Source: a virus. Taken from it: DNA of 64,000 bases. The translations under genes and the position numbers were made by a program. Location: the IMG/VR virus record IMGVR_UViG_3300025929_000015, positions 35,377-99,376 of that record; one strand, written 5' to 3'. Shown in pieces: positions 1-64,000 of this stretch (position 1 is its first letter; every line of letters starts with the position of its first letter). The notes beneath the pieces were generated by a model, which saw only the letters and a list, made by a program, of their open reading frames with translations, was not told the origin of the DNA and made no database searches.

Positions 1-2
1 AC

Positions 3-587
3 AGCTTCGCCGTCGGCATGTCGGCTACGCACCAGATCAGTCACACGAAGGGCGGGGTGCTGTCGGCGCAGGGCCTGTGGTTCGAGGGCAGTACCAACTG
101 GTCGGCGTCGGGAGAGGGTACCGGCATCAAGCTCGACCCAAGGGCCGTTCCGGCGCCTGGTTTCCGGTCTCAGAACAATACACTGCTGGTCAGCGCTAAC
201 GCGGTCAACCTGATCCAGTTTTCCGACCGACTTGACGTGGAGCACTTGATCGCGATTCAGCAGCAGGCGGCGAGGGCGGCGAAAGAGGTCGCGGCGGCTA
301 AGTTACCGGCTACGATAGCACCACCGTGGTGCTATCGTAGTGTAATGAGTGACGACGAAACGCGCATGACGCTCCGATTGCCTGCCCGCATGCGTGAGCA
401 GCTAGGGGCAACTGCTTCACAGAATCGCCGTAGTGTCCACGCTCAGGTGCTCATCTACATCGAGCTGGGCCTGGCTATCGGCGACACCCGCGTTGAGCTG
501 GAGCTGGCGGCATTGCACAATCCCGCGATCCGGGCAGCGGTGAAAGAAGCGAAGTCAGGCGGGGGAGCCGGTCCCCGCCCGCGATGA
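3..587 (+). CDS. Phospholipase D-like nuclease C-terminus (5' partial), open into an RHH domain
   Basis: The frame is open to the left edge. It shows the second half of a PLD fold: an HxK element (HTKG) followed by GSTNWS and then a QNNTLLV strand, as in the HKD motif of PLD-family nucleases and phosphodiesterases. The same frame continues without a stop through a 31-nt palindrome into a ribbon-helix-helix domain. Either this is a PLD-RHH fusion or, more likely, the PLD gene has lost its stop codon and a separate RHH gene starts at 345. The N-terminal HKD half lies outside the window. Confidence 0.6.
   Translation, partial: SFAVGMSATHQISHTKGGVLSAQGLWFEGSTNWSASGEGTGIKLDPRAVPAPGFRSQNNTLLVSANAVNLIQFSDRLDVEHLIAIQQQAARAAKEVAAAKLPATIAPPWCYRSVMSDDETRMTLRLPARMREQLGATASQNRRSVHAQVLIYIELGLAIGDTRVELELAALHNPAIRAAVKEAKSGGGAGPRPR
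310..340. promoter_or_regulatory. 14-bp perfect inverted repeat, likely operator
   Basis: Two perfect 14-nt arms (310-323 and 327-340) flank a 3-nt centre and end 4 nt before the ATG of the ribbon-helix-helix gene. RHH repressors commonly bind palindromes at their own promoter, so autoregulation is inferred. The element lies inside a reading frame that is open on both sides, which argues that this part of the frame is not really translated. Confidence 0.55.
345..587 (+). CDS. Ribbon-helix-helix (Arc/CopG-like) DNA-binding protein
   Basis: 80 aa from the ATG at 345. An Arc-like strand (TRMTLRLPARMREQL) is followed by two helices with an RRSVHAQV element, the usual RHH layout for a small dimeric repressor. 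The C-terminus is Ala/Gly-rich. Its stop overlaps the ATG of the HNH gene (ATGA at 584), so the two are translationally coupled. The palindrome at 310-340 is the obvious binding site. Confidence 0.7.
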   Translation: MSDDETRMTLRLPARMREQLGATASQNRRSVHAQVLIYIELGLAIGDTRVELELAALHNPAIRAAVKEAKSGGGAGPRPR

Positions 588-1075
588 GCACGCCGGAAGC
601 TCGCAGGAGAGCCCAGCAAGCGTTCCACGCGCGGAACCCAGGGTACCGGGCTGCACTGATGAAGAGGTACCGGGAGCGTAATCCTGAGAAGGCGCGCGAA
701 TCTACCGCAAAGTATGCAGCCAAGCCGGAAGTGAAGGCGGCCAAAGCGATCCGGATGAAGGCGTGGCGTGGAGCCAATCCTGAACGATCACGCCAGTACG
801 TGCGGGATTATCAGCGACGCCGCCGGTCGACGGTGGTGGGTGACATCCGTGAAATCGAAGCATGGATGCGGGTACTCGAATGCGATCCCTGCGTGTACTG
901 CGGCGGCCCTGGCGGCGAGATTGATCACATCGTGGCCCTGGCCAGAGGCGGGAATCATTCTGTGGACAACCTGACGGGTGCGTGTAAGTCGTGTAATAGC
1001 AGTAAGCAGACGGCAGGACTCCTGCGCTTTATGCTCCGGCAGGCCCAGAATAATAAGCCCGCGGCCGCCACGTAA
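584..1075 (+). CDS. HNH endonuclease with Arg/Ala-rich N-terminal region
   Basis: 163 aa. The first ~90 residues are charged (many Arg/Lys, repeated RNPxx and YRERNPE-like segments), typical of the DNA-binding extension of free-standing phage HNH enzymes. The C-terminal nuclease has CVYCGG, then EIDHIVALARGG, then NL..ACKSCN, i.e. the zinc-binding CxxC pairs and the catalytic HNH core. It starts in an ATGA overlap with the RHH gene. It is probably a homing-type or packaging-associated nuclease; the sequence does not separate these roles. Confidence 0.88.
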   Translation: MSTPEARRRAQQAFHARNPGYRAALMKRYRERNPEKARESTAKYAAKPEVKAAKAIRMKAWRGANPERSRQYVRDYQRRRRSTVVGDIREIEAWMRVLECDPCVYCGGPGGEIDHIVALARGGNHSVDNLTGACKSCNSSKQTAGLLRFMLRQAQNNKPAAAT

Positions 1076-1128
1076 CGGCTGACTCCGCGCGCACCCGCGC
1101 GCACTTCCGCACCATCTCTGGAGGCCCC

Positions 1129-2028
1129 GTGCCCACGTTCACCGTCGACTACGAGCGGATCCCCGAGCTGCCCGGCGCGGGCCGGCTCGGCCGCCACTAC
1201 CACCGCGACTCGCGCGCCGCCGCCTACCGGCACCGGCGTACCGCCCGGTCCGTCGCCGACGTCGCGTGGTTCCGGCACACGCCGGTCCTGGATCAGGGCC
1301 AGCTCGGCAGCTGCACCGGAAATGCGGAGACGGGGGCGCTGGGCTGCGACCCGCTGTTCGGCGCGCTGCCCGCCGGGTACCCGGCGCTGGACGAGGCGCT
1401 GGCGGTCAGCATCTACTCCGACGCGGAGAAGATCGACGGCGGGGCCGGCTACCCGCCCGAGGACCAGGGGTCGTCTGGCCAGTCAGTGTGCAAGGTGGCG
1501 CAGAACCGGGGGCTGATCTCCGGCTACACCTGGTGCCAGGACCTGGCCGACATGCTGGACGCGCTGCAGGCGGGCCCGGTGATCATCGGCATCAACTGGT
1601 ATACCAGCTTCGACTCCCCGGACAGCGCCGGGATCGTCCAGCTGCCGCCCGGCGCGACCGTCCGCGGCGGCCACGAGGTCCTGGTCCGGCAGCTGGACAC
1701 GGCCGGGAAGCTGATCTGGTGCGACAACTCGTGGGGGCCGTCGTTCGGGCTGGCGGGCCGGTTCGCGCTGCCGTACGCGGTGATGACCCGGCTGTTCGCC
1801 GAGCAGGGCGACTGCGCGGCCCCCCAGCCCGCCTCCGCCCCGGCCCCCGTCCCCGTCCCGGTGCCCGTCCCGGTGCCGGTTCCGGTACCGGGCCCGCACA
1901 TCGACGACGCGGACCGGGCGCTCGCCGGGGCGATCCCCGCCGGCTGGCTGACCGGGTCGCACACCGGCGGCAACAAGCGCGTCGCCGCCGCGGTCCGCAC
2001 CTGGGAACGGGCCAAGGGGCTCCTGTAA
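1129..2028 (+). CDS. Papain-like (C1-type) cysteine protease with Pro-Val linker
   Basis: 299 aa, GTG start preceded by GGAGG. The catalytic set is visible: Gln56 and Cys62 in DQGQLGSCTGNA, His182 in RGGHEVLV, and Asn200 in CDNSWGPSFG. After the peptidase domain (about 45-225) come a Pro-Val repeat of about 20 residues and a C-terminal ~50-residue basic tail. There is no signal peptide. C1-like proteases occur in actinophages and soil actinomycetes; here it opens a block of wall-active and exported enzymes, so host-surface protein cleavage is an inference. Confidence 0.82.
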   Translation: MPTFTVDYERIPELPGAGRLGRHYHRDSRAAAYRHRRTARSVADVAWFRHTPVLDQGQLGSCTGNAETGALGCDPLFGALPAGYPALDEALAVSIYSDAEKIDGGAGYPPEDQGSSGQSVCKVAQNRGLISGYTWCQDLADMLDALQAGPVIIGINWYTSFDSPDSAGIVQLPPGATVRGGHEVLVRQLDTAGKLIWCDNSWGPSFGLAGRFALPYAVMTRLFAEQGDCAAPQPASAPAPVPVPVPVPVPVPVPGPHIDDADRALAGAIPAGWLTGSHTGGNKRVAAAVRTWERAKGLL

Positions 2029-2112
2029 ATCCGGCCCGCCCCCGGCTGAATCACCGGCCGGGCGGTGGGATTCCTGGTCACGCCGTCACGGTGATGAACT
2101 CGTTACTTTCGC

Positions 2113-2152
2113 CGTGAATCACCGGGCGCGCAAAGAATCGGGGTGATTCACG
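2113..2152. promoter_or_regulatory. Inverted repeat in 184-bp upstream region of the LysM gene
   Basis: Arms of 11 nt (2113-2123 and 2142-2152) are perfect complements; a third half-copy of the same GTGAATCACC-type motif lies near 2050. The 2029-2212 interval holds no gene and is the only sizeable gap in the plus-strand wall-hydrolase block, so it is the likely place for a promoter and operator. No convincing -10/-35 pair was picked out. Confidence 0.4.
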
Positions 2153-2212
2153 CGGCGGGACGCCGATCAGGTCTACTGTCCGTCTGGTACCCAACCAGAC
2201 AAGGACAGCACA

Positions 2213-3142
2213 ATGAGATACACGCGATGGCCGGCCCTGCTGGCTGTCACTACCTCGGGCCTGCTGGCGTCCGCCCTGGCGGTCCCCTCCCCCGCGCACG
2301 CGCAGGTAAACACGCCGGTGACGGTCGCCACTGCGGTCGCGACCGACCCGGGCCTGCTGCCGGTGACGGCAGCGCTTGGTACGCTGACCGCAGCGGAGCC
2401 GGGACGTACCTCCGGCACGGCATCCACCCGGCAGGCCCCGGCTCCGCGGTCCTGGACCGTGCGGCCCGGTCAGACCCTGTCCGCGATCGCCGCCGCCGCG
2501 TACGGGAACGCGCAGCTATGGCCTGCCCTGTGGTGGGTGAACAAGGCGGCGGTGAAGAACCCGGACCTGATCCTGGCGGGCCAGGTGCTGCACCTGTCCG
2601 CGTGGCACCCGCAGGCCGCGTGGCTGTACCGGGCGGGCAAGGCCGCCGACGGCCCGCCCGGTGCGGGCCGCCAGGCGGTCCACCGGGCCATCCGGCGCGC
2701 GGTCCGGACCGGCGACGGCCGGATCTGGGGCGTCACCTACGGGTACCCCAACTACTGCGGCGACGGCGACGGGGACGGCTGGGACGTGTCCTGCGGCCGC
2801 GCCGCCGCCCGGCATGCTGCCGGTGGCGCTGTAGCGCGCCCTGCGCGGCGCGCCGCCGTGACCTATGCCGGGTCCGGGGTCTACTCCTACGGGGCGCTGG
2901 AGGCGCTGTGGATCTCCGCCGGGGGGCCTGCCTGGGCAGCGTCCGCCGCGGCGGCCGTCGCCGAGTGCGAATCCGGCGGGCGGGTTGACGCCCACAACCC
3001 CTCGGGGGCGACCGGGCTGTGGCAGATCCTGGGCTCGGTTGTAGCCGGGAACCTGGACAACCCGTACGTCAACGCGCTCAACGCCGTGGCCAAGTTCAAG
3101 GCCAGCGGTGACTCCTGGGCGCAATGGGTCTGCAAGCCGTGA
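2213..3142 (+). CDS. Exported LysM / lytic transglycosylase-like muralytic protein
   Basis: 309 aa. A Sec signal peptide covers residues 1-30 (ends AHA). A LysM peptidoglycan-binding domain spans about 80-129 (WTVRPGQTLSAIA, then NPDLILAGQVL). A Gly/Asp-rich stretch follows, then an SLT/lysozyme-like domain from about 217 with the catalytic-type Glu in AECESGG (about 253) and GATGLWQI. The role is cleavage of cell-wall glycan strands outside the membrane. It overlaps the next gene, an NlpC/P60 peptidase, so glycan- and peptide-cutting enzymes are co-translated. Confidence 0.88.
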   Translation: MRYTRWPALLAVTTSGLLASALAVPSPAHAQVNTPVTVATAVATDPGLLPVTAALGTLTAAEPGRTSGTASTRQAPAPRSWTVRPGQTLSAIAAAAYGNAQLWPALWWVNKAAVKNPDLILAGQVLHLSAWHPQAAWLYRAGKAADGPPGAGRQAVHRAIRRAVRTGDGRIWGVTYGYPNYCGDGDGDGWDVSCGRAAARHAAGGAVARPARRAAVTYAGSGVYSYGALEALWISAGGPAWAASAAAAVAECESGGRVDAHNPSGATGLWQILGSVVAGNLDNPYVNALNAVAKFKASGDSWAQWVCKP

Positions 3143-3591
3143 GGGCCCGCGTGCTGCCCGTGCTGGGCGTGCTGGCGTGCTTCGTGATCGCGCTGCTCGC
3201 CGTCACTGCGCGGCCGGCGGCCGCGTCAGAGTCGCTGGGCAACCGGATGCTGGACTGGGCCGAGGCCCACGCCTACGGGCACTGGTACGGCTGGGGCGGC
3301 ACCGGACCGGCCGTCTTCGACTGCTCGGGACTGGTCTTCGCGGCCGCCCGGGCAGATGGGGTCGCCCTGCCGCGGACCACGTACGGCATGCTGGCCGGCT
3401 CCTCTCACCTGTACCGCATCCCCCTGTCGCAGGCGCGGCGGGGGGATCTCCTTTTTTACGGGTCCGGCCACGTCGAGTTCGACACCGCCTGGTACCACAC
3501 CAGCTTCGGCGCGCACGCCAGCGGCCAGCGGGTGGGGTGGATCCAGTGGTCGTCCGGGTGGGCGCCGACGATGGCGATGCGGCTCCGCTAG
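3124..3591 (+). CDS. Exported NlpC/P60 peptidoglycan endopeptidase
   Basis: 155 aa as an ATG start at 3124; a GTG at 3139 overlapping the previous TGA is an equally good start. A hydrophobic signal segment covers residues 8-34, followed by an NlpC/P60 domain with catalytic Cys67 (FDCSGLV) and His116 (GSGHVEFD). It would cut peptide cross-links of the wall. It follows the LysM/transglycosylase gene with overlap. Confidence 0.87.
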   Translation: MGLQAVRARVLPVLGVLACFVIALLAVTARPAAASESLGNRMLDWAEAHAYGHWYGWGGTGPAVFDCSGLVFAAARADGVALPRTTYGMLAGSSHLYRIPLSQARRGDLLFYGSGHVEFDTAWYHTSFGAHASGQRVGWIQWSSGWAPTMAMRLR

Positions 3592-3604
3592 CGAAAGGAT
3601 CACC

Positions 3605-4879
3605 ATGACCAAGTTCCGCGCCGCGGCGATCATCGCGGCGATCACGCTGCTCGCGCCGGCCGGCGCGGCGGCCATAACGGGCCCCGCCCTGGCGGGCGCC
3701 CCGTACTCGTGCGACACCACGTCCCTGTCCGGGTCGTGCGGACCCTACACGTCCAACCCGGCCGTCCAGCTGGGCACCGCCGAGACGGCTAACGTCGTGC
3801 AGGACGCCTGGAACGCCGGGTACTCCGGCGGCACGATCAACAGCCAGGAGCTGCTGGCCAACAGCACTTCGGACTGGCAGATCAAGGCGAACGTGACTGG
3901 CGACGGGGCCGTCATGACCGGGCCGGAGGCCCAGGTCACCCCGGAGAACTGGACCGGTACCACTAACCTGCCGGTGCCGGTCGCGGACTACAGCTCCATC
4001 GCCAGCAGCTGGGACATCTCGATGCCCAGCCCGGGCGCGAGCGACGACTACGAGGCCGCCTACGACATCTGGCTGGCCGATGCTACCCAGCGGCAGTGGA
4101 CCAATGACCAGGAGATCATGGTCTGGACGGACAACCACGGCCAGCAGCCGGCCGGCACCGACACCGGGAAGACCTGGACGGATGCCTCCACCGGCGCCGT
4201 CTACGAGATCTGGGTCCGCACCGGCACGTCCACGCTCGGACCTGATTCCACCGTGTCGTTCGCGGCGAAGGCCAACAGCGTCACCGGCAGTGTGGACCTG
4301 CTCGCCCTGTTCAGGTTCCTGCAGGCCAACGGCTACTCCACCGGGTCCGTGGGCATCGACCAGGTCAACTTCGGTTTCGAGCTGTGCAACACCAGCGGGC
4401 AGGCCGAGGACTTCACGGTCAATAACTTCACGCTCACCGCGGCCGGTGACGGGCTGAACGGCGCCCCGGGCGGCGGCACCGGCGGAGGTGGCGGAGGTGG
4501 CGGCGGAGGCGGCGGCTCTGCGCAGGCCCCGGTGGTCACCACGGGCGCTGCCAGCGGGGTGACCAGCTCGGCGGCGACGCTGGCCGGGTCGGTCAACCCG
4601 GAGGGCGCGGATACGTCCTACCGGTTCGACTACGGGACCACCAGCTCCTACGGCAGCTCCACCGCAGCCGTCGATGCGGGCAGCGGCACCGCCGCGGTGG
4701 CGGTGTCCGCGAAACTGGCCGGACTGCTCCCGTCCGCCACCTACCACTACCGGCTGGAGGCCACCAGCGCGAACGGGACCAGCGACGGCGCGGACCGGGT
4801 GTTCACCACGGCCCGCAAGCACCGGCACGCGGCCCGGGCCCGGGTGCGCCCGGCGGGTCCGCCGTGGTTCCGCTGGTAA
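3605..4879 (+). CDS. Secreted GH12-type endoglucanase with Gly linker and Fn3-like domain
   Basis: 424 aa, ATG at 3605 after a GAAAGG site. A signal peptide (about 1-31) precedes a GH12 fold: nucleophile-type Glu170 in EIMVW and acid/base-type Glu259 in NFGFELCN, the two signatures of family 12 endoglucanases and xyloglucanases. A glycine run (about 288-302) links to a fibronectin-III-like domain. Secreted cellulases are common in actinomycetes but unexpected in a phage block; it may be cargo or help the particle through host polysaccharide. Confidence 0.84.
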   Translation: MTKFRAAAIIAAITLLAPAGAAAITGPALAGAPYSCDTTSLSGSCGPYTSNPAVQLGTAETANVVQDAWNAGYSGGTINSQELLANSTSDWQIKANVTGDGAVMTGPEAQVTPENWTGTTNLPVPVADYSSIASSWDISMPSPGASDDYEAAYDIWLADATQRQWTNDQEIMVWTDNHGQQPAGTDTGKTWTDASTGAVYEIWVRTGTSTLGPDSTVSFAAKANSVTGSVDLLALFRFLQANGYSTGSVGIDQVNFGFELCNTSGQAEDFTVNNFTLTAAGDGLNGAPGGGTGGGGGGGGGGGGSAQAPVVTTGAASGVTSSAATLAGSVNPEGADTSYRFDYGTTSSYGSSTAAVDAGSGTAAVAVSAKLAGLLPSATYHYRLEATSANGTSDGADRVFTTARKHRHAARARVRPAGPPWFRW

Positions 4880-4947
4880 CCTGGAGCTGACACAATCAGC
4901 GTCCGGTTTGCCGGGCCTGGTGTGACGTTTCAGGTGATGACAGCCAG

Positions 4948-4984
4948 CACAGCCCCGGGCACCCGTCCATTGCCCGGGGCTGTG
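4948..4984 (+). terminator. Hairpin between convergent glucanase genes
   Basis: Perfect 14-bp arms (4948-4961 and 4971-4984) with a 9-nt loop lie between the plus-strand GH12 gene and the converging minus-strand genes. There is no T-tract, so it could act in both directions as a bidirectional, non-canonical terminator. Confidence 0.6.
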
Positions 4985-5048
4985 CCATCCGGGGCCGGCC
5001 GCCGGCACTATGGGCCGGTTCCCCGGCCGTAGCCATTCTGGGCCGGCC

Positions 5049-5222
5049 TCACCGACGGGGCGGGCGGGCTTTCTCCTGGAACTCGACCCGGTCGACGCGA
5101 CGCTGGGGGGCGGGCGACAGCCAGGTCTGCATCGCCACTTCCAGGTCGACCCACTCGCCCTTGACCCCGTCGTCGTAGACGAACCGGACCTCGATCCGGC
5201 TGGCGGGCAGGCTCATGGCCAT
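5049..5222 (-). CDS. Small protein downstream of GH5
   Basis: 57 aa. The ATG at 5222 overlaps the TGA of the GH5 gene (ATGA), so it is co-translated with it. There is a short beta-rich N-terminus (RIEVRFVYDD), a Trp-containing centre and a basic tail. I do not recognise a family. Confidence 0.7.
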   Translation of the reverse strand: MAMSLPASRIEVRFVYDDGVKGEWVDLEVAMQTWLSPAPQRRVDRVEFQEKARPPRR

Positions 5223-6334
5223 CAGATGATGTCCTGGAGCAGCGCGATCATCTCGGCGTTGGTGCCTTTCCAGTCCTGGCCGCACATCAGCCCGAATCCT
5301 TCCCGGTTCCCGTCCGGGGCCTTGAGCACGCCGGTGCCGGGCTCGGTGCCGCGGACCGTCTGGGCGGACAGCGACCACCAGCACCAGCTGACCCCGCGGG
5401 CGCCGGCCCAGGCCAGGAAGTTCGCCATCCAGCCGCTGGTCATCGCCGCGCGGCTGGCCAGGTCCTGGCCGAACTCCCCGACCCAGACCGGCGCGGTCCC
5501 GGACAGCCGCAGGTAGCCGCCCTGGCGGTCCATCTGGTCGAAGTAGGCGGACGTCGCCTGCCCGCCCGGGTGGAACCAGGAGTAGTCGTGCAGGGACGCG
5601 ACCACCCCGGGACCGGTGACCGGGTGCGCGGCCCAGCCGGTCAGGTCGGTGGCGTAGGACAGGCCCTCGCAGAACACCAGGCAGCCGGGGGCGGTGAACC
5701 GGATCCGGTCGGCGGTGGCCTGGTACATCCGCCGGAAGTCGGTGGCGGGGTTGCCGTCTCCCCAGGTCGGGTGCACGGTGACCCCGCCGATCACCGCGCT
5801 GCGCGGCTCGTTGCGCAGGTCGTAGCCGACCCGCGGGTTGGCGCCGAACGCGGCGGCGACCGTGTCCCAGCAGGCGGTGAACACCGCGGCGGGCCAGTTG
5901 TCGTTATGCCACAAGCCGTTGACGTCGGCGTCGCTGCAGCACCAGCCCGGGTAGGACAGGTGGTTGTTGACGATGACGTACAGCCCGGCGGCGGTCATGT
6001 CGGCGACCAGCGCCTGCATCAGCTGCCACGGGGTCAGCCCGGCCAGGTCGGGGTTGGCCGCGACGCGGGCCAGCGGGACCGGGCTGGTGAACGGGGTGCC
6101 GTCGCGGTTGAGCAGGGTGCCGGTGGCGAACGGGAACCGGACGTGATTCATCCCCCAGCTCACGATCCGGCCGATGATCTCACTGCGCGGCAGCTTGTCC
6201 AGGCCCGCGGCGACACGGTTGTCCTGGTGCGCGCCGGGCCAGTTCACTCCGCACAGCCGGTACGGCTGCCCGTCGGCGCCGGTGATGGCGGCGCCGGAGA
6301 CGGCCAGCGGGAACGCGCTCGCGGGGATGATCAT
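5222..6334 (-). CDS. GH5-type endoglucanase (cellulase fold)
   Basis: 370 aa from the ATG at 6334, chosen because GGAGGAGTC precedes it. The TIM-barrel signatures of GH5 are present: VNWPG near the start, the acid/base Glu176 in DLRNEP, His/Tyr in LHDYSW and the nucleophile Glu287 in WVGEFG. No signal peptide is visible, unlike the GH12 protein, so release would need lysis or another route. It ends in an ATGA overlap with a 57-aa gene. This is the second of three glucanase families in the window. Confidence 0.87.
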   Translation of the reverse strand: MIIPASAFPLAVSGAAITGADGQPYRLCGVNWPGAHQDNRVAAGLDKLPRSEIIGRIVSWGMNHVRFPFATGTLLNRDGTPFTSPVPLARVAANPDLAGLTPWQLMQALVADMTAAGLYVIVNNHLSYPGWCCSDADVNGLWHNDNWPAAVFTACWDTVAAAFGANPRVGYDLRNEPRSAVIGGVTVHPTWGDGNPATDFRRMYQATADRIRFTAPGCLVFCEGLSYATDLTGWAAHPVTGPGVVASLHDYSWFHPGGQATSAYFDQMDRQGGYLRLSGTAPVWVGEFGQDLASRAAMTSGWMANFLAWAGARGVSWCWWSLSAQTVRGTEPGTGVLKAPDGNREGFGLMCGQDWKGTNAEMIALLQDII

Positions 6335-6354
6335 GACTCCTCCGTCTGCGCCGC

Positions 6355-6389
6355 CAGCCGCCGGGAGACGCCGCACGGCCCGGCGGCTG
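6355..6389 (-). terminator. Hairpin upstream of GH5
   Basis: 11-bp perfect arms (6355-6365 and 6379-6389) between the stop of the 48-aa zinc-ribbon gene and the GH5 start. It is either a terminator of the upstream gene or a 5'-leader hairpin. Confidence 0.45.
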
Positions 6390-6422
6390 CCGGCTCGCTT
6401 ATCGTATCACGCTGTCCAAGTG

Positions 6423-6569
6423 TCACTGCACGATCCTCGCGCCGCACCGGCGGCACCGCCACACCTCGTAGGTGACCCCGCTCTTGGTCACCGTGCCGAC
6501 TTTGGCCAGCTTCCTGCGCGGGTGCGGGCATTCTTCCTGCGCGGGCGGGGGCTTTTTCTTCTTCGGCAT
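6423..6569 (-). CDS. 48-aa zinc-ribbon mini-protein
   Basis: The frame gives a Lys/Pro-rich start (MPKKKKPPP), then CPHPRRK and a C-terminal CRRC pair, so one metal site is likely. It sits between GH5 and a membrane HTH protein on the same strand. Function unknown; it resembles the many zinc-knuckle mini-proteins of this replicon. Confidence 0.65.
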   Translation of the reverse strand: MPKKKKPPPAQEECPHPRRKLAKVGTVTKSGVTYEVWRCRRCGARIVQ

Positions 6570-6582
6570 CAGCGTTCCTGCG

Positions 6583-7104
6583 CTAGGGGATGCGGACCAA
6601 GGTGGCGGTGCCGCAGCCGCCGCGGACCGGCGCGGTGATCGCGGTGACCGAACCGGTCAGGCTGCTGTACCGCACGCAGATGGTGAAGCTGCGCACCGGG
6701 CCGGGCGGGCCGGTGCGGCCGGGTGCCCCGGCCGGGCCGGGCAGCCCGCGCGCGACCAGCCCGCCGTTCGCGGCGGCCAGCAGGCCCGCGACCGCGCCGG
6801 CCAGCAGCAGTGTCACCACGACCAGCGCGGTCACCGCGACCGTGGCGTAAGAGTTCCGCGGTGGCAGCCGGTAGCGCGGCTCGTCGTCGTCGTCATAGGC
6901 GGCGGGCAGCAGGGCGTGCAGCCCGGACGGGGGAGTGGTGTCCATGGCGACCGTGTTCTCGGCAGGGGGGTCTTTCTTCATCCGGTCCAGGATGCGGACC
7001 ACGGTGGCCTGGCTGGTCTGGACTTCCCCGGCGATCCGCCGGGTGGACCAGCCCAAGCGATGGTAAGACCAGACCAGGCCGTCAATGGGTGTCGGTGATG
7101 TCAC
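6583..7104 (-). CDS. HTH protein with one membrane segment and collagen-like Gly-Pro repeats
   Basis: 173 aa, GTG start at 7104 with GGAGG upstream. An N-terminal helix-turn-helix (about 8-43: WSTRRIAGEVQTSQATVVR) is followed by an acidic linker, a single hydrophobic segment (about 87-111), a short GPAGAPGRTGPPGP collagen-like run and a C-terminal beta-rich domain with one Cys pair. The order resembles a membrane-anchored sensor, with the HTH inside and the Gly-Pro part outside; this is inference. It starts 2 nt after the stop of the XRE regulator. Confidence 0.75.
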   Translation of the reverse strand: MTSPTPIDGLVWSYHRLGWSTRRIAGEVQTSQATVVRILDRMKKDPPAENTVAMDTTPPSGLHALLPAAYDDDDEPRYRLPPRNSYATVAVTALVVVTLLLAGAVAGLLAAANGGLVARGLPGPAGAPGRTGPPGPVRSFTICVRYSSLTGSVTAITAPVRGGCGTATLVRIP

Positions 7105-7106
7105 GT

Positions 7107-7592
7107 TCAGCCTCCGGGCTGATCGTCCCCCGCGAGGCCGGGCGCGCCGCTAGCTCCATGGTGTCCGTCATCGCCTTGGGCGCGCCCGGCCCCGGTATCG
7201 GCGTAGAGGTCCTCCACGCCGATCATGGCCCGGCCGCGCCGGGTCAGCTCCGTATTGAGGGTATCGATGAGGATCCGCAAGGTGGAGATCTTGGGGCGGA
7301 GCCGGTCCCCGTTCTCGATCTTGGCGATGGCGTCGCGGGAGATCCCGACGTGCCGGGGGAGCGCCACGCCCGCGTCGTGCAGCGTGGCGGTCAGCTGGGC
7401 TTCGCTCATCGTGGCGGAGCCGCCGATGTCGTTGGCGGCGGCGAGCTGGCGCAGCTCGGTGAGGCGGGTGAGCGCGGACAGGTCGATGCGCTCGAGCAGG
7501 GCCGCCTCACGCAGCGCCTTCAGCTTGTGCCGGTCGATGGCGATGCCGATGCCGGGCCGCCGGACGGGGGGTGCGGGGGGGGAGCGCTTCAT
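7107..7592 (-). CDS. XRE-family transcriptional regulator
   Basis: 161 aa from the ATG at 7592. The helix-turn-helix lies around residues 75-115 (ATLHDAGVALPRHVGISRDAIAKIENGDR region, with the XRE-typical ISRDAIAKIENG). An N-terminal basic stretch and a Gly/Asp-rich tail flank it. It is divergent from the plus-strand gene at 7695 across a ~100-bp spacer with a good promoter, the arrangement of a phage control region. Repressor identity is inferred. Confidence 0.75.
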   Translation of the reverse strand: MKRSPPAPPVRRPGIGIAIDRHKLKALREAALLERIDLSALTRLTELRQLAAANDIGGSATMSEAQLTATLHDAGVALPRHVGISRDAIAKIENGDRLRPKISTLRILIDTLNTELTRRGRAMIGVEDLYADTGAGRAQGDDGHHGASGAPGLAGDDQPGG

Positions 7593-7640
7593 AGAAGTCC
7601 ATGATACCGAATAGGACGGCATGAGCACCCGCCAGTGCAG

Positions 7641-7670
7641 TTGCCACCGTCTCAGACGCAGTGATACACT
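7641..7670 (+). promoter_or_regulatory. Sigma70-like promoter
   Basis: TTGCCA (7641-7646) and TACACT (7665-7670) with an 18-nt spacer, 25 nt before the start of the plus-strand gene at 7695 and facing away from the XRE regulator. Confidence 0.55.
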
Positions 7671-7694
7671 AAAAGCTCCTCTGTTCCAGGAGGG

Positions 7695-7961
7695 ATGATG
7701 AGCACCCTGACCCTGACCCCCATGCTGAAGTTCCGCGTGCAGGTGGCGCTGCGCCAGAAGCGGATCCGCCGCGCCGACTACACGTCCGCCATGCTCGCCT
7801 TCACCCTGACCGACGGGACCGTGCTGAAACTGACCAGCGAACCCGAGGTCCTCATCGCGCTGCGCTGCCTGACCTCCGCCGCCCACGCGGGCATGACCCC
7901 GTTCGAGGCCCGCGCGGCCGAGCGGTCCGCCACCGCCGAGGCCGGCCCGGCGGCGACATGA
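7695..7961 (+). CDS. Hypothetical protein beside the XRE regulator
   Basis: 88 aa (ATG 7695 or 7698) after AGGAGGG. A basic N-terminal half (QKRIRRADY) leads to a beta-rich centre (FTLTDGTVLKLTSEPEV) and an Ala-rich helix. Its TGA overlaps the next ATG. No family recognised. Confidence 0.75.
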   Translation: MMSTLTLTPMLKFRVQVALRQKRIRRADYTSAMLAFTLTDGTVLKLTSEPEVLIALRCLTSAAHAGMTPFEARAAERSATAEAGPAAT

Positions 7962-8206
7962 CCGCGCCGAAGACGCCGCCCCCGCCCAGCATGCCCACGG
8001 AATCTCCCAAAGTTCCTACGGCGGGGGCGGGCGGGCCGCGGCTGCCCACGTTCGGCAAGCTGCCCCGCCCGTTCGAGCCGAACCTGACCGCGGCGCACGC
8101 CCCGGCGCACTGCCTGTGCACCTGGACCTGGACCCCGGCGCTCGGCGGGCCGGACCGGCCGTTCGCGATGAAGTTCAGGAACAGGGCCTGCCCGGTCCGG
8201 CACTAG
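7958..8206 (+). CDS. Pro-rich hypothetical protein with His/Cys motif
   Basis: 82 aa, starting in an ATGA overlap. A proline-rich first half is followed by HAPAHCLCTW and a C-terminal CPVRH, a possible single metal site. Its TAG shares 4 nt with the stop of the convergent 50-aa gene. Confidence 0.65.
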   Translation: MTAPKTPPPPSMPTESPKVPTAGAGGPRLPTFGKLPRPFEPNLTAAHAPAHCLCTWTWTPALGGPDRPFAMKFRNRACPVRH

Positions 8207-8355
8207 CTGGGGAACCGGCGGGTGACGTGTCCTTCCCCGCCGCATTCGGTGCACCGGGCCTTGACCCCCCATTTGGTGGGATGCGGCACCCACCCTCTAT
8301 CGCACCGGGCCGGGCAGCGGATCACCCGGGTCACGCCCTTTTTCGCCCTGGCCAT
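8203..8355 (-). CDS. 50-aa DnaJ-type zinc-finger mini-protein
   Basis: CPARC near residue 14 and CTECGGEG near 35 form the two halves of a DnaJ-like zinc centre, with a basic N-terminus and tail. Convergent with the gene above. Likely a small nucleic-acid- or protein-binding factor; this is inference. Confidence 0.7.
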   Translation of the reverse strand: MARAKKGVTRVIRCPARCDRGWVPHPTKWGVKARCTECGGEGHVTRRFPS

Positions 8356-8366
8356 CCCTCAGTGTA

Positions 8367-8684
8367 TCATGGCGTATCTGGCTGCCAGATCTCGACGCTG
8401 CCGTCCTCCCGCAGCAAGATGGGCCCGGCCGGCCACACCGCATGCTGGACCGGGACCAGCGCCGGGTCGGCGGAGCGCAGCACCACCCAGCCCTGCGCGC
8501 CGGCCTGCTCCGGGTGGGCGTGGCACCAGCGGTGGCAGGACGCGCACAGCGTCACCCGGTTCGCCGCCGACTCATCACTGCCGCCCGACCGCGGCATCCG
8601 GTGGTGGATGTGCAGGTCCGCGGTGCTGGCACAGCGGGCGCACTTGAACCCGTCCCGTTCCCGGATTTCCGCGTCGGTCAGCAT
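8367..8684 (-). CDS. HNH endonuclease (short form)
   Basis: 105 aa. FKCARC, then IHHRMPRSGG and LCASCHRWCH give the CxxC/HH/CxxC core in the first 55 residues. The remaining 50 residues are a beta-rich tail common in actinophage HNH proteins. Its start overlaps the MazG-like gene by 7 nt, so it is part of the nucleic-acid-metabolism operon. Confidence 0.86.
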   Translation of the reverse strand: MLTDAEIRERDGFKCARCASTADLHIHHRMPRSGGSDESAANRVTLCASCHRWCHAHPEQAGAQGWVVLRSADPALVPVQHAVWPAGPILLREDGSVEIWQPDTP

Positions 8685-9067
8685 TCCGCGCTACCGCCGG
8701 ATCCCGCCCGCAGGACCCTGGCCCGCGCCTTGGCGAACGCAGCCGACACAACCTCCCATGTCCGGTCCGTGTCCTTCGTCAGGTGCTGGATGGCGCAGAT
8801 CCCGGCCGACACGGTGTCGCCCAGCTCGCCGAGCAGCTCGTCCAGCGTGCCGCAGGCGCCCTTGCGGAGGTTCTCCCCGGTGTACTTGCTGAGGGCAGCC
8901 CAGACCTCTCCGGATTCCTCGCAGACCTTCGTGACCCTCGCCCAGTCTGCGGCGAGCGGCTGAGCCAGGAACTCCGGTGCGGCGTTCGCGTCAAGGTGCG
9001 CATCCACGATCTCGGCGACCTCGAGCAGGCCGGCCAGCGTCATGGCGGCGGTCTCGGTGGCGCTCAC
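8678..9067 (-). CDS. MazG-like nucleotide pyrophosphohydrolase
   Basis: 129 aa using GTG 9067, which has GGAGGG 9 nt upstream; an ATG at 9094 in frame is possible. All-alpha MazG pattern: KVCEESGEVWAAL gives the ExxE metal ligands and LGDTVSAGICAI the ExxD-like second helix. Such enzymes hydrolyse (d)NTPs and in phages may lower (p)ppGpp or cleanse nucleotide pools. Confidence 0.78.
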   Translation of the reverse strand: MSATETAAMTLAGLLEVAEIVDAHLDANAAPEFLAQPLAADWARVTKVCEESGEVWAALSKYTGENLRKGACGTLDELLGELGDTVSAGICAIQHLTKDTDRTWEVVSAAFAKARARVLRAGSGGSAEC

Positions 9068-9087
9068 TAGTTCGTTCCCTCCTGGAG

Positions 9088-9447
9088 TCAGCACTCATAT
9101 CTCCGCACCGGGATCCCCGCCTGCCGGGCCGCCTGCGCGCAGTGCGACGCGCCGCGCGAGCCGTCCCGGATGAACGCCAGGCACACATCCGCACCTAGCT
9201 TCACCATCAGGCTGTTACGGCGGAACCCGGCACCTCGTCCGGTAGCCCAGTCGGCGGGATGCCGTTCCACCGTCCAGCCCATCCGGCGGCCGATGCGGTC
9301 CGCGATCTCATCCGCACCGCGCGGGCAGGCGCCGTGCGCGATGACGAACTCCTCCCCCGGCGCGGTCACCGCGAACGCCTCACGCAGCGCGGTGCGGATC
9401 ACCGCCTCGTCGTCCCAGGTCCGCGACCCGGTCACCAGTACTCTCAC
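9088..9447 (-). CDS. DUF2493 (SLOG/Rossmann, YspA-like) protein
   Basis: 119 aa from the GTG at 9447, which overlaps the previous TGA. It begins with the family signature VLVTGSRTWDD, and later has AHGACPRGADEIA and FIRDGSRGASH, all typical of DUF2493 Rossmann-like nucleotide-binding proteins of phages and plasmids. The ligand is unknown; SLOG relatives bind nucleotides or nucleotide signals. Confidence 0.82.
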   Translation of the reverse strand: MRVLVTGSRTWDDEAVIRTALREAFAVTAPGEEFVIAHGACPRGADEIADRIGRRMGWTVERHPADWATGRGAGFRRNSLMVKLGADVCLAFIRDGSRGASHCAQAARQAGIPVRRYEC

Positions 9448-9683
9448 CGCCGCGGCCAGCCGCACGACCGCGGATCCCACCAGCAGGTCCATTCCTGCCC
9501 GCACACCGCGCAGCGGTACCCGGCGCGCACGCTGCCCCGGTCGTCACTGACGCGGTACGGGTAGGTGGCCGGGTAGTCGCCGGGGAAGTGCTCCTGGCAG
9601 GCGTCTCCCAGCCCGGCCAGCAGCGCATCCAGCCGGTTGTTGCCGTAGGCGAAGCCCGCCGGGGCGGGCATCTGGTCAGTCAT
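9444..9683 (-). CDS. Small zinc-finger protein
   Basis: 79 aa. The C-terminal half has CAVCGQEWTCWW followed by a further Cys (RSCGW). It overlaps both neighbours (8 nt with the primase, GTGA with DUF2493), so it belongs to the replication operon. No specific function recognised. Confidence 0.72.
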   Translation of the reverse strand: MTDQMPAPAGFAYGNNRLDALLAGLGDACQEHFPGDYPATYPYRVSDDRGSVRAGYRCAVCGQEWTCWWDPRSCGWPRR

Positions 9684-11286
9684 CGCGTCCTCCGTACAGG
9701 GTGCGGTCCCAGGTCTGGTGGCCGTTCACGGCATCTTTGACTACCCAGGGGAAATCGGACGGACGGGTGCCCCAGGTCAGCTCCCGCGGCCAGTCGTACT
9801 CATCCCGCGGCCCGCGCCACGCATCCACCCGTACGTCCCGTTTCTTCGCCGGGTCCGGCTTGAAGATGCCGTAACCGAAATCAGGCCATCCCATGAACAA
9901 GCTCGAACCGCGGGGGCGCAACGTCCGCGGCGTGCCGTGCGGCGAATGCGCCTCCACGATCAGCGCCGGCTCGCAGATCTCCAGCGCCAGGTCCAGCACG
10001 TGCACGATAGCGCGGGCGGCCAGCTCCTCATTCGCGTCGATGGCGTGCAGCTTGTACAGCGGCCCGACCACCAGCAGGTCCGGCCGGTAGGCGCTGACCC
10101 GCTCGAAGACGAACTCGGCGTCCTCGCCGGACAGCAGGTTCATCCCGCCGGGACGGTGCACGATCCGGAACCCGCCCGGGGGCAGCGGGCGGTGCTGCAG
10201 CTCGCACGCCCGGACCAGCTCGCGGAACTTGCGCCGGGACCGCTTCACCCGGTTCTCGCAGTCCAGGAACAGCACCCGCTGCGGCGGCAGGTGGTTGAGC
10301 TTGAACGGGTGCAGGCCCGCCGCCGCGGCCACCGCGATCTGCCGGGTCACGGTCGTCTTGCCCAGCCCCTCCTCCCCGGTCCAGATCAGCCGGTCGCCCC
10401 GCTCGAGCAGGTCCTTGATCACCCAGTTGTCCGGGGGGTCGGGCTGGGTGACGAACGCCAGCAGGTCCATCGCCAGCTCCGGCTCGCGGTCGGCGTCCTG
10501 CTCGCTGGTCACCTCCAGCTCCGCCAGCGTGCGCCCCGCGCCCAGGTGGTCCGAGACGTCCTTGCCGACCGCGGGCTCGCGGATCTCCGCCGCCGCGGCC
10601 ACCCCGTCCAGGCTCCGCGCGATCGCACGGGCGTGCTGGCGGCCGGGCTTGTCCGCGTCGGCGACGATCACCACGATCGCGTCACGCAGGCACTCGGAGT
10701 ACTCCGGGCGCCACTTGCCCGCCCCGCCCGGGTTGCAGGTCGCCACCACCCCGGCGCGTTCCAGCGCGTGCACGTCCTTCTCGCCCTCGGCCACCCAGAT
10801 CAGCTCGCCCGCGTCGATCGCGGGCCGCAGCCGGGGCAGCCGGTACAGCACCCGCCGGGTGTCCCCCAGCCGCCAGCGCCACCCGCTGGCCGCCAGCGGG
10901 TCCGGCACCCGGACCGGGAACTGCTTCTTGCCGCCAGGTGGGGGCGGCACCCGCAGCACCTGGTACAGCACCGTGCCCTGCTCGTCGGCGTAGGAGTACA
11001 CCTCGGTGGCCGTCCCGTACGGCGTCCACAGCTCCCGGTCCGCCGGCGCCGCGGCGTCCCGGTCGGCGCTGATGTCGGCCAGCGTCAGCCCGACCGCGGC
11101 CAGCACGCCGGCCGTGTCGCAGCCGGCCCGGCAGATCATCACCACGGGCTGGTCCAGGCCGGGCTTGATGTCCAGGCTGGGGGTGGTGTCCTCGTGCGCC
11201 GGGCAGCGTGCCATCCAGTAGCCGTGCTGCGGGCGCACGTCCTCCAGCCGCTGCAGCACACGGTCCAGGATCTCCTGGCCCTCCAT
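9676..11286 (-). CDS. Primase-like protein: CHC2 zinc finger, Toprim and RepA-type ATPase
   Basis: 536 aa from the ATG at 11286 (ATGA overlap). Residues ~25-70 carry a CHC2-like zinc finger (CPAHED, then CRAGC). A Toprim region at about 160-250 has EGEKDVHAL and VADADKPG. From about 285 an ATPase has Walker A GEEGLGKTT and Walker B VLFLDCEN, as in RepA/RecA-type replicative helicases. It is likely the replication primase/helicase. It follows the organiser gene that contains the origin-like repeats. Confidence 0.85.
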   Translation of the reverse strand: MEGQEILDRVLQRLEDVRPQHGYWMARCPAHEDTTPSLDIKPGLDQPVVMICRAGCDTAGVLAAVGLTLADISADRDAAAPADRELWTPYGTATEVYSYADEQGTVLYQVLRVPPPPGGKKQFPVRVPDPLAASGWRWRLGDTRRVLYRLPRLRPAIDAGELIWVAEGEKDVHALERAGVVATCNPGGAGKWRPEYSECLRDAIVVIVADADKPGRQHARAIARSLDGVAAAAEIREPAVGKDVSDHLGAGRTLAELEVTSEQDADREPELAMDLLAFVTQPDPPDNWVIKDLLERGDRLIWTGEEGLGKTTVTRQIAVAAAAGLHPFKLNHLPPQRVLFLDCENRVKRSRRKFRELVRACELQHRPLPPGGFRIVHRPGGMNLLSGEDAEFVFERVSAYRPDLLVVGPLYKLHAIDANEELAARAIVHVLDLALEICEPALIVEAHSPHGTPRTLRPRGSSLFMGWPDFGYGIFKPDPAKKRDVRVDAWRGPRDEYDWPRELTWGTRPSDFPWVVKDAVNGHQTWDRTLYGGRDD

Positions 11287-12443
11287 CAGTCCCACAACCC
11301 GGACCGCGGTACGAGCGGGTCGGCGGCGGAGGTGCCCGGGCGCCGCCGGGCGGCTGCCTGCAGGACCACGTATTTCTCGCGCAGCTTGCTCATCGACAAG
11401 ATGTTCGGACGCCAGAACTCATCGTCCTGGCACCAGTCGATCGCGGCATGGACCCGGTCCTCGCAGAGCCCGTCGATGTCCAGCAGGTAGCGGGCGGACT
11501 GCCGCCACAGCTTGCCGATGTGCGGTCGCCGGCCGCTCTGCTGCTCGATCCGGTCCGCGAGGTGCTGGCAGAGCCGGTCCACGTCGGGCCGCACCCCGGG
11601 CTCATCCCGGCCGCCGTCAGCCAGCTCGCCGAGTTGCTCAGTGGTGATCTTGCCGTCCGCCAGCTCGGCTAGATGATCCTTGGTGGACCGGCGCGCCACC
11701 GTCGCCGTCACCCCGTGCGCCGTCGCCCACGTCACCCACACGGCCTTGGTGGCGCTCACCGCGGGACGCCGAACCGGATCATCATCACCGTCCGAACCGT
11801 TGACTTTCGGTTCGGACGAAGAACAAGAACTACGTAGTAGTTCTTGTAGGTCTTTAGGTGAGGTGAGGTGAGGTGAGGTGTTAGGCATAAAACGAGCATT
11901 GCTTGCAGCATGGATTTGCTGGGACGATGCAGCACTGATAGTTGAACTTTCAGTTACTTCCGGCTCCTCGGCATGCTGAAGAGCCGTCATTTCATGCGAC
12001 CCGTTTCTGAGCATCGTTTGAGCATTGCTCGCAGCATCGATTTGCTGGGACGATGTGCCGGGAGCATTGCTCGGGGCATCGGTTTCCTGGGACGATGCGT
12101 CCCACCGCTTGCGTGCGGCCCGGACCGCCCGGTCGGAACGACTGGCCCACCGGCCGAGCTGCTGCCAGTGCGCGAAGTCGTGGATGATCCACCCGTCCCC
12201 GGTGGCCTGCCACAGCCCGACGGCCACGAGCAGCCGGGCCAGCTCGGCGCTGCCGCCCAGCCGCCGGGGCAGCGACGCGGGGATGTGCCCCGCCTCGTCG
12301 GGCACGTGCGGGTCGGCGTGCCGCTTGGCCCAGCCGAGCGCCAGCGCCCACAGCCCGATGGCGGCCAGCCCGCCGTCATGCTCCAGCAGGGCCAGCACCT
12401 TGGGGTGATCGTAGAACTGGTCATCGACCAGCGCCCAGGTCAT
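11286..12443 (-). CDS. Replisome-organiser / replication-initiator-like protein
   Basis: 385 aa. The N-terminal ~100 residues resemble winged-helix replisome organisers (DDQFYDHPKVLALL, IGLWALALGWAKR, GWIIHDFAHWQ). A low-complexity linker (about 110-200) contains a 14-residue repeat of the SSQQIDAASNAQ type. The C-terminal domain (about 225-385) is helical with NILSMSKLREKY, like helicase-loading domains. The linker DNA carries direct repeats, a palindrome and pentamers, as in the lambda O gene, where the origin lies inside the initiator gene. Confidence 0.72.
   Translation of the reverse strand: MTWALVDDQFYDHPKVLALLEHDGGLAAIGLWALALGWAKRHADPHVPDEAGHIPASLPRRLGGSAELARLLVAVGLWQATGDGWIIHDFAHWQQLGRWASRSDRAVRAARKRWDASSQETDAPSNAPGTSSQQIDAASNAQTMLRNGSHEMTALQHAEEPEVTESSTISAASSQQIHAASNARFMPNTSPHLTSPKDLQELLRSSCSSSEPKVNGSDGDDDPVRRPAVSATKAVWVTWATAHGVTATVARRSTKDHLAELADGKITTEQLGELADGGRDEPGVRPDVDRLCQHLADRIEQQSGRRPHIGKLWRQSARYLLDIDGLCEDRVHAAIDWCQDDEFWRPNILSMSKLREKYVVLQAAARRRPGTSAADPLVPRSGLWD
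11823..11880. other. Origin-like palindrome and AGGTG pentamer array
   Basis: A perfect 11-bp palindrome (11823-11833 / 11837-11847) is followed by five tandem AGGTG pentamers (11856-11880). The stretch is clearly less GC-rich than its surroundings. Together with the repeats at 11894-12097 it looks like an origin inside the replisome-organiser gene. Confidence 0.5.
11894..12097. repeat. Iteron-like 36-nt direct repeats
   Basis: Three copies of a 36-nt sequence beginning GAGCATTGCT and ending GGGACGATG: 11894-11929, 12020-12055 and 12062-12097. Copies 2 and 3 are 42 nt apart and copy 1 is 126 nt (3 x 42) upstream, so a 42-nt unit with degenerate middle copies is likely. In the protein they are 14-residue repeats in a disordered linker, which tolerates iterons. 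Confidence 0.65.
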
Positions 12444-12449
12444 GGCCGC

Positions 12450-12758
12450 CTACTCGCCGTCGTAGTCCGGCGCGAAGACCCAGCAGCCCTCGCGGTGGGC
12501 CGGGTGCAGCGGGCAGGGATTGCGGTGGTACCAGTCCACGTCGCCTGGGCGCACGGCCTCGATGAGCCCGCGCTCGAAGTCCGCGACGAACACGGCCTCC
12601 AGCTCCGACCGGGGGTCGCGCCAGCTGACGGCATCAAGATGGGTCGCGATGGGCGTGCTGCTGGTGCACCCGGGGTGCTTTACAGCCCCCGGGCTGGTCG
12701 TTATCATGTGGCTTGACAGCGATCCCCCGCTGCCCCGGGGACGTGTGTCTCTTGACAT
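12450..12758 (-). CDS. Hypothetical protein, first gene of the replication operon
   Basis: 102 aa from the ATG at 12758 (GAAGGGA upstream); an internal ATG at 12707 is an alternative. The second half is acidic and aromatic with CPLHPAHREGC, a possible Cys/His metal site. It precedes the replisome organiser by 6 nt. A 9-bp inverted repeat overlaps its start codon. Confidence 0.65.
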   Translation of the reverse strand: MSRDTRPRGSGGSLSSHMITTSPGAVKHPGCTSSTPIATHLDAVSWRDPRSELEAVFVADFERGLIEAVRPGDVDWYHRNPCPLHPAHREGCWVFAPDYDGE

Positions 12759-12783
12759 GAAGATTTCCCTTCTCTCATGTCAA
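12752..12783. promoter_or_regulatory. Inverted repeat over the start of the replication operon
   Basis: TTGACATGA (12752-12760) and its exact complement TCATGTCAA (12775-12783) are centred on the Shine-Dalgarno of the 12758 gene. This is a good place for a repressor or translational operator of the replication genes. Confidence 0.5.
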
Positions 12784-12865
12784 ACGGTGCGGGTGCCGGC
12801 TTGTCCTTTCCCCGGCATCCGAGGGGAGAGGGGACGGGCAGCTGGCTTGTCCCCTCAACCTACGG

Positions 12866-12907
12866 CCGCCCCCTGGGGACCACAATCCCCGGGGGGCGGG
12901 TTTTTTG
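12866..12907 (+). terminator. Intrinsic terminator, plus orientation
   Basis: A strong GC hairpin (12866-12878 with 12887-12900) is followed immediately by TTTTTTG. It points rightward, away from the minus-strand replication operon, so it would stop transcripts entering the plus-strand gene set from the left. Confidence 0.75.
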
Positions 12908-12938
12908 TTACCCCCCCGGACCCATAGACAGGACCGAT

Positions 12939-13124
12939 ATGTTGGGCACCCCGCCGGAACGCGACGCCGCGACCTTGCGCGCCGCCGCGTGGATCCTGCA
13001 CCGCCGGGCGGGGTGCCGACCCCGGCTGGGCCTGCGCGTCGTCATCACGGTGCTGCGCCAGTCCGCGCGGCGGATCGAAGCCGAGAATAAGTCCCCGGAC
13101 CGATTGAAGAGATTGATCAGTTGA
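12939..13124 (+). CDS. Small basic hypothetical protein
   Basis: 61 aa, rich in Arg and Ala, a probable two-helix protein (AATLRAAAWILHRRAG). Its TGA overlaps a TTG start of the next gene. The ribosome-binding site is weak. Function unknown. Confidence 0.55.
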   Translation: MLGTPPERDAATLRAAAWILHRRAGCRPRLGLRVVITVLRQSARRIEAENKSPDRLKRLIS

Positions 13125-13498
13125 CCGTTCAATCACCGGCCCGGGCGGCCTACGCCGCGGCCCGCACGCGCGCCCGGCGGTCCGCCGACCCCCAGCGGAT
13201 CACCGGCGGGCCGGCCGCGCTGGCCGCGGTCGCGGCGATGACACGGCGCTGCCGCTGCGGCCACATGGTCCTGCTGCACGAGATCACCCCGCGCGGGGTC
13301 CGCAGCTGGTGCAGCTACGCCAGCCAGGCCGGGCGCTGCCCCTGTACCGCCTGCGAGATCGCGGCGTACAGTGAGGCGGTGCCCAAGAAGCCGCGCGACC
13401 TGGAGCTGCAGAAGAAGTCCTGCCCGACCTGCAAGGGAAGCGGCCTGTACCGGGGCGGTGTGTGCCCGGACTGCGAGGGGGACGGGGACCGGAAGTAA
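13121..13498 (+). CDS. Cys-rich zinc-finger protein (two domains)
   Basis: 125 aa from a TTG in a TTGA overlap. RCRCGHMVLLHE and WCSYASQAGRCPCTAC form a Cys/His-rich module in the middle, and the C-terminus has a DnaJ-type CPTCKGSG / CPDCEGDG pair. An internal GTG near 13379 could start the DnaJ-type part alone. Probably metal-binding; function unknown. Confidence 0.72.
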   Translation: MTVQSPARAAYAAARTRARRSADPQRITGGPAALAAVAAMTRRCRCGHMVLLHEITPRGVRSWCSYASQAGRCPCTACEIAAYSEAVPKKPRDLELQKKSCPTCKGSGLYRGGVCPDCEGDGDRK

Positions 13499-13523
13499 CG
13501 GTGTCCGTGATACGGTAACGGAC

Positions 13524-13850
13524 ATGAGCTGCATCCATGCACGCGGCGGCTGGCTGCTGTACTCCGGCCAGCTCGGCGTGATCGCCGCGGACGTCCTGGA
13601 CGCGGACATGTCCATGCGCTCCCGTAGCCTGGACGTGACCAGCATCGTGAGCCCGGTGCGCCAGCTGGTCTACGGCCCGCCCGACATCACCTTCACCGCC
13701 CAGCTAGGGCGGAAAATCGACTGGAACCAGGCAGCCGCAGCCGGGGAGCCCCCGGACCTGAACGCGCTCCTGGCGCTGGCCCGCCGCCACCCGGACGAAT
13801 ACCAGCGCTGGCACGAGGCCGAGACGGTCCTGAAAGCGCTCGGCGGATGA
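13524..13850 (+). CDS. Hypothetical protein
   Basis: 108 aa, start chosen at ATG 13524 just after a short inverted repeat (GTCCGT...ACGGAC). Beta-rich first half (GGWLLYSGQLGVIAADVLDAD), helical C-terminus ending EAETVLKALGG. It overlaps the next gene by ATGA. No family recognised. Confidence 0.7.
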   Translation: MSCIHARGGWLLYSGQLGVIAADVLDADMSMRSRSLDVTSIVSPVRQLVYGPPDITFTAQLGRKIDWNQAAAAGEPPDLNALLALARRHPDEYQRWHEAETVLKALGG

Positions 13851-14245
13851 CCCCGGAATCGCCCTGGTGGGAGACCGGCCCGGCCGAGATCACCCCTACC
13901 GCCGACGGGACCACCCTGGACTGCGGCGGCGACCGCCAGACCTGGGGCTGCGGCTGCCCGGCCTGCCTGCCCCGGCAGCACCCGCTGGACCTGATGGCCC
14001 GGGTCAGCGCCGCCCAGCTGGCCCAGTGGGCGCAAGCCCGGGCGAAACTGAGCGCCCAGCCGCGCACCCGCGGATCGTGCTACTGCGGCCAGCCCGGGCG
14101 GCTGTACGCCGGCGGGTTCCGCTGCGACACCCACGTCCGCCAGGCCCCCGGGCCGCTGTCAGCAGCCACCCGGGACGCCATCGGCAGCTACGTCCGGGAG
14201 CACGGGACCACACCGTGGCCGCGGAAACAGAAAAAGGACTCATGA
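13847..14245 (+). CDS. Cys-rich hypothetical protein
   Basis: 132 aa. WGCGCPACL and CYCGQPGRLYAGGFRCDTH give two Cys/His clusters consistent with zinc binding. Coupled by ATGA to genes on both sides. Confidence 0.72.
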   Translation: MTPESPWWETGPAEITPTADGTTLDCGGDRQTWGCGCPACLPRQHPLDLMARVSAAQLAQWAQARAKLSAQPRTRGSCYCGQPGRLYAGGFRCDTHVRQAPGPLSAATRDAIGSYVREHGTTPWPRKQKKDS

Positions 14246-14460
14246 ATGCAATAGCGGAATGGCTCGCCACCGAGGAAGGACTGCACTGGGCACTGCACCA
14301 CTTCTACGACGCCACCGAGTTCCACCCCCTCATCGAGATCATCGACGAAGACTGCTACACCGGCGACCACCCGGACCTCCCCGCCCAGACCATTTTCGAC
14401 CACCTCCGCGAACGGCCCCCGTGGCAGGACCTGACCTGGACTCCTGATGAGCCGCCGTGA
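14242..14460 (+). CDS. Acidic hypothetical protein
   Basis: 72 aa, ATG 14242 in a stop/start overlap with an AAAAAGGA site. Very acidic and aromatic (FYDATEFHPLIEIIDEDCY). It ends just before the tRNA promoter. No family recognised. Confidence 0.72.
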   Translation: MNAIAEWLATEEGLHWALHHFYDATEFHPLIEIIDEDCYTGDHPDLPAQTIFDHLRERPPWQDLTWTPDEPP

Positions 14461-14465
14461 TAGGT

Positions 14466-14471
14466 TATACT
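14466..14471 (+). promoter_or_regulatory. -10 element (TATACT) before the tRNA
   Basis: TATACT lies 16 nt before the tRNA 5' end, the expected distance for a transcript beginning a few nucleotides upstream. The -35 region overlaps the end of the preceding gene and is weak. Confidence 0.45.
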
Positions 14472-14487
14472 GAGTGTGTTACTACGC

Positions 14488-14562
14488 CGCGGGGTCGCCT
14501 AGCTCGGTATGGCATTGGGCTCATAACCCAAAATAACGCGGGTTCGAATCCCGCCCCCGCTT
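14488..14562 (+). tRNA. tRNA with CAT anticodon, initiator-like features
   Basis: A full cloverleaf can be drawn: acceptor CGCGGGG/CCCCGCT, D-arm GCC/GGC, anticodon arm TTGGG-CTCATAA-CCCAA, T-arm GCGGG-TTCGAAT-CCCGC. The C1xU72 mismatch and three consecutive G:C pairs next to the anticodon loop are initiator hallmarks, but the C11:G24 pair is elongator-like. CCA is not encoded. It could read as Met-initiator, Met-elongator or Ile2 (lysidine). Confidence 0.88.
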
Positions 14563-14564
14563 CT

Positions 14565-14948
14565 ATGATGAGCGTTGAGTGGCACCGCGAATACCAGCGC
14601 AACCGCCGTATCGAGCGGCTGGCACTAGCGCGCGAGCGCCTCGGCGGTCGGTGCGTGCGGTGCGGTGCGACCGAGGACCTGGATTTCGACCACATCGATG
14701 CGGGGACCAAGGTACGGAACATCTCCGAGGCAACCAACTGGGCACTGGCCAGGTTCTTGGAAGAAGTAGACAAATGCCAGCTCCTGTGCCGACACCATCA
14801 CCACGAGAAGTCAGCCGAGGCCGGGGATGTCAGGATCGTAGAGCACGGCGGTGGCGTCAAAGGCAAGCACAACTGCCCGTGCACTCTATGTAAGACTGCA
14901 CGTCGGGAGAATATGCGGCAGCGCCGGGCGCGGGCGGCCTCGGTCTAG
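14565..14948 (+). CDS. HNH endonuclease
   Basis: 127 aa, ATG 14565 only 2 nt after the tRNA, so the tRNA and this gene may share a transcript. Core: CVRCGATEDLDFDHID, then CQLLCRHHHHEKS, with a further Cys pair (CPCTLC) near the end. The N-terminus is Arg-rich. A nuclease gene directly beside a tRNA is a common homing arrangement. Confidence 0.85.
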   Translation: MMSVEWHREYQRNRRIERLALARERLGGRCVRCGATEDLDFDHIDAGTKVRNISEATNWALARFLEEVDKCQLLCRHHHHEKSAEAGDVRIVEHGGGVKGKHNCPCTLCKTARRENMRQRRARAASV

Positions 14949-14954
14949 TACACG

Positions 14955-15290
14955 TCACAGCTTCCTGGTGATCGCCCGGAGCTGGCGGGCGACGTGCGCC
15001 CGCCCGCGCTCGGTGTCCAGGTCGGCCTCGATCACGGCGTCGGCGACCTTGCGCAGCCGGGCGGGGATCACTGCCCCGGGCTGCACGATCAAGATGATCG
15101 GCTTGTCCAGCATCAGCGCCATGCCCAGCTCGACGGCGTATTTCACGTCGAAATTACCGCCGTCGGGGTACAGGCTGGCCACGTACGCCGACTCCGCCAT
15201 CGCCTGGACGGTGTGCTCCCGCTGGTGCTGCACGAACCGGTCCCATTCGGCCCGCTCCGACGGGGACAGGCCCTCCACCCAGTCGCTCAC
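14955..15290 (-). CDS. Nucleoside deoxyribosyltransferase-like / Rossmann-type protein
   Basis: 111 aa. The segment FDVKYAVELGMALMLDKPIIL followed by a short strand and VADAVIEAD is the pattern of NDT-like nucleotide-binding proteins carried by many phages. The upstream catalytic Glu context is not clear, so enzymatic activity is uncertain. ATGA overlap with the upstream 158-aa gene. Confidence 0.6.
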   Translation of the reverse strand: MSDWVEGLSPSERAEWDRFVQHQREHTVQAMAESAYVASLYPDGGNFDVKYAVELGMALMLDKPIILIVQPGAVIPARLRKVADAVIEADLDTERGRAHVARQLRAITRKL

Positions 15291-15763
15291 AGCTCCTCCT
15301 GTCCCGTGTCCCCGGGCCGGCCGCCGTACCCGGTGCCCCGGCCGTGCTGCTGCTCGGCGGCGGCCAGGAAATCGTAAAGTTCCCGGTTCTGCACGTACAT
15401 CTTCCGGCCTTCAAACATCATGCCAGGGGCGACCTTGCGGAGGGTTTCCGGGTCGTCCACCCACCAGGCTCCGACGGGTTCGATGCCATCGGGGATGGGG
15501 CCGAGGTCTTCCTTCACGGTCACGGTGCCGTACGGGGGGCCATTGTCCCAGTCGTCTTCGGTGAACAGGTACAGCGAGCCGAATTTCTCCCGGATCCCGA
15601 TGAACCCGCCGTTCCCGTCATAGACCCCGTAGGGCAGGTTCCGCGAAACGATCCGGTACAGGTGCCCCCTGATCAGGGTGAATTCTTTATTGCGCGGCCC
15701 GTTATCCGGCTTGAGTTTTTCCTGTGCTTCGGCGATCCGCTGTTCCAGTGGTTTGCTGTCCAT
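15287..15763 (-). CDS. Hypothetical beta-rich protein
   Basis: 158 aa. Repeated short strands and turns (GHLYRIVSRNLPYGVYDGNGGFIGIREKFG, aromatic-rich) suggest a compact beta protein. It immediately follows the PD-(D/E)XK nuclease gene, an operon position that often holds recombination accessory genes. Family not recognised. Confidence 0.75.
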   Translation of the reverse strand: MDSKPLEQRIAEAQEKLKPDNGPRNKEFTLIRGHLYRIVSRNLPYGVYDGNGGFIGIREKFGSLYLFTEDDWDNGPPYGTVTVKEDLGPIPDGIEPVGAWWVDDPETLRKVAPGMMFEGRKMYVQNRELYDFLAAAEQQHGRGTGYGGRPGDTGQEEL

Positions 15764-16747
15764 TTATTCACCCTCTTTCGGTGCTACCAATTCCAACTTG
15801 ACGCTCTCACCCTCGCGCAGCGGCGGCCGGGCCCCAGCCCGGGCATAGTCTTCGCGGACCTGTTCAGTGTCCAGGGACCGGCGACTGGAGACGGTCCAGC
15901 GCAAGACGTACGGGAAGTTCTCAAGCTGGACCTCGCCGCGTCCGCTGGTGTTGGGCCGCAGCGCGTCCAGCGCCCCCTTGGCCAGGGCTTCCTCGGCTTC
16001 GGCCTGCTTCTTGGCCTCCCGCGCGGCCGCCAGCCGCTTGGCCCATCCGGCCGCGTCCTGGTCCTCGACCAGCAGGACCGACCGCTCGTCCCGGTCGATC
16101 ACATGGCCTTCCCAGCAGGTGCCCGAGAACGGGCAGTTCCGGCATTGCGCCGAGTCGGGGGCGAAGTCGCGGGCCAGCCATTCCAGCGGGGTTTCGCGGA
16201 CCTGCTCCAGCCACTGCATCGCCTCGGTGACGGCGGCGTAGTCGAACGGCCCGGACCACATCCACGTGTTCCCGGAGTCGCGGACCAGGTAGTCCAGCTG
16301 GACCTGCTCCACGTCCAGGCCGCGGACGATCAGCGCCGCCGCATAGACTTGCACCTGCCAGAGGTGGCGGCGCGGCGGGCCGTTCAGCCGGTAGTTCGCC
16401 ACCTGCATGTCGTAGCCGACGGTCTTGACGTCCCGCAGCACCGGCCGGACGTACAGGTCGGGGTGGCCGAGCACCCCGCCGAACTGCACTTCCTCGTTGA
16501 TCACCGAGTCGGCGGGGATCAGGCCCTCGTCCCGCATCCGCAGCAGCGCCCGGTCCACCGCGTCGTGCACGGCGGTGCCGATCACCGCCTGCACGCTACC
16601 GCTGGGCTTCTCCGGCGGATACCCGTGGACGGTGTAGCCCGCCCGGCGCCGGCACCCACCGAGGTCCGATACGCCGAGGGCGCGCTGGCGGCTCCGCGGC
16701 CGTTCCCAGTCGGCCTTGAGTAGCAACTCCGCAGTAGACGGAATCAT
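15764..16747 (-). CDS. PD-(D/E)XK nuclease (RecB/Cas4-like) with Fe-S-type Cys set
   Basis: 327 aa from ATG 16747. Nuclease motifs: GTAVHDAVD, GHPDLY and RDVKTVGY (the D...xVK of the PD-(D/E)XK core). One Cys near the N-terminus (LGGCRRRAG) and CRNCPFSGTC near residue 215 make the four-Cys arrangement of Cas4/AddB iron-sulfur nucleases. With the RecT-like gene upstream it forms an exonuclease/annealase pair for homologous recombination. Confidence 0.87.
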   Translation of the reverse strand: MIPSTAELLLKADWERPRSRQRALGVSDLGGCRRRAGYTVHGYPPEKPSGSVQAVIGTAVHDAVDRALLRMRDEGLIPADSVINEEVQFGGVLGHPDLYVRPVLRDVKTVGYDMQVANYRLNGPPRRHLWQVQVYAAALIVRGLDVEQVQLDYLVRDSGNTWMWSGPFDYAAVTEAMQWLEQVRETPLEWLARDFAPDSAQCRNCPFSGTCWEGHVIDRDERSVLLVEDQDAAGWAKRLAAAREAKKQAEAEEALAKGALDALRPNTSGRGEVQLENFPYVLRWTVSSRRSLDTEQVREDYARAGARPPLREGESVKLELVAPKEGE

Positions 16748-16934
16748 GGGGCACTCCGGCCGCGCTCCCCATGGGCAGCGCCGTGAGATCCATGAGCCGG
16801 AGTGCCCCACGCGGCACCCCGTCCGTGTGATCTATGGGCCGGGCCGTAGCGTGCATGGGACGGGGACCCGCAGGCGGCACCCCGGCCGTACCCGCACTGG
16901 ATACCGTATCTCAGATGGGCCGGGGTGCCGCGGC
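16748..16934. repeat. Degenerate tandem repeats upstream of the nuclease
   Basis: The 187-bp spacer has no gene. It is built from related blocks such as GGCCGGGGTGCCGC and CCCATG motifs in both orientations, including arm pairs GGGGCACTCCGG/CCGGAGTGCCCC and a 14-nt GGCACCCC-type pair near 16873/16917. Unit length is roughly 60-70 nt. Confidence 0.55.
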
Positions 16935-17198
16935 TCACCAGTGGCGCGCTTTCGGGTGCCGCCGCGGCTTGACCGGGGCGGGCGGCTTGGCGTCCATGTC
17001 CGGGTACTTGTACCAGCGCAGCGTGCCGTTCTCGTTCTTCTTGTGCGGGCAGGCGACCGGGCCGGCCTCGAACTGGATCATCCCGCACCACGGGCAGCAC
17101 CACAGGGTGCAGTGCCCGGCGCGGCAGTACCGCCGGACGGGCTCGGCGTCCCCCCGGTCCTCGCACAGGCACGACTTGCAGTCCTTCAGCTTGGTCAC
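16935..17198 (-). CDS. Cys-rich zinc protein
   Basis: 87 aa with 9 Cys: CKSCLCED, CRAGHCTLWCCPWC and ACPHKK. The spacing suits two zinc sites in a small treble-clef-like fold. A basic Pro-rich tail may bind nucleic acid. It lies between the RecT-side genes and the nuclease. Confidence 0.75.
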   Translation of the reverse strand: MTKLKDCKSCLCEDRGDAEPVRRYCRAGHCTLWCCPWCGMIQFEAGPVACPHKKNENGTLRWYKYPDMDAKPPAPVKPRRHPKARHW

Positions 17199-17215
17199 GT
17201 CTTACCTCCCGCAGT

Positions 17216-17458
17216 TCAGGACAGCGCGGCCCGGCGCCGGCGTTCCTCGTCGACCTCGGCCATGGCGAGGTCCAGCATCATGGCGACGTGCCGCAGGTCC
17301 TCGGTGGAGGTGATCAGCCGCCCGCCGGGGTCGCCGCCTTCTTCGCGTACCGCGACCACCACCGCGAACCCGATGGTGCGCTCGCGCGGGACCCCGCTCA
17401 GCGCGGCCAGCACTTCGGCGAGCGGCTCCAGGTCGTCTTCACGTTTCCTCATCAGCAT
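17216..17458 (-). CDS. Hypothetical helical protein
   Basis: 80 aa, start inside the end of the RecT-like gene. Mainly helical and acidic (EPLAEVLAALSG, LDLAMAEVDEERRRRAALS). Possibly a recombination accessory by position; no family recognised. Confidence 0.68.
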   Translation of the reverse strand: MLMRKREDDLEPLAEVLAALSGVPRERTIGFAVVVAVREEGGDPGGRLITSTEDLRHVAMMLDLAMAEVDEERRRRAALS

Positions 17459-18608
17459 CCTGCCCGGGTTCCTCGATGGTTTTCAGGTAGCGGTCCAGCG
17501 CCTGGCGGCGGGCCCCGGAGGAGGCGTGCCCGCCTGCCACCCGGGTCACCGTATCGTGGATGATGAACACCTCACCTTTGGACAGCTCGTTCATGCCGGA
17601 CAGCTCGCGGTGGGCCAGCACGGCGCACAACCGGACCTGGGCGGGGCCGCTGACCCCGCAGCGGCGCAGCAGTTCGTGCAGCTCGGGCAGCCCCGGCGGC
17701 TCAGCGCGGACCGTCCCGGCCGTTTCACCTGTGGTCGCCGTTTCGACGTTGGGCCGGGACGACCCGCTGACCTCGTAGTCCGCCGAAGCCGCCGTCTCTG
17801 ATGTGGGTTCCGTAGTCGTCATGGGCGGCCCCGGCGGGACCGCCGCCCCCGCCGTAGCTGGTTTGGGTTCCGTCGCCTCTGTGGGCGGGGGCGGATGCTC
17901 GGTGCCGGCGGCGTGCTGGCGGTCCAGCTGGGCCAGCTTGTCGCGCACGTCCTGCACGCCCGGCGCGGGCTGGGGGGCGGGGACGACCTCGGCCAGGACG
18001 GTGCTGCCGTCGTTGCCGTCCCCGATCCCGGCCAGGTCAAATCCAAAGATCAACTCAGGGCAGCCGCGGGCGGCGCCGCGGGCGACCGCCCGCCATTGGA
18101 GCATGTCTTTCCGGTAGCTCTCCCAGGGCAGGGGCTGGCCGCTGCTGGACCGGGCGACGAGCTTGCCGTCGTGCCTCTTGACCAGGCCCGCGGCCTGCGC
18201 GTCCTGCACGGTAAACCGGCCGGTGTATTTAATCTTGAATTCCTCGTCTTTGCGAGTGATCACAAACTCGCAGGAATCCTCGGACTCGACGAAGTCGTAC
18301 CTATGGCCGGCGGCGCGGATCCGGGCCAGCAGCAGCGCGCCGCGCAGGCCCGGCTGGCCAGACGGCAGCACGTAGATGCCCCGGATCGCCTGGATCCAGC
18401 TCAAGCCCAGCTCCCGGCCCAGCAGCATGGTAATGAGGCAGTTCTGCGGCGAGCCGCGGAGCGCCTGCGGGACCATGGACGACTGGGCCAGCATGGTGGC
18501 CAGCCGGAACGCCTGGTCCAGGTCGGACAGCGGGTCGTTCAGATCGACGGCAATCCGCTGCTGCTCCGTCCGGGCGAGCGCCGTGCCCGGCTCGTCAGGC
18601 TGCGTCAT
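17439..18608 (-). CDS. RecT-like single-strand annealing protein
   Basis: 389 aa. Residues ~25-200 follow RecT proteins: LATMLAQSSMVPQALRG, LLGRELGLSWIQAIRGIYVLPSGQPGL, LLLARIRAAGHRYDF and DMLQWRAVARGAARGCPELIFGFD. The remaining half is a Pro/Thr/Glu-rich tail with a short helical end, longer than typical RecT. Its partner nuclease is at 15764-16747. Confidence 0.85.
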   Translation of the reverse strand: MTQPDEPGTALARTEQQRIAVDLNDPLSDLDQAFRLATMLAQSSMVPQALRGSPQNCLITMLLGRELGLSWIQAIRGIYVLPSGQPGLRGALLLARIRAAGHRYDFVESEDSCEFVITRKDEEFKIKYTGRFTVQDAQAAGLVKRHDGKLVARSSSGQPLPWESYRKDMLQWRAVARGAARGCPELIFGFDLAGIGDGNDGSTVLAEVVPAPQPAPGVQDVRDKLAQLDRQHAAGTEHPPPPTEATEPKPATAGAAVPPGPPMTTTEPTSETAASADYEVSGSSRPNVETATTGETAGTVRAEPPGLPELHELLRRCGVSGPAQVRLCAVLAHRELSGMNELSKGEVFIIHDTVTRVAGGHASSGARRQALDRYLKTIEEPGQDADEET

Positions 18609-18687
18609 GGTGTTCCTCCCGTGGGCGGGGAGGTGCCGTAGGTAGCATGGGTGAAACCGCTACGGCCCTGGGCACCTCCGCACGTCC

Positions 18688-18716
18688 ATTGTACCCTGGT
18701 TGTCTCTGGCTGTCTT
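18688..18716 (-). promoter_or_regulatory. Promoter for the RecT operon
   Basis: On the minus strand TACAAT (18693-18688) has AAGACA 17 nt upstream (18716-18711), a near-consensus -10 with a partial -35, about 80 nt before the RecT start. The same 167-bp divergent spacer has two direct copies of a GGGTACGRCAAAACGG motif (about 18730-18772) before the plus-strand gene. Confidence 0.45.
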
Positions 18717-18775
18717 CCATGCTAGCGTGGGGGTACGACAAAACGGAGCGTGGGTACGGCAAAACGGGAGCCCGC

Positions 18776-19453
18776 ATGACCATCAGCCTGATGTACGACG
18801 CCACCCATGACAACATCGGCCACCTGCCGCCGCACGCCACCTACGCGGGCTACACCACCGGCAGCGGCGGCATCGCCTGGACCGCGGCGGACTGGAAGAA
18901 GTTCCCCGACGCGGTGCGGATCGACCAGGACGCCAGCGCCGCCGACCCGTCCGCCGACATCCTGGACGTGGAGAACGGCGCGGCCACCCCGGCGGAATGC
19001 CCCGGCTGGGCCCGGCGGGCGCTGGCCAGCTTCGCCAGCGCCGCCCGGCCCGGGCAGCGTTCCCCCGCCATCTACGCCGGCGCCGCCGCCATCACCACCG
19101 TGGCCAACGCGCTGACCGCGGGCGGCGTCACGTCCGGTGTCGGGCTGTGGGTGGCGAACTGGAACCTGACCGACTCGGAGGCGGTCGCGGCCGTGACCGC
19201 GGCGTCCGGGCCGTTCCCGGTCATCGCGGTGCAGTTCCGCAACGCCGGCCCGTACGATATCAGCGTGGTATCGACCAGCTGGCTGACCCGCCGGTCGGCG
19301 CCGCCGGTGACCGCGCACGTCCCGCCCGGGCAGTGGCTGGACCCTGCCGCGTGGACGTGGCAGACGGCGCGGCTGTCCGGCACCGGGCTGGACGGGAACA
19401 CGCACGAGTGGGATTACCACCCCGGCACGGGGCAGTGGTCGCGGGCCACGTAG
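18776..19453 (+). CDS. DUF1906/GH25-like glycosidase-type protein
   Basis: 225 aa, ATG 18776 with GGGAG upstream. A TIM-barrel-like pattern: start ISLMYDATHDN, the acidic pair LDVENGAATP, then strand/helix units (SPAIYAGAAAI, GVGLWVANW, VIAVQFRN). This is the layout of DUF1906/glycoside-hydrolase-like proteins common in actinobacteria and their phages. No signal peptide, so lysin-type use after export or lysis is inferred. A C-terminal ~60 residues form a separate Trp-rich module. Confidence 0.7.
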   Translation: MTISLMYDATHDNIGHLPPHATYAGYTTGSGGIAWTAADWKKFPDAVRIDQDASAADPSADILDVENGAATPAECPGWARRALASFASAARPGQRSPAIYAGAAAITTVANALTAGGVTSGVGLWVANWNLTDSEAVAAVTAASGPFPVIAVQFRNAGPYDISVVSTSWLTRRSAPPVTAHVPPGQWLDPAAWTWQTARLSGTGLDGNTHEWDYHPGTGQWSRAT

Positions 19454-19455
19454 GC

Positions 19456-19722
19456 ATGCCCGCGCCCGCCCCGGAAGTAGTGCTGGCCCGCTGCGCGGTC
19501 TGCCGGTTCCGGATGGACCCGGTGCTGCCGCTGCACGGGTACCGCACCCACCCGTGCTGCCAGCCCGGCGAGGTATCCCCGCGCTGGGAACCCGGCGACA
19601 CCCCGCTGCGCGGGCCCAAGAGGAAAACGGCCCACCGGGCCCAAAGAGCCAACGGCCCGCCGCCCACAACGGGTACGGAACCAGCCAGGGTGATAACGGC
19701 GGCGGGTACAGTAGCGGGATGA
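19456..19722 (+). CDS. Small Cys-containing protein
   Basis: 88 aa. CAVCRFRMD and HPCCQPGE make a likely zinc site in the first 40 residues; the tail is basic and Pro/Thr-rich. Its TGA overlaps the ATG of a 19-aa ORF. Confidence 0.62.
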   Translation: MPAPAPEVVLARCAVCRFRMDPVLPLHGYRTHPCCQPGEVSPRWEPGDTPLRGPKRKTAHRAQRANGPPPTTGTEPARVITAAGTVAG

Positions 19723-19778
19723 CAGGCAGCCCCGGCCCAGGGACCAACCCCACAAAGATGACGGCCGGGGCTGCCTGA
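19719..19778 (+). CDS. 19-aa coupled mini-ORF covering a hairpin
   Basis: It starts in an ATGA overlap with the preceding gene and ends in a TGATG overlap with the next. Its DNA contains a perfect 13-bp inverted repeat (19725-19737 / 19763-19775). The peptide is Gly/Pro/Thr-rich. The arrangement suggests a leader that controls translation of the 19778 gene; this is inference. Confidence 0.5.
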   Translation: MTGSPGPGTNPTKMTAGAA

Positions 19779-20896
19779 TGCGTGACCTGGCGGAGGCGTG
19801 CGAGGAGCTGCTCACCCAGCTCCAGGTGTTCGACCTCGGCGCGGCTGACGACGACCGGGCCGACGCGGGCCTGGTCACGGTAACGTGCCTGATCGCCGAG
19901 GCGGACACCGACCCGGGGCTGCGCCGCTCCGGGCTGCTGGAATCCCGTCCGCCGTGGAACGCCAACGTGGCCGGCGCCTACCTGTCCGCCCACCAGCTGG
20001 TGCGCCGCCTGGAGGCGTCGCTGCGGCTGGCGGTGGCCGGGCACCCGGGCCGGGCGCGCGGCGGGTCGGATGCGAATACCGCCGAGGCCATCCGGGCGAT
20101 CGCCCGGATGGCCACCGCGGCCAGCGTGATCCCCACCGCCGAGCCGGTCTCCCGGTCCGACCCGGACGGGCGCAAGCTGACCGTGGCGGAACTGGCCGCG
20201 ATCGTGCTGGACCGCGCGATCCGCGTCATCGGCCAGCTGCCCGCCATCGACGAGTTCCCCAAGTGGGAGAAGATCCGGGCCGGCCCGGACGGGCTGCCGC
20301 CGCGCTGCCCGAACTGCGGTACGTTCTCGCTGCGGGTCGCGGTGCAGTCCGGGGTGGTGGTGTGCGTGCTGCCGTCCTGCGCCGACCTGGACGGGAACAG
20401 TCCCCCGCAGGCGCACCTGGACGTCTCGCGGCTGGACGGCAGCCCGGCGCTGGTGTGGCGGGACGGCACCGTGCAGTGCCCGCCGGCCGCGTTACGGCAG
20501 GTCCCGGAGCGGGATCCAGCCGTCTGGGTAGTCACCCCGGCTGATGGCCTGGGCCAGGCAGATGGCCGCGAACGGCCTGTACCCGCGCGCCCGGCCCGTG
20601 ACTACCGCCAGGGCCTCGTCCGGATCTTCGTCCAGTTCCAGGAGAGGGTCTTTCATGAGTTCTCGAATTCGATGTCGTCGATCATGTTCTGCCTTTCCCT
20701 TTCGTCACGGATTACCTCCCCAGAGTTTCCTGCTGAGCACAGGAACGCATTCCTTGCAGACCTGGAACTGGCACCACCATTTCAATTTCTTCCCGCAGTT
20801 CAGGCATCGCCCGGTCATTTCCTGCGCCGCCGTGCGGCGATACCCCTGGCGATCATCCGTAGCTTCTCCTCGAAGCAGGGTGTACACAGGCCATGA
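19778..20896 (+). CDS. Hypothetical protein with zinc ribbon; 3' end doubtful
   Basis: Residues 1-240 look like a real protein: helical N-terminus (ACEELLTQLQVFDL), a middle helical pair (EAIRAIARMATAASV, VAELAAIVLDRAIRVIGQLP) and a zinc ribbon (CPNCGTFSLRV...VCVLPSC). From about 20490 the frame runs ~400 nt over minus-strand genes with poor coding bias, so the true stop is probably lost or shifted near 20490-20545. Confidence 0.6.
   Translation: MRDLAEACEELLTQLQVFDLGAADDDRADAGLVTVTCLIAEADTDPGLRRSGLLESRPPWNANVAGAYLSAHQLVRRLEASLRLAVAGHPGRARGGSDANTAEAIRAIARMATAASVIPTAEPVSRSDPDGRKLTVAELAAIVLDRAIRVIGQLPAIDEFPKWEKIRAGPDGLPPRCPNCGTFSLRVAVQSGVVVCVLPSCADLDGNSPPQAHLDVSRLDGSPALVWRDGTVQCPPAALRQVPERDPAVWVVTPADGLGQADGRERPVPARPARDYRQGLVRIFVQFQERVFHEFSNSMSSIMFCLSLSSRITSPEFPAEHRNAFLADLELAPPFQFLPAVQASPGHFLRRRAAIPLAIIRSFSSKQGVHRP
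20492..20656 (-). CDS. 54-aa acidic hypothetical protein
   Basis: The frame starts MKDPLLELDEDPDEAL and ends IPLRDLP, with normal coding bias. It begins in an ATGA overlap with a 10-codon ORF that has its own GGGAAAGG site (20655-20687). It overlaps the doubtful 3' end of the plus-strand gene. Confidence 0.62.
   Translation of the reverse strand: MKDPLLELDEDPDEALAVVTGRARGYRPFAAICLAQAISRGDYPDGWIPLRDLP
20705..20818 (-). CDS. 37-aa zinc-ribbon mini-protein
   Basis: CLNCGKKLKWWCQFQVCKEC is almost the whole protein: two CxxC pairs around a Trp pair. Start overlaps the previous stop (ATGA). One of several zinc-knuckle mini-proteins here. Confidence 0.65.
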   Translation of the reverse strand: MTGRCLNCGKKLKWWCQFQVCKECVPVLSRKLWGGNP

Positions 20897-20970
20897 TTGC
20901 GGTTGGCCACCTGAGGCGTGATCTCGTTCTCGCATCCTGCGGTCTTGCACTGCACCGTGCCCTTGCCCAT
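20815..20970 (-). CDS. 51-aa zinc-finger mini-protein
   Basis: CKTAGCENEI and CTPCFEEKL give a four-Cys site; the tail is Arg/Lys-rich (ARRRRK). AGGAG precedes the ATG at 20970. Confidence 0.72.
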   Translation of the reverse strand: MGKGTVQCKTAGCENEITPQVANRNHGLCTPCFEEKLRMIARGIAARRRRK

Positions 20971-20978
20971 GATTTCTC

Positions 20979-21227
20979 CTAATTTCCTTCCCGCTGCCGC
21001 CGTATCTCGGCGAGACCTTCCGGGGTGAGCAGCCAGCCGACGCACCGGCCCGTGCGGTTGCTGAGGTACCAGTCGCGGTGGCATCTGCCGCAGTGCTGGG
21101 CGGTAAGCCACCGCCCTTCATGTGCGGCATACGTGAGCGTGAAGAGGTCGAGAGGGCAGAGCCCGACCTGGAGGGCGCCGCCCCACAAGATCCAGTTGGC
21201 CTCACCGAGCGTCATGTACTCCGTCAT
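20979..21227 (-). CDS. Small Cys-containing hypothetical protein
   Basis: 82 aa from the ATG at 21227 (AAGAGG upstream). Trp-rich N-terminus (GEANWILWGG), then CGRCHRDWYLSNRTGRCVGWLL and a charged C-terminal helix. The central part looks like a single zinc site. Confidence 0.7.
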   Translation of the reverse strand: MTEYMTLGEANWILWGGALQVGLCPLDLFTLTYAAHEGRWLTAQHCGRCHRDWYLSNRTGRCVGWLLTPEGLAEIRRQREGN

Positions 21228-21263
21228 CTGACCTCTTTTCCTTTCATGCGTCACCCGGCCCCC

Positions 21264-21334
21264 GAGGCCCTGCTCAAGCCCACCTGCGAACGTGGTTCCC
21301 GGCTGCCCGGAACCGTAGGTTTGAGCAGGACCTC
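21264..21334 (-). terminator. Nested intercistronic hairpin
   Basis: Outer 17-nt arms (21264-21280 / 21318-21334) match except at two positions, and a second perfect GGTTCC..GGAACC hairpin sits inside. It fills the gap between two minus-strand genes. Confidence 0.5.
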
Positions 21335-21343
21335 CGCGGTCAG

Positions 21344-21514
21344 CTACTTCTTCTTGGCCTTGGTCTTGCGGTACCTGTTCAGGTCCCTATTCGCCTGGAC
21401 CAGCGCGGCGGTAAGCCCGAAGTGGTCCGGATCTCCCCGCCTGAGCTGTCTCAGCGCATCTGCTATGTCGTTGCAGATGTCAATGAGCCGCTGCTCTTCC
21501 TGGTCTGCGGCCAT
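21344..21514 (-). CDS. 56-aa helical basic protein
   Basis: Starts MAADQEEQRLIDICNDIADAL and ends KTKAKKK; a two-helix charged protein. No ORF of this length is expected by chance with this coding bias. Function unknown. Confidence 0.65.
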   Translation of the reverse strand: MAADQEEQRLIDICNDIADALRQLRRGDPDHFGLTAALVQANRDLNRYRKTKAKKK

Positions 21515-21516
21515 CG

Positions 21517-21660
21517 TTACGGTTCGATCGGGCCGCAGAACGGCTGGGTCATGTGCGGGGCGATCAGCCGGCAGGCCAGCACGTGGTGGCCGGGCCGGCA
21601 GTGCGGCCGGAGCGGGTTCGCACGGTAGGCGGCGACTGCCCAGCGGATGATCGTGGTCAT
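21517..21660 (-). CDS. 47-aa hypothetical protein
   Basis: ATG 21660 with GGAAGAAGGAAAA upstream. Contains HCRPGHHVLACRLIAPH, a His/Cys-rich core that might bind metal. Overlaps the preceding gene by 4 nt. Confidence 0.62.
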   Translation of the reverse strand: MTTIIRWAVAAYRANPLRPHCRPGHHVLACRLIAPHMTQPFCGPIEP

Positions 21661-21896
21661 GGTTTTCCTTCTTCCTTCTCGGTGAATGACCGGGAATACT
21701 GGTCGTCGGGAGTGTAGGACGGGTAGTATTTCGCGTCGATCCAGGGATGCGTGCCCGGGTCGGGCACGAAGACGACCAGGCCGAACCACGGGGTCCGCAG
21801 GTACAGTGAGCAGTTCCCGTACTCGTCCCCGCCGTGCCCGGCGTACCAGCCGGTGGACGGGCCCTCCAGCAGGAGCCGCCTACCGAGGCTTCGCAT
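21657..21896 (-). CDS. Aromatic-rich hypothetical protein
   Basis: 79 aa, beta-rich with many Tyr/Trp/Gly (GWYAGHGGDEYGNCSLY). Acidic C-terminus. Overlaps both neighbours. Confidence 0.68.
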   Translation of the reverse strand: MRSLGRRLLLEGPSTGWYAGHGGDEYGNCSLYLRTPWFGLVVFVPDPGTHPWIDAKYYPSYTPDDQYSRSFTEKEEGKP

Positions 21897-22413
21897 GGCC
21901 GTCCCCTTTCGCTCGCCGGATCCTGGCCTTGGCGGCCAGGAACCGGACCGTATCGGCGAAACGGCCGCCTACCTGGATCTCACCCGAGGCGCTGAAGTAC
22001 TCGGCGATCTCGCCTGGGCGGTCCCGCCGCTTCTCGCAGGCCCACAGCCGGCCGTCGATATCAGCACACACGGCGACGGCGATCTCGATCCGGTCCGGCC
22101 GCAGGCTGGGCCGCGGTCCGGGGCCTTCCGCGGCCCACCCTTCGATCTGGAGGAGATACGCGTACGGCGGTTCGCCCGGGTGCTCCTCCAGGTGCTGCCC
22201 GGCCAGCCCGGCCAGCATCATCGGGTACTGGTCCGGATCGACCGCCGGGTCGATGCCGGCCAGTACCCGGCAGCTGACTTGCTGGCCGTCCCAGCCCAGG
22301 ATCATGAACTGGTGCAGCGAATCCCACTGGTCGTGCTGCTCGATGACGCCGCGGGTGTAGGCGGCCATGACTTCTTCCGGCGCGGATTTCTTGATCTGTT
22401 CGTTCTCATCCAT
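21880..22413 (-). CDS. Hypothetical protein
   Basis: 177 aa from ATG 22413. Helical N-terminus, a beta-strand centre (IEIAVAVCADIDGRLWACE) and a charged C-terminal helix (FLAAKARIRRAK). Divergent from the plus-strand peptidase gene at 22517. No family recognised. Confidence 0.72.
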   Translation of the reverse strand: MDENEQIKKSAPEEVMAAYTRGVIEQHDQWDSLHQFMILGWDGQQVSCRVLAGIDPAVDPDQYPMMLAGLAGQHLEEHPGEPPYAYLLQIEGWAAEGPGPRPSLRPDRIEIAVAVCADIDGRLWACEKRRDRPGEIAEYFSASGEIQVGGRFADTVRFLAAKARIRRAKGDGHAKPR

Positions 22414-22516
22414 AGATCTCACCGATCGGTCGGTGTCTCCTTTTCTCGTTGTGGTCCGTTCCGGTTTCGCACTTTCGCACTGCTCTCCTTTCCGTCTTGG
22501 GTATACGCTGAGGTTC

Positions 22517-23089
22517 ATGAATGTGGATGTCAGCCAGCTCCAGCCCGGCGTCTTCGGCGTCTCGCATGGCGGCGGCCTGGCCGGAGAGCTTATCCGCCAC
22601 GCGACTGGCTCCTGGGCCGGGCACGCGTTCCTCTACCTCGGCGGCGGGCGGCTGGTCCAGGGCCAGCCGCCCGCCGCCGCGCTCGCGCCCGCGGACAGCC
22701 ACGGCGACGCGATCTGGGCCTGGCGGATGTGGGACCAGCTGCGCGCCGTGACCGGCTGGACCGCGGACCAGGTGACCGCCGCGCAGCGGCGGGTGGTGGC
22801 CCGCGGACACGCCCTGACCGGCTGCCGGTACGACTTCGAGGCGTACGCGGGCTTTTCCCTGGAAGTGCTCAAGCTAGTCAACGCCGGCCAGCTCGACCCG
22901 GTGTTCAGCAGCGACAGCTACCGGGTATGCAGCGCACTGGTGGACGACGCGGAGGTCTTCGGCGGGGTGCCGATGACCTACGTGCCCGCCGACGGGCCGG
23001 GCGTGGCCCCGGGCGGGGCGATGATCGCCGCCAACCTGGTCGCGCCCGGCATGCTGCTCGGACTGGCCGAACGCAGTGAGTGGATCTAG
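22517..23089 (+). CDS. Permuted NlpC/P60 (YiiX/YebB-like) cysteine hydrolase
   Basis: 190 aa. The order of catalytic residues is reversed relative to classical NlpC/P60: His36 in GSWAGHAFLY first, Cys138 in YRVCSALV later, which marks the permuted papain-like group. No signal peptide. Isolated on the plus strand inside a minus-strand block; its stop shares 4 nt with a convergent gene. Substrate is probably a peptide or acyl bond; not determinable here. Confidence 0.8.
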   Translation: MNVDVSQLQPGVFGVSHGGGLAGELIRHATGSWAGHAFLYLGGGRLVQGQPPAAALAPADSHGDAIWAWRMWDQLRAVTGWTADQVTAAQRRVVARGHALTGCRYDFEAYAGFSLEVLKLVNAGQLDPVFSSDSYRVCSALVDDAEVFGGVPMTYVPADGPGVAPGGAMIAANLVAPGMLLGLAERSEWI

Positions 23090-23235
23090 CCGTCAGCCTC
23101 CGGCCGGCCGATGTTGTAGCCGGCCTCAGCTTCGGCGGCCCAGGCTTCCAGCTCCGCCTCGGTGATCACCTTTCCGGTCTTCGTGACCGGCGGATGGCAG
23201 ATCAGGCAGCCGGGATCGCCGCATTCCTTCCTCAC
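23086..23235 (-). CDS. 49-aa Cys mini-protein
   Basis: GTG start in a GTGA overlap. The first 15 residues carry CGDPGCLICHPP, a compact metal-site motif also echoed in the 40-aa gene at 40462; the rest is an acidic helix. Stop overlaps the convergent peptidase gene. Confidence 0.68.
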   Translation of the reverse strand: MRKECGDPGCLICHPPVTKTGKVITEAELEAWAAEAEAGYNIGRPEADG

Positions 23236-23720
23236 GTGCTGATCCCCGCCGCGCGGGCCCGCGCCTCGGTGGCGGCCGCCTTGGCATCGGCGAACTGCCG
23301 CGCTTCGGTGAACTCCTTCCGCGCCTTCTCGGCGTCCTCGCGGGCCCGGGTCAGCCGGGACAGCTCAGCGCGGTCTGCGTCGCTCAGCCGGGGCATCGCC
23401 CCGTCCAGGCGGTACCAGGCTTCCTGCGTGCGCTTGCCGGTGTCCTTCCATAGCACCAGCGCGTTGCCGCTGCCCGCGTGGAACCCGGTGATCACCGCAT
23501 CGCGGCCGTCCCGGGTGGTGACGGGCAGCTCGAACCGCACGTCCTTGAACTCGCGGGCCTTGTTCTCCAGCCCGTAGAAGCTGGGATCGGACAGCTCCTG
23601 GCCGTCACCCAGGTCCACCCGGAATTTCACCCTGTTGATGTAGTCACTGCTGTTCTCGGCCAGCTCGACCGGGTAGTCCCGGCCGAGCACCGACACGGTC
23701 AGGCCGGTGTACCTGTTCAT
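23232..23720 (-). CDS. Hypothetical beta-rich protein with coiled-coil tail
   Basis: 162 aa, ATG 23720 with GAGGAGAG upstream. Residues 1-105 look beta-rich (LTVSVLGRDYPVEL, DAVITGFHAGSGNALVLW). Residues 110-160 form a charged heptad-like helix (LSRLTRAREDAEKARKEF). Possible scaffold or regulator; unknown. Confidence 0.75.
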   Translation of the reverse strand: MNRYTGLTVSVLGRDYPVELAENSSDYINRVKFRVDLGDGQELSDPSFYGLENKAREFKDVRFELPVTTRDGRDAVITGFHAGSGNALVLWKDTGKRTQEAWYRLDGAMPRLSDADRAELSRLTRAREDAEKARKEFTEARQFADAKAAATEARARAAGIST

Positions 23721-23938
23721 TTCTCTCCTCTCGTTGTTTCGCTGACGTCGCCATCGGCCCATTCGATCCGGACGCTGACGGGCCGCCCGGCGTTGATGTC
23801 GCCTTTGCTGGGGACATGCAGCGCCCCCGGGCCGGTGACGACGGTGCGCCAGCATTCGTCCCCCGTCCCGGCATCGGCCAGGATCACGGTAAACGGGAAG
23901 CAGCTGGCGGGCAGGTCGTGAAACGGGATGCTGCCCAC
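23717..23938 (-). CDS. Hypothetical protein
   Basis: 73 aa, beta-strand rich (CFPFTVILADAGTG, VSVRIEWADG). ATGA overlap with the gene downstream. It follows the first structured intercistronic element. Confidence 0.68.
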   Translation of the reverse strand: MGSIPFHDLPASCFPFTVILADAGTGDECWRTVVTGPGALHVPSKGDINAGRPVSVRIEWADGDVSETTRGEK

Positions 23939-23951
23939 TGGCGTCCTCCTT

Positions 23952-24021
23952 CCTGCTTGCTTCCTGGCAAGCAGAACAACGCCCGGACCCCAGGGGTCCG
24001 GGCGTGTTCCTCCTGGCAGGA
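23952..24021 (-). repeat. Structured intercistronic element, copy 1
   Basis: Shared flanks (CTGGCAAGCAGA and CCTGGCAGGA on the plus strand) enclose a 12-bp stem (23980-23991 / 23993-24004). It lies between the GH16 stop and the next gene. One of seven copies with identical flanks and different stems. Confidence 0.8.
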
Positions 24022-24023
24022 TG

Positions 24024-25130
24024 CTACGGCTGGGTGTAGCTGAACGCAGGCAGCGGCACGGCCACTGCCGGGTCCCCGGGCGGTGGCGCCCCGTTGGGGC
24101 ACCACAGGTTGACGATCACCTGCTGCTTGCCGGTGGCGGGGACGGCGACCGTGCCGCTGAACTGGTTCCCGCCGTACAGCTGGGTGTAGCTGTACTTCTG
24201 CCCCTGGACGGCGGTCACCTCGGCCAGCACGGTCCCGTCCGCGGCGGACAGCCGCCATCGCAGGGAGCCGGGCAGCCAGGTGAACTCGGCGGTCAGGCTG
24301 CCATGCCCCGCCGGGATGGCGAACTGGCTGCCCGGTACCAGCACGTGCCCGGGCGGGGTGCCCTGCACCGAGCTGAGCTGGTCGGCGTAGTAGCCGAACT
24401 GGACGAACGCCGGGGCGCCGGCGATAGTCCCGGCCGAGTAGAACTCGATGTCGATTTCCTTCTGCCCGCCGGGGCCGCCCTTGCTGGCTGCCCAGTAGGT
24501 GAACAGTCCCAGGCACAGCCCGGGCGGCAGTGCGGTCAGGTCGGCGCCGATGCTCCACCGGTAGGTGCCGTACCCCCAGGTCGAGGCGTTCGCCGCGATC
24601 CCCTGGTCACCCCGGGCGGAGTCCGCCTCCGCCCCGGCATACAAGCCGGGTGACAGCTGCGCGGCGTGCAGCGTCAGGACCTGACCCAGCGCGTCCACGG
24701 TCACGTTGGCCGCCTTAGGCTGGCCGGGCGCGGTGCCCCAGTCCTCCAGCTCCCACAGGTGATTGCCCCAGGACACCGCGTTCCCCGCCTGGGAGGCAGG
24801 CGGCTCGGCCCCGCCGTAGCCGGAGACGATGGCCTTGCCGGCTGACGGGGCGGCCCCGGCCAGCAGCGCGGTGCCGTTGGCGTTGGACTGCAGCGCGTAC
24901 GACCCGCCCTGGTCATCGGTCAGCGCCACCACCGCGGCCGGGGTCCCGGACGGGGTCACCGTGTAGCTGGTGGTCGCGGTGGCGATCTCCCCGGTCGCCG
25001 GGTCCTGCGCGGTCCCGGTCAGGTTGACAGTGAACACCGCCGCCCGGTCCGCGTAGTTCGCCGTCACCTTCACCGCCTCCCCCGGGGCGTAATTCGTCTT
25101 GTCGGTGGACAGGGACAGGCTCAGGGTCAT
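24024..25130 (-). CDS. GH16-type beta-glucanase
   Basis: 368 aa from ATG 25130. Residues 1-75 form a beta-sandwich-like N-terminal domain without signal peptide. From about 115 the sequence follows GH16: WGTYRWSIG-like strand, LFTYWAASKG, and the catalytic EIDIEF (Glu225, Asp227, Glu229). GH16 enzymes cut beta-1,3/1,4-glucans or galactans. It is the last gene of an operon with a glycan synthase and a small membrane protein, which suggests control or trimming of the product. Confidence 0.86.
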   Translation of the reverse strand: MTLSLSLSTDKTNYAPGEAVKVTANYADRAAVFTVNLTGTAQDPATGEIATATTSYTVTPSGTPAAVVALTDDQGGSYALQSNANGTALLAGAAPSAGKAIVSGYGGAEPPASQAGNAVSWGNHLWELEDWGTAPGQPKAANVTVDALGQVLTLHAAQLSPGLYAGAEADSARGDQGIAANASTWGYGTYRWSIGADLTALPPGLCLGLFTYWAASKGGPGGQKEIDIEFYSAGTIAGAPAFVQFGYYADQLSSVQGTPPGHVLVPGSQFAIPAGHGSLTAEFTWLPGSLRWRLSAADGTVLAEVTAVQGQKYSYTQLYGGNQFSGTVAVPATGKQQVIVNLWCPNGAPPPGDPAVAVPLPAFSYTQP

Positions 25131-25273
25131 GGTCGACGCCTCCTTCGCGGGGTCAGCCGGACCCGGGGCCGCAGCCGGGTGGCCGCAAGTACCGCGTAGA
25201 CCAGGGTCACCCCGCTGATCACGTACGTGCCCAGGAAATGGTACATGGGCATGTACCAGCCGTAATTCTGCAT
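25127..25273 (-). CDS. 48-aa single-span membrane protein
   Basis: Short aromatic N-terminus (MQNYGWYMPMY), one hydrophobic span (about 12-30), then an Arg-rich tail. GAGGGGG lies before the ATG; its TGA overlaps the GH16 ATG. Position between a membrane synthase and a hydrolase suggests an accessory subunit of the synthase. Confidence 0.75.
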   Translation of the reverse strand: MQNYGWYMPMYHFLGTYVISGVTLVYAVLAATRLRPRVRLTPRRRRRP

Positions 25274-25290
25274 GATATTTCCCCCTCGGG

Positions 25291-26409
25291 TCAGATGGAC
25301 GTACCGGCACCCCAGCTGGAGCTGCGCTTGCGCAGCATCCGGTACAGCGCGCGGATGTAAACGAACTGGCGGGCGACCGAGTAGAACAGGTCGGGGACGA
25401 TCAGCAGCGTCGCCACGATGGCGACGATCCCGGCCTTGCGCGCCTGCCAGGTCTGCTCGATGATGATGAACAGCAGGCACAGCGCGTACAGCTTCGCGTT
25501 CAGCGGGTTGATGCCCTGCCAGCCGAACAGCGCGAACGACCAGGACAGGTAGAACGCGGTCAGCGGCAGCGCCAGCATCCCCAGGTAGGTGGCGGACTGC
25601 CGGACGATCATCCCGCGCGTCTCGTGCCCCCACCCGTACCGGACCAGCTCGGCCAGCGTGCCGTGCTGCCAGCGCAGCCGCTGGCTCACCCAGTCCCGGA
25701 CGGTCTCCATCACGTCGGTCAGCACCCGGCAATTCCCCGGCGCCAGCACCGGGATCCGCAGCCGTTTCAGCGCCAAGGTCAGCTCGTAGTCCTCGACCAG
25801 GCTGTGCACGTCGTACACCTGGCCGTCCGGGCGGGTCGCGGCCACCGCCCACAGCACGCACACCCGCATCCCCCACCCGGTGCCGGACAGCACGTCGGCC
25901 CGCGGGCGGCGGTTCTGGTGCTGGGCGAACCGGGCGAACTCGGCCCGCTGCAGCGCGCCGAGCAGGCCGCCGCCGGGGCGGCCGTGGAACGTCGCGCCGA
26001 CGCTGCCGTAGCCTTTCTCCAGCCACCGGATCGTGTTGGCGATGAAGTCGGGGTCCGGCACGGAGTCCGCGTCGAACCCCATCACGATGTCGGTGTCATC
26101 CAGCCGGGGCAAGATGTGCGCCAGCCCGATGTTCAGGTTGCCGGCCTTGCGGTGCGGGTTGACCGCCGTCTGGGTGATGCTCACCCCGTACGGCGCGACC
26201 TCGGCTGCGATCCGGTTGGCCAGCTCGCGGTCGGCTGTGTTGTCGAGCAGGACATACAGCTCGTCCGGGGGCCTGGTCTGGCCGAGCACCGCCTCCACGG
26301 TCCGGCTGATCGTCCCGGTCTCGTTGTGGGTGGGGATCACGACGACCACCCGGTCGGCCGGGTCGGTCAGCAGCGGACCGAAATCCCTTCCTCGTCTTGA
26401 ATGGTTCAA
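25291..26409 (-). CDS. Processive GT2 glycan synthase (cellulose/chitin-synthase-like)
   Basis: 372 aa, TTG start at 26409 with AAGGAG 6 nt before it. The GT-A domain has the four hallmark motifs of processive beta-glycan synthases: Asp56 (LLDNT), DAD at 113-115, ED at 206-207 and QRLRW at 243-247. Three hydrophobic spans follow (about 272-298, 305-320, 327-350). It should polymerise a UDP-sugar into a beta-glycan at the membrane. First gene of a three-gene operon ending in GH16. Confidence 0.88.
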   Translation of the reverse strand: MNHSRRGRDFGPLLTDPADRVVVVIPTHNETGTISRTVEAVLGQTRPPDELYVLLDNTADRELANRIAAEVAPYGVSITQTAVNPHRKAGNLNIGLAHILPRLDDTDIVMGFDADSVPDPDFIANTIRWLEKGYGSVGATFHGRPGGGLLGALQRAEFARFAQHQNRRPRADVLSGTGWGMRVCVLWAVAATRPDGQVYDVHSLVEDYELTLALKRLRIPVLAPGNCRVLTDVMETVRDWVSQRLRWQHGTLAELVRYGWGHETRGMIVRQSATYLGMLALPLTAFYLSWSFALFGWQGINPLNAKLYALCLLFIIIEQTWQARKAGIVAIVATLLIVPDLFYSVARQFVYIRALYRMLRKRSSSWGAGTSI

Positions 26410-26438
26410 AATTTCTCCTTTCGCAGCGGAACGTGGCC

Positions 26439-26484
26439 GTTCCCCGCGGCGCCCGCCCGCAAGCGGGCGCCACGGCCAGCGGCC
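26439..26484 (-). repeat. Structured intercistronic element family 2, copy 1
   Basis: Plus-strand form GTTCCCCGCGGCGCC...CGCCACGGCCAGCGGCC with a 9-bp stem (26448-26456 / 26463-26471). Two further copies, with changed stems, lie near 36.76 and 42.43 kb. It fills the 154-bp gap before the GT2 operon. Confidence 0.7.
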
Positions 26485-26563
26485 TCAACCCAGGTGTCAC
26501 CAAAGCAGGAACACTATTTTTCCCCGCCTGCCCCGCGGGGGCCAGCCCTGACTTCGGTGACCT

Positions 26564-27346
26564 TTACGGCTGACCCGACGATTCCTCCTGCCCTTTCAGG
26601 TAGCGCAGCGCCCGGTGCTCATCCCAGCCGAACGTCTCGTGCAGCCCGGCGGCCAGCATCTCCTGGTATGCCGGGGCGGGCGCCAGCGGTTCGACGTCGG
26701 CCATCCGCCACGGCGCGCCGAACGTGACCACCGGGTGCCCGCGGAGCCTGCCCACGCAGCTGACGGTCTCGTAATGGCCGGGCCCGGCGGACAGCTGTGC
26801 CCCCGGGGTGAGCGGCAGGTCCCAGTCCGTCCCGGGGACCTGCTTCATCTCCTGGGCCATGATGTCACAGAGCTGTGCCGGGGCGATCAGCCAGGCCCGG
26901 GCCGCGGTGATGCCGGCTGCGTGAGGGTCATACAGGGCCCGGCCGCCGCCCCAGAACGCCGACCGGGTGGCGAAGTACATCCGGCCGGGCAGCCAGGCAG
27001 CCGTCGTGTCGACCGGATCGGCCGGGTCGCGGGCCCCGTGGTGGACCCGGCCGGTCTCGGCCAGCACACCGCCGTGCAGGTAGTACCGGAACCGGCGCCA
27101 GGTCATGTTCGACCCGTAGGCCGCATACCAGACCAGGCTCGTGTCCTTTCCTGTTCCCATGGTTAACTCCTTTTCTCCGCTGCCGCGCTTGCGCCGTTTC
27201 TCGGCGGTATCAGCGCACCTGTCGCTGCAGAACCTGCTGCGCGCCAGCACTGCGAAATATGGCTTCCCGCAGCACTCGCATCTCTTCTCGATAAGTTTCT
27301 TACGGCGGGTATATGTCGCGCCTTTCTGAGGCCCGCGTTTTCCCAT
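26564..27346 (-). CDS. Zinc finger plus gamma-glutamylcyclotransferase-like protein
   Basis: The open frame has two parts. Residues 1-62 are a basic zinc finger (CECCGKPYF...FCSDRC). Residues 63-260 start MGTGKDTSLVWYAAYGSNM, the YGSNM signature of GGCT/AIG2-like enzymes, followed by a 190-aa globular domain. A strong GGAG site sits 6 nt before the internal ATG at 27160 although no stop separates the parts, so the GGCT part may also be made alone. GGCTs release 5-oxoproline from gamma-glutamyl amines. Confidence 0.7.
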   Translation of the reverse strand: MGKRGPQKGATYTRRKKLIEKRCECCGKPYFAVLARSRFCSDRCADTAEKRRKRGSGEKELTMGTGKDTSLVWYAAYGSNMTWRRFRYYLHGGVLAETGRVHHGARDPADPVDTTAAWLPGRMYFATRSAFWGGGRALYDPHAAGITAARAWLIAPAQLCDIMAQEMKQVPGTDWDLPLTPGAQLSAGPGHYETVSCVGRLRGHPVVTFGAPWRMADVEPLAPAPAYQEMLAAGLHETFGWDEHRALRYLKGQEESSGQP

Positions 27347-27349
27347 GGG

Positions 27350-27583
27350 TCACCAGCTCCCTAGATACTTCCGGCACTTCGGGCAGCGGTACAGCGTCGT
27401 GCCGTTCTTGTTTTTCTTTATTGGCCGGGGATTGTGCGGCGGGCAGCGCTCGCTGTAGTTCTTGGCCGGCCGGGGGACCGGAGCCGGGTTCGGCCGACGC
27501 CTCTTACTCGCCTTAGAACACGTGGGATCGTGCGGATCGCCGCCCTTAGCCCCGCATTCCGCGCACGGCGGCTTCTTCGGCAT
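27350..27583 (-). CDS. Lys/Pro-rich double zinc-finger protein
   Basis: 77 aa. CAECGAKGGDPHDPTC at the start and CPPHNP...YRCPKCRKY at the end make two Cys/His sites joined by a Pro/Arg linker. Likely nucleic-acid binding by composition. Confidence 0.72.
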   Translation of the reverse strand: MPKKPPCAECGAKGGDPHDPTCSKASKRRRPNPAPVPRPAKNYSERCPPHNPRPIKKNKNGTTLYRCPKCRKYLGSW

Positions 27584-27587
27584 CGCG

Positions 27588-27644
27588 CTAACGCCGCGAA
27601 TTGAATACGTCCGCCCAGTAATCGGCGGTCATGACGTTATCCAT
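27588..27644 (-). CDS. 18-aa mini-ORF
   Basis: MDNVMTADYWADVFNSRR with AGGAAGGAAA before the ATG and 4 nt before the next gene start. Too short to judge; kept because of its good ribosome site. Confidence 0.35.
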   Translation of the reverse strand: MDNVMTADYWADVFNSRR

Positions 27645-27661
27645 GTTTCCTTCCTTCTTTC

Positions 27662-28111
27662 TCACAGCGGGATGTGGCCTTTCGGCCAGCCATCCTCGCG
27701 GATTTTCCCGTCCGCCAGCATGGCCAGGTGCTCCAGTGTGCCCGGTTCGTACCGGCGGACCGGCGCGGTGGTCCGGGCGATCTGCCGGGCCACCCGCCGG
27801 GCGAACCGGGCCTTGCGCCAGGCCGCCCGGGCGGCGGCGGTCTTGACCCGTCCGGTCAGCGGCGTGTAGACGTAGGCGTCTTCGATGTGCACCCCGGACA
27901 CGGTGCCGTCCCCGTCGAACCAGACCTCGCCGGTCAGCTCGTGCCGGGCGACCGTCAGCGCGGACAGGTCCACCTTGCACTGCCCGTCCGGCCAGAAGTC
28001 GACGTCGGTGCCGTCGGCCAGGTGCACGGTGAGCCGCACGGCCGGCCGGCGTCTCATGGCCGGCTCAGCTGTCTGCCGCAGCGGCAGCAGCATCCATCTC
28101 GGTCCGGTCAT
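27662..28111 (-). CDS. Hypothetical basic protein
   Basis: 149 aa, ATGA overlap with the S24/S26-like gene. Beta-rich first 85 residues (VRLTVHLADGTDVDFWPDGQ), then an Arg-rich helix and a C-terminal ~40 residues. Possibly a partner of the S24/S26-like protein by coupling. Confidence 0.7.
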   Translation of the reverse strand: MTGPRWMLLPLRQTAEPAMRRRPAVRLTVHLADGTDVDFWPDGQCKVDLSALTVARHELTGEVWFDGDGTVSGVHIEDAYVYTPLTGRVKTAAARAAWRKARFARRVARQIARTTAPVRRYEPGTLEHLAMLADGKIREDGWPKGHIPL

Positions 28112-28404
28112 CGCACTGCCCGGCCGGCGATCCGGTCCCGGCTGGTCCAGCCGTTGACGTGCCCGTGGTTGTTGGAGATCTGCACCCGCTGCCCGTCGAT
28201 CGCGGTGATCTTATGCAGGTAGATGCGGCCGCGGACGCGGGCCAGCACGATGTCCCCGGCTTCGAGCGTGTCATCGTCGCGCAGCCGCCGGATGGTCACC
28301 CGCTCCCGGTCGCAGATCAGCGGTTCCATGGAGTGGCCGCGCGGCCGGATCGTGACCTGCTCCGCACCGTCACGGAGCTGGTGATAAGCCCAGGTCTCGG
28401 TCAC
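28108..28404 (-). CDS. S24/S26 peptidase-like protein
   Basis: 98 aa. PRGHSMEPLICDRERVTI holds the Ser of the S24/S26 fold and GRIYLHKITAI the candidate catalytic Lys; the rest matches the compact beta barrel (AGDIVLARV, HGHVNGW). There is no DNA-binding or membrane part. It may be a trans-acting self-cleavage or signal-type peptidase. It lies right after a multi-HTH regulator. Confidence 0.75.
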   Translation of the reverse strand: MTETWAYHQLRDGAEQVTIRPRGHSMEPLICDRERVTIRRLRDDDTLEAGDIVLARVRGRIYLHKITAIDGQRVQISNNHGHVNGWTSRDRIAGRAVR

Positions 28405-28564
28405 CGTTCCTCCCTTGCACGAATACCTTCAGGGTCCGCTGGTCGTCCTGTAGCTGCACCTGCACCTCCAGGTGATACCGGACATACACCCGCCCGTCTT
28501 CGTCGATGACCTCGAACCTGGTGACCTGATCGAACATGGCGCTCAGATCGATGCTGTTGCTCAC
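28370..28564 (-). CDS. Small beta-rich protein
   Basis: 64 aa from the GTG at 28564, which has AAGGAGG at good spacing. DEDGRVYVRYHLEVQVQLQDDQ is the core. It is in frame with the end of the upstream ORF, but coding bias there favours a frame that stops at 28561. Overlaps the S24/S26-like gene by 35 nt. Confidence 0.6.
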   Translation of the reverse strand: MSNSIDLSAMFDQVTRFEVIDEDGRVYVRYHLEVQVQLQDDQRTLKVFVQGRNGDRDLGLSPAP

Positions 28565-29362
28565 CTGTTCTCCTCCTTCTCTTCCAGCAGGTACGGCGTC
28601 CGTGGCCGGGCGGACGATGATTTCCAGCCCGCACGCCGCGGCCAGCCGTTCCAGGTTCTCCGGCGAGGTGGCGTGCGAGCCGTGCAGGAAGGTGTAAGCC
28701 GCGGACAGCGAGAACCCGCCCGCCTGGGACAGCTCCAGCACCGTGACCTCCCCGGCGGTGAACTGCCGGCGTGCCTCGTTGACCAGTGCCGTGAACCAGC
28801 GCGCCCGCCCCGCGGGCAGCGGTTCCCAGCCCGATTTGACGCGGGTGAACCGCCCCTGGTCGCGGGCGATGAGCCGGACCATCTCTGCGGAGATGCCGAA
28901 GACAGCGCCGATCGAACGCAGGCTGCACCCGGCAGCGCGCAGCTCGCGGATGGCCTGTCCGCGCTGCGACGCAGGCGTTGACCGGCTGTACTGCCGCGCC
29001 GCCGCGTCCAGCACCGCCTGCGTCCTGGCCTCGCGCTCCGCCCGCTCCGCCCGCTTCCTGGCCCGCTCCGCGGGCTCCCGTTCCCTGCGGTCCAGGTCCG
29101 CGAGCCCGGCGCCGGTGGCGAACCACCGGTACTGGGGCGTGTTCTTGTAGTAGACCGACGGCTCCGTGCCGGCCGAGCGTCGCACCAGGCCGCGGCGTTC
29201 CATCCGGGTCAGGATGGAATTGCAGCGGCTGGCCCGCCTGCTGATGTCATCGGGATAGCTGAACAGGCGGGCGACCGCGCCGGCCGCCAGGCCGCCGTCG
29301 CCCGCGGCGGCCAGCGCTCTCAGGATCTCGTCTGCCGACGGGCTGCCGGGTTCTCTCTGCAT
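28561..29362 (-). CDS. Multi-HTH regulator, apparent +1 frameshift near its end
   Basis: About 266 aa from ATG 29362. A winged-helix region (about 10-70), a charged coiled-coil (about 85-120), a central HTH (IRELRAAGCSLRSIGAVFGIS) and a C-terminal XRE-like HTH (TVLELSQAGGFSLSAAYTFLHG...NLERLAAACGLEI). Beyond about 28600 codon bias moves to the +1 frame and ends LLEEKEENR at 28561, overlapping the next GTG. It is divergent from a plus-strand HTH-like gene, so this is a candidate control region. Confidence 0.7.
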
Positions 29363-29401
29363 GAATTCCTCCGTTCTTTTTTTGCGTCTACGCTGGACCT
29401 G

Positions 29402-29650
29402 ATGCGTGAGAACAGGCTGTCGCTGACCCTGCCGGAACTGGCGTCCGTGCTGGACCCGCCGGTGACCGCGGCGCAGCTTCAGCACCTGGTCACCGCGCTG
29501 CGGCTGCACCCGTGCGGGTACCGGCGCAACGGCCAGCCCGGACGGCCGCTACCCCGCTATGATGCTGAGACCATGATGCGTATACATGGTGCCGTGGCGC
29601 CCTGGCTGGCCGTGTGCGGGACCCTGGCCGCGGTCACCGGGTCGGCCTGA
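29402..29650 (+). CDS. Small HTH-like protein, divergent from the multi-HTH regulator
   Basis: 82 aa. LTLPELASVLDPPVTAAQLQHLVTALRLHP resembles a helix-turn-helix, followed by a basic loop and a hydrophobic C-terminal helix. Only 39 bp separate its start from the divergent regulator. Confidence 0.68.
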   Translation: MRENRLSLTLPELASVLDPPVTAAQLQHLVTALRLHPCGYRRNGQPGRPLPRYDAETMMRIHGAVAPWLAVCGTLAAVTGSA

Positions 29651-30218
29651 AGATGCGCTCGGCGATCGCGAGGAGCGTGGCTCTCTTGCCGGACCCGGGT
29701 TCGCCCAGGCCGGTCGCGATGTCGTTCAGGCCCGCGCCGTACCCGTAGTCGTAGGTGCAGGCCCAGTGCGTGCCGTCCGGTTCGGTCATGGTGGCCTCGT
29801 AATGCCCCGAAGCCGAATGGGCGTCGTCGGTGAACGTGAACAGGTACTCCCCGGACCCGAAATCGTGCCGGACCTCGAAGTGGTCATACTCGAACTCCAG
29901 CTCCGGCGGCGCGCCGGTGAGTTCCCGGGGTGCGTACTCCTGCGGAGCCGCGGCGCCGTCCGGCCAGAAATAGATCCGGCTGGAGCCCAGCCCCTGCTTG
30001 TAGCAGCCGACCCGGACCGGGCCGTCGCCCAGCACGCCGTGGTGGCTGTGCTGCCACCACGCCTCGGTGCCGCGCTCGCGGTTCTTGATCAGGTTCGCGA
30101 AGATCCGCACCCCGCTGGGCAGCCCGGCCTCGTCGGTGTCGAAGACCCCGACGTCTTCCTTATCCGGGCGGCGCTTCCCGTTGCAGTAGGTAAACGCGCC
30201 GTAGTCTGAGTACGCCAT
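29634..30218 (-). CDS. Hypothetical protein, aromatic and acidic
   Basis: 194 aa. Many Tyr/Trp/His and Gly residues (TYCNGKRRPDKEDVGVFD, AWWQHSHHGVLGDGPV, YDHFEVRHDFGSGEYLF), typical of a beta-sandwich. Convergent 17-nt overlap with the plus-strand gene. No family recognised. Confidence 0.75.
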   Translation of the reverse strand: MAYSDYGAFTYCNGKRRPDKEDVGVFDTDEAGLPSGVRIFANLIKNRERGTEAWWQHSHHGVLGDGPVRVGCYKQGLGSSRIYFWPDGAAAPQEYAPRELTGAPPELEFEYDHFEVRHDFGSGEYLFTFTDDAHSASGHYEATMTEPDGTHWACTYDYGYGAGLNDIATGLGEPGSGKRATLLAIAERIFRPTR

Positions 30219-30221
30219 TGC

Positions 30222-30455
30222 CTATGCTCGCTCCCCGAAGCAGAACGTGATCTCGCCCGAGGGCGAGACTTCGATCGCGTCGCCGGGCAGCAGCGGCACG
30301 CCGGCGACAGACAGGTGCCAGCCGTCCGCCTCAATCCGGACGTCATAGGGCGGCCGGCCGTGCTCGTGCGGGATGCGTGCCATCTGGATGACAGCCAGGT
30401 TCTTGCCGTCCCAGGGGGCGGTCCGGACCGGTTCCGTGCGTTCGGCGGTGCTCAT
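30222..30455 (-). CDS. Hypothetical beta-rich protein
   Basis: 77 aa from ATG 30455 (ATGA overlap). DVRIEADGWHLSVAGVPLLPGDAIEV suggests a small beta barrel. Four nt before the next gene. Confidence 0.7.
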   Translation of the reverse strand: MSTAERTEPVRTAPWDGKNLAVIQMARIPHEHGRPPYDVRIEADGWHLSVAGVPLLPGDAIEVSPSGEITFCFGERA

Positions 30456-30649
30456 GCGCCCGTCCATTCCCAGTGGCCGACGTCAAGGCCGTCCGAGCCG
30501 GTGACCCGGCCGCCGGTGTCGTCGTCTTCTTCGTCCAGGCCGGCGGTGAGAACGGCCCGCACGTTGTGCAGGGTCAGCGCGCCGGCGGTGGTGTCCCGGT
30601 CGATGACCAGCCGCAGCATGAATGTGCCTTTCATGTCCCTTCCTTTCAT
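30452..30649 (-). CDS. Small hypothetical protein with duplicated start signal
   Basis: 60-65 aa. The start region has a tandem GGAAGGGACATGAAAGG repeat, giving two equivalent Shine-Dalgarno/ATG units at 30649 and 30634 and a third ATG at 30619. Core LRLVIDRDTTAGALTLHNVRAVL then acidic. Function unknown. Confidence 0.65.
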   Translation of the reverse strand: MKGRDMKGTFMLRLVIDRDTTAGALTLHNVRAVLTAGLDEEDDDTGGRVTGSDGLDVGHWEWTGA

Positions 30650-31209
30650 GTCCCTTCCTCCTCCTTATCTGCCGTGACCTTCTTGGCCCCGGCGTCCCGG
30701 GAAACAGCCTCCCGCATCAGGGAGGGCACCTCCCAGCCCAGCGCGTGAAGCCGCCGGATCGCTGCCAGCGCGGCCCCGGACCCCTGGCCGGAGAGGCGGG
30801 TCGAGGCCAGCGACATCGCCAGCGCCCACTCCCACGGTTCTCCTTTCGTGACCAGGCGGCCCTGGAGGTTCCACAGCACGACCGCGCAGGACGCCCCGGC
30901 GACCGCCCACCGCGTGACCTGCGGGAGGTTCTCGAAGAACCGGGTGTGGATATGCGGCTCGGGGCAGTGCTCGATACAGCCCCTCCGGTCCCATTCCTCG
31001 GGCCGCTTCGGGGCGTTCATGGGCTCGGCGCTGCTTCCGGTCAGGGCGCACAGCTTGTCCGTGACCTGACTCAGCGAGGTCTCCACGTAGACCGAGACCT
31101 GCACGCTGCCCCGGGCGCGCGTCTTGTTCTTATGCCGGACGACATGCCCGTGCATGTCCAGGACTCCCGCCGTCCAGCCCAGGTCTGCTTCGGTTATCAC
31201 CTGGCTCAT
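30646..31209 (-). CDS. LAGLIDADG-like protein
   Basis: 187 aa. Near the N-terminus ADLGWTAGVLDMHGHV fits a LAGLIDADG motif (xxAGxxDxxGxV), followed by strands (SVQVSVYVET) and a helix with LSQVTDKL, as in homing-endonuclease half-domains. One motif only. The aspartate is present, so activity as a dimer is possible. Confidence 0.6.
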   Translation of the reverse strand: MSQVITEADLGWTAGVLDMHGHVVRHKNKTRARGSVQVSVYVETSLSQVTDKLCALTGSSAEPMNAPKRPEEWDRRGCIEHCPEPHIHTRFFENLPQVTRWAVAGASCAVVLWNLQGRLVTKGEPWEWALAMSLASTRLSGQGSGAALAAIRRLHALGWEVPSLMREAVSRDAGAKKVTADKEEEGT

Positions 31210-31634
31210 GGCGAATGCGTCGTGGCCGGCGGCGTCACCCCGGGGATGCTCGGCGTGCCCGCAACGGCGGGCTGGCCCTGGGCCAGCGCGAACGTCACGA
31301 CACCGGCGGCCCACGCGTGCAGCGCCGGGCCGTGCGCGTCGGCCAGGGTGAACGTCCGCACCGCGAAGTTCACGACCCCGGCGCCGTCGGGGAACGTGGC
31401 CTGCACCGCGCTCATCATCGACGTGATCGGGTGCGACGGCCGGAAGTCCTTCTGGAAGCTGGCGAGCAGCTCGCCTTCCAGCCGCTGCTTGTCCGCCCGG
31501 TAGGCGGGGTCCGCGGTCAGCGCGCTGACCGCGGACCGGGCCGGGTGCGCGGTCGCGCCTGGCGCGGAGGCGCACCCGGCCGCCAGCAGTACCGTGGCTG
31601 CTGCCATGGCGGCCAGCATGTCCTGCTTGTTCAT
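31206..31634 (-). CDS. Predicted lipoprotein
   Basis: 142 aa. The N-terminal hydrophobic segment ends in the lipobox LLAAGC (Cys about 21), so membrane anchoring is expected. The mature part is helical and Ala-rich. Overlaps neighbours by 4 nt on both sides. Confidence 0.75.
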   Translation of the reverse strand: MNKQDMLAAMAAATVLLAAGCASAPGATAHPARSAVSALTADPAYRADKQRLEGELLASFQKDFRPSHPITSMMSAVQATFPDGAGVVNFAVRTFTLADAHGPALHAWAAGVVTFALAQGQPAVAGTPSIPGVTPPATTHSP

Positions 31635-31801
31635 TTCACGGTTCCTTTCCCTTTTGCGGAACTAGCTGTTCGCGCTTTGTCGCAGGATTCGGTGTGGTGA
31701 CCCGTCAGCTCGCAGGCCATGCAGCACCACCACTTTTTACGGAACCTCCCCTTGACGACCGTGTATGTGCCTTTCCGGCCGCAGCCCGCACATTTCCTCA
31801 T
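31631..31801 (-). CDS. WWCC-type zinc-knuckle mini-protein
   Basis: 56 aa: CAGCGRKGTYTV, then KKWWCCMACELTGHHTESC. Paralogous to the next gene upstream and to the gene at 41628. GGAGG precedes the ATG. Two CxxC units plus His suggest one treble-clef zinc site. Confidence 0.75.
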   Translation of the reverse strand: MRKCAGCGRKGTYTVVKGRFRKKWWCCMACELTGHHTESCDKARTASSAKGKGTVK

Positions 31802-31929
31802 TGTCCGTTCCTCCGGTCGCAGGCGTAGGTGTGGCGGCCCGACAGCTCGCAGGTCAGGCAGCACCACCATTTCCCGGCCTGCTTGTACCAGCCTTTCCGG
31901 CCGCAGCTGTTGCACTTCCTGAAGGTCAT
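31798..31929 (-). CDS. WWCC-type zinc-knuckle mini-protein, paralogue
   Basis: 43 aa: CNSCGRKGWYKQ, then KWWCCLTCELSGRHTYAC. Same Cys/Trp spacing as the adjacent 56-aa protein, so the pair is a tandem duplication. Its TGA overlaps the next ATG. Confidence 0.74.
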   Translation of the reverse strand: MTFRKCNSCGRKGWYKQAGKWWCCLTCELSGRHTYACDRRNGQ

Positions 31930-31962
31930 CTGCCTCCTCCCTTAGCCGGGCAATTCGTTTTA

Positions 31963-32026
31963 CCTGCCTCCTGGCAAGCAGGCCCCGCCCGGGGCGATGA
32001 GCCCGGGCGGGACCTTCCTGGCAGGA
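31963..32026 (-). repeat. Structured intercistronic element, copy 2
   Basis: Shared flanks with a GCCCGGG-rich stem different in sequence from the other copies. It lies between the stop at 32028 and the zinc-knuckle pair. Confidence 0.78.
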
Positions 32027-32027
32027 A

Positions 32028-32267
32028 TCAGCTGCGGCGCCGCCCGCGTATCTCGGCGACGGCGTCCTGTGCACCGGTCTGGTAGATCAGCTCCACGGCG
32101 AAGCCGAGCAGGGAGACGGGCTCTTCGGCGGCGGCCTGCTGCGAGACGTAATCGCGCAGCCGTTCGCTGACCACCTCGAGCAGGACCGGGACGGCTTCGG
32201 AGTCGAACGGCTCGTCCGAGGGGGGCAGCGCGATGACGTCCTCGCGGGTGACCTCTTTGGTCGTCAT
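32028..32267 (-). CDS. Hypothetical helical protein after the AAA+ gene
   Basis: 79 aa, acidic N-terminus, then a long amphipathic helix (AVPVLLEVVSERLRDYVSQQ). It starts 11 nt after the AAA+ ATPase stop, so it is probably co-transcribed. Possible adaptor; inference. Confidence 0.7.
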   Translation of the reverse strand: MTTKEVTREDVIALPPSDEPFDSEAVPVLLEVVSERLRDYVSQQAAAEEPVSLLGFAVELIYQTGAQDAVAEIRGRRRS

Positions 32268-32278
32268 GACGTTTCTCC

Positions 32279-33850
32279 TTACTGCCCGTTGCTCGCGGGC
32301 TTCTTGGCGAAGGTGATGTCGTATCCGTCGTCGCCGGACACCATCTTCCCCTGGGTGGCGCCGAGGGCGATGGAGACCAGCTCGGTGATCCGGGCTTCCA
32401 TCGTGGTGACATCGTGGTCGCCGTGCTGGGCGTTGTCCATCAGGTCCAGGTGGGCCTTCATGCCGAACGCGGCGTCGACCAGGTCTGCCGTGCTGATCGC
32501 GGCGGGCTGCCCGGCGTTCCTGGTGATCGAGTACCGGACGGCCCGCATGGCGGCCTCGGCGGCGAACGCGGGCAGGAAGCCCTCGTACGCCGCGGCGACC
32601 CGCACCCAGTCGATGTCCTCAGCGAGGAGGTCCCCGACGAGGACCTTGACCAGCCGCTCGTAGCCGTCCGCGTCCAGGTCCCCGACCGGGACCACCGCGT
32701 CGAGACGGCCCGGCCGGATGACCGACTTATCGAGCCTGTCTGCGAAGTTCGACGTGAACCCCGCCATCACCTCGGCTCCCTTGGCCTGGATGTTATCCAG
32801 GGTGTCCAGCACCTTGGCGATGGCCTTGCGTCCCTCGACCGCGGAGATGCCCGCGGACGCGATCACGTCCAGGTCCTCGACCCACACCACGGCCGGTGCG
32901 TACATCCGCGCCGTGATCATCGCGCCGAACGGGTCGTCGCCCGCCCGGACGAGAATGAAGGTCCACCCGTTTTCCTGCGCGATCTGCGCGGTCCGCAGCC
33001 CGGCCAGGGTCTTGCCGGTGCCGTTGGGGCCTTCGAGCAGCACGGCGCGCTTCAGCGGGATCCCCGCGTCACGCAGCGCCTCGGTGTACCGCATCGGCGC
33101 CCACAGGTTCACGTCCAGCTGCTCGAACACCTCCGGGCGGTAGATGATCTTCGCCGGGTCGATCCCCGACGTGTCCACGAACTGCGGCTCCTCGGGGTGC
33201 GCGGTGATCGCCCGCCCCTTGTAGATGGACCCGTTGACCAGCTCGTCGTCGATGACGGCGAAGAATCCCTCGATCCGCGCCTGGTGCTTCTTGGGTGCGG
33301 TCACGGAGATCTGGAAGACGGTCCCGTACTCGTCCGTCTGGGTGGCGCCGAGGACGAACGTCGCGTCCAGCAGCGAGAAGTTGACCTCCCCCCACGGAAC
33401 CTGGAGGGTCTGCCCGCCCGGGCCGGCCGGAATCGACCGGTACTGCGGCGGCTGCTTGCCGAAGAACATCGAGAACGTGGCCTTGCCGATCCCCGTGGTG
33501 CCGAAGACCCGCTTCATCGCCCGGTTGAACGCCGCCGCGCCATCCAGCGGCTTGAAGTTGAAGCGCCGGACGAACTGGAACTCGGCGTTCTGCTGGCCGT
33601 CCCAGTCGGTGAGGAACGCGACGACCTCGCCGATGTTCCCTTCCATCTGCGCGGGCAGGATGAACTGGGTTCCCGTGAAGATCAGGCTGTCCTCGGTGAC
33701 GTTCTGGCTGCCGAGCGCGTCCAGCTTCGCGAGCAGCTCGGCGGTGACCCGCTCCTGCTCGGTCGGCGGGCGGTTCGCCTTCGCGAGGGCACGCTCAGCT
33801 GCGCGGTCCATCGACGACGTGCCGGTGGCGCGCTTCCTGGTTGTAGCCAT
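32279..33850 (-). CDS. AAA+ ATPase
   Basis: 523 aa. An N-terminal ~240-residue domain precedes the AAA+ core: Walker A GPNGTGKTL, Walker B VVWVEDLD and the arginine-finger helix FADRLDKSVIRPGRLDAVV, typical of the FtsH/Cdc48-like remodelling class. No protease or membrane segment. It is followed by a vWA-like gene on its upstream side, a pairing seen in AAA+/vWA chaperone systems that assemble metal cofactors or particles. Confidence 0.85.
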   Translation of the reverse strand: MATTRKRATGTSSMDRAAERALAKANRPPTEQERVTAELLAKLDALGSQNVTEDSLIFTGTQFILPAQMEGNIGEVVAFLTDWDGQQNAEFQFVRRFNFKPLDGAAAFNRAMKRVFGTTGIGKATFSMFFGKQPPQYRSIPAGPGGQTLQVPWGEVNFSLLDATFVLGATQTDEYGTVFQISVTAPKKHQARIEGFFAVIDDELVNGSIYKGRAITAHPEEPQFVDTSGIDPAKIIYRPEVFEQLDVNLWAPMRYTEALRDAGIPLKRAVLLEGPNGTGKTLAGLRTAQIAQENGWTFILVRAGDDPFGAMITARMYAPAVVWVEDLDVIASAGISAVEGRKAIAKVLDTLDNIQAKGAEVMAGFTSNFADRLDKSVIRPGRLDAVVPVGDLDADGYERLVKVLVGDLLAEDIDWVRVAAAYEGFLPAFAAEAAMRAVRYSITRNAGQPAAISTADLVDAAFGMKAHLDLMDNAQHGDHDVTTMEARITELVSIALGATQGKMVSGDDGYDITFAKKPASNGQ

Positions 33851-33873
33851 TGGTTTCCTTTCCTTGCGTGGTG

Positions 33874-33936
33874 CCTGCCTCCTGGCAAGCAGAAAACCGC
33901 CCGGCCCTAAAGGCCGGGCGGCATCTGCCGGTCAGG
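33874..33936 (-). repeat. Structured intercistronic element, copy 3
   Basis: Shared flanks around a 10-bp CCGCCCGGCC stem. It separates the vWA-like gene from the AAA+ gene. Confidence 0.78.
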
Positions 33937-33953
33937 ATCCCGGCGTCACCCTC

Positions 33954-34736
33954 CTACTTCCTGCCGAGCACCGCCACGGCCATGTCCTCGGCGATCTCGG
34001 CCGAGCTGGTGACCGAGTCGAACGAGTACACGCGCACGTTGGGATGCTGCTCGGCGACCTGGTTGTACAGCGCGAGCGTCTTGTCGTGGTCCTCGCCGTA
34101 GCCGAACACGGCGACGAACCACTCCTCCTGCGGCCACTCACTGCGGTGGTCCTCGGCCAGCCGCCGCCCGAACTCCTCGTAGTCCGCGATGGCCCCGTCG
34201 GTCCACACCGTCCGGGCCCGCTTCGGCCGCTCGGTCACCGGGCGGTCCCCGAACTCGGACAGGTAGTGCTGGTCCAGGTAGCGGACCGCGCCCATGATCC
34301 GGGTCCCGCCGTAGGGCAGCGGCACCTCCTGGCCGTTCTCGTCGGTGACGCGGATGGCGGCGACCTTGCGCTCCATGTTGGTGGAGTTCAGGTCCCCGTC
34401 ATCGTCGCCCCGGCCGATCTTGACCAGGTGGTGGTTGAAGAACGCGCTGTAGATCCCGCCCTTCTCGTCGGACCCGCCGGCCTGCTCACCGGCCGCCTGG
34501 GAATCCATCCCCTCGGCGGCGGCGGTGAACTGGCGGAACGCCTCCATCTGCACCGACCAGGTGGTCGGCGCGCCGGGCTCGGGCGACGAGCTGCCGTCCC
34601 AGCCCTCGGAGGAGGAGCCGTCGATCAGGGCGTCCGGCTCGACCTGGTCGGTCTCGGCGAAGACCGGCTCGATCCGGTTGCGCGGCGTCCGGCTCGGACC
34701 GCCGGTGGCCGGCTCGGTGCGCTCGATGATACGCAT
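33954..34736 (-). CDS. vWA-like protein next to the AAA+ ATPase
   Basis: 260 aa. The C-terminal ~150 residues alternate strands and helices in a Rossmann/vWA manner (RARTVWTDGAIADYEEF, EWFVAVFGYGEDHDKTLALY, NVRVYSFDSVTSSAEIAEDMAVAVLG). The N-terminal ~90 residues are low-complexity and acidic. A clean MIDAS DxSxS is not visible, so metal binding is uncertain. The AAA+/vWA pairing suggests joint function. Confidence 0.62.
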   Translation of the reverse strand: MRIIERTEPATGGPSRTPRNRIEPVFAETDQVEPDALIDGSSSEGWDGSSSPEPGAPTTWSVQMEAFRQFTAAAEGMDSQAAGEQAGGSDEKGGIYSAFFNHHLVKIGRGDDDGDLNSTNMERKVAAIRVTDENGQEVPLPYGGTRIMGAVRYLDQHYLSEFGDRPVTERPKRARTVWTDGAIADYEEFGRRLAEDHRSEWPQEEWFVAVFGYGEDHDKTLALYNQVAEQHPNVRVYSFDSVTSSAEIAEDMAVAVLGRK

Positions 34737-34777
34737 GATTTTCCCTTCCGCCTGAGTAGCCTTTACCCAGACTGCAC

Positions 34778-34806
34778 CCCGCACCGGGATTCCCCCCCGG
34801 TGCGGG
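34778..34806 (-). terminator. Intercistronic hairpin
   Basis: 11-bp perfect arms (34778-34788 / 34796-34806) between the 68-aa membrane protein and the vWA-like gene. Confidence 0.55.
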
Positions 34807-34829
34807 ATACACGCCAGGTACGCGGCGTC

Positions 34830-35036
34830 TTACAGGTTGAATGCCTTGAAGAGCTGGCTGAGCAGGCTGCCGGCCCAGCGGAGCACGTCAGCGAACCCGT
34901 CGGCGACCGCCGCCATGGACGTCAGCTTGGCGTGCTGGTTGACCGCACCGACGGCGGCCAGCACCAGCAGGACGCCGAGGATCATCAAGGTGATGGAGAT
35001 GACCTTGACGAACCCGGCCATCATGGCGGAGAACAC
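34830..35036 (-). CDS. Small membrane protein
   Basis: 68 aa. One strong hydrophobic span (about 10-33: ISITLMILGVLLVLAAVGAV) and an amphipathic C-terminal helix ending LFKAFNL. Could be a minor membrane component or holin-like protein; nothing decisive. Confidence 0.7.
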   Translation of the reverse strand: MFSAMMAGFVKVISITLMILGVLLVLAAVGAVNQHAKLTSMAAVADGFADVLRWAGSLLSQLFKAFNL

Positions 35037-35051
35037 GCCTGCCTCCTTTCC

Positions 35052-35309
35052 TTACTCATCCGACGACTTGCGCCGCCAGACCGGGCCGGTCCGGACCGGG
35101 CCGCCGCTGCCGTCGTCCATCCGCGCCGCCAGGCGTAGCTCCTTCCTGGACAGCCGGGCCGGGGGCTTGACTTGGCCGGATTCCATCTTCTTGCGCAGCT
35201 CCTCCTTCGACGCTGCGTCCTTCGCGGCTGCTTTAGCCGTGCGCGTCTTGGCCGCCTGGAACTTCGCCTTCTGCTTATCTGCCCTGCTCGGCTTCGGCGC
35301 TTTTGCCAT
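35052..35309 (-). CDS. Lys/Ala-rich basic protein
   Basis: 85 aa, highly basic, helical (ADKQKAKFQAAKTRTAKAAAK). Likely nucleic-acid binding by composition. Overlapped at its start by the preceding gene. Confidence 0.7.
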   Translation of the reverse strand: MAKAPKPSRADKQKAKFQAAKTRTAKAAAKDAASKEELRKKMESGQVKPPARLSRKELRLAARMDDGSGGPVRTGPVWRRKSSDE

Positions 35310-35538
35310 TGCTGGTCTCCTTTCCGTGCTGGTGGAACTCAAGGGTGCAGCCGGCCCACCACAGCCCGTCCGGGTCATGATGGACCAGATGCTCAGCCAG
35401 GACCAGGTCGCAGCCCAGGCCGTGCGCGGCGCTGACCGCGCGGCACGGGCCCGCGTCCCGGTTCCGCGGCCGGACGGTGAGCCCCTGCTCCATCTCGGCG
35501 AGCGTACGCCGCTCGCCCGCCGACAGGGGGCCGCTCAT
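35275..35538 (-). CDS. Hypothetical protein
   Basis: 87 aa from ATG 35538 (ATGA overlap). Contains GCDLVLAEHLVHHDPDGLWWAGC with a His/Cys distribution. Its last ~11 codons overlap the next gene. Confidence 0.65.
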   Translation of the reverse strand: MSGPLSAGERRTLAEMEQGLTVRPRNRDAGPCRAVSAAHGLGCDLVLAEHLVHHDPDGLWWAGCTLEFHQHGKETSNGKSAEAEQGR

Positions 35539-35927
35539 CAGTCCTCGCCCTCGAACGTATCGCCGTACTCCCTGGAGGTGGCGTCGGCCGCGTACTGGCT
35601 GGACATCCGCAGCCACTGCCGCTTCCAGTCCCAGTCGTCCATGACGTACCGGGCGAAGTTGGGCTCGCTCAGGGTGAACGTGTCGCCGGTGTCCATCTCC
35701 AGCATCTTGATGGTCCGGTCGTAGTCCCGGGTGTGGTCCTCGGGCCGGCTGAGCAGGATGCGGATCTCCGGGGTGCGGCCCGCTTCGAGGTCCTCGAGCT
35801 TGTTTTCCAGCAGCTCGGCGGCCCGTTCCCGGTAGCCGTGCAGGGCCGCCTCGAAGACGCCCCGGTGCCGGTCCCGGTTCTGCCGGAGGATCGCGATCAG
35901 CTCATCTTTCCGGACCGTCGTTTCCAT
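35538..35927 (-). CDS. Hypothetical helical protein with reiterated start
   Basis: 129 aa from ATG 35927. The same GGAAAGAAGGGTCATGG-type signal occurs twice, so an in-frame ATG at 35942 is an equal candidate. Core: KDELIAILRQNRDRHRGVFEAAL, later LSRPEDHTRDYDRTIKMLEMD. Many phages have similar proteins of unknown role. Confidence 0.72.
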   Translation of the reverse strand: METTVRKDELIAILRQNRDRHRGVFEAALHGYRERAAELLENKLEDLEAGRTPEIRILLSRPEDHTRDYDRTIKMLEMDTGDTFTLSEPNFARYVMDDWDWKRQWLRMSSQYAADATSREYGDTFEGED

Positions 35928-36105
35928 GACCCTTCTTTCCATGACCTTTCTCGCTTCCGTTTCGTGTCCCCGCACGGGGGCCGGGTGTCTCATGCCCGTT
36001 GGCGCCGCGCCGGCGGAGCCGGTCTTTCTCCGCCGTGATCAGCACCGAGCGTTTCGCCGCGGACTTCCGCCGTTTCCTTTCCTGCCAGAACCACCTGATG
36101 GCCAT
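35902..36105 (-). CDS. Small very basic protein
   Basis: 67 aa, WFWQERKRRKSAAKRS start and a Gly/His/Lys-rich tail that is encoded over the duplicated start signal of the next gene, so the tail may be a by-product. Nucleic-acid binding by charge. Confidence 0.5.
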   Translation of the reverse strand: MAIRWFWQERKRRKSAAKRSVLITAEKDRLRRRGANGHETPGPRAGTRNGSEKGHGKKGHGNDGPER

Positions 36106-36353
36106 TTGTCCCCCTTTCCGGGTTCGGCCTTGATGACCGGCGAGGTGGTGATCCGCCGGTATTCGGCCGCGGGGTCGAGCGGATCGGCGATGATGACCAG
36201 GGACATGCTAGACAGCACGAACACCTGGCGGTAGCCGCCGCCGCACGTCCGGGCCCGGCCGCTCAGGCCGCCGGCCTCCAGCCGCCGCCAGGTGCGGGCC
36301 GCAGTGTCGATCGCGTAGACCGAACCGGTCGCGGTCGTCAGGAGGAGCTTCAC
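36039..36353 (-). CDS. Beta-propeller-like blade protein
   Basis: 104 aa. TATGSVYAIDTAARTWRRLEAGG and YRQVFVLSSMSLVIIADPLDPAAEYRRITTSPVI look like two beta-propeller-type blades. The last ~22 codons overlap the next gene. Function unknown. Confidence 0.62.
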   Translation of the reverse strand: MKLLLTTATGSVYAIDTAARTWRRLEAGGLSGRARTCGGGYRQVFVLSSMSLVIIADPLDPAAEYRRITTSPVIKAEPGKGDKWPSGGSGRKGNGGSPRRNARC

Positions 36354-36355
36354 CG

Positions 36356-36709
36356 CTACCCTCCTTCGCCCCAGCGGGCCGCGGCCTTCTCCAGCACCGC
36401 CCGGACGTCACCGAAGTGCGTGTCCTCGTGGTCGTTGAACCAGATGACCGCGACCTTGCAAGAAGACGGGCACATGACCCCGGCGGCCCGGGCCCGGTCG
36501 GGAAACTGCTCGCGGATGACCTGGGCGAGCAGCCGGAGGTACGGGTCGCTGTCCAGGTCGATCTCTTCACCGCTGAAATTGACCTGACCGGCGGCGCGCA
36601 GCCGGGCGGCGGTCAGGCAGACACGCGGTCCGGCCGCGTAGGCGTTCTTGCACCACCGGCGGTCGCTGGACAAGATGGCGAGCATCTCCTGCGCGACATC
36701 CTGCTTCAT
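36356..36709 (-). CDS. Hypothetical protein
   Basis: 117 aa with Cys at CKNAY, VCLTA and CPSSCKV. Helix-rich with AQVIREQFPDRARAAG. Follows the family 2 intercistronic element. No family recognised. Confidence 0.7.
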   Translation of the reverse strand: MKQDVAQEMLAILSSDRRWCKNAYAAGPRVCLTAARLRAAGQVNFSGEEIDLDSDPYLRLLAQVIREQFPDRARAAGVMCPSSCKVAVIWFNDHEDTHFGDVRAVLEKAAARWGEGG

Positions 36710-36740
36710 GGCTTTCTCCTTCCCGGAGCATCTGCTGTGA

Positions 36741-36788
36741 CGCTCCCCGCAGCGCCGGGCGGTCAGCCCGGCGCCACGGCCAGCGGCC
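36741..36788 (-). repeat. Structured intercistronic element family 2, copy 2
   Basis: Same flanks as at 26.44 kb (CTCCCCGCAGCGCC...GCGCCACGGCCAGCGGCC) but with stem GCGCCGGGC/GCCCGGCGC. Confidence 0.7.
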
Positions 36789-36827
36789 AGCAGGCCGGGG
36801 ACGTGGCGCACGTCCCCGGCCCGGGAC

Positions 36828-37322
36828 TCACAGCGCGCGCCGCTGACGGTCCCGCGCGACCCGCTCCCGCCTCCGGTCGGGCTGCTGGTCATCCCAGCAG
36901 ACGAACCCGGTGATCAGCGCGATGACGCTGACCACCGTGCCCACGATGCCCAGGACGAGGAACCAGGCGCACAGCACGTTGGACAGCGTGTCATGGTAAT
37001 GCGCCAGCGCCGTCGCCGGCACGACCGCGGTCAGCAGGCTCACCGTCAGCGTGAGCGTCCCAGCCGGGACGAAATTCCGCGGCACTCCCCAGTCGATGCG
37101 GCCCTCGTCCGCCGTGTCCGCCAGGTCCGGCAGCCCGCGCAGCGCGAGCACCCGGCGCAGCACCTGCCGGGTCTGCGCCTGGCCGATCTCCCCGGCCAGC
37201 ACGTTACGTTCGTCCGTGCTGGTGATGTAGCCGGCCCGGACCAGCTCATCCAGGTGCTCCTGGTATCTTTCCCGGTCCGCGTGGCACGCGCGGGGCTCAC
37301 CGGCCCGCTCGATGCTGGTCAT
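36828..37322 (-). CDS. DUF1707/SHOCT-like membrane protein
   Basis: 164 aa. Residues 15-65 are a helical domain (RYQEHLDELVRAGYITSTDERNVLAGEIG) like DUF1707-type modules. Two hydrophobic spans follow (about 92-112, 117-142), then an Arg-rich cytoplasmic tail. Membrane location is clear; function unknown. Confidence 0.7.
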   Translation of the reverse strand: MTSIERAGEPRACHADRERYQEHLDELVRAGYITSTDERNVLAGEIGQAQTRQVLRRVLALRGLPDLADTADEGRIDWGVPRNFVPAGTLTLTVSLLTAVVPATALAHYHDTLSNVLCAWFLVLGIVGTVVSVIALITGFVCWDDQQPDRRRERVARDRQRRAL

Positions 37323-37582
37323 GCGGGTACCACCTCGCCTTCGGGGTTGAACAGGTGACAGTGCCCGCGCAGCGCACCGTCCGCAGCGAACTTGCGGCAC
37401 GGGTCGCACAGCAGGTCTTCCTCGGTGATCTCGTTCGCGCACCGGACCTGGCAGTCGTCACCGCAGCTACGGCACTGGCATTTCCCTTCGGTGTCGCCGT
37501 CGTCTGCGTGCAGCGCGATGATGCGGAGCCCGACCACCCCCCAGGTGCGTACTACCTCTTGCTTCTCTTCGGTGAGGGACAT
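37319..37582 (-). CDS. Cys-rich zinc protein
   Basis: 87 aa. CQCRSCGDDCQVRC, then CDPCRKF and HCHLF: seven Cys and two His in 50 residues, consistent with two metal sites. ATGA overlap downstream. Confidence 0.74.
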   Translation of the reverse strand: MSLTEEKQEVVRTWGVVGLRIIALHADDGDTEGKCQCRSCGDDCQVRCANEITEEDLLCDPCRKFAADGALRGHCHLFNPEGEVVPA

Positions 37583-37600
37583 CTGTGTTCCTTTCCTTGG

Positions 37601-37626
37601 CGGGGCGGCCCCGCAGGGCCGCCCCG
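37601..37626 (-). terminator. Intercistronic hairpin
   Basis: Perfect 11-bp arms (37601-37611 / 37616-37626) with a 4-nt loop between two minus-strand genes. Confidence 0.55.
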
Positions 37627-37630
37627 GTTT

Positions 37631-38164
37631 TCAGGCCGCGTTGGCTACCTGGCGGAACCCGGGCTCGTCGGTGACCAGATGCAGCATCTGCGCGAGGTGC
37701 GCATCCGCGAGCGGCAGCCCGCCCGGCGGGTGGCAGCAGAACGACGCCAGCCGGACCTCCCCGGTCTCCGGCATCAGGTCGACGTTGCCGGCCTGGCTGC
37801 GCCGGCGGATCCGGTACCGGCCGCCCGCCGAACCGCGCACCTCGAAGTAGCCCCGCCCGGTGTAGCTGGCGGCTTGCTCCTCGGTGAGCAGTTCCAGCAG
37901 CAGCGCCTCCGCCCGCGCGCCGGCCTGGTGCCGCTCGGCCCGCCGCTCCTGTTCCCTGCGCTGGGCTTCGTGCTGGGCTTCGACGGCCTGCGCATACGTA
38001 CGTTCCGTCTGCTCGTTCCATGCCTCCCACGTGGTGGTGAGGTACGCGCCGGTGCCGGTGCTAGTGCTGTACGTGCTGTTCCAGCCGGCCCAGATCGTGG
38101 TTGTGGCCGTCGAGGCCGTCATGATTGTGCCCGTCGATGAGGACGGGACCCAGATGTTCGGCAT
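37631..38164 (-). CDS. Coiled-coil plus basic beta domain protein
   Basis: 177 aa. A Ser/Thr-rich start, a charged coiled-coil (about 50-95: AEAQHEAQRREQERRAER-like), and a C-terminal domain with RYRIRRRSQAGNVDLM, CCHPPGGLP and AHLAQMLHLVTDE. The last part resembles a domain widespread in actinophages and plasmids; role unknown. Confidence 0.7.
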   Translation of the reverse strand: MPNIWVPSSSTGTIMTASTATTTIWAGWNSTYSTSTGTGAYLTTTWEAWNEQTERTYAQAVEAQHEAQRREQERRAERHQAGARAEALLLELLTEEQAASYTGRGYFEVRGSAGGRYRIRRRSQAGNVDLMPETGEVRLASFCCHPPGGLPLADAHLAQMLHLVTDEPGFRQVANAA

Positions 38165-38280
38165 TTCTTCCCAGCCTTCAGTTCGCGTTCAATGCGGTCG
38201 TATGCCTTGCGCAGCTCGCGCTTAATCCGGTCATCGAACCTGCGCATTTCCTCCTCGATTTTGGGATCGGGATCGGGCAT
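38119..38280 (-). CDS. Small charged helical protein
   Basis: 53 aa from ATG 38280. A single long helix of alternating Arg/Lys/Glu (IEEEMRRFDDRIKREL), basic tail. It overlaps the next gene by 46 nt, which lowers confidence in its C-terminus. Confidence 0.55.
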   Translation of the reverse strand: MPDPDPKIEEEMRRFDDRIKRELRKAYDRIERELKAGKKCRTSGSRPHRRAQS

Positions 38281-38299
38281 TTCCTCATACCTCCTTCCG

Positions 38300-38366
38300 T
38301 CCCGGGGATGCCCCGGGCCGGAGCCCCGCACGGTGCAAGCACCGTACGGGACCCTGGCCCGCTCAG
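38300..38366 (-). repeat. Structured intercistronic element family 3, copy 1
   Basis: Plus-strand form starts CCCGGGGATGCCCCGGG and ends CTGGCCCGCTCA, with an internal GCACGGTGC/GCACCGT hairpin. A second copy near 43.69 kb keeps the ends and changes the inner hairpin. Confidence 0.7.
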
Positions 38367-38590
38367 CCGCCGGCGTTCGGCCGGACCAAGATGATCCGTT
38401 CCGCATCGGGATCGAAGGTGCGGATCTGGTCGCCCTGGTCACCCATCTTCCCGGTCGCGCGGTACGCCAGGTACCCCTTCCCGGTCAGGTCATCGAACGT
38501 CCGCCGGGCGGCGGCCACCTCGTCCGGGAACGCGGCATCCCACATGATCCGCTGATCACCTTCCCTGTCTAGGGTGTGCATCTGCCCCAT
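38363..38590 (-). CDS. Hypothetical protein
   Basis: 75 aa. Helix VAAARRTFDDLTGKGYLAYR followed by a strand TFDPDAERIILVRPNAGG; the end matches small conserved actinophage proteins of unknown function. Confidence 0.7.
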   Translation of the reverse strand: MGQMHTLDREGDQRIMWDAAFPDEVAAARRTFDDLTGKGYLAYRATGKMGDQGDQIRTFDPDAERIILVRPNAGG

Positions 38591-38609
38591 TTTTTCTCCT
38601 TTCCTTTTC

Positions 38610-38816
38610 TTAATCCGGGCTTGCCGCCCGGAGGCGGGCGATGAAAGCCCGCCAGGCCCCGTCCGGGACCCGGAGGACGGTGCCGTCCCCCAGCGTGCTG
38701 TCCCGGATCTCGACGCCCGGGGCCACCTCGACGCACTGCCCGTTGTGACTGCTGTGCGAGGACTTCCGCCATTCCAGGCAGTTGGTTTTGCTGCTGTAAC
38801 TGGACTTAACCCACAT
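38610..38816 (-). CDS. DUF397 protein
   Basis: 68 aa with the DUF397 signature WRKSSHSSHNGQCVEVA, VEIRDST and a C-terminal WRAFIARLR. The N-terminus has a second partial copy (VKSSYSSKTNCLEW). DUF397 proteins are actinobacterial and usually sit beside an XRE regulator in morphology control or toxin-antitoxin-like pairs; none is adjacent here. Confidence 0.85.
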   Translation of the reverse strand: MWVKSSYSSKTNCLEWRKSSHSSHNGQCVEVAPGVEIRDSTLGDGTVLRVPDGAWRAFIARLRAASPD

Positions 38817-38818
38817 GG

Positions 38819-38971
38819 CTAATCCACCGCGCCCGGCTGGATGGCGGACAGGAACTTGCCGGCGTAGAACGGCTCGGTATTGACCTTGCCGGTGCCCGAG
38901 CAGTCCAGCGCGTTCCCCTGGCTGTAGGCGCTGGACCCGTTCCAGCCGAAGCTGTTTCCGTTGGAGAGCAT
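38819..38971 (-). CDS. 50-aa Gly/Ser-rich protein
   Basis: MLSNGNSFGWNGSSAYSQGN start, one Cys, ending FLSAIQPGAVD. It precedes DUF397 by 2 nt. Unknown; aromatic and Ser-rich like a small structural or adhesive peptide. Confidence 0.6.
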   Translation of the reverse strand: MLSNGNSFGWNGSSAYSQGNALDCSGTGKVNTEPFYAGKFLSAIQPGAVD

Positions 38972-39021
38972 TCTTTTCCCTTTCTTCCTGGGTTAAGAAT
39001 TTTCCCGGCACTGCTTACAGG

Positions 39022-39525
39022 TCAGCTGATTCCTTCTCCCTCCTTTCCCGGCAGCGCCGCGCGGAGCAGGTACTCCCCGCGGTAACCGCCGTGATCGTCC
39101 TGCATCTGCCAGACGACCGCAGGCAGGTGCTCGAAGCAGGCTGCCCGGGCCTTCCGCCAGTCCTCCCCCCGCCCGTCCGGGATCTTGACGTAGAAACCGA
39201 TAGGATCCGGGCAGCGCAGGTCCGGCCGGGCCCGCCCGCCCTTGGTGTACTGGTACGCGCAGTAGTCTTGCGCGGTCGGCGGGCCGTAGTAAAGCTCCGG
39301 CGCCGGCCCCGGCGGCAGGCATTCCGCCAGCTCGTACACCGCCCAGGCGTCCGCCCGGATCAGCGTTCCGCCTGGTCCGGGGATCTTCCCGGTCTTGTTC
39401 CTGGCGTCAGCCTCGCGGTGCGCCGCCGCCAGGCCCGCCGGGCCCGTGAACACCACCGGGGTCCCCTCGTACAGATCCACGGCCAGCTCGTCCCAGCTGG
39501 CGCCGACGACGTACCGCTCAGCCAT
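39022..39525 (-). CDS. Hypothetical protein
   Basis: 167 aa from ATG 39525 (GTGAGGAAA upstream). Mixed alpha/beta with PGPGGTLIRADAWAVYELAECL and a Cys/Tyr-rich centre. Overlaps the preceding gene by 8 nt. Confidence 0.7.
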   Translation of the reverse strand: MAERYVVGASWDELAVDLYEGTPVVFTGPAGLAAAHREADARNKTGKIPGPGGTLIRADAWAVYELAECLPPGPAPELYYGPPTAQDYCAYQYTKGGRARPDLRCPDPIGFYVKIPDGRGEDWRKARAACFEHLPAVVWQMQDDHGGYRGEYLLRAALPGKEGEGIS

Positions 39526-39880
39526 TTTCCTCACCTTCCCGGTGCCGGTCCGCGAACGCCTTCCAGATCGCCGCGACCCCGTCCTCGACGTCGTCGCACT
39601 CGACCGAGACCCGCAGCCAGCGTTTCTCCTTGTGATCCGGGTGCCAGGTCTCGGCCGTGACCCTGGACCACATGTCGTTGTGGATGCCGGTGATCTCCGC
39701 GCCGTAATCCCAGTTCAGCGAGACTACGACGTGCGTGAGCAGGTTGGCGTCCGTCGCCGTCTCGGCGCTGCCGCGCTCGTTCAGGCGGCGCATTACTTCC
39801 TGGCGCAGCCGCCCGGCCTGCTCTTTCCCCTCCGGGGAGCACCGGCAGATCATGTCCAACCGCACCACTGCGACCTTCAC
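39518..39880 (-). CDS. Hypothetical protein
   Basis: 120 aa from GTG 39880 (GTGA overlap). Starts VKVAVVRLDMICRC, then a helix (GRLRQEVMRRLNERG) and beta strands (HVVVSLNWDYGAEITG, LRVSVECDD): an alpha/beta fold of unknown type. Confidence 0.7.
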   Translation of the reverse strand: MKVAVVRLDMICRCSPEGKEQAGRLRQEVMRRLNERGSAETATDANLLTHVVVSLNWDYGAEITGIHNDMWSRVTAETWHPDHKEKRWLRVSVECDDVEDGVAAIWKAFADRHREGEENG

Positions 39881-40068
39881 ACGCCCTCCCAGCACGGCGG
39901 ATCGGCGTGGGCGTTCCACGCGATCAGGTTGCCGTTCGCGTCTTCGAGGAACAGCCGCGCACCGGCGGGGTCCTCGTGCAGCGCGTACGCCTTGGCCTCC
40001 TCCTCGGGCAGCGCGCCGGTCAGCTTCGTCCCGGCCGCGTCGTCCCAGACTTCGTAGAACTTGTCCAT
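39877..40068 (-). CDS. Small hypothetical protein
   Basis: 63 aa with GGAAGGAG before the ATG. MDKFYEVWDDAAGTKLTG, acidic, helix-rich. First gene of this sub-block, next to the divergent HNH pseudogene. Confidence 0.72.
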   Translation of the reverse strand: MDKFYEVWDDAAGTKLTGALPEEEAKAYALHEDPAGARLFLEDANGNLIAWNAHADPPCWEGV

Positions 40069-40106
40069 ATATGCTCCTTCCGTAGGCGACCGCAGGAGGT
40101 GGTGTC

Positions 40107-40398
40107 GTGACAATGGGCCGCGGGGGTTTCCGCTGGAAGAAACTCTGCCAGCTGGTATACGCCGAGTGGGGCCCTACCTGTCACGTTTTACGCCTGCTAC
40201 CACGGCATCCCCGGCGGCCTGCTGACCGGCCAGGTCGACCACGTGATCGCGGTGTGCGAACGCCCTGATCTGCGGTTCGACCTGGGCAACCTGCGCCCGA
40301 TACATGGCGGCAAGCACCGGTGCCCGGTGTGCGGGTGGACCTGTAATCAGGTCCGCGCAGCGAGACCCCTGGAATATGCCCGGCGTAAGGTTCTTACT
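40107..40398 (+). pseudogene. HNH endonuclease broken by a one-base insertion
   Basis: GTG 40107 with AGGAGG 7 nt upstream starts MTMGRGGFRWKKLCQLVYAEWGPTC. At TTTT 40186-40189 the frame shifts by one. Removing one T restores the zinc Cys pair (CHVYACYHG) and continues QVDHVIAVCERPD, NLRPIHGGKHRCPVCGWTC, a complete HNH core. After about 40398 homology fades and the frame runs to 40656. Either a real pseudogene, a slip site or an assembly error. Confidence 0.75.
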
Positions 40399-40416
40399 CC
40401 CGCTCCGGGGTTCCCT

Positions 40417-40461
40417 GGTTCCCCCCCGGAGTCGAAACCTCCTGAGCACGGCCGGCCGTGG
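40417..40461 (-). repeat. Two-hairpin duplicated element, copy 1
   Basis: Element of about 45 nt (GGTTCCCCCCCGGAG...GAAAC...CACGG...CCGTGG) with hairpins GGAG/CTCC and CACGGC/GCCGTG. Copy 2 is at 40602-40650. Confidence 0.6.
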
Positions 40462-40584
40462 TTACGTCTTGCCGATCTTACGTTCCTTCACGCAGGAGCA
40501 GTCGTAGACTCTGCCGTCCGGGTTGCGGCATTCGCCGGTCCCGTGGCAGATGGAGCAGTTCGGGTCGCCGTTATTTCGTGGCAT
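40462..40584 (-). CDS. 40-aa DnaJ-type zinc mini-protein
   Basis: DPNCSICHGTGECRNP and YDCSCVKERK: a CxxC-GTG-C and CxC arrangement. Shares the DPxCxICH motif with the 49-aa gene at 23086. Overlaps the preceding gene by 14 nt. Confidence 0.68.
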   Translation of the reverse strand: MPRNNGDPNCSICHGTGECRNPDGRVYDCSCVKERKIGKT

Positions 40585-40810
40585 GATTCTCCTTACCGGC
40601 CGGTTCCCCCCCGGAGCCGAAACTTCCGGGAGCACGGTCGTCGACCGTGGACATGACCAGCATCAGCCGCAGCTCACCGGGAGTACGGCTGGCGAGCATT
40701 GCCATCCCGAGCAGTACGGCCTCGTCCTCGCTGTCCGCATCGCGCAGCACCCGGGTCAGCTCTGCGACATAATCCCGGGCGGTCGTCCTGTTCACGGCTG
40801 TCCTGTTCAT
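40571..40810 (-). CDS. Hypothetical protein with reiterated N-terminus
   Basis: 79 aa. The start contains a tandem repeat giving MNRTAVNRTT, after GAGGAGGAAGG. Helical core (VAELTRVLRDADSEDEAVLLGMAML). Its 3' part is written over copy 2 of the two-hairpin element. Confidence 0.68.
   Translation of the reverse strand: MNRTAVNRTTARDYVAELTRVLRDADSEDEAVLLGMAMLASRTPGELRLMLVMSTVDDRAPGSFGSGGEPAGKENHATK
40602..40650 (-). repeat. Two-hairpin duplicated element, copy 2
   Basis: Same order as copy 1, with hairpins CCGGA/TCCGG and CACGGTC/GACCGTG; both stems differ from copy 1 but stay paired. Confidence 0.6.
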
Positions 40811-40819
40811 CCTTCCTCC

Positions 40820-41104
40820 TCACGGTGGTAGCAGCCGCTTCCACAGCGGCATCTTGCGGCGCAGCCGCCGCATGACAGCCCGGTTGAGCTGCTGCCACAC
40901 CTGCGGGGTGATCAGCACGGGGCCCGTGAGCGGGCCCCTGTTGTGGTGTTCCTGGTATTCAACCCAGACGCCCGGTTCCCTGGCCTGGCCTTCCGGGTAG
41001 AAGACCGGGCCGACCCGGACGCACAGCGCCTGCGGGTCATCCCCCGCCTCGACGGCGTGAACTTCCGGGCTCAGTCCGTCATCATCTAGGTAGCACTCGC
41101 TCAT
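40820..41104 (-). CDS. Hypothetical protein
   Basis: 94 aa from ATG 41104. Acidic start (MSECYLDDDGLS), strands (ALCVRVGPVFYPEG, GVWVEYQEH), basic C-terminal helix (RRLRRKMPLWKRLL). No family recognised. Confidence 0.7.
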   Translation of the reverse strand: MSECYLDDDGLSPEVHAVEAGDDPQALCVRVGPVFYPEGQAREPGVWVEYQEHHNRGPLTGPVLITPQVWQQLNRAVMRRLRRKMPLWKRLLPP

Positions 41105-41121
41105 ATCTTCACCGTCGTCGC

Positions 41122-41359
41122 TCAAGGCGCGTCCGCGCAGGGCGTGCGGCCGTGCTTGGCTTCGTCGCACACCTGCGGGCACGGCGGGTGGCCGTGCACG
41201 GCCCGGACGCACCGCTTGGGCCCGAGGTTCTCGAACCGGTCCCCGGCCTCGGCGACCAGGCCGAGGCGGGCGCCGCTGCCCGAGTTCGCCCGGTGCCAGC
41301 CTGGTGTACTCATCGGTGCAGCAGATCAGCCGCACCCGGTCACCGACCTCGGTGCTCAC
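41122..41359 (-). pseudogene. DUF4314 protein with internal out-of-frame deletion
   Basis: The GTG at 41359 opens VGDRVRLICCTDEYTRLAPG, the DUF4314 signature. Near 41285-41300 the coding bias jumps frame and continues GSGARLGLVAEAGDRFENLG, the end of the same domain, plus a Cys-rich tail ending at 41122. About 15-20 residues of the usual domain middle are missing, so an out-of-frame deletion is likely. Confidence 0.7.
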
Positions 41360-41631
41360 CTGCCCCGGCCCCTTTCCTGCTTCGGGTTGTAGCTACCTGC
41401 GAACGGCCAACCGCTCCGCTTCGGCTCCGGTTCCTGCTTCGCACCGTTCTTCTTCGCAGCCCTGGCCGCCTGCCTTGCTGCTTGCTGCTGGCGGACGAGA
41501 CGCGCCGCCGCCGCTTTCTGCTTCCTGGTCGGCACGGACGTGCGTGCGTTCTTCGCCCCGCAGTCCTCTATGGGAGGGCACTTAGGCCGGTTGTCCCACG
41601 TGATCTGGTTCCGCGCGAACAGTCCCATCAT
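41356..41631 (-). CDS. Basic Ala/Gln/Lys-rich protein
   Basis: 91 aa. Cys pair near the start (CPPIEDCGAKN) and a basic helix (AAAARLVRQQQAARQAARAA). GTGA overlap downstream. Nucleic-acid binding likely by composition. Confidence 0.7.
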   Translation of the reverse strand: MMGLFARNQITWDNRPKCPPIEDCGAKNARTSVPTRKQKAAAARLVRQQQAARQAARAAKKNGAKQEPEPKRSGWPFAGSYNPKQERGRGR

Positions 41632-41756
41632 TCCTCCTTTTTCATCCTGTCATTACATTTCCTGCTATGCGCCATTCTGTTCTTGCACTGAATGCAGCAC
41701 CACCATTCGCCATCCCGCTCGATGGTGGCGATCCGGCCGCACCTGCATAGCGTCAT
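41628..41756 (-). CDS. WWCC-type zinc-knuckle mini-protein
   Basis: 42 aa: CRCGRIATI, then EWWCCIQCKNRMAHSRKC. Same WWCCxxC core as the pair at 31.6-31.9 kb, so a third paralogue 10 kb away. Confidence 0.74.
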   Translation of the reverse strand: MTLCRCGRIATIERDGEWWCCIQCKNRMAHSRKCNDRMKKEE

Positions 41757-42133
41757 GTGCCGCCAGCCTCCTGTCCCGGTTCCCAGATCCGCCACCGGTC
41801 CCGGTCCTGCGGGGCTGCCAGGACGCGCTGGTCGCGGTACATGACCAGCTGCACGGCGTACCGGTCCAGGTCGGTCAGCAGCAGCCACGGATTGGCCTTA
41901 TCCGGGGTGAACCCCTCGATCTGCACCTGCGTGCCCGGGGTATCTTCCGGCGCGCCCGGGGCGCGCAGCCACACCGCCGGGCTGGAGTTCACACCCCAGA
42001 TCTCGGGCTGCTTTTCCCGCGTCCCGATCTCGAGCACGCAGCAGTTCTCGTCGGCGTGCAGGATATCGACGTGGTGAACGGTGACGCTGCCCGGGGTCAC
42101 GATTACCCGCAGTCGCAGTTCGCGCATTTGCAT
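41753..42133 (-). CDS. Hypothetical beta-rich protein
   Basis: 126 aa from ATG 42133 (a second ATG two codons on). Strands LRLRVIVTPGSVTVHHVDILHADENCCVLEI. Overlaps the upstream Cys-rich gene by 31 nt. Confidence 0.7.
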   Translation of the reverse strand: MQMRELRLRVIVTPGSVTVHHVDILHADENCCVLEIGTREKQPEIWGVNSSPAVWLRAPGAPEDTPGTQVQIEGFTPDKANPWLLLTDLDRYAVQLVMYRDQRVLAAPQDRDRWRIWEPGQEAGGT

Positions 42134-42267
42134 GGCATTTTCCTTCCTGTCACGATGTCTACCCTCCGGTAGCAGGGCCGGGGACACCGGCAGGGCTGGT
42201 TCCACTTCGCGCAGCATTTCGGCCCGCTGCTGCCCCGGCGCAGATCCCGGCGTGGCTTCTTCCTCAT
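42103..42267 (-). CDS. 54-aa Cys-rich basic protein
   Basis: Begins MRKKPRRDLRRGSSGP, then CCAKWNQPCRCPRPC and ends KMPCKCANCDCG: ten Cys in 35 residues. Coding bias is good up to the overlap with the next gene. Probably metal-binding. Confidence 0.6.
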   Translation of the reverse strand: MRKKPRRDLRRGSSGPKCCAKWNQPCRCPRPCYRRVDIVTGRKMPCKCANCDCG

Positions 42268-42380
42268 GCGCAGCACGCCTGGCAGTCATTGCAGATCCGC
42301 TGCTCGTCCCACTCCCGGTGCGACATGACCCGCGCGCACATCGGGCAGACGTGCGGGGAATCCTCACAGCACTCATTCAT
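42264..42380 (-). CDS. 38-aa zinc mini-protein
   Basis: CCEDSPHVCPMC and CNDCQACCA with a charged middle. ATGA overlap with the 54-aa Cys-rich gene, so two Cys-rich proteins are made together. Confidence 0.68.
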   Translation of the reverse strand: MNECCEDSPHVCPMCARVMSHREWDEQRICNDCQACCA

Positions 42381-42406
42381 GGCACTCCTTTGCCATCAAA
42401 CCGGGT

Positions 42407-42456
42407 CGTTCCCCGTGGCGCCCGCACGCAGGGCGCGGGCGCCACGGCCAGCGGCC
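42407..42456 (-). repeat. Structured intercistronic element family 2, copy 3
   Basis: Flanks as at 26.44 and 36.74 kb, stem GGCGCCCGC/GCGGGCGCC with a longer loop. Confidence 0.7.
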
Positions 42457-42462
42457 CGGGAT

Positions 42463-43044
42463 TTACTGCCGGACGGTCAGCGGCCCGCTGGCGGTGAGCA
42501 CCGAGACCGCGCTGCCGGCCACCGGCTGGGCGGTGCGGCTGGTGTCGCACTGGCCGTTCTTGCGCGGCACGGTAAACCGCGTGTCCGCGGTCAGCGTGCC
42601 ATGCCCGGTGGCCCCGGCGAACCGGCCGGTGCTGCGCGCCCCGTCGACCACGTAGACGGCGCGGATCGGGACCCTGAACAGGCAGCCGGCGCCGGCCCGC
42701 TGGGGCTGGGCATTCAGCCCGGACACCGTCGCGGTCAGCACCAGGTTCCCGGCGCTGGTCCTGAACACGCCGACCTGATGGGTGCTGTTGCTGTCCGGCG
42801 GGGTGAACGTCCCGGTCGCGGCGACCGGACCGGTGAATGTCAGCGGGTAGGTGGGCGGCCGGTTCGCCACGACCGCGGCGCCGCGTACCGTCCCGGAGAA
42901 CCGCTCGGTCCCGGACACGGTGGCCGGCCGGGTCGAGGCCGGGTGGCTGGTCACCGTGCCGGTGGCGCTGCTGGAGCCCGAGCTGCACCCGGCCAGCGCG
43001 GCGGCGGCCGCCACGGCGGCCAGTCCTGTGATCGTCCGGTTCAT
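42463..43044 (-). CDS. Predicted lipoprotein, beta-rich
   Basis: 193 aa from ATG 43044 (AGGAG upstream); an in-frame ATG at 43059 repeats the MNRxxMNR pattern. Signal segment with lipobox ALAGC, a Ser/Thr linker, then a beta-sandwich-like domain (FSGTVRGAAVVAN, LVLTATVSGLN, GTLTADTRFTV). Surface lipoprotein; possible superinfection exclusion or wall role, not determinable. Confidence 0.76.
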   Translation of the reverse strand: MNRTITGLAAVAAAAALAGCSSGSSSATGTVTSHPASTRPATVSGTERFSGTVRGAAVVANRPPTYPLTFTGPVAATGTFTPPDSNSTHQVGVFRTSAGNLVLTATVSGLNAQPQRAGAGCLFRVPIRAVYVVDGARSTGRFAGATGHGTLTADTRFTVPRKNGQCDTSRTAQPVAGSAVSVLTASGPLTVRQ

Positions 43045-43051
43045 GTCTCTC

Positions 43052-43396
43052 CTATTCATTGGAATCCTCGCCATTCACGGCGATGGAGTCGTGCTTACTT
43101 TCCGGCAGCTCGCGCTTTTGCAGCTTCCAGATCTTGTTGTAGTCGGGCGCCGGCCGGTCCGCTATCTTCCGCAGCGCCTTCTCGTGCAGCCCGTAGATGA
43201 TGACCAGGTTCGTCATGCACAGGGCGAACGCGACCCACATCACCGCGTAGGATCCGGTCACGGAGCCGACGGTGAAGACAAGCAGCCAGACCGCCATGAT
43301 GACTGTCCCGGTCAGTATCCGGCGGCCTTCCCGCCGCCGCCGGATCTCCGCGATCTCCGGCGGGGTCCTATCCTTCTTGCTCACCTTCTTGCTCAA
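43052..43396 (-). CDS. Two-span membrane protein
   Basis: 114 aa from TTG 43396, in a TTGA overlap; a GTG 12 nt later repeats the same AGCAAGAAG sequence. Two spans (about 28-46, 50-70) between basic segments. ATG absent, so expression may be low. Confidence 0.7.
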   Translation of the reverse strand: MSKKVSKKDRTPPEIAEIRRRREGRRILTGTVIMAVWLLVFTVGSVTGSYAVMWVAFALCMTNLVIIYGLHEKALRKIADRPAPDYNKIWKLQKRELPESKHDSIAVNGEDSNE

Positions 43397-43632
43397 GACA
43401 GGTCCCGGGTCCCGGACCAGACGTAGACCTCGCCGTTCCGTTCGATGACGAACTCGAACCCGGTGGCGGTGTCGTGCCCCAGCATCGCCATCTGCGCCGG
43501 GTCGGTCTTGCCCCGGTTGAACGCGGTCATCAGCTCGGCGCCGATGCCGGCGATGACGGCCTGCTTTTGCCGGTCCGCCCGCTCGCCGTCGGCGCGTCGT
43601 CGCGCCGCCGCCGGGGATTCATTCTCGCTCAT
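43393..43632 (-). CDS. Hypothetical protein
   Basis: 79 aa, acidic start, then helix (KQAVIAGIGAELMTAFNRG) and a strand pair (GFEFVIERNGEVYVWSG). No family recognised. Confidence 0.7.
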   Translation of the reverse strand: MSENESPAAARRRADGERADRQKQAVIAGIGAELMTAFNRGKTDPAQMAMLGHDTATGFEFVIERNGEVYVWSGTRDLS

Positions 43633-43652
43633 GCCCTTATCCTTTCCCGTGA

Positions 43653-43726
43653 TCCCGGGGTTGCCCCGGGCCGGGGCCCCGCACGACCGGCCTGGTGACC
43701 GTTCGTGCGAGACGCTGGCCCGCTCA
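43653..43726 (-). repeat. Structured intercistronic element family 3, copy 2
   Basis: Starts CCCGGGGTTGCCCCGGG and ends CTGGCCCGCTCA like 38.30 kb; the inner GCACGA...TCGTGC hairpin is changed but paired. Confidence 0.7.
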
Positions 43727-43733
43727 ACCCTTT

Positions 43734-44291
43734 TTACCCGGCGTGAATCTGGCGCGGCCCGTCCGCCGTGCCTGCCTGGCGGGCGCGGCGCGCGTCGGCC
43801 CGCTGGGCAGCCTCGGCGCCGTACCGCGACCGGATCTCCCCGAGCGGCAGCAGCCGGCGCCGGGCGTGCTCGCCCGCCCGGCGGGCACTCCGGGAGATCT
43901 GCCGGGCCTGTGCCGCGCTGGCCAGCGCGACCTGGGCGTGCCCGTGGCGCTGCAGCTGGCGGCCCAGCTCTTCCAGTGCCCGGCCGACGGCCAGGCTGGC
44001 GGCGATGTCCGGGTCATGGGGATCACCCGGCTGGCGTTTCGCCGTGCCCTGCGCGGTGAAGGTGCGGTCCGCGAGGGTCAGGGCCGCCTCGGCGACCGCC
44101 GCGTGACGCCCGTCGAGCAGCTCGATCCGGGCTGCCCGGAAGATGACGCCTGTCATGTTCTCGTCCTTTCCGCCCAGCGCGGTCGCGATGGCCTCGCGAA
44201 CGCGCCGTTGCAGTTCTCTCAGTTCCCGTTCGGCGCTGCGCACGGCCTGCTCGCCGCGCGCTCGCCGGATTCCCTTCACGTCCACGGTCAC
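43734..44291 (-). CDS. Coiled-coil helical protein
   Basis: 185 aa from GTG 44291 (GTGA overlap). Residues 10-42 form a charged coiled-coil (QAVRSAERELRELQRRVREA). An in-frame ATG at 44156 could start a 140-aa form. The rest is Ala/Arg-rich helix. Role unknown. Confidence 0.68.
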   Translation of the reverse strand: MTVDVKGIRRARGEQAVRSAERELRELQRRVREAIATALGGKDENMTGVIFRAARIELLDGRHAAVAEAALTLADRTFTAQGTAKRQPGDPHDPDIAASLAVGRALEELGRQLQRHGHAQVALASAAQARQISRSARRAGEHARRRLLPLGEIRSRYGAEAAQRADARRARQAGTADGPRQIHAG

Positions 44292-44659
44292 GTCCCTTCT
44301 CCGTTCCTGAGCTGATGCTGCCCGTCCGGGGCGGACGGGCAGTTGGGGTCCTGGATCAGGACCCCGTTCTCGCCGTCGCGCATCGCGTACAGCCCGGCGC
44401 GCGGGCCGCGGAACAGCCGCAGCGACGCGCCGCAGTACGCGCATTTGCGCTCCCGCCCGCGCAGGTTCAGCTCCCGCACCGTCTTGATCAGCTCGGGCAC
44501 GTCCTGTTCCACCAGCCGGCGCAGGTCCGCGGCCCGCTGGTTGCGGAGCACGCCCGGGGTGGCCGGGATGGCGGCCGCGCGCCGGGACCCCGCGCCGTTC
44601 AGCCATTCCGCGATCCGGTCCAGCCGGTTCGCTATCTTGTCCAGGTGCCTGCCTCTCAC
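44288..44659 (-). CDS. Hypothetical protein with CxxC
   Basis: 123 aa. Helical first 70 residues (LDKIANRLDRIAEWL, LVEQDVPELIKTVREL), then KCAYCGASLRLFRG and a Cys near the end, i.e. a possible zinc site at the C-terminus. Confidence 0.7.
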   Translation of the reverse strand: MRGRHLDKIANRLDRIAEWLNGAGSRRAAAIPATPGVLRNQRAADLRRLVEQDVPELIKTVRELNLRGRERKCAYCGASLRLFRGPRAGLYAMRDGENGVLIQDPNCPSAPDGQHQLRNGEGT

Positions 44660-44683
44660 CTTTCCTTCTCTCTGATTCCAGGG

Positions 44684-44965
44684 TCAGGACAGCGTTTCCA
44701 GTTCCGCGCTGTCCGCGTCGGACAGCATCGTGCCGCCCTCGTTCAGGTACTCGAAGTCGCAGTCGCCGCAGCAGCACCAGCAGCTGCACCGGTCGTGCCC
44801 GGGGTCGTACAGCTGGCGCAGCTCGTGCAGCCGTTGCGCCAGGTCCGCGACCGTCATGTCATCAGCGCCCACGGTCACCACTTCTCCGTCATCTAGCGCT
44901 TGTTCCAGCTGGCTCACCTCGCGCGGCGTCAGCTGCATGCCCGGCTCCTCGTTTACGTTCACCAT
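44684..44965 (-). CDS. Acidic protein with Cys cluster
   Basis: 93 aa. LTPREVSQLEQALDDGEVV and a compact cluster DRCSCWCCCGDCDF, then an acidic end. The six-Cys cluster looks like a metal site. Confidence 0.7.
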   Translation of the reverse strand: MVNVNEEPGMQLTPREVSQLEQALDDGEVVTVGADDMTVADLAQRLHELRQLYDPGHDRCSCWCCCGDCDFEYLNEGGTMLSDADSAELETLS

Positions 44966-45183
44966 TTCTCCATGTCGTCCAGGCCGGGCAGGTTCGCCCG
45001 GTGCCCGCCGCGCCGCGCGGCCCGCAGCCCGGCGGAGGTGTCACCGCGCAGTTCCGCCATGCAGTCCGCTTCGCGGCCATGACGGTAACGCAGCACCGTG
45101 CCGGGGACCATTTCCTCCTCCTGATCTGGCGTGATCTGCCCGCTGCAGGTCAGGCACTTGTGGATGTGATGCTTCGCTGTCAC
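44959..45183 (-). CDS. Small zinc protein
   Basis: 74 aa. HHIHKCLTCSGQI near the start and one further Cys (ADCMAEL), then a Gly/Arg-rich tail. GTGA/ATGA couplings on both sides. Confidence 0.66.
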   Translation of the reverse strand: MTAKHHIHKCLTCSGQITPDQEEEMVPGTVLRYRHGREADCMAELRGDTSAGLRAARRGGHRANLPGLDDMEKW

Positions 45184-45470
45184 GGGATCACAGCCTGTCG
45201 GTCCTGATGGTTGGTGATGTTCCGGCTCCGGCTTCTCCCCTCGGGGAGCGGCTCGCCCGGGCCGGAACTGGCGACGCTGACCGCGATCTGCTCCGCTTCG
45301 GCGGCACTGTCCGCATCGAAATGGCCGGTGAACCGGAGCAGGTCACCGTACCCCTCCATGTAGGTGATGTGCTCGCTGCCGACCTCTTCGTGGGCGCCCA
45401 GCGAGACCGACGCCACGTACAAGTCACCGGTCTCCTCATCGAGCAGCCCGGTCACCGTGTAAATCCGCAT
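45180..45470 (-). CDS. Hypothetical beta-rich protein
   Basis: 96 aa. IYTVTGLLDEETGDLYVASVSLG then HITYMEGYGDLLRFTGHFDADS: a small beta sheet with a C-terminal basic tail. Overlaps the next gene upstream by 35 nt. Confidence 0.7.
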   Translation of the reverse strand: MRIYTVTGLLDEETGDLYVASVSLGAHEEVGSEHITYMEGYGDLLRFTGHFDADSAAEAEQIAVSVASSGPGEPLPEGRSRSRNITNHQDRQAVIP

Positions 45471-46008
45471 CGGATTCCTCTCTTCCGGTCGCGGCCCGCA
45501 CGAACGCGTCAGCTTCGTCCTCGGTCAGATCCGGGATGACCGGATTGCCGTCCAGCACGACGGGCCGCTTGGGCAGCTCGATGTCCCCGGTCTGCAGCCA
45601 CTTGGTGTAGACACGCTCGAACCAGGTCGGCCAGTACCGGGCGCCGCTCGGCGTCTCGTACACCGGCCGGTCCGGCGGGGTCAGCGCGCGGATATGGTAC
45701 TGGTCCGCGAATTTCTTCATGTCCCGCCGGTACCGGCGGGACTCGGTCTTGGTCCCCATGGGGAGGACCGGGGCAGGACGCGGTTCGCTGGCCCGCGGCG
45801 AGCCGGGCTGCGCGGCGGCGAGCATCATCTCCACCGGCCCGCTGCACAGCTCCAGGTTCTTATCGGACAGGTCCAGCATCCCTTCCCGCACCGGCCCGCC
45901 GTCCACCTGCCAGGTGATCCGCACCACGTGCCCGCCCCCGGGCGCGAGCACGGTCTCGGTCTTGTCCTGGGCGTAGTCCAGGTCATCGATCCGCTGCATG
46001 ATCCGCAT
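45436..46008 (-). CDS. Lsr2-like two-domain protein (weak)
   Basis: 190 aa. VVRITWQVDGG...EGMLDLSDKNLELCSG resembles the Lsr2 dimerisation strand pattern, and MKKFADQYHIRALT its DNA-binding helix region, followed by a Trp/Tyr-rich end. Lsr2 proteins silence AT-rich DNA in actinobacteria and phages carry homologues. The match is partial. Confidence 0.45.
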   Translation of the reverse strand: MRIMQRIDDLDYAQDKTETVLAPGGGHVVRITWQVDGGPVREGMLDLSDKNLELCSGPVEMMLAAAQPGSPRASEPRPAPVLPMGTKTESRRYRRDMKKFADQYHIRALTPPDRPVYETPSGARYWPTWFERVYTKWLQTGDIELPKRPVVLDGNPVIPDLTEDEADAFVRAATGREESDADLHGDRAAR

Positions 46009-46366
46009 GTCTTCTCACCTCTCCTTCGTATTTCGCGGTGACATCCGCGACCTGCTGGTACAGCGCCGGCCGCGGCTGCTGGGCGTCGAAGACCTCCAGG
46101 TACATCCGGGCCACGGCAGTCAGCACAGCCAGCTCACGGCGGGTGATCGCTACCCGGTCCTCGCGGCCCTGCGGCGCCAGCCGGCCGGCCGCTGTCATCT
46201 CCTGCCTCAGCTGGTCCACGTCACCGACGCGGAACTTGAGCCAGCCGGTCCCGTGGTTACGCCGGACGGGGACCAGCAGGCCAGCGGCGGCCCAGTTCCG
46301 GACCGTGTTCTCGTGCACGCCCAGCCACCGCGCGGTATCCCGCACGCCGAGCAGCTCCTCGTTCAC
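45983..46366 (-). CDS. MerR/excisionase-type DNA-binding protein
   Basis: 127 aa from GTG 46366 (GTGA overlap). GVRDTARWLGVHENTVRNWAAAGLLVPVRR is a winged-helix MerR/Xis start, then a charged helical C-terminus. Likely a transcription factor or excisionase; no integrase is visible. Confidence 0.76.
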   Translation of the reverse strand: MNEELLGVRDTARWLGVHENTVRNWAAAGLLVPVRRNHGTGWLKFRVGDVDQLRQEMTAAGRLAPQGREDRVAITRRELAVLTAVARMYLEVFDAQQPRPALYQQVADVTAKYEGEVRRHADHAADR

Positions 46367-46506
46367 GGTGCGGGCTTCCTGGACCGCAGCCGCAGCCACA
46401 CGATGTGCAGCCACACAAACGGCGCGGCCAGTGCCACCCGGGCACGCACCCGCCAGCTCTCCTCGCGGGCCAGCTCACGGGCAGTCTTCAGCTCGCTGAT
46501 CTTCAT
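46363..46506 (-). CDS. 47-aa single-span membrane protein
   Basis: MKISELKTARELAREES start, then a hydrophobic stretch (VALAAPFVWLHIVWLRL) and a basic tail. Coupled by GTGA to the MerR-type gene. Confidence 0.65.
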   Translation of the reverse strand: MKISELKTARELAREESWRVRARVALAAPFVWLHIVWLRLRSRKPAP

Positions 46507-46528
46507 GACTGACACCTCCTTTGCCGTG

Positions 46529-46902
46529 TCACGGCAGCACCGTCACGGTCCTGGTCACGGTTTCCTCCACCTGGACCTTGCGGTACCGGCAGCCCTGGCC
46601 CGGATGGGCGCGAACTGGCGCTGGAACACCTCTTCCAGCTCCTCGCGCGTGTCGAAGCTGCACCCGGTCAGGTACATCCACGTGTCCGGGGCTTCGGTCA
46701 CCGCACCCTGCACCCAGTACGCGGCGACGGTCTCACTGGCCGCCAGCGCCACGGCGAACATCTCCTTGACCTCCGCGTACCCGTCGTAGAACTGGCCGTT
46801 CTCCGCGTCGTACGCGCCCCAGGGCGCGTCTTCCTTCAGGACCTGGAATGCGTCCCGCATCTGGTGCATCGCCGCCATGAAGCGGTCCTCGCCGCCGGTC
46901 AC
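46529..46902 (-). CDS. Hypothetical protein, frame break near its C-terminus
   Basis: GTG 46902 (GTGA overlap). Helical and acidic (MHQMRDAFQVLKEDAPWG, CSFDTREELEEVFQRQF). The uninterrupted ORF stops at 46555, but from about 46600 codon bias favours the -1 frame, which reads QGCRYRKVQVEETVTRTVTV and stops at 46529. Both versions exist in the DNA; a one-base deletion or a programmed shift would join them. Confidence 0.65.
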
Positions 46903-47144
46903 GGCACGCCGCCTTCCCTGATCTTCCTGCCCGGCTTGACCTCGCCGAGGTGCAAGATGTGGTAGATCGTCACGCTGCTGACGCCCAGCTCGGCGCCCAG
47001 GGTGCGCAGCGTGGCACCGGGCGCCGCGTACAGCTGCCGGGTGATCTCCTGGCGCTCGGCGGCCAGCACCGCGATCCGCTGCTGGTGCGCGCGGATCTCC
47101 GTGCTGACCTGCTTCCACCGGTCCGCCAGCTCGCCGTGGTTCAC
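46899..47144 (-). CDS. Small HTH protein
   Basis: 81 aa. Coiled-coil start (DRWKQVSTEIRAHQQRIAVL) then a recombinase-type HTH (ATLRTLGAELGVSSVTIYHIL). Probably DNA-binding. Confidence 0.72.
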   Translation of the reverse strand: MNHGELADRWKQVSTEIRAHQQRIAVLAAERQEITRQLYAAPGATLRTLGAELGVSSVTIYHILHLGEVKPGRKIREGGVP

Positions 47145-47524
47145 GGCACACCGGTTTCCGCGCCCGCCGGGAACAGCTTCGCCAGGTTCCGCTGCATGTT
47201 CTCCATGTAGGCGTCACCCTGGGTGAACTTCAGCGTGAGCTTCACCCAGTCGGGCGGGTCGATGTAGTTCCAGTTGCAGCGCACCACCCGGCGTTCCGGC
47301 ATCGGCTTCCACCGGGTCTTGCCGCAGCGGCGGCACACGTCCATCAGCCGCCACAGGTCCGCCGCCTCGTCGACCAGCTCGACGTACACCCCGCGCGGGA
47401 GCTTCTTGCCGTCCTCGACGTCCTCCGACGGCCAGTCGTGATGCACCCGGCAGGTGAGCTGCCGCCCAGGTACCTCCCGGATGTCCGCGGTGACGACCTT
47501 CTTCGCCGGCCTGCGTCTGGCCAT
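47141..47524 (-). CDS. Zinc-containing hypothetical protein
   Basis: 127 aa. DVCRRCGKTRW with another Cys (VVRCNWNYI) and a basic N-terminus (MARRRPAKK). A small nucleic-acid-binding role is possible. Confidence 0.7.
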   Translation of the reverse strand: MARRRPAKKVVTADIREVPGRQLTCRVHHDWPSEDVEDGKKLPRGVYVELVDEAADLWRLMDVCRRCGKTRWKPMPERRVVRCNWNYIDPPDWVKLTLKFTQGDAYMENMQRNLAKLFPAGAETGVP

Positions 47525-47554
47525 GGTTTCCTCCTCTCGTTGGCGGTTCCCACC

Positions 47555-47582
47555 CGCACGCAGGACCCGCGCCCTGCGTGCG
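47555..47582 (-). terminator. Intercistronic hairpin
   Basis: 10-bp arms (47555-47564 / 47573-47582) between the ParB-like gene and the next gene, inside a larger GGCGG...CCGCC pairing. Confidence 0.5.
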
Positions 47583-47602
47583 AGTGCCAGCCGCCACCGG
47601 CA

Positions 47603-48469
47603 CTACCCTGGTACGTCGATGCCGCTGTCGCGGAGCAGCTGCTCCAGCAGCTTGACCCGGTCGGACAGCAGCTCGATCTGGTCGGACAGGTCCGCGGTCA
47701 GCACCTTCTCCCAGCACTGCCCGCAGGCGACGTTGCCGATCCGGCGGCGCCTCGTGTGCCCCATCCGGTCACACCGGTCCTCGGCGGTCTGCGCGAGGGG
47801 GTGGGTGCGGGCCAGCCAGTCCGGCTCCCACATCGGGGCCATCGGCTTCTGCCCCTTCCGGGCGCGCGTGTCCTTCCGGACCCGGCGGAGCAGCCGCCGC
47901 GCCTCCGAGACCGGGATCTCTTTGTTAGCGACCCTCTGCTGCGCTTTCGGTGCCAGCTCCAGCAGCAGCAGGTGGTTCGTCACGGTCGAGGTGGACAGCC
48001 CGGTCTGCTCGGCGATCTGCGCCCCGGTCAGCCCGAACTCATCCCGCAGCCGCCCGAACGCCCAGGCTTTCTCCATCGGGTTCAGGTCCTCGCGGTGGAT
48101 GTTCACCACGATGCCGGTCAGGATGCTCCGCATGATCAGGTTCTGGCCGGGCAGCGACGGGCTGACCACCGACGGGACACCCGTGGTCCACTCCCGCATG
48201 GCCAGGAACCGCCGCGTGCCGTCCTCGAGGACGTAATGCTGGTCCTCCGACCCGCAGACCCGGCCGTCGTCCAGGAGGGCCGGGCAGGGCCGCGGCAGGG
48301 GGATGATCAGGATCGGCTGTTTCAGCCCCTGCTGCCGGATCGATTTCGTCAGCTCGGCCAGGTCGCGGGGCTCTTTGCGCGGGTTGTCCGGGTTCAGGTG
48401 GATACGGTCCGGGGCGATCAGCTGCCGCCACGGCAGCCGCCCGGTGATCTCCTCATTCACGGCGGTCAT
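47603..48469 (-). CDS. ParB-like protein with C-terminal zinc ribbon
   Basis: 288 aa. ParB/RepB/Spo0J signatures in order: LNPDNPRKEPRDL, YVLEDGTRRFLAM, VNIHREDLNPMEKAWAF, then an HTH (LTGAQIAEQTGLSTSTVTNH). The C-terminus carries CDRMGHTRRRRIGNVACGQC and a helix. No ParA and no obvious centromere array are visible. In phages such proteins act in segregation, transcription or nuclease roles. Confidence 0.85.
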   Translation of the reverse strand: MTAVNEEITGRLPWRQLIAPDRIHLNPDNPRKEPRDLAELTKSIRQQGLKQPILIIPLPRPCPALLDDGRVCGSEDQHYVLEDGTRRFLAMREWTTGVPSVVSPSLPGQNLIMRSILTGIVVNIHREDLNPMEKAWAFGRLRDEFGLTGAQIAEQTGLSTSTVTNHLLLLELAPKAQQRVANKEIPVSEARRLLRRVRKDTRARKGQKPMAPMWEPDWLARTHPLAQTAEDRCDRMGHTRRRRIGNVACGQCWEKVLTADLSDQIELLSDRVKLLEQLLRDSGIDVPG

Positions 48470-48678
48470 TGCTTGTCATCTCCTCCTCCGTTCGTGCGGC
48501 CGGACCGGAACCGCAGGCTGAAGCTGTAGTAGACCGCGGCCATCGCCAGGTACACGGCTAGCGCGATCCACCACCCCCACCAGACGTCCCGGACGATGGC
48601 GGTGACCAGGATCGCCGCGCCCACCGCGTACACCGCCCAGGCCGATGCGGTCCGCATCCGGACCTCGCTCCGCGGCAC
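48466..48678 (-). CDS. Two-span membrane protein
   Basis: 70 aa, two hydrophobic segments (about 12-28, 34-52) with Trp at the interfaces and a Gly/Arg tail. ATG 48657 is an alternative start. GTGA overlap with ParB. Confidence 0.68.
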   Translation of the reverse strand: MPRSEVRMRTASAWAVYAVGAAILVTAIVRDVWWGWWIALAVYLAMAAVYYSFSLRFRSGRTNGGGDDKQ

Positions 48679-48702
48679 CCAGACGGTCCTGCGGGTGACC
48701 TT

Positions 48703-48963
48703 TCACGGTTCCCCCCCGTAGTGCGATTGGTCGCGCTGCCAAGACGTGTCCTCCAGTGCCGCGGCGTGCGACGCCGCCCGGTGGTGTTCGTGGCTGGGCA
48801 CGCTGATCACGTGCCGGGCACGGGTCACAGTCACCCACCACACCCCGTTCGTGATCGGCTCGCCGCAGCCCCGGCAGGCAGTCGCCGGCCCGCCGCGGAA
48901 CTGCGGCGGATCCGACTGGTAGCACGCCGGGCAGTTCAGCGCCTCGTCATGGACGTGTTTCAT
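48703..48963 (-). CDS. Zinc-finger protein
   Basis: 86 aa. CPACYQSD and CRGCGEPI form a four-Cys site; HEHHRAASH is a His-rich loop. Likely zinc binding. Confidence 0.74.
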   Translation of the reverse strand: MKHVHDEALNCPACYQSDPPQFRGGPATACRGCGEPITNGVWWVTVTRARHVISVPSHEHHRAASHAAALEDTSWQRDQSHYGGEP

Positions 48964-48976
48964 GAATTCCCTTCCA

Positions 48977-49060
48977 TCAGACGCAGGTGCAGGTACGGAA
49001 CGGGCACTGCGGCTTGTGGCACTTGCCGCATTTGCCGCATTTCTTATGGGGGCATTTCAC
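48977..49060 (-). CDS. 27-aa Cys-rich metallothionein-like mini-protein
   Basis: GTG start with GAGGAGG at good spacing and a GTGA overlap with the upstream gene. CPHKKCGKCGKC, then CPFRTCTC: seven Cys and two His in 27 residues, no aromatic core. The composition suits one or two metal clusters rather than a folded enzyme. Confidence 0.6.
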   Translation of the reverse strand: MKCPHKKCGKCGKCHKPQCPFRTCTCV

Positions 49061-49212
49061 CGTTCCTCCTCGATTTTCTTCAGGACCCACTGCCGGGCGT
49101 ACCGCAGCGCGATCAGCCCGGCGATGCAGCCGGCTATGACCAGGAATCTCACCGGCCTCCTTTTCAGTGCACGGCTAGCGCGATGCCGCGGCGTGTATGT
49201 GATCTCAGGCAT
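49057..49212 (-). CDS. 51-aa single-span membrane protein
   Basis: Arg-rich start, a hydrophobic span (about 22-37: FLVIAGCIAGLIAL) and a charged tail. Its TGA overlaps the GTG of the Cys-rich mini-protein. Confidence 0.62.
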   Translation of the reverse strand: MPEITYTPRHRASRALKRRPVRFLVIAGCIAGLIALRYARQWVLKKIEEER

Positions 49213-49507
49213 GAGCGCTCCTTCTCATGTAGCCGCTCGCGGTCCGGCGGAAGCCGTGCCGCTCATACCAGGCGGTGAGCTGGTCGTAGTCAAGCCCGTC
49301 CGACGGGCTGACCTCCAGCTGGAGGGTAATGCCCTCCGCGTCGGCGTCGGCTAGGATCCGGCGCAGCAGCCTGCCGCCGATACCCTGACCGCGGCCAGCT
49401 CTCACCGGTACGTTGATGCGGGTAATCGTCCAGTTTCCCGTCAGCTCACCCGGCGCCACGAGGTCCGCGATGGCATTGGCCGCGGCGTCGACGTAGCACG
49501 TATTCAC
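49205..49507 (-). CDS. GNAT acetyltransferase-like protein
   Basis: 100 aa, a short GNAT: acetyl-CoA loop VRAGRGQGIGGRLLRRIL (R/Q-x-x-G-x-G/A), then TLQLEVSP and a YERHGFRRT end. Acceptor unknown. Ku, a small coupled gene and GNAT form one run. Confidence 0.8.
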   Translation of the reverse strand: MNTCYVDAAANAIADLVAPGELTGNWTITRINVPVRAGRGQGIGGRLLRRILADADAEGITLQLEVSPSDGLDYDQLTAWYERHGFRRTASGYMRRSAHA

Positions 49508-49746
49508 GAGTCCTTCTTCCGGGTGCCGCGGTCGTACGTGGCGACCGGGACCGCGTAGTCCTGCTCATGGACCATGTCATTGACCTGCCAGATGGTCAGC
49601 TCGCACGCCCAGGCCCGGGACAGCACGATGGCCGCGTCGGTCGCCAGGGCCAGCGAGACCGCGTCATCGTCCGGGGTGCCCACGCACGGCCCGGCCACGA
49701 CCACCCGGTGCTCGCTGCCCCGGCGCCGCACCTCGTACTCGATCAC
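49504..49746 (-). CDS. Hypothetical protein coupled to Ku
   Basis: 80 aa from GTG 49746 (GTGA with the Ku stop). EYEVRRRGSEHRVVVAGPCVG, then DAAIVLSRAWACELTIWQV: alpha/beta. Translational coupling suggests a Ku-related role, not proven. Confidence 0.7.
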   Translation of the reverse strand: MIEYEVRRRGSEHRVVVAGPCVGTPDDDAVSLALATDAAIVLSRAWACELTIWQVNDMVHEQDYAVPVATYDRGTRKKDS

Positions 49747-50531
49747 GCGGCCGTCCCTTCCTCCCTCTTGGCTTTCGCCGCCTCGATGCTGGCCTTGAGC
49801 ACCTCGCCGATGTCGGCGACCGCAGCGGCCTGCGCCGGGGTCGGCTCGGGTGGCGGACTCCCGGCCAGCTTGGCCTGGATCAGCTTCTCGACCGCCTCCC
49901 CGTACTTCGAGGTGTACGCGCCGGGGTCCCACGGCCCGGACAGCGTGTCGATCAGCTGCGCGGCCAGCAGCCGCTCTTTGTCGGTCACTGCCACCTCCTC
50001 GCGGAGGAACTTGAACGCAGGCTCGCGGATGTCCGCCGGCCAGGCCAGCTGCTGCAGTATCAGCATCTTGCGGTGCGCCCGGATCACCACCAGGCAATCC
50101 TTGGACCGCATCGCGAACCGGGCGATCCCGACCTTGCCGCTGGCCTTGATCTGCTGGCGCAGCAGCGTGTACGCCTTCAGGCCCACCGGGTCCGGCTCGA
50201 TGTAGTACGCCTTGCCGAGCCCGGACAGGTCGATCTCCCCGGCGTGCACGAACAGCTCGATGGCGATCACCTTGGCCCCGGGCAGCGGCAGGGACTCCAG
50301 CTCCTCGTCAGTCAGCACGAACATCTGGTCTCCGACTTCCTTGCCCTTGCCGATGTCGGCATACGGGACCTCTTCGCCGTCGATGCTGCAGTAGCGCCGG
50401 AGCTGGATCCGCCCGCCGTCCTTCTTGTGCACCTGGCGGAAGGCGTACTCGTCATCGCCGGTGATCCGGTAGAGCTTCACGGGCGTCACCAGCAGCCCGA
50501 CAGCCAATGCACCGTTCCACGTGCTTCTCAT
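49743..50531 (-). CDS. ku: Ku-like NHEJ protein
   Basis: 262 aa from ATG 50531. Bacterial Ku order: MRSTWNGALAVGLLVTPVKLY, FRQVHKKDGGRI...RRYCSIDGEEVPYADIGKG, KVIAIELFVHAGEID, a core to about 220 and a basic helical tail. Ku forms a ring on DNA ends and recruits a ligase. Mycobacteriophages Omega and Corndog carry Ku and use host LigD to circularise short-overhang genomes. No LigD is seen here. Confidence 0.92.
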   Translation of the reverse strand: MRSTWNGALAVGLLVTPVKLYRITGDDEYAFRQVHKKDGGRIQLRRYCSIDGEEVPYADIGKGKEVGDQMFVLTDEELESLPLPGAKVIAIELFVHAGEIDLSGLGKAYYIEPDPVGLKAYTLLRQQIKASGKVGIARFAMRSKDCLVVIRAHRKMLILQQLAWPADIREPAFKFLREEVAVTDKERLLAAQLIDTLSGPWDPGAYTSKYGEAVEKLIQAKLAGSPPPEPTPAQAAAVADIGEVLKASIEAAKAKREEGTAA

Positions 50532-50576
50532 CCCTTGTCGTCCTTTCGTGTATCTTACCCACGCCTTCTGGCGCAC

Positions 50577-50616
50577 ATGGCAGGCCCGCGGTGGTCACTC
50601 ACCGCGGGCCTGCCAT
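50577..50616 (-). terminator. 17-bp perfect hairpin before Ku
   Basis: Arms 50577-50593 and 50600-50616 are exact complements. It overlaps the last codons of the gene at 50599 and lies about 45 nt before the Ku start. Confidence 0.6.
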
Positions 50617-50814
50617 CAACGTCAGCTCAGCTGCCATCTGCCAGGATGCCGGGCCGGGCCACTCCCGCTGGGCACCGCCCGCCAGCTCGCAGCCGGTGTG
50701 CCCGAACACGACCGGGTCGTACGCGCAGCCGCACGGGCGGTTCCCGTTCCGCAGCCGGTCGGCTTCAGCGCGCGCCCGGCTGCGGACCGGGCCCGGGATT
50801 CTTAGTCTTCGCAC
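50599..50814 (-). CDS. Small hypothetical protein upstream of Ku
   Basis: 71 aa, GTG 50814. Arg-rich N-terminal half (RRLRIPGPVRSRARAEADRL) and a short Cys motif CGCAYDP. Its stop lies in the hairpin before Ku. Unknown. Confidence 0.6.
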   Translation of the reverse strand: MRRLRIPGPVRSRARAEADRLRNGNRPCGCAYDPVVFGHTGCELAGGAQREWPGPASWQMAAELTLMAGPR

Positions 50815-50823
50815 CTCTGTTCC

Positions 50824-51729
50824 TCATAGCTCTCCGCGACCCTGCTCCGGGGTCATCGGCACCCGGGCCAGCGCCGGCGGGGCACCCGCGTTGAGCGCCT
50901 GCCGGAGCAGTGCCGCCATCGTGTAGCCCGGGTCATCGGCGAACGCCCGGTCCAGCGCCACGTTGGCCAGCGCCCCGTTGCCGGCCTGCCAGGCGCAGAA
51001 CGCCAGCAGCGACGCCGGCGCCGCCACGTACCCCGGGGGCGCCAGCCGGGTCAGGTCCGTCCACAGCCGCAGGTGCGCCCTGGAGTACTCGGGGTCCATC
51101 CGGGCCCACGCGTCATCCCGCACCCGGATGTCCCGCAGCGCGGCCAGGACCAGCGCGGCGTTGCCGTCGGTGAGCGACGCGCCGCCGCGGTACACGGCGA
51201 TCGCGGAGACCGGAGCCAGCGCCACGCCCGGCGCCGGCACGGCCCGGCGGACCGCCTCCTGCATCGCCTGCGCCCGCTCCCCGCAGACCGGGGCGACCTG
51301 CGCGGTCAGGGCCGCCCGGTCGGCCAGCACCGGGATCCCGATGTCCGCCGGCTGGAACGGCGTCCCCTCCGCCGGGCAGCACCGCTCGTCGGTGCAGATG
51401 CAGGACCAGTAGCGGTTCCCTTCGATCCGCAAGATCTCGGCCATGTTCACGTCCGCCAGCGCCGCGATGGCCGGCTGCGCCTCCTGCCCGGTGCCGTAGA
51501 TGATCGCGACGGCCTCCGCGGCCTCCGCGTTGACCATCGCCATCGCCGCGTGCACGAGCTGCTCACGCGCCTCCTCGCCCGTACCGGGCAGGTCGTACCG
51601 CAGCGTGAGCGCCACCTTCCCCTCGTCGCTGACTCCCACGAACACCAGGCTGTGCTGCGGGGTGAAGCCGATCAGGTTCGGCACGTGAGCCGCCAGCGCC
51701 GCCGGCGAATCGATGACCACCTTTTTCAT
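50824..51729 (-). CDS. DUF4192 protein
   Basis: 301 aa. Family pattern: DSPAALAAHVPNLIGFTPQHSLVFVGV at the start, a central CICTDERCCPAEGTPF zinc-like cluster and C-terminal LLAFCAWQAGNGALANVALDRAF. DUF4192 occurs across actinobacterial chromosomes, plasmids and phages with unknown function. Located between the two-Rossmann oxidoreductase and Ku. Confidence 0.86.
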   Translation of the reverse strand: MKKVVIDSPAALAAHVPNLIGFTPQHSLVFVGVSDEGKVALTLRYDLPGTGEEAREQLVHAAMAMVNAEAAEAVAIIYGTGQEAQPAIAALADVNMAEILRIEGNRYWSCICTDERCCPAEGTPFQPADIGIPVLADRAALTAQVAPVCGERAQAMQEAVRRAVPAPGVALAPVSAIAVYRGGASLTDGNAALVLAALRDIRVRDDAWARMDPEYSRAHLRLWTDLTRLAPPGYVAAPASLLAFCAWQAGNGALANVALDRAFADDPGYTMAALLRQALNAGAPPALARVPMTPEQGRGEL

Positions 51730-51757
51730 GGCTCTTCCTTTCTCCCGGGAACGACAT

Positions 51758-51822
51758 CTTGCCTCCTGGCAAGAGGAAACGCCCGCACCGGAGCACGGTG
51801 CGGGCGTAACCTCACGGCAGGA
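51758..51822 (-). repeat. Structured intercistronic element, copy 4
   Basis: CTTGCCTCCTGGCAAG flank, stem CGCCCGCACCG/CGGTGCGGGCG, ending ACGGCAGGA. It separates the oxidoreductase from DUF4192. Confidence 0.76.
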
Positions 51823-51839
51823 TTCAGTCCTTTCGCGGA

Positions 51840-53231
51840 TCAGTCCAGTGTCGCGGCCAGCATGGCGGTGCGCGGGCCGAGCCGGAACATCGCGGCCCTT
51901 TTCTCCTCGTTCGCGGTGATGCCCGCCTGCCCGTCCTGTTCGTCGAACTCAAGACCGGCGGCCGGGCCGACCTGGTAGTACTCGCCGCACTGCCGGGCGG
52001 CGGACCGGCCGCCGGCCTTGAAATTGGGGAGGGGATTCCCGGACTGGACGATCAGGGGATTCCCGGACTGGACGATCAGGTCGGGCGGCGGATCCCACCC
52101 GGTGCACAGCACTGCATGGTCGTAGTACCGGCCGTTGACCAGCACCCCACCGCCGGGCAGCGCGACCGGGGTCCCCTTCTCCGGGATCACGGTGAGGTCA
52201 TGGAACTGGATGCCCGCGGGCAGGTGCGACGCCAGCCGCAGGTACCGGCTCTGCATCTCCCCCAGCCACCGGCCGCGGGTGTCGGGCAGCTTAGGTGCGT
52301 ACAGGTCCACCCGCGGGAACCCGGCGCCGCCGCGCCTCATGCGCGGGCCGATGCCCAGCAGCGCCTCCGCGGCGCACAGCGCCGATTTCCCGTCGCCGAG
52401 GACCGCGACCCGCTGCATCTGGCCGAACGCGAAATCCTGGTCCGCCTGGCGCATCGCCTGCGCCCAGGTGAGGATCGTCTTCCCGTCAGCCCCGGCCGCG
52501 CCGCGTTCGGTGCCGAACCCGCGCGCGTCGATCACCCGCCCGGCCAGCAGGGACCGGCCGTCTCCCAGGGTGACCCTCATCGCCGGCTGACCGGTTCCGC
52601 TGAACCGCTGGCCGGTTACCCGGACCGAGGCTGCGGACGCCCCGGTGATCACCCGGGCGTGCAGCATCAGCGCCGCCCGGATCACGAACCGCGGCACCGT
52701 GTTGTCCGGCAGCTCCCGCCCGCTGATCTGCGCGCACTGCACCGGCGCCCCGGGCAGCCAGTTCGGCGCGTTCGGCTCGCCGTCCGCCCACGGGACCCCG
52801 GGCATCCCCCCGGTGTCCTCGCTGTTGAGGTAGAACGACGGGTTCCGGGTCACCGCGAAGACCCCGCCGGGTATCTTGGACGTTTCCAGCGCCCACGGCT
52901 TGGGCTTGCCCCTCAGATGCCGGATCGCGCAGTACGTGGCGCAGTGGTAGCCCGACCCGATCACGAACTCGTCGACCTGGCGCCCGTCCAGCGCCGCGGA
53001 GAGGTTGAGGTTTGACAGGTTCGCGAACAGCACCCCGAGCCGGGTATCGAACCGGGTGTACGCGACGGGGTTCATCGCGATCCCGGCGAGCTGCGCGGCC
53101 AGGACCGCGTCGGCGTCCCCGCCGGACGCGCGGGCCTGCTTAGCTAGCAGGTCCGCCTCGTATCCTTCCGGGGATCTGATGATCTCCGCGATTTCCGCGG
53201 CCATCGCCGGTGGTAGTACGTCGGCTGTCAT
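51840..53231 (-). CDS. Two-Rossmann FAD/NAD(P) oxidoreductase
   Basis: 463 aa. First nucleotide-binding site VIGSGYHCATYCAIRH (about 91), second VAVLGDGKSALCAAEALLG (about 278), then ...YYDHAVLCTGWDP: the layout of flavoprotein monooxygenase / disulfide-oxidoreductase-like proteins. A perfect 24-nt tandem duplication (52031-52078) repeats LIVQSGNP. A palindrome and hairpin lie upstream. Substrate unknown. Confidence 0.8.
   Translation of the reverse strand: MTADVLPPAMAAEIAEIIRSPEGYEADLLAKQARASGGDADAVLAAQLAGIAMNPVAYTRFDTRLGVLFANLSNLNLSAALDGRQVDEFVIGSGYHCATYCAIRHLRGKPKPWALETSKIPGGVFAVTRNPSFYLNSEDTGGMPGVPWADGEPNAPNWLPGAPVQCAQISGRELPDNTVPRFVIRAALMLHARVITGASAASVRVTGQRFSGTGQPAMRVTLGDGRSLLAGRVIDARGFGTERGAAGADGKTILTWAQAMRQADQDFAFGQMQRVAVLGDGKSALCAAEALLGIGPRMRRGGAGFPRVDLYAPKLPDTRGRWLGEMQSRYLRLASHLPAGIQFHDLTVIPEKGTPVALPGGGVLVNGRYYDHAVLCTGWDPPPDLIVQSGNPLIVQSGNPLPNFKAGGRSAARQCGEYYQVGPAAGLEFDEQDGQAGITANEEKRAAMFRLGPRTAMLAATLD
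52031..52078. repeat. Perfect 24-nt tandem duplication inside the oxidoreductase gene
   Basis: 52031-52054 and 52055-52078 are identical; the frame is kept, adding an 8-residue repeat. It looks like a recent slip event. Confidence 0.9.
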
Positions 53232-53251
53232 GACAGTGTCCTTTCTCTGGG

Positions 53252-53299
53252 TTCACGTGAAACCACGGCCGCCCCGCCCCCGCAGGGGCCGGGGCGGCC
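53252..53299 (-). promoter_or_regulatory. Palindrome and hairpin upstream of the oxidoreductase
   Basis: TTCACGTGAA (53252-53261) is a perfect 10-bp palindrome about 20 nt before the start, and a strong GGCCGCCCCG-type hairpin (53267-53299) precedes it. Operator plus upstream terminator is a reasonable reading. Confidence 0.5.
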
Positions 53300-53305
53300 T
53301 GCCGG

Positions 53306-53440
53306 TCAGATGTCGCTGACCTGGTGCTTACTCACGACCGGCGCGGAGCTGAACCCCAGCGGGGCCGGCCTCCGGGCCAGGAACGGGTCGAGCGTCTCGA
53401 CGTCGGGACTGGGCTTGGCGCCGTTCGGGTTGTCGTACAA
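53306..53440 (-). CDS. 44-aa peptide upstream of the oxidoreductase
   Basis: TTG start at 53440 with GAAGGAAA upstream. Begins with an acidic/Pro-rich part (YDNPNGAKPSPDVETLDPFL) and ends APVVSKHQVSDI. No signal peptide. It lies next to the flavoenzyme, separated by a hairpin, so a substrate-like peptide was considered but nothing proves it. Confidence 0.5.
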   Translation of the reverse strand: MYDNPNGAKPSPDVETLDPFLARRPAPLGFSSAPVVSKHQVSDI

Positions 53441-53464
53441 CGGGTTTCCTTCCCTCGGGTTGCG

Positions 53465-53530
53465 CCTGCCTCCTGGCAAGCAGAGCGCGCCCGGGCCCCC
53501 GCGGGACCGGGCGCGCTCCTCCTGGCAGGA
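53465..53530 (-). repeat. Structured intercistronic element, copy 5
   Basis: CCTGCCTCCTGGCAAGCAGA flank, stem GCGCGCCCGG/CCGGGCGCGC, CCTGGCAGGA end. It precedes the 44-aa peptide gene. Confidence 0.78.
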
Positions 53531-53606
53531 TCTCTCAGGCACCGCCGTCACAGTGCCTGACCTCAGGACAGTTACGCCTGCGCATGGACGCACCCCCTCG
53601 TTTCAC

Positions 53607-53906
53607 TCACCCGTCCGCGTCGGACGACGCCGGCCGGTCCGGGTAGGGTGCCTGCCCGCACAGCGGGGCGATCTGCCCGCCCGCGCCGAGCTGCTGCAGG
53701 CTGGCCGCCACCGCCGCGCAGCTGAACGGCCGCGGCGCGGCCCGCACCGGGTGATACCCCGCGGCCAGGGCGCAGTACAGTACCACGCCCAGCGCGGGTA
53801 TGATCACCCACATCCAGATCCGGAACAGCCGGACCCGGCTGACGCGGGCCGCGGCGGCCCGGTCGTTCCGCGCCCATTGCGCGGCGATCTCCCGCGGATC
53901 GGTCAT
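53607..53906 (-). CDS. Single-span membrane protein
   Basis: 99 aa. Basic N-terminus, one span (about 28-48: IWMWVIIPALGVVLYCAL), then an extracytoplasmic Cys pair. ATGA overlap with the upstream gene. Confidence 0.7.
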   Translation of the reverse strand: MTDPREIAAQWARNDRAAAARVSRVRLFRIWMWVIIPALGVVLYCALAAGYHPVRAAPRPFSCAAVAASLQQLGAGGQIAPLCGQAPYPDRPASSDADG

Positions 53907-54235
53907 GGGCTATCACCTTCATGCTCCTCGGCCCACAGCCGGGCCGCGAACGCGGTGACCGCGTCGTAGACCGCTTCAGGGTCGGCGTCGTGCGACTGGA
54001 CCAGGTCCAGGCCGAGGCTCCGCAGCAGCGCCCCGGTCAGCGCGACCGCGCTCGGCGCCGCCCGCGCGAACGTGCGCAGCACCGCCTCGTACCGTTCCGG
54101 GTCCATCCCGCCGGGCGGGTCGCTGAACTCCAGGTGCCGCAACCCGCCCCGGTCCCGGTCCTGGGCCTGGACCGTGGCCGCCAGGGCCTGCTCGACGTGC
54201 TCTCCGGGATCACCGGACAGCCACTTGCCAGCCAT
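53903..54235 (-). CDS. Hypothetical helical protein
   Basis: 110 aa. MDPERYEAVLRTFARAAPSAVALTGALLRSLGLDLV and an acidic end. No family recognised. Confidence 0.68.
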   Translation of the reverse strand: MAGKWLSGDPGEHVEQALAATVQAQDRDRGGLRHLEFSDPPGGMDPERYEAVLRTFARAAPSAVALTGALLRSLGLDLVQSHDADPEAVYDAVTAFAARLWAEEHEGDSP

Positions 54236-54237
54236 CG

Positions 54238-54645
54238 TCAGCCTCCTGCCAATCTCCGAATCTCCGCGTCCATGTCGTCCTTCGCGGACGCCTCCTGGGC
54301 CGCGTGGTATTCCGCGACCGCGGCCATGATGTCCTCCAGGTTCTCCGGCATGTCCTTCGCGATATACTGGCGGCGGTAGTGCTCCTTCTCGATCACGTGC
54401 TCCCGCAGTTCCTGCGGTGTCTTAGCCCGGTAGATGCTGTACGCGTCGATCGCGTCGGCCTTCAGTTCCTGGGCCAGCTTCGCCCACGCCACCATGTGGC
54501 CGGTCGGGCGCACCACGTTGTCGTCCCATCGCACGATCGAGCGGCGCCGGTCCTCGGGACCCAGCGCGCTGATCCGCCGGGTGATCTCCTCCTCGCCCAG
54601 GCACGCTGCGACGTAGACCCGTTCCTGCTCATATGTTGCTGCCAT
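54238..54645 (-). CDS. Charged helical protein
   Basis: 135 aa, long charged helices (LREHVIEKEHYRRQYIA, EYHAAQEASAKDDMDAEIRR). Two nt before the next gene. Unknown. Confidence 0.7.
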   Translation of the reverse strand: MAATYEQERVYVAACLGEEEITRRISALGPEDRRRSIVRWDDNVVRPTGHMVAWAKLAQELKADAIDAYSIYRAKTPQELREHVIEKEHYRRQYIAKDMPENLEDIMAAVAEYHAAQEASAKDDMDAEIRRLAGG

Positions 54646-54692
54646 TGCCGTTTCCCTTTCCGCCTGGCCACAGTCTGGCTTGGCCGTGACTC

Positions 54693-54732
54693 AGCGGCCC
54701 GGCCGGGGCCTGCCTTCCCCGGCCGGGCCGCT
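54693..54732 (-). terminator. Intercistronic hairpin
   Basis: 16-bp perfect arms (54693-54708 / 54717-54732), loop 8 nt, just before the stop of the upstream 148-aa gene. Confidence 0.6.
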
Positions 54733-54735
54733 CAA

Positions 54736-55182
54736 TCACGCGATGAGGGATTCGGGCTGTTCGCCGATGATCTGCAGGATCACCTCGTCGACCTCGGTAC
54801 GGCCGGATGCCATCGCGGGGGCGATGAGCGGTGGCTGCAAGATGTTGAGCTGCGGCGGGTCCTGCTTCACGACACCTTCGGCGGCGTCGAACAGGGCCGT
54901 CCGCACCGTGAGGTTGTGCCCCCACCACGGGCTCCTCGTGACCGCGTCCGTCTTGTTCATCATGTCGATGAGGCCGCGCAGCCACGGCAGGAACTCGGCG
55001 GTGATCGGGAACCGGTGCTTACGGCCGGTGGTGCAGTCCAGTACCACCAGGTCGTCGGCATTGTTGCAGATATCGGCCTGGGTGATCGCGCTGGCCCACA
55101 CGGCGTGGTGGCCGCTGAACAGCGGGTACACGCCGACCTGGATCCCGCCGCCCACGGCGATTTTGCAGGGTCTGGCACTCAT
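54736..55182 (-). CDS. Hypothetical protein
   Basis: 148 aa from ATG 55182. Beta-rich first half (KIAVGGGIQVGVYPLFSGHH), a strand/turn LVVLDCTTGRKHRFPITAEF, helical end. Follows structured element copy 6. Confidence 0.72.
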   Translation of the reverse strand: MSARPCKIAVGGGIQVGVYPLFSGHHAVWASAITQADICNNADDLVVLDCTTGRKHRFPITAEFLPWLRGLIDMMNKTDAVTRSPWWGHNLTVRTALFDAAEGVVKQDPPQLNILQPPLIAPAMASGRTEVDEVILQIIGEQPESLIA

Positions 55183-55200
55183 GGCGTTCTCCTTTCCGTG

Positions 55201-55267
55201 CCTGCCTCGCTGGCAAGCAGAACGCGCCCGGACCTGTTGCAGTCCGGGCGCGTTCTCCCTGGCAGGA
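55201..55267 (-). repeat. Structured intercistronic element, copy 6
   Basis: Flanks as in the family, stem ACGCGCCCGGAC/GTCCGGGCGCGT, between the SprT-like gene and the 148-aa gene. Confidence 0.78.
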
Positions 55268-55268
55268 T

Positions 55269-55796
55269 TCAGCTCGCCTTCCGCCACGTGATCAGGTTCG
55301 CGTCGCTGTGCACCCGGCTGCACCGCAGGCAGTACAAGTCCCGCGTCGTGCTGCGCGCCCGGTGGAAGACATGCCCGGCCGGGCATGTCCCGGTCCACGG
55401 CAGCGGGGCGTGAACCTCGCCGTTCTCACCCCACAGCCGGGATGGCGCGATGCCCAGCCGGATGCAGTGATGCTGCCACAGCGGGCCATGCCCGTCATCC
55501 GGGGCGCGGGCGTGCGCGATCTCATGCAAGATGACCAGCCGCTGCTGCTGTTCTGTCCACAGCGACATCAGCGGCCCGGACAGCGTGATCGTACCGGGCT
55601 GGCCATTCCACCGCTTCGTGCTCCGGTTGGTGGGGAACGTGACCGAACCGGCTTCCTTGACCGCCCGGCCGATCTGCAGCGTCCAGTCCGCGAGACCGTG
55701 CTCGGCCATCAGCGCGACCGCCAGGTCATGCGCCCGCTCGATCGCGAACGGGTCACCTTTCGCGTTCAGCGCCCATTTCAGCCACGCGTACTCCAC
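55269..55796 (-). CDS. SprT-like zinc metallopeptidase with zinc ribbon
   Basis: 175 aa. HEIAHARAPDDGHGPLWQHH gives the HExxH...H catalytic site of SprT-type proteases, and CPAGHVFHRARSTTRDLYCLRC a C-terminal zinc ribbon. SprT/Spartan proteases cleave DNA-bound proteins. Its place near Ku hints at DNA-protein crosslink repair. Confidence 0.84.
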   Translation of the reverse strand: MEYAWLKWALNAKGDPFAIERAHDLAVALMAEHGLADWTLQIGRAVKEAGSVTFPTNRSTKRWNGQPGTITLSGPLMSLWTEQQQRLVILHEIAHARAPDDGHGPLWQHHCIRLGIAPSRLWGENGEVHAPLPWTGTCPAGHVFHRARSTTRDLYCLRCSRVHSDANLITWRKAS

Positions 55797-55836
55797 GATC
55801 TTTCACCTCCTCCTCGTATTTCATAAAAAGCACGAG

Positions 55837-56019
55837 TCACCCCTCCTCGGGATTGCCATCGGGAACGGAATTAGCCGCGTCGATGCAGCGGGCCAGCTGG
55901 TCCGCCTCGTTGACAGAGCACTCAAACCCGCGGTTCTTCACCAGGTTCGTGACCTGCACCCGGTCCAGCTCACGGTCCAGCGCGATACTCCACCGCCCGT
56001 TACTGACCTTGACCATCAC
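55837..56019 (-). CDS. Small hypothetical protein
   Basis: 60 aa, GTG start in a GTGA overlap. KVSNGRWSIALDRELDRVQVTNLVKNRGF then an acidic end. No family recognised. Confidence 0.64.
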   Translation of the reverse strand: MMVKVSNGRWSIALDRELDRVQVTNLVKNRGFECSVNEADQLARCIDAANSVPDGNPEEG

Positions 56020-56426
56020 TCCTCCAGGTCATCAATCAGGTGGATCATGTAGTGCGCCTGGTAGCCGACGTGCTCAGCGCCGTGGCAGTTCCACGTCCGG
56101 TGACCGCACCGCGGGCACTTCAGGAACAGCAGGCGCTCCACCGGAGCGGGAATCCGCTCCAGCAGCAACCGCTGCCACTCCCCGGGCCCCATCGCGGCAA
56201 TGCAATCCGGGCACGTCACCCGCGTCAGGACCGGGGTCGCCGCGTAGCATGTGCCGTCGAACCCGCACAACGGCCGGTACGTCCCCGGCGTCAGGTAATG
56301 GCGGCTGACGGTTACGTGATGCGCCTGGTCCGGGGATTCCCGGCATGTCATGTCACTGTCGCCGGTCATCAGGACACCGGTGACGAAATCCTCGCAGAGC
56401 GGCCGCCCGCAGTAGGCACAGGTCAT
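56016..56426 (-). CDS. Multi-zinc-finger protein
   Basis: 136 aa. CAYCGRPLC, CGFDGTCY, CPDCIAAMG, CPRCGHRTWNCHG: four Cys/His clusters spread over the chain, no catalytic motif. Possibly a modular metal- or nucleic-acid-binding protein. ATGA overlap with the next gene. Confidence 0.76.
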   Translation of the reverse strand: MTCAYCGRPLCEDFVTGVLMTGDSDMTCRESPDQAHHVTVSRHYLTPGTYRPLCGFDGTCYAATPVLTRVTCPDCIAAMGPGEWQRLLLERIPAPVERLLFLKCPRCGHRTWNCHGAEHVGYQAHYMIHLIDDLEE

Positions 56427-56683
56427 GCCGCCACCTCCTCCCACGGTTTCGGGCAGATCACCGCGACCATCTTGTGGTGCCCGGCCGCCGCGCACGCGCA
56501 CTTCGACTCCCCGTACGGGTTCTCATCGGTCCGCGGCACGAAACCGCGCCACGCCCCGCGGCAGCGGCCATGCACGTCATAGCAGACGCCCGCCGGACGG
56601 ACCGGCCCGGGCCCGCAGAAACCGCAGGTCCACGCCTCGTCGTGCCGCGGCGCCACCGCGGGCACCGCGCGCCGCGCGGTCAT
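56423..56683 (-). CDS. Cys-rich zinc protein
   Basis: 86 aa. CGFCGPGPVRPAGVC, GRCRGAW, KCACAAAGHH and a late Cys give a treble-clef-like arrangement. Coupled to its neighbours by 4-nt overlaps. Confidence 0.74.
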   Translation of the reverse strand: MTARRAVPAVAPRHDEAWTCGFCGPGPVRPAGVCYDVHGRCRGAWRGFVPRTDENPYGESKCACAAAGHHKMVAVICPKPWEEVAA

Positions 56684-56904
56684 GGCCGCACCGGCTCACC
56701 GGTGACATGCCAGTGCCACGCGTCACGCGGACCGCTGCGCTCGCGGCGCACCGCGCCGGTACCGAGCCCGTAGCGCAGCACCAGCTGCGCCCGGTACCGG
56801 TTGGCGTTGATCGCCACGGCAACCTCGCTGATCGTCGCACCCGGATGATGCGCTAGCCATGCCATCGCCAGCGCGTACCGGCCTGGTTCCATAACCTCAG
56901 TCAT
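56680..56904 (-). CDS. Winged-HTH DNA-binding protein
   Basis: 74 aa. YALAMAWLAHHPGATISEVAVAINANRYRAQLVL is a clear winged-helix start, then GLGTGAVRRERSG wing and a Trp/His end. Probably a regulator of this zinc-protein run. Confidence 0.76.
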   Translation of the reverse strand: MTEVMEPGRYALAMAWLAHHPGATISEVAVAINANRYRAQLVLRYGLGTGAVRRERSGPRDAWHWHVTGEPVRP

Positions 56905-56935
56905 CTCAATCCCTCCTTATCTGTCTCTGGGCATG

Positions 56936-56975
56936 CGAAAGCACCCCGGGCCCTGGTGGACCCGGGGTGCTTTCG
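56936..56975 (-). terminator. 15-bp perfect hairpin
   Basis: Arms 56936-56950 and 56961-56975 with a 10-nt loop, 32 nt before the start of the winged-HTH gene. It follows the nested stem structure on the transcript. Confidence 0.65.
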
Positions 56976-56990
56976 TACAGCCAGGACTAG

Positions 56991-57090
56991 GGCCGTACCC
57001 CGGAGCCGGGCGCAGCGTGGGGAAGTGCGGGAGCCCCGCGAAAGGCTCAACCGCTTCTGCGCCCGCATTCCCTCGCTCCGGGGTACGGCC
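56991..57090 (-). ncRNA. Candidate structured RNA in an intercistronic gap
   Basis: Read on the minus strand: a 16-bp perfect closing stem (57090-57075 with 57006-56991), a 9-nt one-sided bulge (57074-57066), a 9-bp second stem (57065-57057 with 57015-57007), then ~41 nt with a smaller GCGGG/CCCGC hairpin. No ORF fits. It is longer and more complex than the terminators elsewhere in the window. Confidence 0.5.
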
Positions 57091-57095
57091 GGTCT

Positions 57096-57266
57096 TCACG
57101 GCTTCCTGATGATATGGATATCCGTGACCAGCGGGACGCTGATGAGGACGTTCGCTGACCTCGGGTCCCGGTTGATGACCTGCGCGACGGCCTCACTCCC
57201 GGCGCTGGCCGGGTCTTGAGCGACCACGGCGGTTGTCACGGTGATGGTGACTTCGTACTCAGTCAT
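57096..57266 (-). CDS. 56-aa hypothetical protein
   Basis: MTEYEVTITVTTAVVAQDP with alternating hydrophobic strands and a single helix; ends ITDIHIIRKP-like. GTGA/ATGA neighbours. Probably a small beta protein. Confidence 0.65.
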   Translation of the reverse strand: MTEYEVTITVTTAVVAQDPASAGSEAVAQVINRDPRSANVLISVPLVTDIHIIRKP

Positions 57267-57484
57267 CGCAGCCACGGATTCTCGTCGTCGTCGTCTTCGT
57301 ACTCGTTCGCCAGCAGCTCCTCCAGGACCTTCTCGAACGCGATCTCCCGCAGCGCCAGCCGGTCCTGCGGGCCCAGCCGGTCCGTGTAACTGGTAGCGCC
57401 GCCGAGCGGTAGCTCCACGTTCACGACCTGGACCGCGCGGGCCACCTCGTGGCGCAGCTCGGCGACCGTACGCCGCGCGGTCAC
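57263..57484 (-). CDS. Hypothetical helical protein
   Basis: 73 aa, GTG 57484 (GTGA). RHEVARAVQVVNVELPLGG, then an acidic C-terminus (LANEYEDDDDENPWLR). Unknown. Confidence 0.68.
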   Translation of the reverse strand: MTARRTVAELRHEVARAVQVVNVELPLGGATSYTDRLGPQDRLALREIAFEKVLEELLANEYEDDDDENPWLR

Positions 57485-57648
57485 CGGTCCCCCCGGGCCC
57501 AGCGCTCCACGGAGTACAGCCACGCCCGCCGGGACCGCTTCACCCGGGAGATCCACGCCTTGAGATCCTCCAGCTCCTTGCAGAACTGCTCGTACGTCAG
57601 TTCGGTGTCCTTCCATTCCTTGCTGCCGTACTGCGGCTTACCGGCCAT
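57481..57648 (-). CDS. 55-aa charged protein
   Basis: ATG 57648. KEWKDTELTYEQFCKELEDLK helix and a basic end (RSRRAWLYSVERWARGDR). Unknown. Confidence 0.66.
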   Translation of the reverse strand: MAGKPQYGSKEWKDTELTYEQFCKELEDLKAWISRVKRSRRAWLYSVERWARGDR

Positions 57649-57826
57649 GGCAGGTCTCCTCTCCAGCCGCGGATGCACGCACCCGCGAAACTTCCCAGCA
57701 CGGACGGCGGGACCACAGGTCCCACCAGATCACCGACAGCGAGCCGAACTGCACGCCCCAGCGGTGGATCTTGAGCCTGCGGCCCCACCCGTTCAGGTGC
57801 GCCACGTAGCGGTACGGGGGCAGCAT
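57638..57826 (-). CDS. Small Trp-rich hypothetical protein
   Basis: 62 aa (ATG 57826; ATG 57835 in frame). Trp at five places, RPCWEVSRVRASAA end. Overlaps its neighbours at both ends. Confidence 0.62.
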   Translation of the reverse strand: MLPPYRYVAHLNGWGRRLKIHRWGVQFGSLSVIWWDLWSRRPCWEVSRVRASAAGEETCHGR

Positions 57827-57828
57827 GG

Positions 57829-58173
57829 TCAGCACGCGGCGATCTGCGCGTAGGTGACCGCGTTATCGATGCACGCCACGTACAAGTCCGAGGCGCTGGG
57901 CTGCGCCGCCAGCAGCACGGCCACCACGGCCACCGCGGCCGCGATGAACACGTACCCCAGCGCGCACGCCCACGTCGCCACCGCGGACGGCTCCAGGCCG
58001 CGCCGCCTGGCCTGCCCCCGGGACACGTGCCCCAGGATCACCCCGAGCGGGGGGAACACGAACACGCTGATGATCCCGCCGACCGCAGCCGCGTCGGCGT
58101 CCGCCCGGGTCACGGGCGGCGAACCGGAGCCGGTAACCCCGGCCATGTCGTTGACTGTCATGATGATTCCCAT
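57829..58173 (-). CDS. DUF4190-like two-span membrane protein
   Basis: 114 aa from ATG 58173 (AGGAC upstream). GGIISVFVFPPLGVILGHVSRGQARRRG and a second span VFIAAAVAVVAVLLA match the small DUF4190 membrane proteins of actinobacteria. The C-terminal ~25 residues carry two Cys. Confidence 0.75.
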   Translation of the reverse strand: MGIIMTVNDMAGVTGSGSPPVTRADADAAAVGGIISVFVFPPLGVILGHVSRGQARRRGLEPSAVATWACALGYVFIAAAVAVVAVLLAAQPSASDLYVACIDNAVTYAQIAAC

Positions 58174-58182
58174 CTGTCTCTG

Positions 58183-58292
58183 CCTGTCCTCCTGGCAAGC
58201 AGAACGCACCCGGCCGCCGTATGGCCCATGGGATCCCCGGGGACGGAATCCGCTATGGGTATGGGCGGCCGGGTGCGCTCTTCCCGGCAGGA
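58183..58292 (-). repeat. Structured intercistronic element, copy 7
   Basis: Same flanks, stem GCACCCGGCCGCC/GGCGGCCGGGTGC, but with a much longer (~50 nt) loop that has its own CCCATGG palindrome. Confidence 0.76.
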
Positions 58293-58493
58293 TTACTTGA
58301 TGACGCAGACCTGCGTCTGGTTCCGGTACCGGATGTTGAGCTGCACGTCGGCGGGCTTGTCGTCCTTGTTGACATACCCGCCGGCGCCGATGCCCACGGT
58401 CAGGAACTCCTTGCCCTCCACCCACGCGGCCAGGACTTCCTTCTTGGATTTGTAGTCACGCCCGTACGCCGGGACCGCGCTGATGAACATCAT
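58293..58493 (-). CDS. Small beta-rich protein
   Basis: 66 aa. FISAVPAYGRDYKSKKEVLAAW, then GIGAGGYVNKDD and VQLNIRYRNQTQVCVIK. GGAGGG overlaps the ATGATG start. Unknown. Confidence 0.68.
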   Translation of the reverse strand: MMFISAVPAYGRDYKSKKEVLAAWVEGKEFLTVGIGAGGYVNKDDKPADVQLNIRYRNQTQVCVIK

Positions 58494-58524
58494 TCCCTCC
58501 TTGCTGCGCCACGCTGGCACACAA

Positions 58525-58552
58525 CACCGCCGCCCGCATGCGGGCGGCGGTG
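58525..58552 (-). terminator. Perfect GC palindrome
   Basis: 28-nt self-complementary sequence; a second, longer GC hairpin (58600-58652) runs into the stop of the next gene. Confidence 0.6.
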
Positions 58553-58650
58553 CAATGCGTCGCGGTGCTAGGTTCGCGCTAGTTCATTCGTGAACGGGCA
58601 GCAGCGCCCGCGCCCCGCCCGGCGCACCGGGCGGGGCCGCGGGCCCGCTG

Positions 58651-58902
58651 CTACCTCTTGCTGGCACCCTGCCCGTCGGCGGACAGGTCCGCCGCCATGT
58701 GCGCGGTGGTCAGGTTGTCCAGCATGGTGGCCACGGTCTTCCAGATCGGGGCCTGGCTGGTGCCCTCGGCGGCGTCGGCGAACTTGAGCGCGGCGATGAT
58801 CTCCGGCAGCTGCTTGACGTCGTTGACGGACTCCAGCGTCCTGGTGAGCGCGCCCAGCAGGATGTGCGCGGGGCGGGTCTTCTCGCTGTTGGTCTCGGAC
58901 AT
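58651..58902 (-). CDS. Hypothetical helical protein
   Basis: 83 aa, acidic/Ser start then helices (LGALTRTLESVNDVKQLPEII, TVATMLDNLTTAHMA). Unknown. Confidence 0.68.
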   Translation of the reverse strand: MSETNSEKTRPAHILLGALTRTLESVNDVKQLPEIIAALKFADAAEGTSQAPIWKTVATMLDNLTTAHMAADLSADGQGASKR

Positions 58903-58956
58903 GGTGACTCCTTTGTTGGCCGGGTCCGTTGGGAAACCTTGTTTTCCCTGGACACG

Positions 58957-58992
58957 CCAGCAGCCCCAGACCTGCGGGTCTGGGGCTGCTGG
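58957..58992 (-). terminator. 16-bp perfect hairpin
   Basis: Arms 58957-58972 and 58977-58992 with a 4-nt loop, between the 83-aa gene and the gene upstream. Confidence 0.65.
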
Positions 58993-59070
58993 TGAATCGA
59001 GGGCTAGGATCAGCCTTACGTCAGGAATCCGCGCTCACGCAGTCGCGCCTCATAAGGAGCCGCGGGGTAA

Positions 59071-59268
59071 TCACCAGATCAGTCGCTCCGCGCACTCAGC
59101 GCAGGCATAGAAGACCTCTCCCTCTCCCTCAGGGTCCGGGAGCGTGACGGTCGGTTCGGCCCCGCACCTGCATACGAGTGCGGATTCGACCAGCACACCG
59201 ACGTAGCGTACGTCTTCCACCATGTGCTCTATGGTGTCGATTCGGATGAGCGGATGAAGTTCACTCAT
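59071..59268 (-). CDS. Small zinc protein
   Basis: 65 aa. ALVCRCGAEPTV and YACAECAERLIW form a four-Cys site after a helix (IEHMVEDVRYVGVLV). Four nt after the previous stop. Confidence 0.72.
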   Translation of the reverse strand: MSELHPLIRIDTIEHMVEDVRYVGVLVESALVCRCGAEPTVTLPDPEGEGEVFYACAECAERLIW

Positions 59269-59272
59269 AGGA

Positions 59273-59536
59273 TCAGCCTTTCTGGACCGTGACCGGAATC
59301 CCTTCCTCCGACGAGATACGCAAGGACAGTTCGCTGCCCTGCGCGATCCATCCGTCGAGCGTGAGCGTGTCCCAGTCGGGATAGTCCACAGTGAGCGTGT
59401 ATCCGCCAGCCTCACGGATCACGAAGCCCGCCTCGTCCAGCGCCGCGATCAGCTCCGCCGCCGTCTCCTCCGGGTCACAGCAATGCTGCGCCCGCTTCCA
59501 GTACGCGGTCAGCGCCGCGCGGACCCTCTCGTCCAT
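59273..59536 (-). CDS. Hypothetical protein
   Basis: 87 aa. Helix (VRAALTAYWKRAQHCC), acidic turn, then a beta-strand half (YTLTVDYPDWDTLTLDGW). No family recognised. Confidence 0.7.
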   Translation of the reverse strand: MDERVRAALTAYWKRAQHCCDPEETAAELIAALDEAGFVIREAGGYTLTVDYPDWDTLTLDGWIAQGSELSLRISSEEGIPVTVQKG

Positions 59537-59623
59537 GATTGCCTTCCTGGCCTGCCGATGCGGCAGAACCGCGGCGCGCCCCACACTGAGTTGGGGCGCC
59601 CCGCCGCTTGCCGCAGCGAGATC

Positions 59624-59734
59624 TTGCACAAACGGGCCGGACCCCGGGGCACGCACGGCGGCCACGGTCCGACCGCCCGCGGAAACCGTGTTGGGCCGGC
59701 CCCGGGGTCCGGCGGCTCATCGCATCTTGTGCAG
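59624..59734 (-). other. Nested hairpin region
   Basis: An outer 7-bp pairing (59625-59631 / 59727-59733) encloses a perfect 14-bp stem (59636-59649 / 59700-59713) and a ~50-nt loop; a separate GCGCCCCA hairpin lies at about 59577-59600. The outer arm enters the 34-aa gene. Confidence 0.45.
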
Positions 59735-59821
59735 GATGCAGGCCAAGATGACAGCGATACTAGCCAGGCTCACCGCGCAGCTGGCGACGCAGGCCGCGAT
59801 GAGGTCCAGCGCGCCGGTCAC
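59717..59821 (-). CDS. 34-aa single-span membrane peptide
   Basis: GTG start in a GTGA overlap. VASCAVSLASIAVILACIL is one hydrophobic span; short charged ends. Three Cys. Small hydrophobic phage peptide; function unknown. Confidence 0.55.
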   Translation of the reverse strand: MTGALDLIAACVASCAVSLASIAVILACILHKMR

Positions 59822-60030
59822 GACAGCTTCCAGAACTTGAAGCCGTCCCGCCTCAGCCTAGGTGCGCACTGAGTCGCGTGATGCGCGCACAACCGGATCT
59901 CCTGCCGTCCCCGCATCTCCCGCACCGCCACGCACACCGCGGTCTCCGCCCCGGACGCCGCGCCGTCACAGCCCCGCAGGAAACGGCTCTCCGCTTCCCG
60001 GGATGTCTCGTAAACCTGGGTCCTTTCCAT
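59818..60030 (-). CDS. Small hypothetical protein
   Basis: 70 aa from ATG 60030 in a TGATG overlap. RGCDGAASGAETAVCVAVREMRGRQEIRLCAHHATQCAP: Cys/His-rich centre. Possibly metal-binding. Confidence 0.64.
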   Translation of the reverse strand: MERTQVYETSREAESRFLRGCDGAASGAETAVCVAVREMRGRQEIRLCAHHATQCAPRLRRDGFKFWKLS

Positions 60031-60299
60031 CACGTCACCTCCTGGCAATCCGCGCCGCACCGGCGGCACGTGCGATGGTCAATCGTCCACGCCATCACGA
60101 TGACGACGTGGGAATCGTGCACGGCATCCTTGCCGCACACCGACGCACCGGGAATCCCGGTGCACGTCTCGTTCAGCTCCCCGTACCCGGTCCGCTCGGG
60201 GTCGCGGCGCAGGAACGCGCCGCACCCGCAGCGCGGGTAGAACGGGTCCCCCGGGAACGGCAGCTCCTGCTCCTCGGGCCACGCTGGCGGCCACGTCAT
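60030..60299 (-). CDS. Zinc protein
   Basis: 89 aa. PRCGCGAFL, ETCTG...VCGKDA and HRTCRRCGADC make three Cys clusters. ATGA coupling to the membrane protein upstream. Confidence 0.72.
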   Translation of the reverse strand: MTWPPAWPEEQELPFPGDPFYPRCGCGAFLRRDPERTGYGELNETCTGIPGASVCGKDAVHDSHVVIVMAWTIDHRTCRRCGADCQEVT

Positions 60300-60448
60300 G
60301 ACACCGCCACGACCTTCAGGACCATCCACACGACGTGGAGGAGAACCGCGCACAGGATGTACCCCGTGGCGACCATCCGCAGGCTATGCGGCCAGGACCC
60401 GGGCAGGATCCCGTACACCGCCCAGATCACCCGCTCGAGGTGCCTCAT
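60296..60448 (-). CDS. 50-aa single-span membrane protein
   Basis: MRHLERVIWAVYGILPGSW then a hydrophobic span (YILCAVLLHVVWMVLKVVAV). ATGA at both ends. Confidence 0.66.
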   Translation of the reverse strand: MRHLERVIWAVYGILPGSWPHSLRMVATGYILCAVLLHVVWMVLKVVAVS

Positions 60449-60858
60449 GACGCCACCTGTCCTTCCGCGGCAGCGCGGCGCCGCAGCTCCGCGCTGATCA
60501 TCCGCACATACCAGCGGTCCGCCGCGACCTGCGCCGTAACTTCCGCCGGGGGCACCCGCTGCGCCCGCTGCGCCTGCGCGTACTCCGGGCGCAGCCGGAA
60601 CTGGTGCAGTGCCAGCCGGGTCCGCAGCTCCTGGATATCCAGCGTGGCATGCTCCCGCCACAGCTGCACCCGGATCAGCGCCACCTTGTGCGCTTGCTTG
60701 CGCGCGTTCTCGTACTGAATCGACGCGGACCGCTGCTGCATCGCCGCGATCCCCGCCGCGCGCCGCACCGCCTTGTCGAAATCGGACCGCGCCTTACGGA
60801 CCTGCGCATCCCGGCGCTGCGCCGCGTCGGCCAGGTTATACACCACCGCGTCATTCAT
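60445..60858 (-). CDS. Arg/Gln-rich coiled-coil protein
   Basis: 137 aa from ATG 60858 (GGGAGG upstream); a GTG at 60891 is in frame. Long basic helix (ALIRVQLWREHATLDIQELRTRLALHQ). Likely oligomeric; role unknown. Confidence 0.7.
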   Translation of the reverse strand: MNDAVVYNLADAAQRRDAQVRKARSDFDKAVRRAAGIAAMQQRSASIQYENARKQAHKVALIRVQLWREHATLDIQELRTRLALHQFRLRPEYAQAQRAQRVPPAEVTAQVAADRWYVRMISAELRRRAAAEGQVAS

Positions 60859-60902
60859 CGCCGCCACCTCCCAATTCGTTTCGTCGTTCACGGATACTTG
60901 GC

Positions 60903-60940
60903 ACCGTGCCCGCGTGCGATCTTCCGCCCGCGGGCACGGT
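60903..60940 (-). terminator. Hairpin after the tRNA-like sequence
   Basis: 12-bp arms (60903-60914 / 60929-60940) directly downstream of the tRNA-like element on the minus strand. Confidence 0.55.
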
Positions 60941-60944
60941 TAGC

Positions 60945-61007
60945 GGCGCTGGCCGGAATCGAACCGGCACGGGCTATCATCCGCTGGCACACCAGACCAG
61001 CAGCGCC
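60945..61007 (-). tRNA. Truncated tRNA-like sequence
   Basis: A 7-bp acceptor pairing (GGCGCTG/CAGCGCC), a CTGG/CCAG D-like stem with a GG-containing loop and a perfect T-arm (GCCGG-TTCGATT-CCGGC) are present. Only 63 nt, no variable loop, and the anticodon region (ATGATAG, possibly GAT) lacks a good 5-bp stem. Either a degenerate tRNA(Ile) or a tRNA mimic. Confidence 0.6.
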
Positions 61008-61035
61008 ACGGTCCCGCCCACGCGGGACATTCACC

Positions 61036-61251
61036 TCAGGGTTTCTCCGGCTTTTCCTTCGCGGCCGCGGCCTTACGCTCCGCCTGCTGCCGGGCCAGCT
61101 CCTCCGCGGCGGCCCTGCGGGCGTCGTTGTCGAGCTGCACCATTTTCCCGGCCGCGGCCCGGGCCCGGCTGTCCGCAGCGACCGCCTTGGTATTCTTGCC
61201 GCTGGCCGCGCTGGTCTTAGGCTCTTTCTTGGGCTCTTTCTTCCGTGCCAC
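61036..61251 (-). CDS. Small Lys/Ala-rich protein
   Basis: 71 aa from GTG 61251 (GGAGAG upstream). KKEPKKEPKTSAASGKNTK, then a long Ala/Arg helix. Likely nucleic-acid binding. Confidence 0.65.
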   Translation of the reverse strand: MARKKEPKKEPKTSAASGKNTKAVAADSRARAAAGKMVQLDNDARRAAAEELARQQAERKAAAAKEKPEKP

Positions 61252-61261
61252 CGGCTCTCCT

Positions 61262-61510
61262 CTACTGTCCGTAGTCCGGGTCCAGCACCCATGCGCCGTT
61301 CGCGCACACGTACACCCCGGTGTCATACCGTTCGGCGTCGCCATCCGGCACGGACCTGTACGCCCCGCCGTTCAGCGGCGCGATGCACGACGCCGGGATC
61401 ACCGGGCCATGATGGCCCGCGTCCGCGACCGCCGCACCCGCGCCCGCACCCGCGGACGCGATGATCAGCGCCGCACCCGCAACAGCGGCGCACCGCGCGT
61501 ATTTCCGCAT
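61262..61510 (-). CDS. Exported small protein
   Basis: 82 aa. Signal peptide (about 1-30: RCAAVAGAALIIASAGAGAGAAVADA), then two Cys around a Tyr/Gly-rich mature part. Secreted. Confidence 0.74.
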   Translation of the reverse strand: MRKYARCAAVAGAALIIASAGAGAGAAVADAGHHGPVIPASCIAPLNGGAYRSVPDGDAERYDTGVYVCANGAWVLDPDYGQ

Positions 61511-61700
61511 TGCCCTGCCTCCTCGGATTCTGGGCGGCGCCGCCTAGTGACGGTCAGCGGCGCCTGTTTGCCCCGTGCCTCTCGGGTCACCACGGGGGAT
61601 GCGGAAAGCGTGACCTTACGGTCACCTCCGCTACTGGCAAGTCGGCCAGCACCGGGTCGCCACGTGCGAGACGTGACGCCCGGAACCGGGAAACTACGGA

Positions 61701-61925
61701 TTACGAGCACGGCAGGCAGATCCCCGGCCCGCCGCACCTCGCAGGATCATGCACGACGCGCCGCCTAGCGTTAGGCGGCGGCGGCGGGACATGCAAGACC
61801 AGGTTGATTAGCGCACCCGCGCCGCGATGCGCACACGAATCATCGACGCTGACACAGCAGCGGCGGCGGTACGGAAACTCACGCTCGACGGGATCACGTT
61901 TGTCGTGACGATCGGTCCGGCTCAC
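61701..61925 (-). CDS. Cys-rich hypothetical protein
   Basis: 74 aa, GTG 61925 (GTGA overlap, GGAG upstream). YRRRCCVSVDDSCAHRG and ARCGGPGICLPC at the end. A plus-strand ORF over the same bases (from 61827) also looks plausible but has no ribosome site. Downstream, 61511-61700 is gene-free with a GTGACCGTAAGGTCAC palindrome. Confidence 0.5.
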   Translation of the reverse strand: MSRTDRHDKRDPVEREFPYRRRCCVSVDDSCAHRGAGALINLVLHVPPPPPNARRRVVHDPARCGGPGICLPCS

Positions 61926-62068
61926 CGGAAACCATCTCCTCTCGGGTCATCATTTAGCGCACACCAGCAGGGACACCCGGTGAGCGCGCACGAACGGCAC
62001 TCGGGACAGTGCGCGTCACGGCCACCGCCGCAGTTGCGGCAGTGGCCGGTGCTCAGGTTCATGGACAT
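61922..62068 (-). CDS. 48-aa zinc mini-protein
   Basis: From ATG 62068. CRNCGGGRDAHCPECRSC then CPCWCALN: two compact Cys clusters. Last clear member of the zinc-mini-protein series. Confidence 0.64.
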   Translation of the reverse strand: MSMNLSTGHCRNCGGGRDAHCPECRSCALTGCPCWCALNDDPRGDGFR

Positions 62069-62140
62069 GCCAGGATGGCGGACACGCGACGACGCGATAC
62101 GCGCAGCGCGATGTCCCCGCACGGCCGGACAGACACGACG

Positions 62141-62233
62141 TCACACATCGGACCCGGACCCGGTCCCTGTGTACGCATACCCGCGACGGTGGATCAATTC
62201 CGCCGTAATCAGTGCCAGCGCACGACGCGTCAT
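62141..62233 (-). CDS. Possible 30-aa peptide
   Basis: MTRRALALITAELIHRRGYAYTG reads like a small amphipathic peptide, but no ribosome site precedes it. Otherwise 62069-62598 holds no gene: it has a GTGATTCC/GGAATCAC repeat (62239-62258), GGCCAGC repeats and two terminators. Confidence 0.25.
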   Translation of the reverse strand: MTRRALALITAELIHRRGYAYTGTGSGSDV

Positions 62234-62355
62234 GCGACGTGATTCCGCACGGAATCACAATCCAGCGTGCGAGCTAGCTCGCCATACCGTGACACTAGCT
62301 GACCAACTGACATATCAGGGAACATCGGAACACACCTCCATCGGGAATGTGGAAC

Positions 62356-62470
62356 GCTGGCCACATGCCAGCGAACGGGAATCACGCGCTGGCCAGGATT
62401 GGCCAGCGTTTCGGATCACGCCATATCGCGCTTGCACGCTGGCCAGGATCAAACGGCAACGCTGGCCAGC
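62356..62470. repeat. GCTGGCCAGC-type repeat cluster
   Basis: At least four copies or half-copies of GCTGGCCA(GC) in both orientations between 62356 and 62470; further copies lie inside the two terminators that follow. No coding bias. Confidence 0.6.
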
Positions 62471-62491
62471 GTGCGAACGGGACATGCGAAA

Positions 62492-62529
62492 AATCCCCGT
62501 CCCTGGCCAGCGTGCCAGGGACGGGGATT
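62492..62529 (-). terminator. Intrinsic terminator, minus orientation
   Basis: 16-bp perfect stem (62492-62507 / 62514-62529) with a T-run following it on the minus strand (AAAAA on plus before 62493). Confidence 0.8.
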
Positions 62530-62536
62530 CCGCGAC

Positions 62537-62590
62537 GCAAAGCATCCCCCATCACTGTCCAGTGCTGGCCAGCGATGGGGGATGCTTTGC
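62537..62590 (-). terminator. 16-bp perfect hairpin after the 62599 gene
   Basis: Arms 62537-62552 and 62575-62590, first of two tandem terminators behind the 132-aa gene. Confidence 0.7.
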
Positions 62591-62598
62591 CGTAGGGA

Positions 62599-62997
62599 CT
62601 ACGCCACGGGGAGCGTAGGTGTCATGTTGGCGATGATTCCGCCGATTACTTCAAAGTCACGTGCTGTGGTGATGTTCGCACCCTTGGCAGCCGTGTCAGC
62701 TAGGCCGACCATTTGCAGGATGGCGGCGCGGAATTTCGCGTCGTCATCAGCGAACGCTGCGTCGGCTGACACCATGTACTTGACCATGGTGGCCACGAAC
62801 TGATGAGGCGCGTTTGGCTTCTCACCATGAAGGAGCTTGTCGGCCGCGCGCTGGCGTGCAGCCTCTTCCCTCTTGGCCTTCTTGGCAGCCTCGACGATCG
62901 CTGTCGCTTGTGCGAGCATCTCCTCGTCATTCATGTTGCCGTTCAGCGTAACGGTACCGTTGTTGTCGTTTTCCTTGACGTTGGCGTCTGTCGCCAT
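62599..62997 (-). CDS. Hypothetical helical protein under apparent repression control
   Basis: 132 aa from ATG 62997. N-terminal Asn/Asp/Thr-rich segment, then an Ala/Lys helix (ATAIVEAAKKAKREEAARQR) and a C-terminal domain (VKYMVSADAAFADDDAKFRAAILQM). Two terminators follow and two inverted repeats precede it, the profile of an individually expressed, abundant gene. Confidence 0.78.
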   Translation of the reverse strand: MATDANVKENDNNGTVTLNGNMNDEEMLAQATAIVEAAKKAKREEAARQRAADKLLHGEKPNAPHQFVATMVKYMVSADAAFADDDAKFRAAILQMVGLADTAAKGANITTARDFEVIGGIIANMTPTLPVA

Positions 62998-63027
62998 GAT
63001 GATCACTCCGTTTGATCGGATTCGTTC

Positions 63028-63081
63028 GTTGGCAGTTGCCAACGTGGGGAATCACGTAACAGGTACGTGACGTGAATCCCC
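63028..63081 (-). promoter_or_regulatory. Two inverted repeats upstream of the 62599 gene
   Basis: GTTGGCA/TGCCAAC (63028-63043) and a 12-nt pair GGGGAATCACGT/ACGTGAATCCCC (63046-63057 / 63070-63081, one mismatch). Operator or leader-hairpin candidates for the gene starting at 62997. Confidence 0.5.
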
Positions 63082-63120
63082 ATGTCGGAAGCTACTAGGC
63101 GGAAAGGTGAGTGTGAGCAA

Positions 63121-63330
63121 TCATGACCACTTCACCCAATCTGGGAAATCGATGTGGACGGCTGGTGATGGCACGCTACGGTGGATCATCGGTCGCTTGC
63201 TGCCAGCAAGCGCGTCATGTGGCCCAACGTTGCGCATCACGCTACGGGGTTGGTCGTGCTCATCTAGATCGACGTAGACGGATGGGCGGACACCTTCCCG
63301 TATACCCTTTTCGGCATACAACGCGCCCAT
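63121..63330 (-). CDS. Hypothetical protein (overlapping)
   Basis: 69 aa. VYVDLDEHDQPRSVMRN then HIDFPDWVKW. Its first ~22 codons overlap the gene ending at 63264; no ribosome site is obvious. Lower third-position bias than genes further left. Confidence 0.5.
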   Translation of the reverse strand: MGALYAEKGIREGVRPSVYVDLDEHDQPRSVMRNVGPHDALAGSKRPMIHRSVPSPAVHIDFPDWVKWS

Positions 63331-63611
63331 TGCCGTGACTGATGGGTGCTAAACGGACGTTGTTCGATCATCCGCGCCCATGCCTGCCATGAGAAGAAAG
63401 CATGTTCCTCTGCGCGCCACACACGGTAGGGACGGTAACACCTGTGCGTCTGATGTGGGGTTGGCTTGTCTCCGAACCGTGCCACTACGTCGACGCATCC
63501 GCACGGGGTTGGAACCTTGTCCCTGGCCACCAGACGCGCTAGCGCGTCCGATATGCCGTATGCCTCTGTGTCGACGTCGCGCTCCACGCGCGTGTCGTCT
63601 GATGTGTCCAC
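63264..63611 (-). CDS. Hypothetical protein
   Basis: 115 aa from GTG 63611 with GGGAGGTGGAAA upstream. VERDVDTEAYGISDALARLVA, then CGCVDVVARFG and Trp/His/Arg-rich end. C-terminal part overlaps the next gene. Confidence 0.55.
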   Translation of the reverse strand: MDTSDDTRVERDVDTEAYGISDALARLVARDKVPTPCGCVDVVARFGDKPTPHQTHRCYRPYRVWRAEEHAFFSWQAWARMIEQRPFSTHQSRQWARCMPKRVYGKVSAHPSTSI

Positions 63612-63696
63612 TTTCCACCTCCCGTTTCGCTCTCTGAACTACTCCAATCGTATCATGCCGTCCGTTGCCGTCCGTTTTGGCTGGTCACAGAGGTGC

Positions 63697-63807
63697 CTAC
63701 TCGTTAGGTCGGCTAACGATACAACGCTCTGACCAGGCACTATGCCTATTCATCCGAGCAGCGCTAGACAATGGTGACACAGTGACGCATGTGAGAGTGA
63801 CAACCAT
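63697..63807 (-). CDS. Possible 36-aa peptide
   Basis: MVVTLTCVTVSPLSSAARMNR with AAAGGTGAG before ATG 63807. A second short ORF starts at 63830 with GGAGGTGAGAC. Weak coding signal; given as a candidate only. Confidence 0.3.
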   Translation of the reverse strand: MVVTLTCVTVSPLSSAARMNRHSAWSERCIVSRPNE

Positions 63808-63883
63808 CTCACCTTTGGGCCACACATGTCTCACCTCCAGGCCAGGCACATGCACGACAGTTGCCGACCCTGGCAGACACTGA

Positions 63884-63950
63884 CCATGGTGCTAGGCCCC
63901 TCCACCATCCGTGCCCATGGTCAACCACAGCCATGGTCACTCAACCATGG
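63884..63950. repeat. CCATGG repeat cluster at the right end
   Basis: CCATGG occurs at 63884, 63915, 63931 and 63945; three copies are extended to CCATGGTCR. 63808-64000 has no supported gene. Could be a binding-site cluster at the edge of the next region. Confidence 0.5.
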
Positions 63951-64000
63951 TCGACCACTAGGTGACGCTCCGTCACCAGCTGGCGAGGCCGGCCGTCACA

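Follow-up and report, generated by a model that had tools for sequence, protein, structure and literature searches.

In phage T7, RNase III sites in the form of irregular hairpins lie between consecutive early genes of one transcript. Terminator hairpins are mostly located at most 50 nt past stop codons, often as adjacent hairpins, and in M. tuberculosis most of them are without a clean U-tract (Gupta and Pal 2021, PMC8355165). In Cluster K mycobacteriophages, some of the non-structural genes have inverted repeats, the extended start-associated sequences (ESAS), just 5' of their starts (Pope et al. 2011, PMC3203893).

The locus analysed here lies in a window of 64,000 nucleotides (69% G+C), which covers positions 35377-99376 of a 99,376-base virus record and contains, among others, genes for a Ku-like protein, a RecT-like annealing protein, a primase/helicase-like protein and a SprT-like protein. 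A 100-nt element (56991-57090) and a second hairpin, both on the minus strand, lie in the gap of 190-191 nt between a 56-aa gene and a 74-aa gene (Table 1). The three genes upstream of the element have codon scores of 0.33-0.64 per codon, indicating that they are coding, and the score of the 56-aa gene exceeds the 99% level of wrong frames. A 165-aa gene of a relative (G001) is 43% identical over its C-terminal part to the 65-aa gene, and a homologue search with the 56-aa gene found none. The 74-aa gene is weakly MarR-like with an E-value (0.005-0.01) that fails the cut-off. The gap had been described as free of open reading frames; it indeed has no coding signal, but two mechanical ORFs (60 aa on the minus and 87 aa on the plus strand) do span it, and both score as non-coding (-0.15 and -0.12 per codon); a hidden gene was rejected on these scores. 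A scan for sigma-70-type promoters in 55-60 kb gave zero matches.

The element begins 5 nt past the stop codon of the 56-aa gene, within a row of genes on the same strand. As stated in the original prediction, it has a perfect 16-bp stem (P1), a one-sided 9-nt bulge and a second stem of 9 bp (P2) that is coaxial with P1. The interior, which had been taken to be branched, is a single irregular hairpin; it carries a side loop of 11 nt on the 3' side and has no true branch. The next hairpin does follow 15 nt further on if the spacer (56976-56990) is counted between the perfect stems. It had been read as a terminator-like hairpin of 15 bp: the 15 perfect pairs are present, but the count rises to 18 with the apical part, and the lower stem extends to 56986, 4 nt from P1. 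In total, this second hairpin is built from a lower stem CUGG/CCAG, a C.C mismatch, 3 bp with G.U pairs, an A.C mismatch and the 18-bp upper stem. The tails after the element and the second hairpin are CUAGUCC and CAUGCCC, neither of which is a U-tract, and a terminator pattern scan returned zero terminator-like matches in 56900-57100. An HDV-like or pseudoknot reading, in which the bulge would pair with a loop, was rejected: the complement of the bulge forms an 11-bp alternative helix that is 6 kcal/mol worse, and no HDV model matched.

Table 1. Coordinates of the two-hairpin locus, the flanking genes and the leader hairpins of families A and C in the window.
Feature	Position	Strand	Remarks
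65-aa gene	57481..57678	-	opens the coupled three-gene row 5' of the element; codon score 0.52
73-aa gene	57263..57484	-	4-nt overlaps with both neighbours (GTGA, ATGA, read from the sequence); codon score 0.64
56-aa gene	57096..57266	-	stop codon 5 nt before the element; codon score 0.33
P1, 5' arm	57075..57090	-	GGCCGUACCCCGGAGC
5' bulge, 9 nt	57066..57074	-	GAGGGAAUG; 5' side of the minus-strand RNA
P2, 5' arm	57057..57065	-	CGGGCGCAG
Inner irregular hairpin, 4+7 bp	57027..57054	-	interior no better than shuffles
P2, 3' arm	57007..57015	-	CUGCGCCCG; flush with P1
P1, 3' arm	56991..57006	-	GCUCCGGGGUACGGCC
Second hairpin	56924..56986	-	ends 19 nt before the start codon of the 74-aa gene
74-aa gene	56680..56904	-	3' of the element; strong ribosome-binding site AAGGAGGG; codon score 0.12, borderline
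Parallel locus, 15-bp stem + 5' bulge + inner stem	59636..59713	-	3 nt past stop codon 59717-59719
Family C leader hairpin	59556..59618	-	59.1 bits with R2; 19 nt before the start at 59536
Family A leader hairpin, expanded structured loop	58190..58292	-	52.1 bits
Family A leader hairpin	55208..55267	-	66.9 bits
Family A leader hairpin	53471..53530	-	78 bits
Family A leader hairpin	51764..51822	-	51 bits
Family A leader hairpin	33880..33937	-	36.2 bits; upstream of the 523-aa gene
Family A leader hairpin	31969..32026	-	70.9 bits
Family A leader hairpin	23962..24021	-	68.5 bits

The minus-strand fold of the element has z = -5.5, and a 251-nt region reaches a z of about -7.4 on both strands. The 68-nt interior alone has z = -1.2 on the minus and -1.6 on the plus strand, and shuffled sequence folds as well; the fold excess sits in P1 and in the second hairpin, outside this interior. 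P1 and P2 consist of Watson-Crick pairs only, so their stability is about the same on either strand. A helix of at least 9 bp closing flush on P1 was found in 8 of 3000 shuffles. Counting only perfect inverted repeats whose arms reach 14 bp or more, the window has 18, versus 0-1 in ten Markov simulations; the element is a real structure, yet one among many long perfect stems in this phage. Similarly, the bulge and the two coaxial stems had been considered unusual, and while this geometry had been read correctly, a long stem with a 5' bulge and an inner stem is also found on the same strand at 16747-16809, 16874-16931 and 59636-59713. No second copy of the element or of its interior was found in the phage, and a repeat element was rejected as an explanation.

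Long intergenic hairpins are frequent in this phage and in two relatives, and many of them lie within about 20 nt past same-strand stop codons. The order of stop codon, free-form hairpin, leader hairpin, 19 nt and start codon is seen at the element locus and again at 59.7 kb. A small membrane-type protein of 34 aa is likely encoded at 59717-59821 on the minus strand (codon score 0.26); its start overlaps the upstream stop (GTGA). Between an 87-aa gene and a PD-(D/E)XK nuclease-like gene lie three consecutive hairpins (16747-16931, minus) that have the loop motif CAU..GAUC.CACGG in common, and the last stem holds the GGAG ribosome-binding site of the nuclease-like gene; the corresponding junction in a relative (G002) is without such hairpins. 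Upstream of the window, on the plus strand (G000:C1:21578-21639, in L025), a 15-bp stem GGCAGCACCCCGGCC is located about 6 nt past a plus-strand stop with a partly inverted further copy alongside, and is similar to the stem at 16874-16931. Near the right end of the record, dense nested inverted repeats with repeated CTGGCCAG sites (62382-62590) possibly constitute an origin or a multi-site binding region.

Two families of leader hairpins, A and C, share a conserved base below an upper stem that varies in sequence but stays paired. In family A, the base consists of UCCUG, a C.C mismatch, CAGG/CUUG with a G.U pair, and an A.G mismatch; in family C, it consists of UGCGGCA/UGCCGCA, a mismatch, a 2-bp G.U-containing helix and a G.G mismatch. 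Permissive motif scans for these families gave many false hits, and a strict structural template together with covariance models (R1 for family A, R2 for family C) was used instead. The template was found at 14 places in three phages versus 0-3 in simulated genomes. On the transcribed strand of this phage (G000), G002 and G003, the models identified 7, 5 and 5 copies of family A, and 1, 4 and 5 copies of family C, respectively; on the opposite strand, the families score weaker or not at all. In the relatives, family A is located in L023 (11119-17469) and L177 (9765-15073) and family C in L018 (1240-5805) and L177 (2785-6241). The lowest-scoring copies, both in G002, have 26.8 and 23.8 bits and come near the 21 bits that unrelated loci reach. 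The homologue of the 523-aa gene in G002 is likewise preceded by a family A match, a weaker one of 23.8 bits.

In alignments with hand-drawn structure, 22 cells of family A are changed on both sides (shuffles 7.0 +/- 2.0) with a covariation score of 0.451 (0.186 +/- 0.030), and in family C these figures are 10 (4.4 +/- 1.6) and 0.229 (0.124 +/- 0.030); given that each structure derives from the aligned sequences themselves and that the shuffles keep relatedness, they are supportive rather than a clean significance test. A start codon with a ribosome-binding site follows 25 of the 27 copies at a distance of 19-59 nt, in most cases within 41 nt, and most of the 27 sit close behind a stop codon. 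Loop length differs widely inside both families. Apical loops expanded to 27-45 nt and internally structured are found at 58205-58277, L177 11228-11292 and L018 1254-1312. Neither family was detected in more distant phages or in annotated phages (one query each), nor, as whole hairpins, in other IMG/VR contigs carrying the exact flanking motifs. No description of either family turned up in a limited search of open-access papers, and both appear to be undescribed. The element scores at most 4.3 bits with R1 and at most 4.1 bits with R2 and is outside both. The second hairpin shares the layout of the strict template (lower stem, C.C mismatch, G.U-containing helix, mismatch, long upper stem); it has no significant match to R2 (at most 9.5 bits) and is a marginal match to family A, its R1 score of 18.8 bits (E 0.13) being within the noise, as unrelated loci reach 21.2 bits.

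Relatives of the phage were located using the SprT-like protein and the 523-aa protein (32279-33850); host-genome relatives of the latter were sought and none were found. The comparison set consisted of G001-G003 and five more distant records. G001 and G002 give identical matches and are apparently a single phage; their 523-aa protein has 78% identity to that of the phage analysed here, compared with 52% for G003. A homologue of the element, searched for by DNA, P1 pattern or flanking proteins, was not found in G001-G003, the five more distant relatives, annotated phages or plasmids; conservation in relatives, the lack of which the original prediction had named as counting against it, was thus detected neither in G001-G003 nor in the five more distant relatives. 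Covarying homologues of the kind that mark a conserved non-coding RNA were likewise found in none of the relatives or the phage and plasmid records. At the gathering threshold, Rfam matched only a tRNA in the whole window and nothing in the element, and a permissive Rfam search on the element gave sub-threshold matches only, mostly to microRNA models and far under the threshold. In G001, the neighbourhood is partly kept with a different hairpin, of family C, after the matching gene, and in G003 the gene neighbourhood is rearranged. The absent conservation fits a replaceable hairpin in which stability matters more than sequence.

Combining these data, we suggest, and put the chances at about even, that the two adjacent minus-strand hairpins punctuate the border of two gene groups in an actinophage operon. 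In this model, the gene row 57678-57096 would have the element as its 3'-end hairpin, which would fold once the RNA polymerase has moved on and the ribosome has come to a halt. The element would act as a U-less, terminator-type barrier, causing the polymerase to pause or in part to terminate, either at this site or at the second hairpin, and would leave a 3' end that is resistant to exonuclease, in that way protecting the upstream mRNA. The second hairpin would be the leader hairpin of the 74-aa gene, shielding the 5' end of a read-through or processed mRNA and insulating the strong ribosome-binding site from upstream sequence. The position 5 nt past a stop codon and the 15-nt spacer between the perfect stems are those of a U-less terminator cluster. 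There is no U run as in a U-tract intrinsic terminator, and the 16-bp first stem and the 68-nt interior exceed typical terminators, which argues against punctuation.

With no promoter match separating the hairpins from the 74-aa gene, full termination would silence this gene; the lack of a U-tract and of such a promoter match therefore argue against complete termination and make RNase III-type processing the main rival. Here, P1 and P2 would stack into a near-continuous duplex of about 25 bp that could be cut by host RNase III to separate the mRNAs of the two gene groups. The total duplex length, the intergenic position and the lack of a promoter match between the units would fit, and in all three phages the intergenic hairpins of families A and C combine mismatches with a lower stem and a long upper stem. 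We nevertheless consider such a processing site rather unlikely, since the element shares neither a sequence nor a mismatch signature of processing sites and a search of the phage record for an RNase III gene was negative, so that the host enzyme would be needed. The strong fold (z -5.5), the 190-nt gap without coding signal and the low frequency of a closing P2 helix by chance (8/3000) could also be explained by a discrete regulatory or small non-coding RNA, e.g. an sRNA derived from the 3'-UTR and ending at the second hairpin. A structured minus-strand RNA at the element is plausible; the proposal that it is a regulatory or small non-coding RNA has not found support. The element follows a stop codon in a same-strand row, neither covariation nor a real Rfam match was found for it, and the unexceptional interior, the lack of a promoter match in 55-60 kb and the lack of a homologue make a discrete RNA improbable.

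Two further explanations have an even smaller claim. A DNA-level element, such as a cruciform or a site bound by a phage protein, is very unlikely: its placement tracks stop codons and gene direction, it is without a repeat elsewhere, and families A and C, which are comparable to it, retain G.U pairs and mismatches and have far higher scores on the strand that is transcribed, even if P1 and P2 are all Watson-Crick and about equally stable on both strands and many perfect inverted repeats are present in the window. Least credible is an attenuation switch in which the interior would toggle between P2 and an 11-bp helix (GGGAAUGCGGG / CCCGCA-C-UUCCC) and control termination at the second hairpin. 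The alternative fold exists, with a 5' strand that shares nucleotides with the bulge and P2, but it has -62.8 kcal/mol versus -68.8 kcal/mol for the P2 fold, a difference that favours a single state. P1 is retained in both folds, so the second hairpin would be unaffected by the switch, and evidence for a leader peptide or a ligand is absent.

A broader scenario, to which we give only a small chance, is that the element and its neighbour are part of a dedicated two-part RNA punctuation system of the phage group. Such a system would consist of a free-form 3' hairpin behind the stop codon and a leader hairpin whose base has conserved mismatches and wobble pairs, and a factor from the phage or the host, either a processing enzyme or an antitermination-like complex, would read it to set the expression of each gene group. 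Families A and C raise the question whether the conserved base controls termination, RNA processing or translation in large actinophages, and because they are multi-copy, covarying, strand-biased and common to three related phages, this question is testable.

Among known systems, the hairpin upstream of gene 27 in Streptomyces phage Nesbitt (MH001457) has 85% identity over 39 nt to part of the second hairpin (E-value 0.02); it lies about 30 nt before the nearest gene end, in an orientation opposite to the annotated genes, and the likeness is probably convergence of G+C-rich stems. With the RNase III sites of phage T7, the locus shares irregular hairpins in an intergenic position; unlike in T7, the element is without a shared internal-loop signature, and processing is putative. 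Families A and C and the second hairpin resemble the Cluster K ESAS (PMC3203893) in their position before start codons, whereas A and C have a conserved base, an upper stem that varies by compensatory change and no 13-bp SAS motif. This motif (GGGATAGGAGCCC) has two 2-mismatch matches in 64 kb, where 2.75 are expected, and none at this locus. The hairpin clusters described in PMC8355165 and the locus have in common the position directly behind a stop codon, a spacing of about 15 nt between the two hairpins, a G+C-rich genome and the lack of a U-tract; the element differs by its first stem of 16 bp (2-10 bp in those clusters), by its 68-nt structured interior, and in that we infer its termination. 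Our best reading of the element is that it is a further gene-end hairpin, a known kind of feature, and it cautions that strong, oddly shaped intergenic folds in G+C-rich phages can be gene-end punctuation rather than new RNAs.
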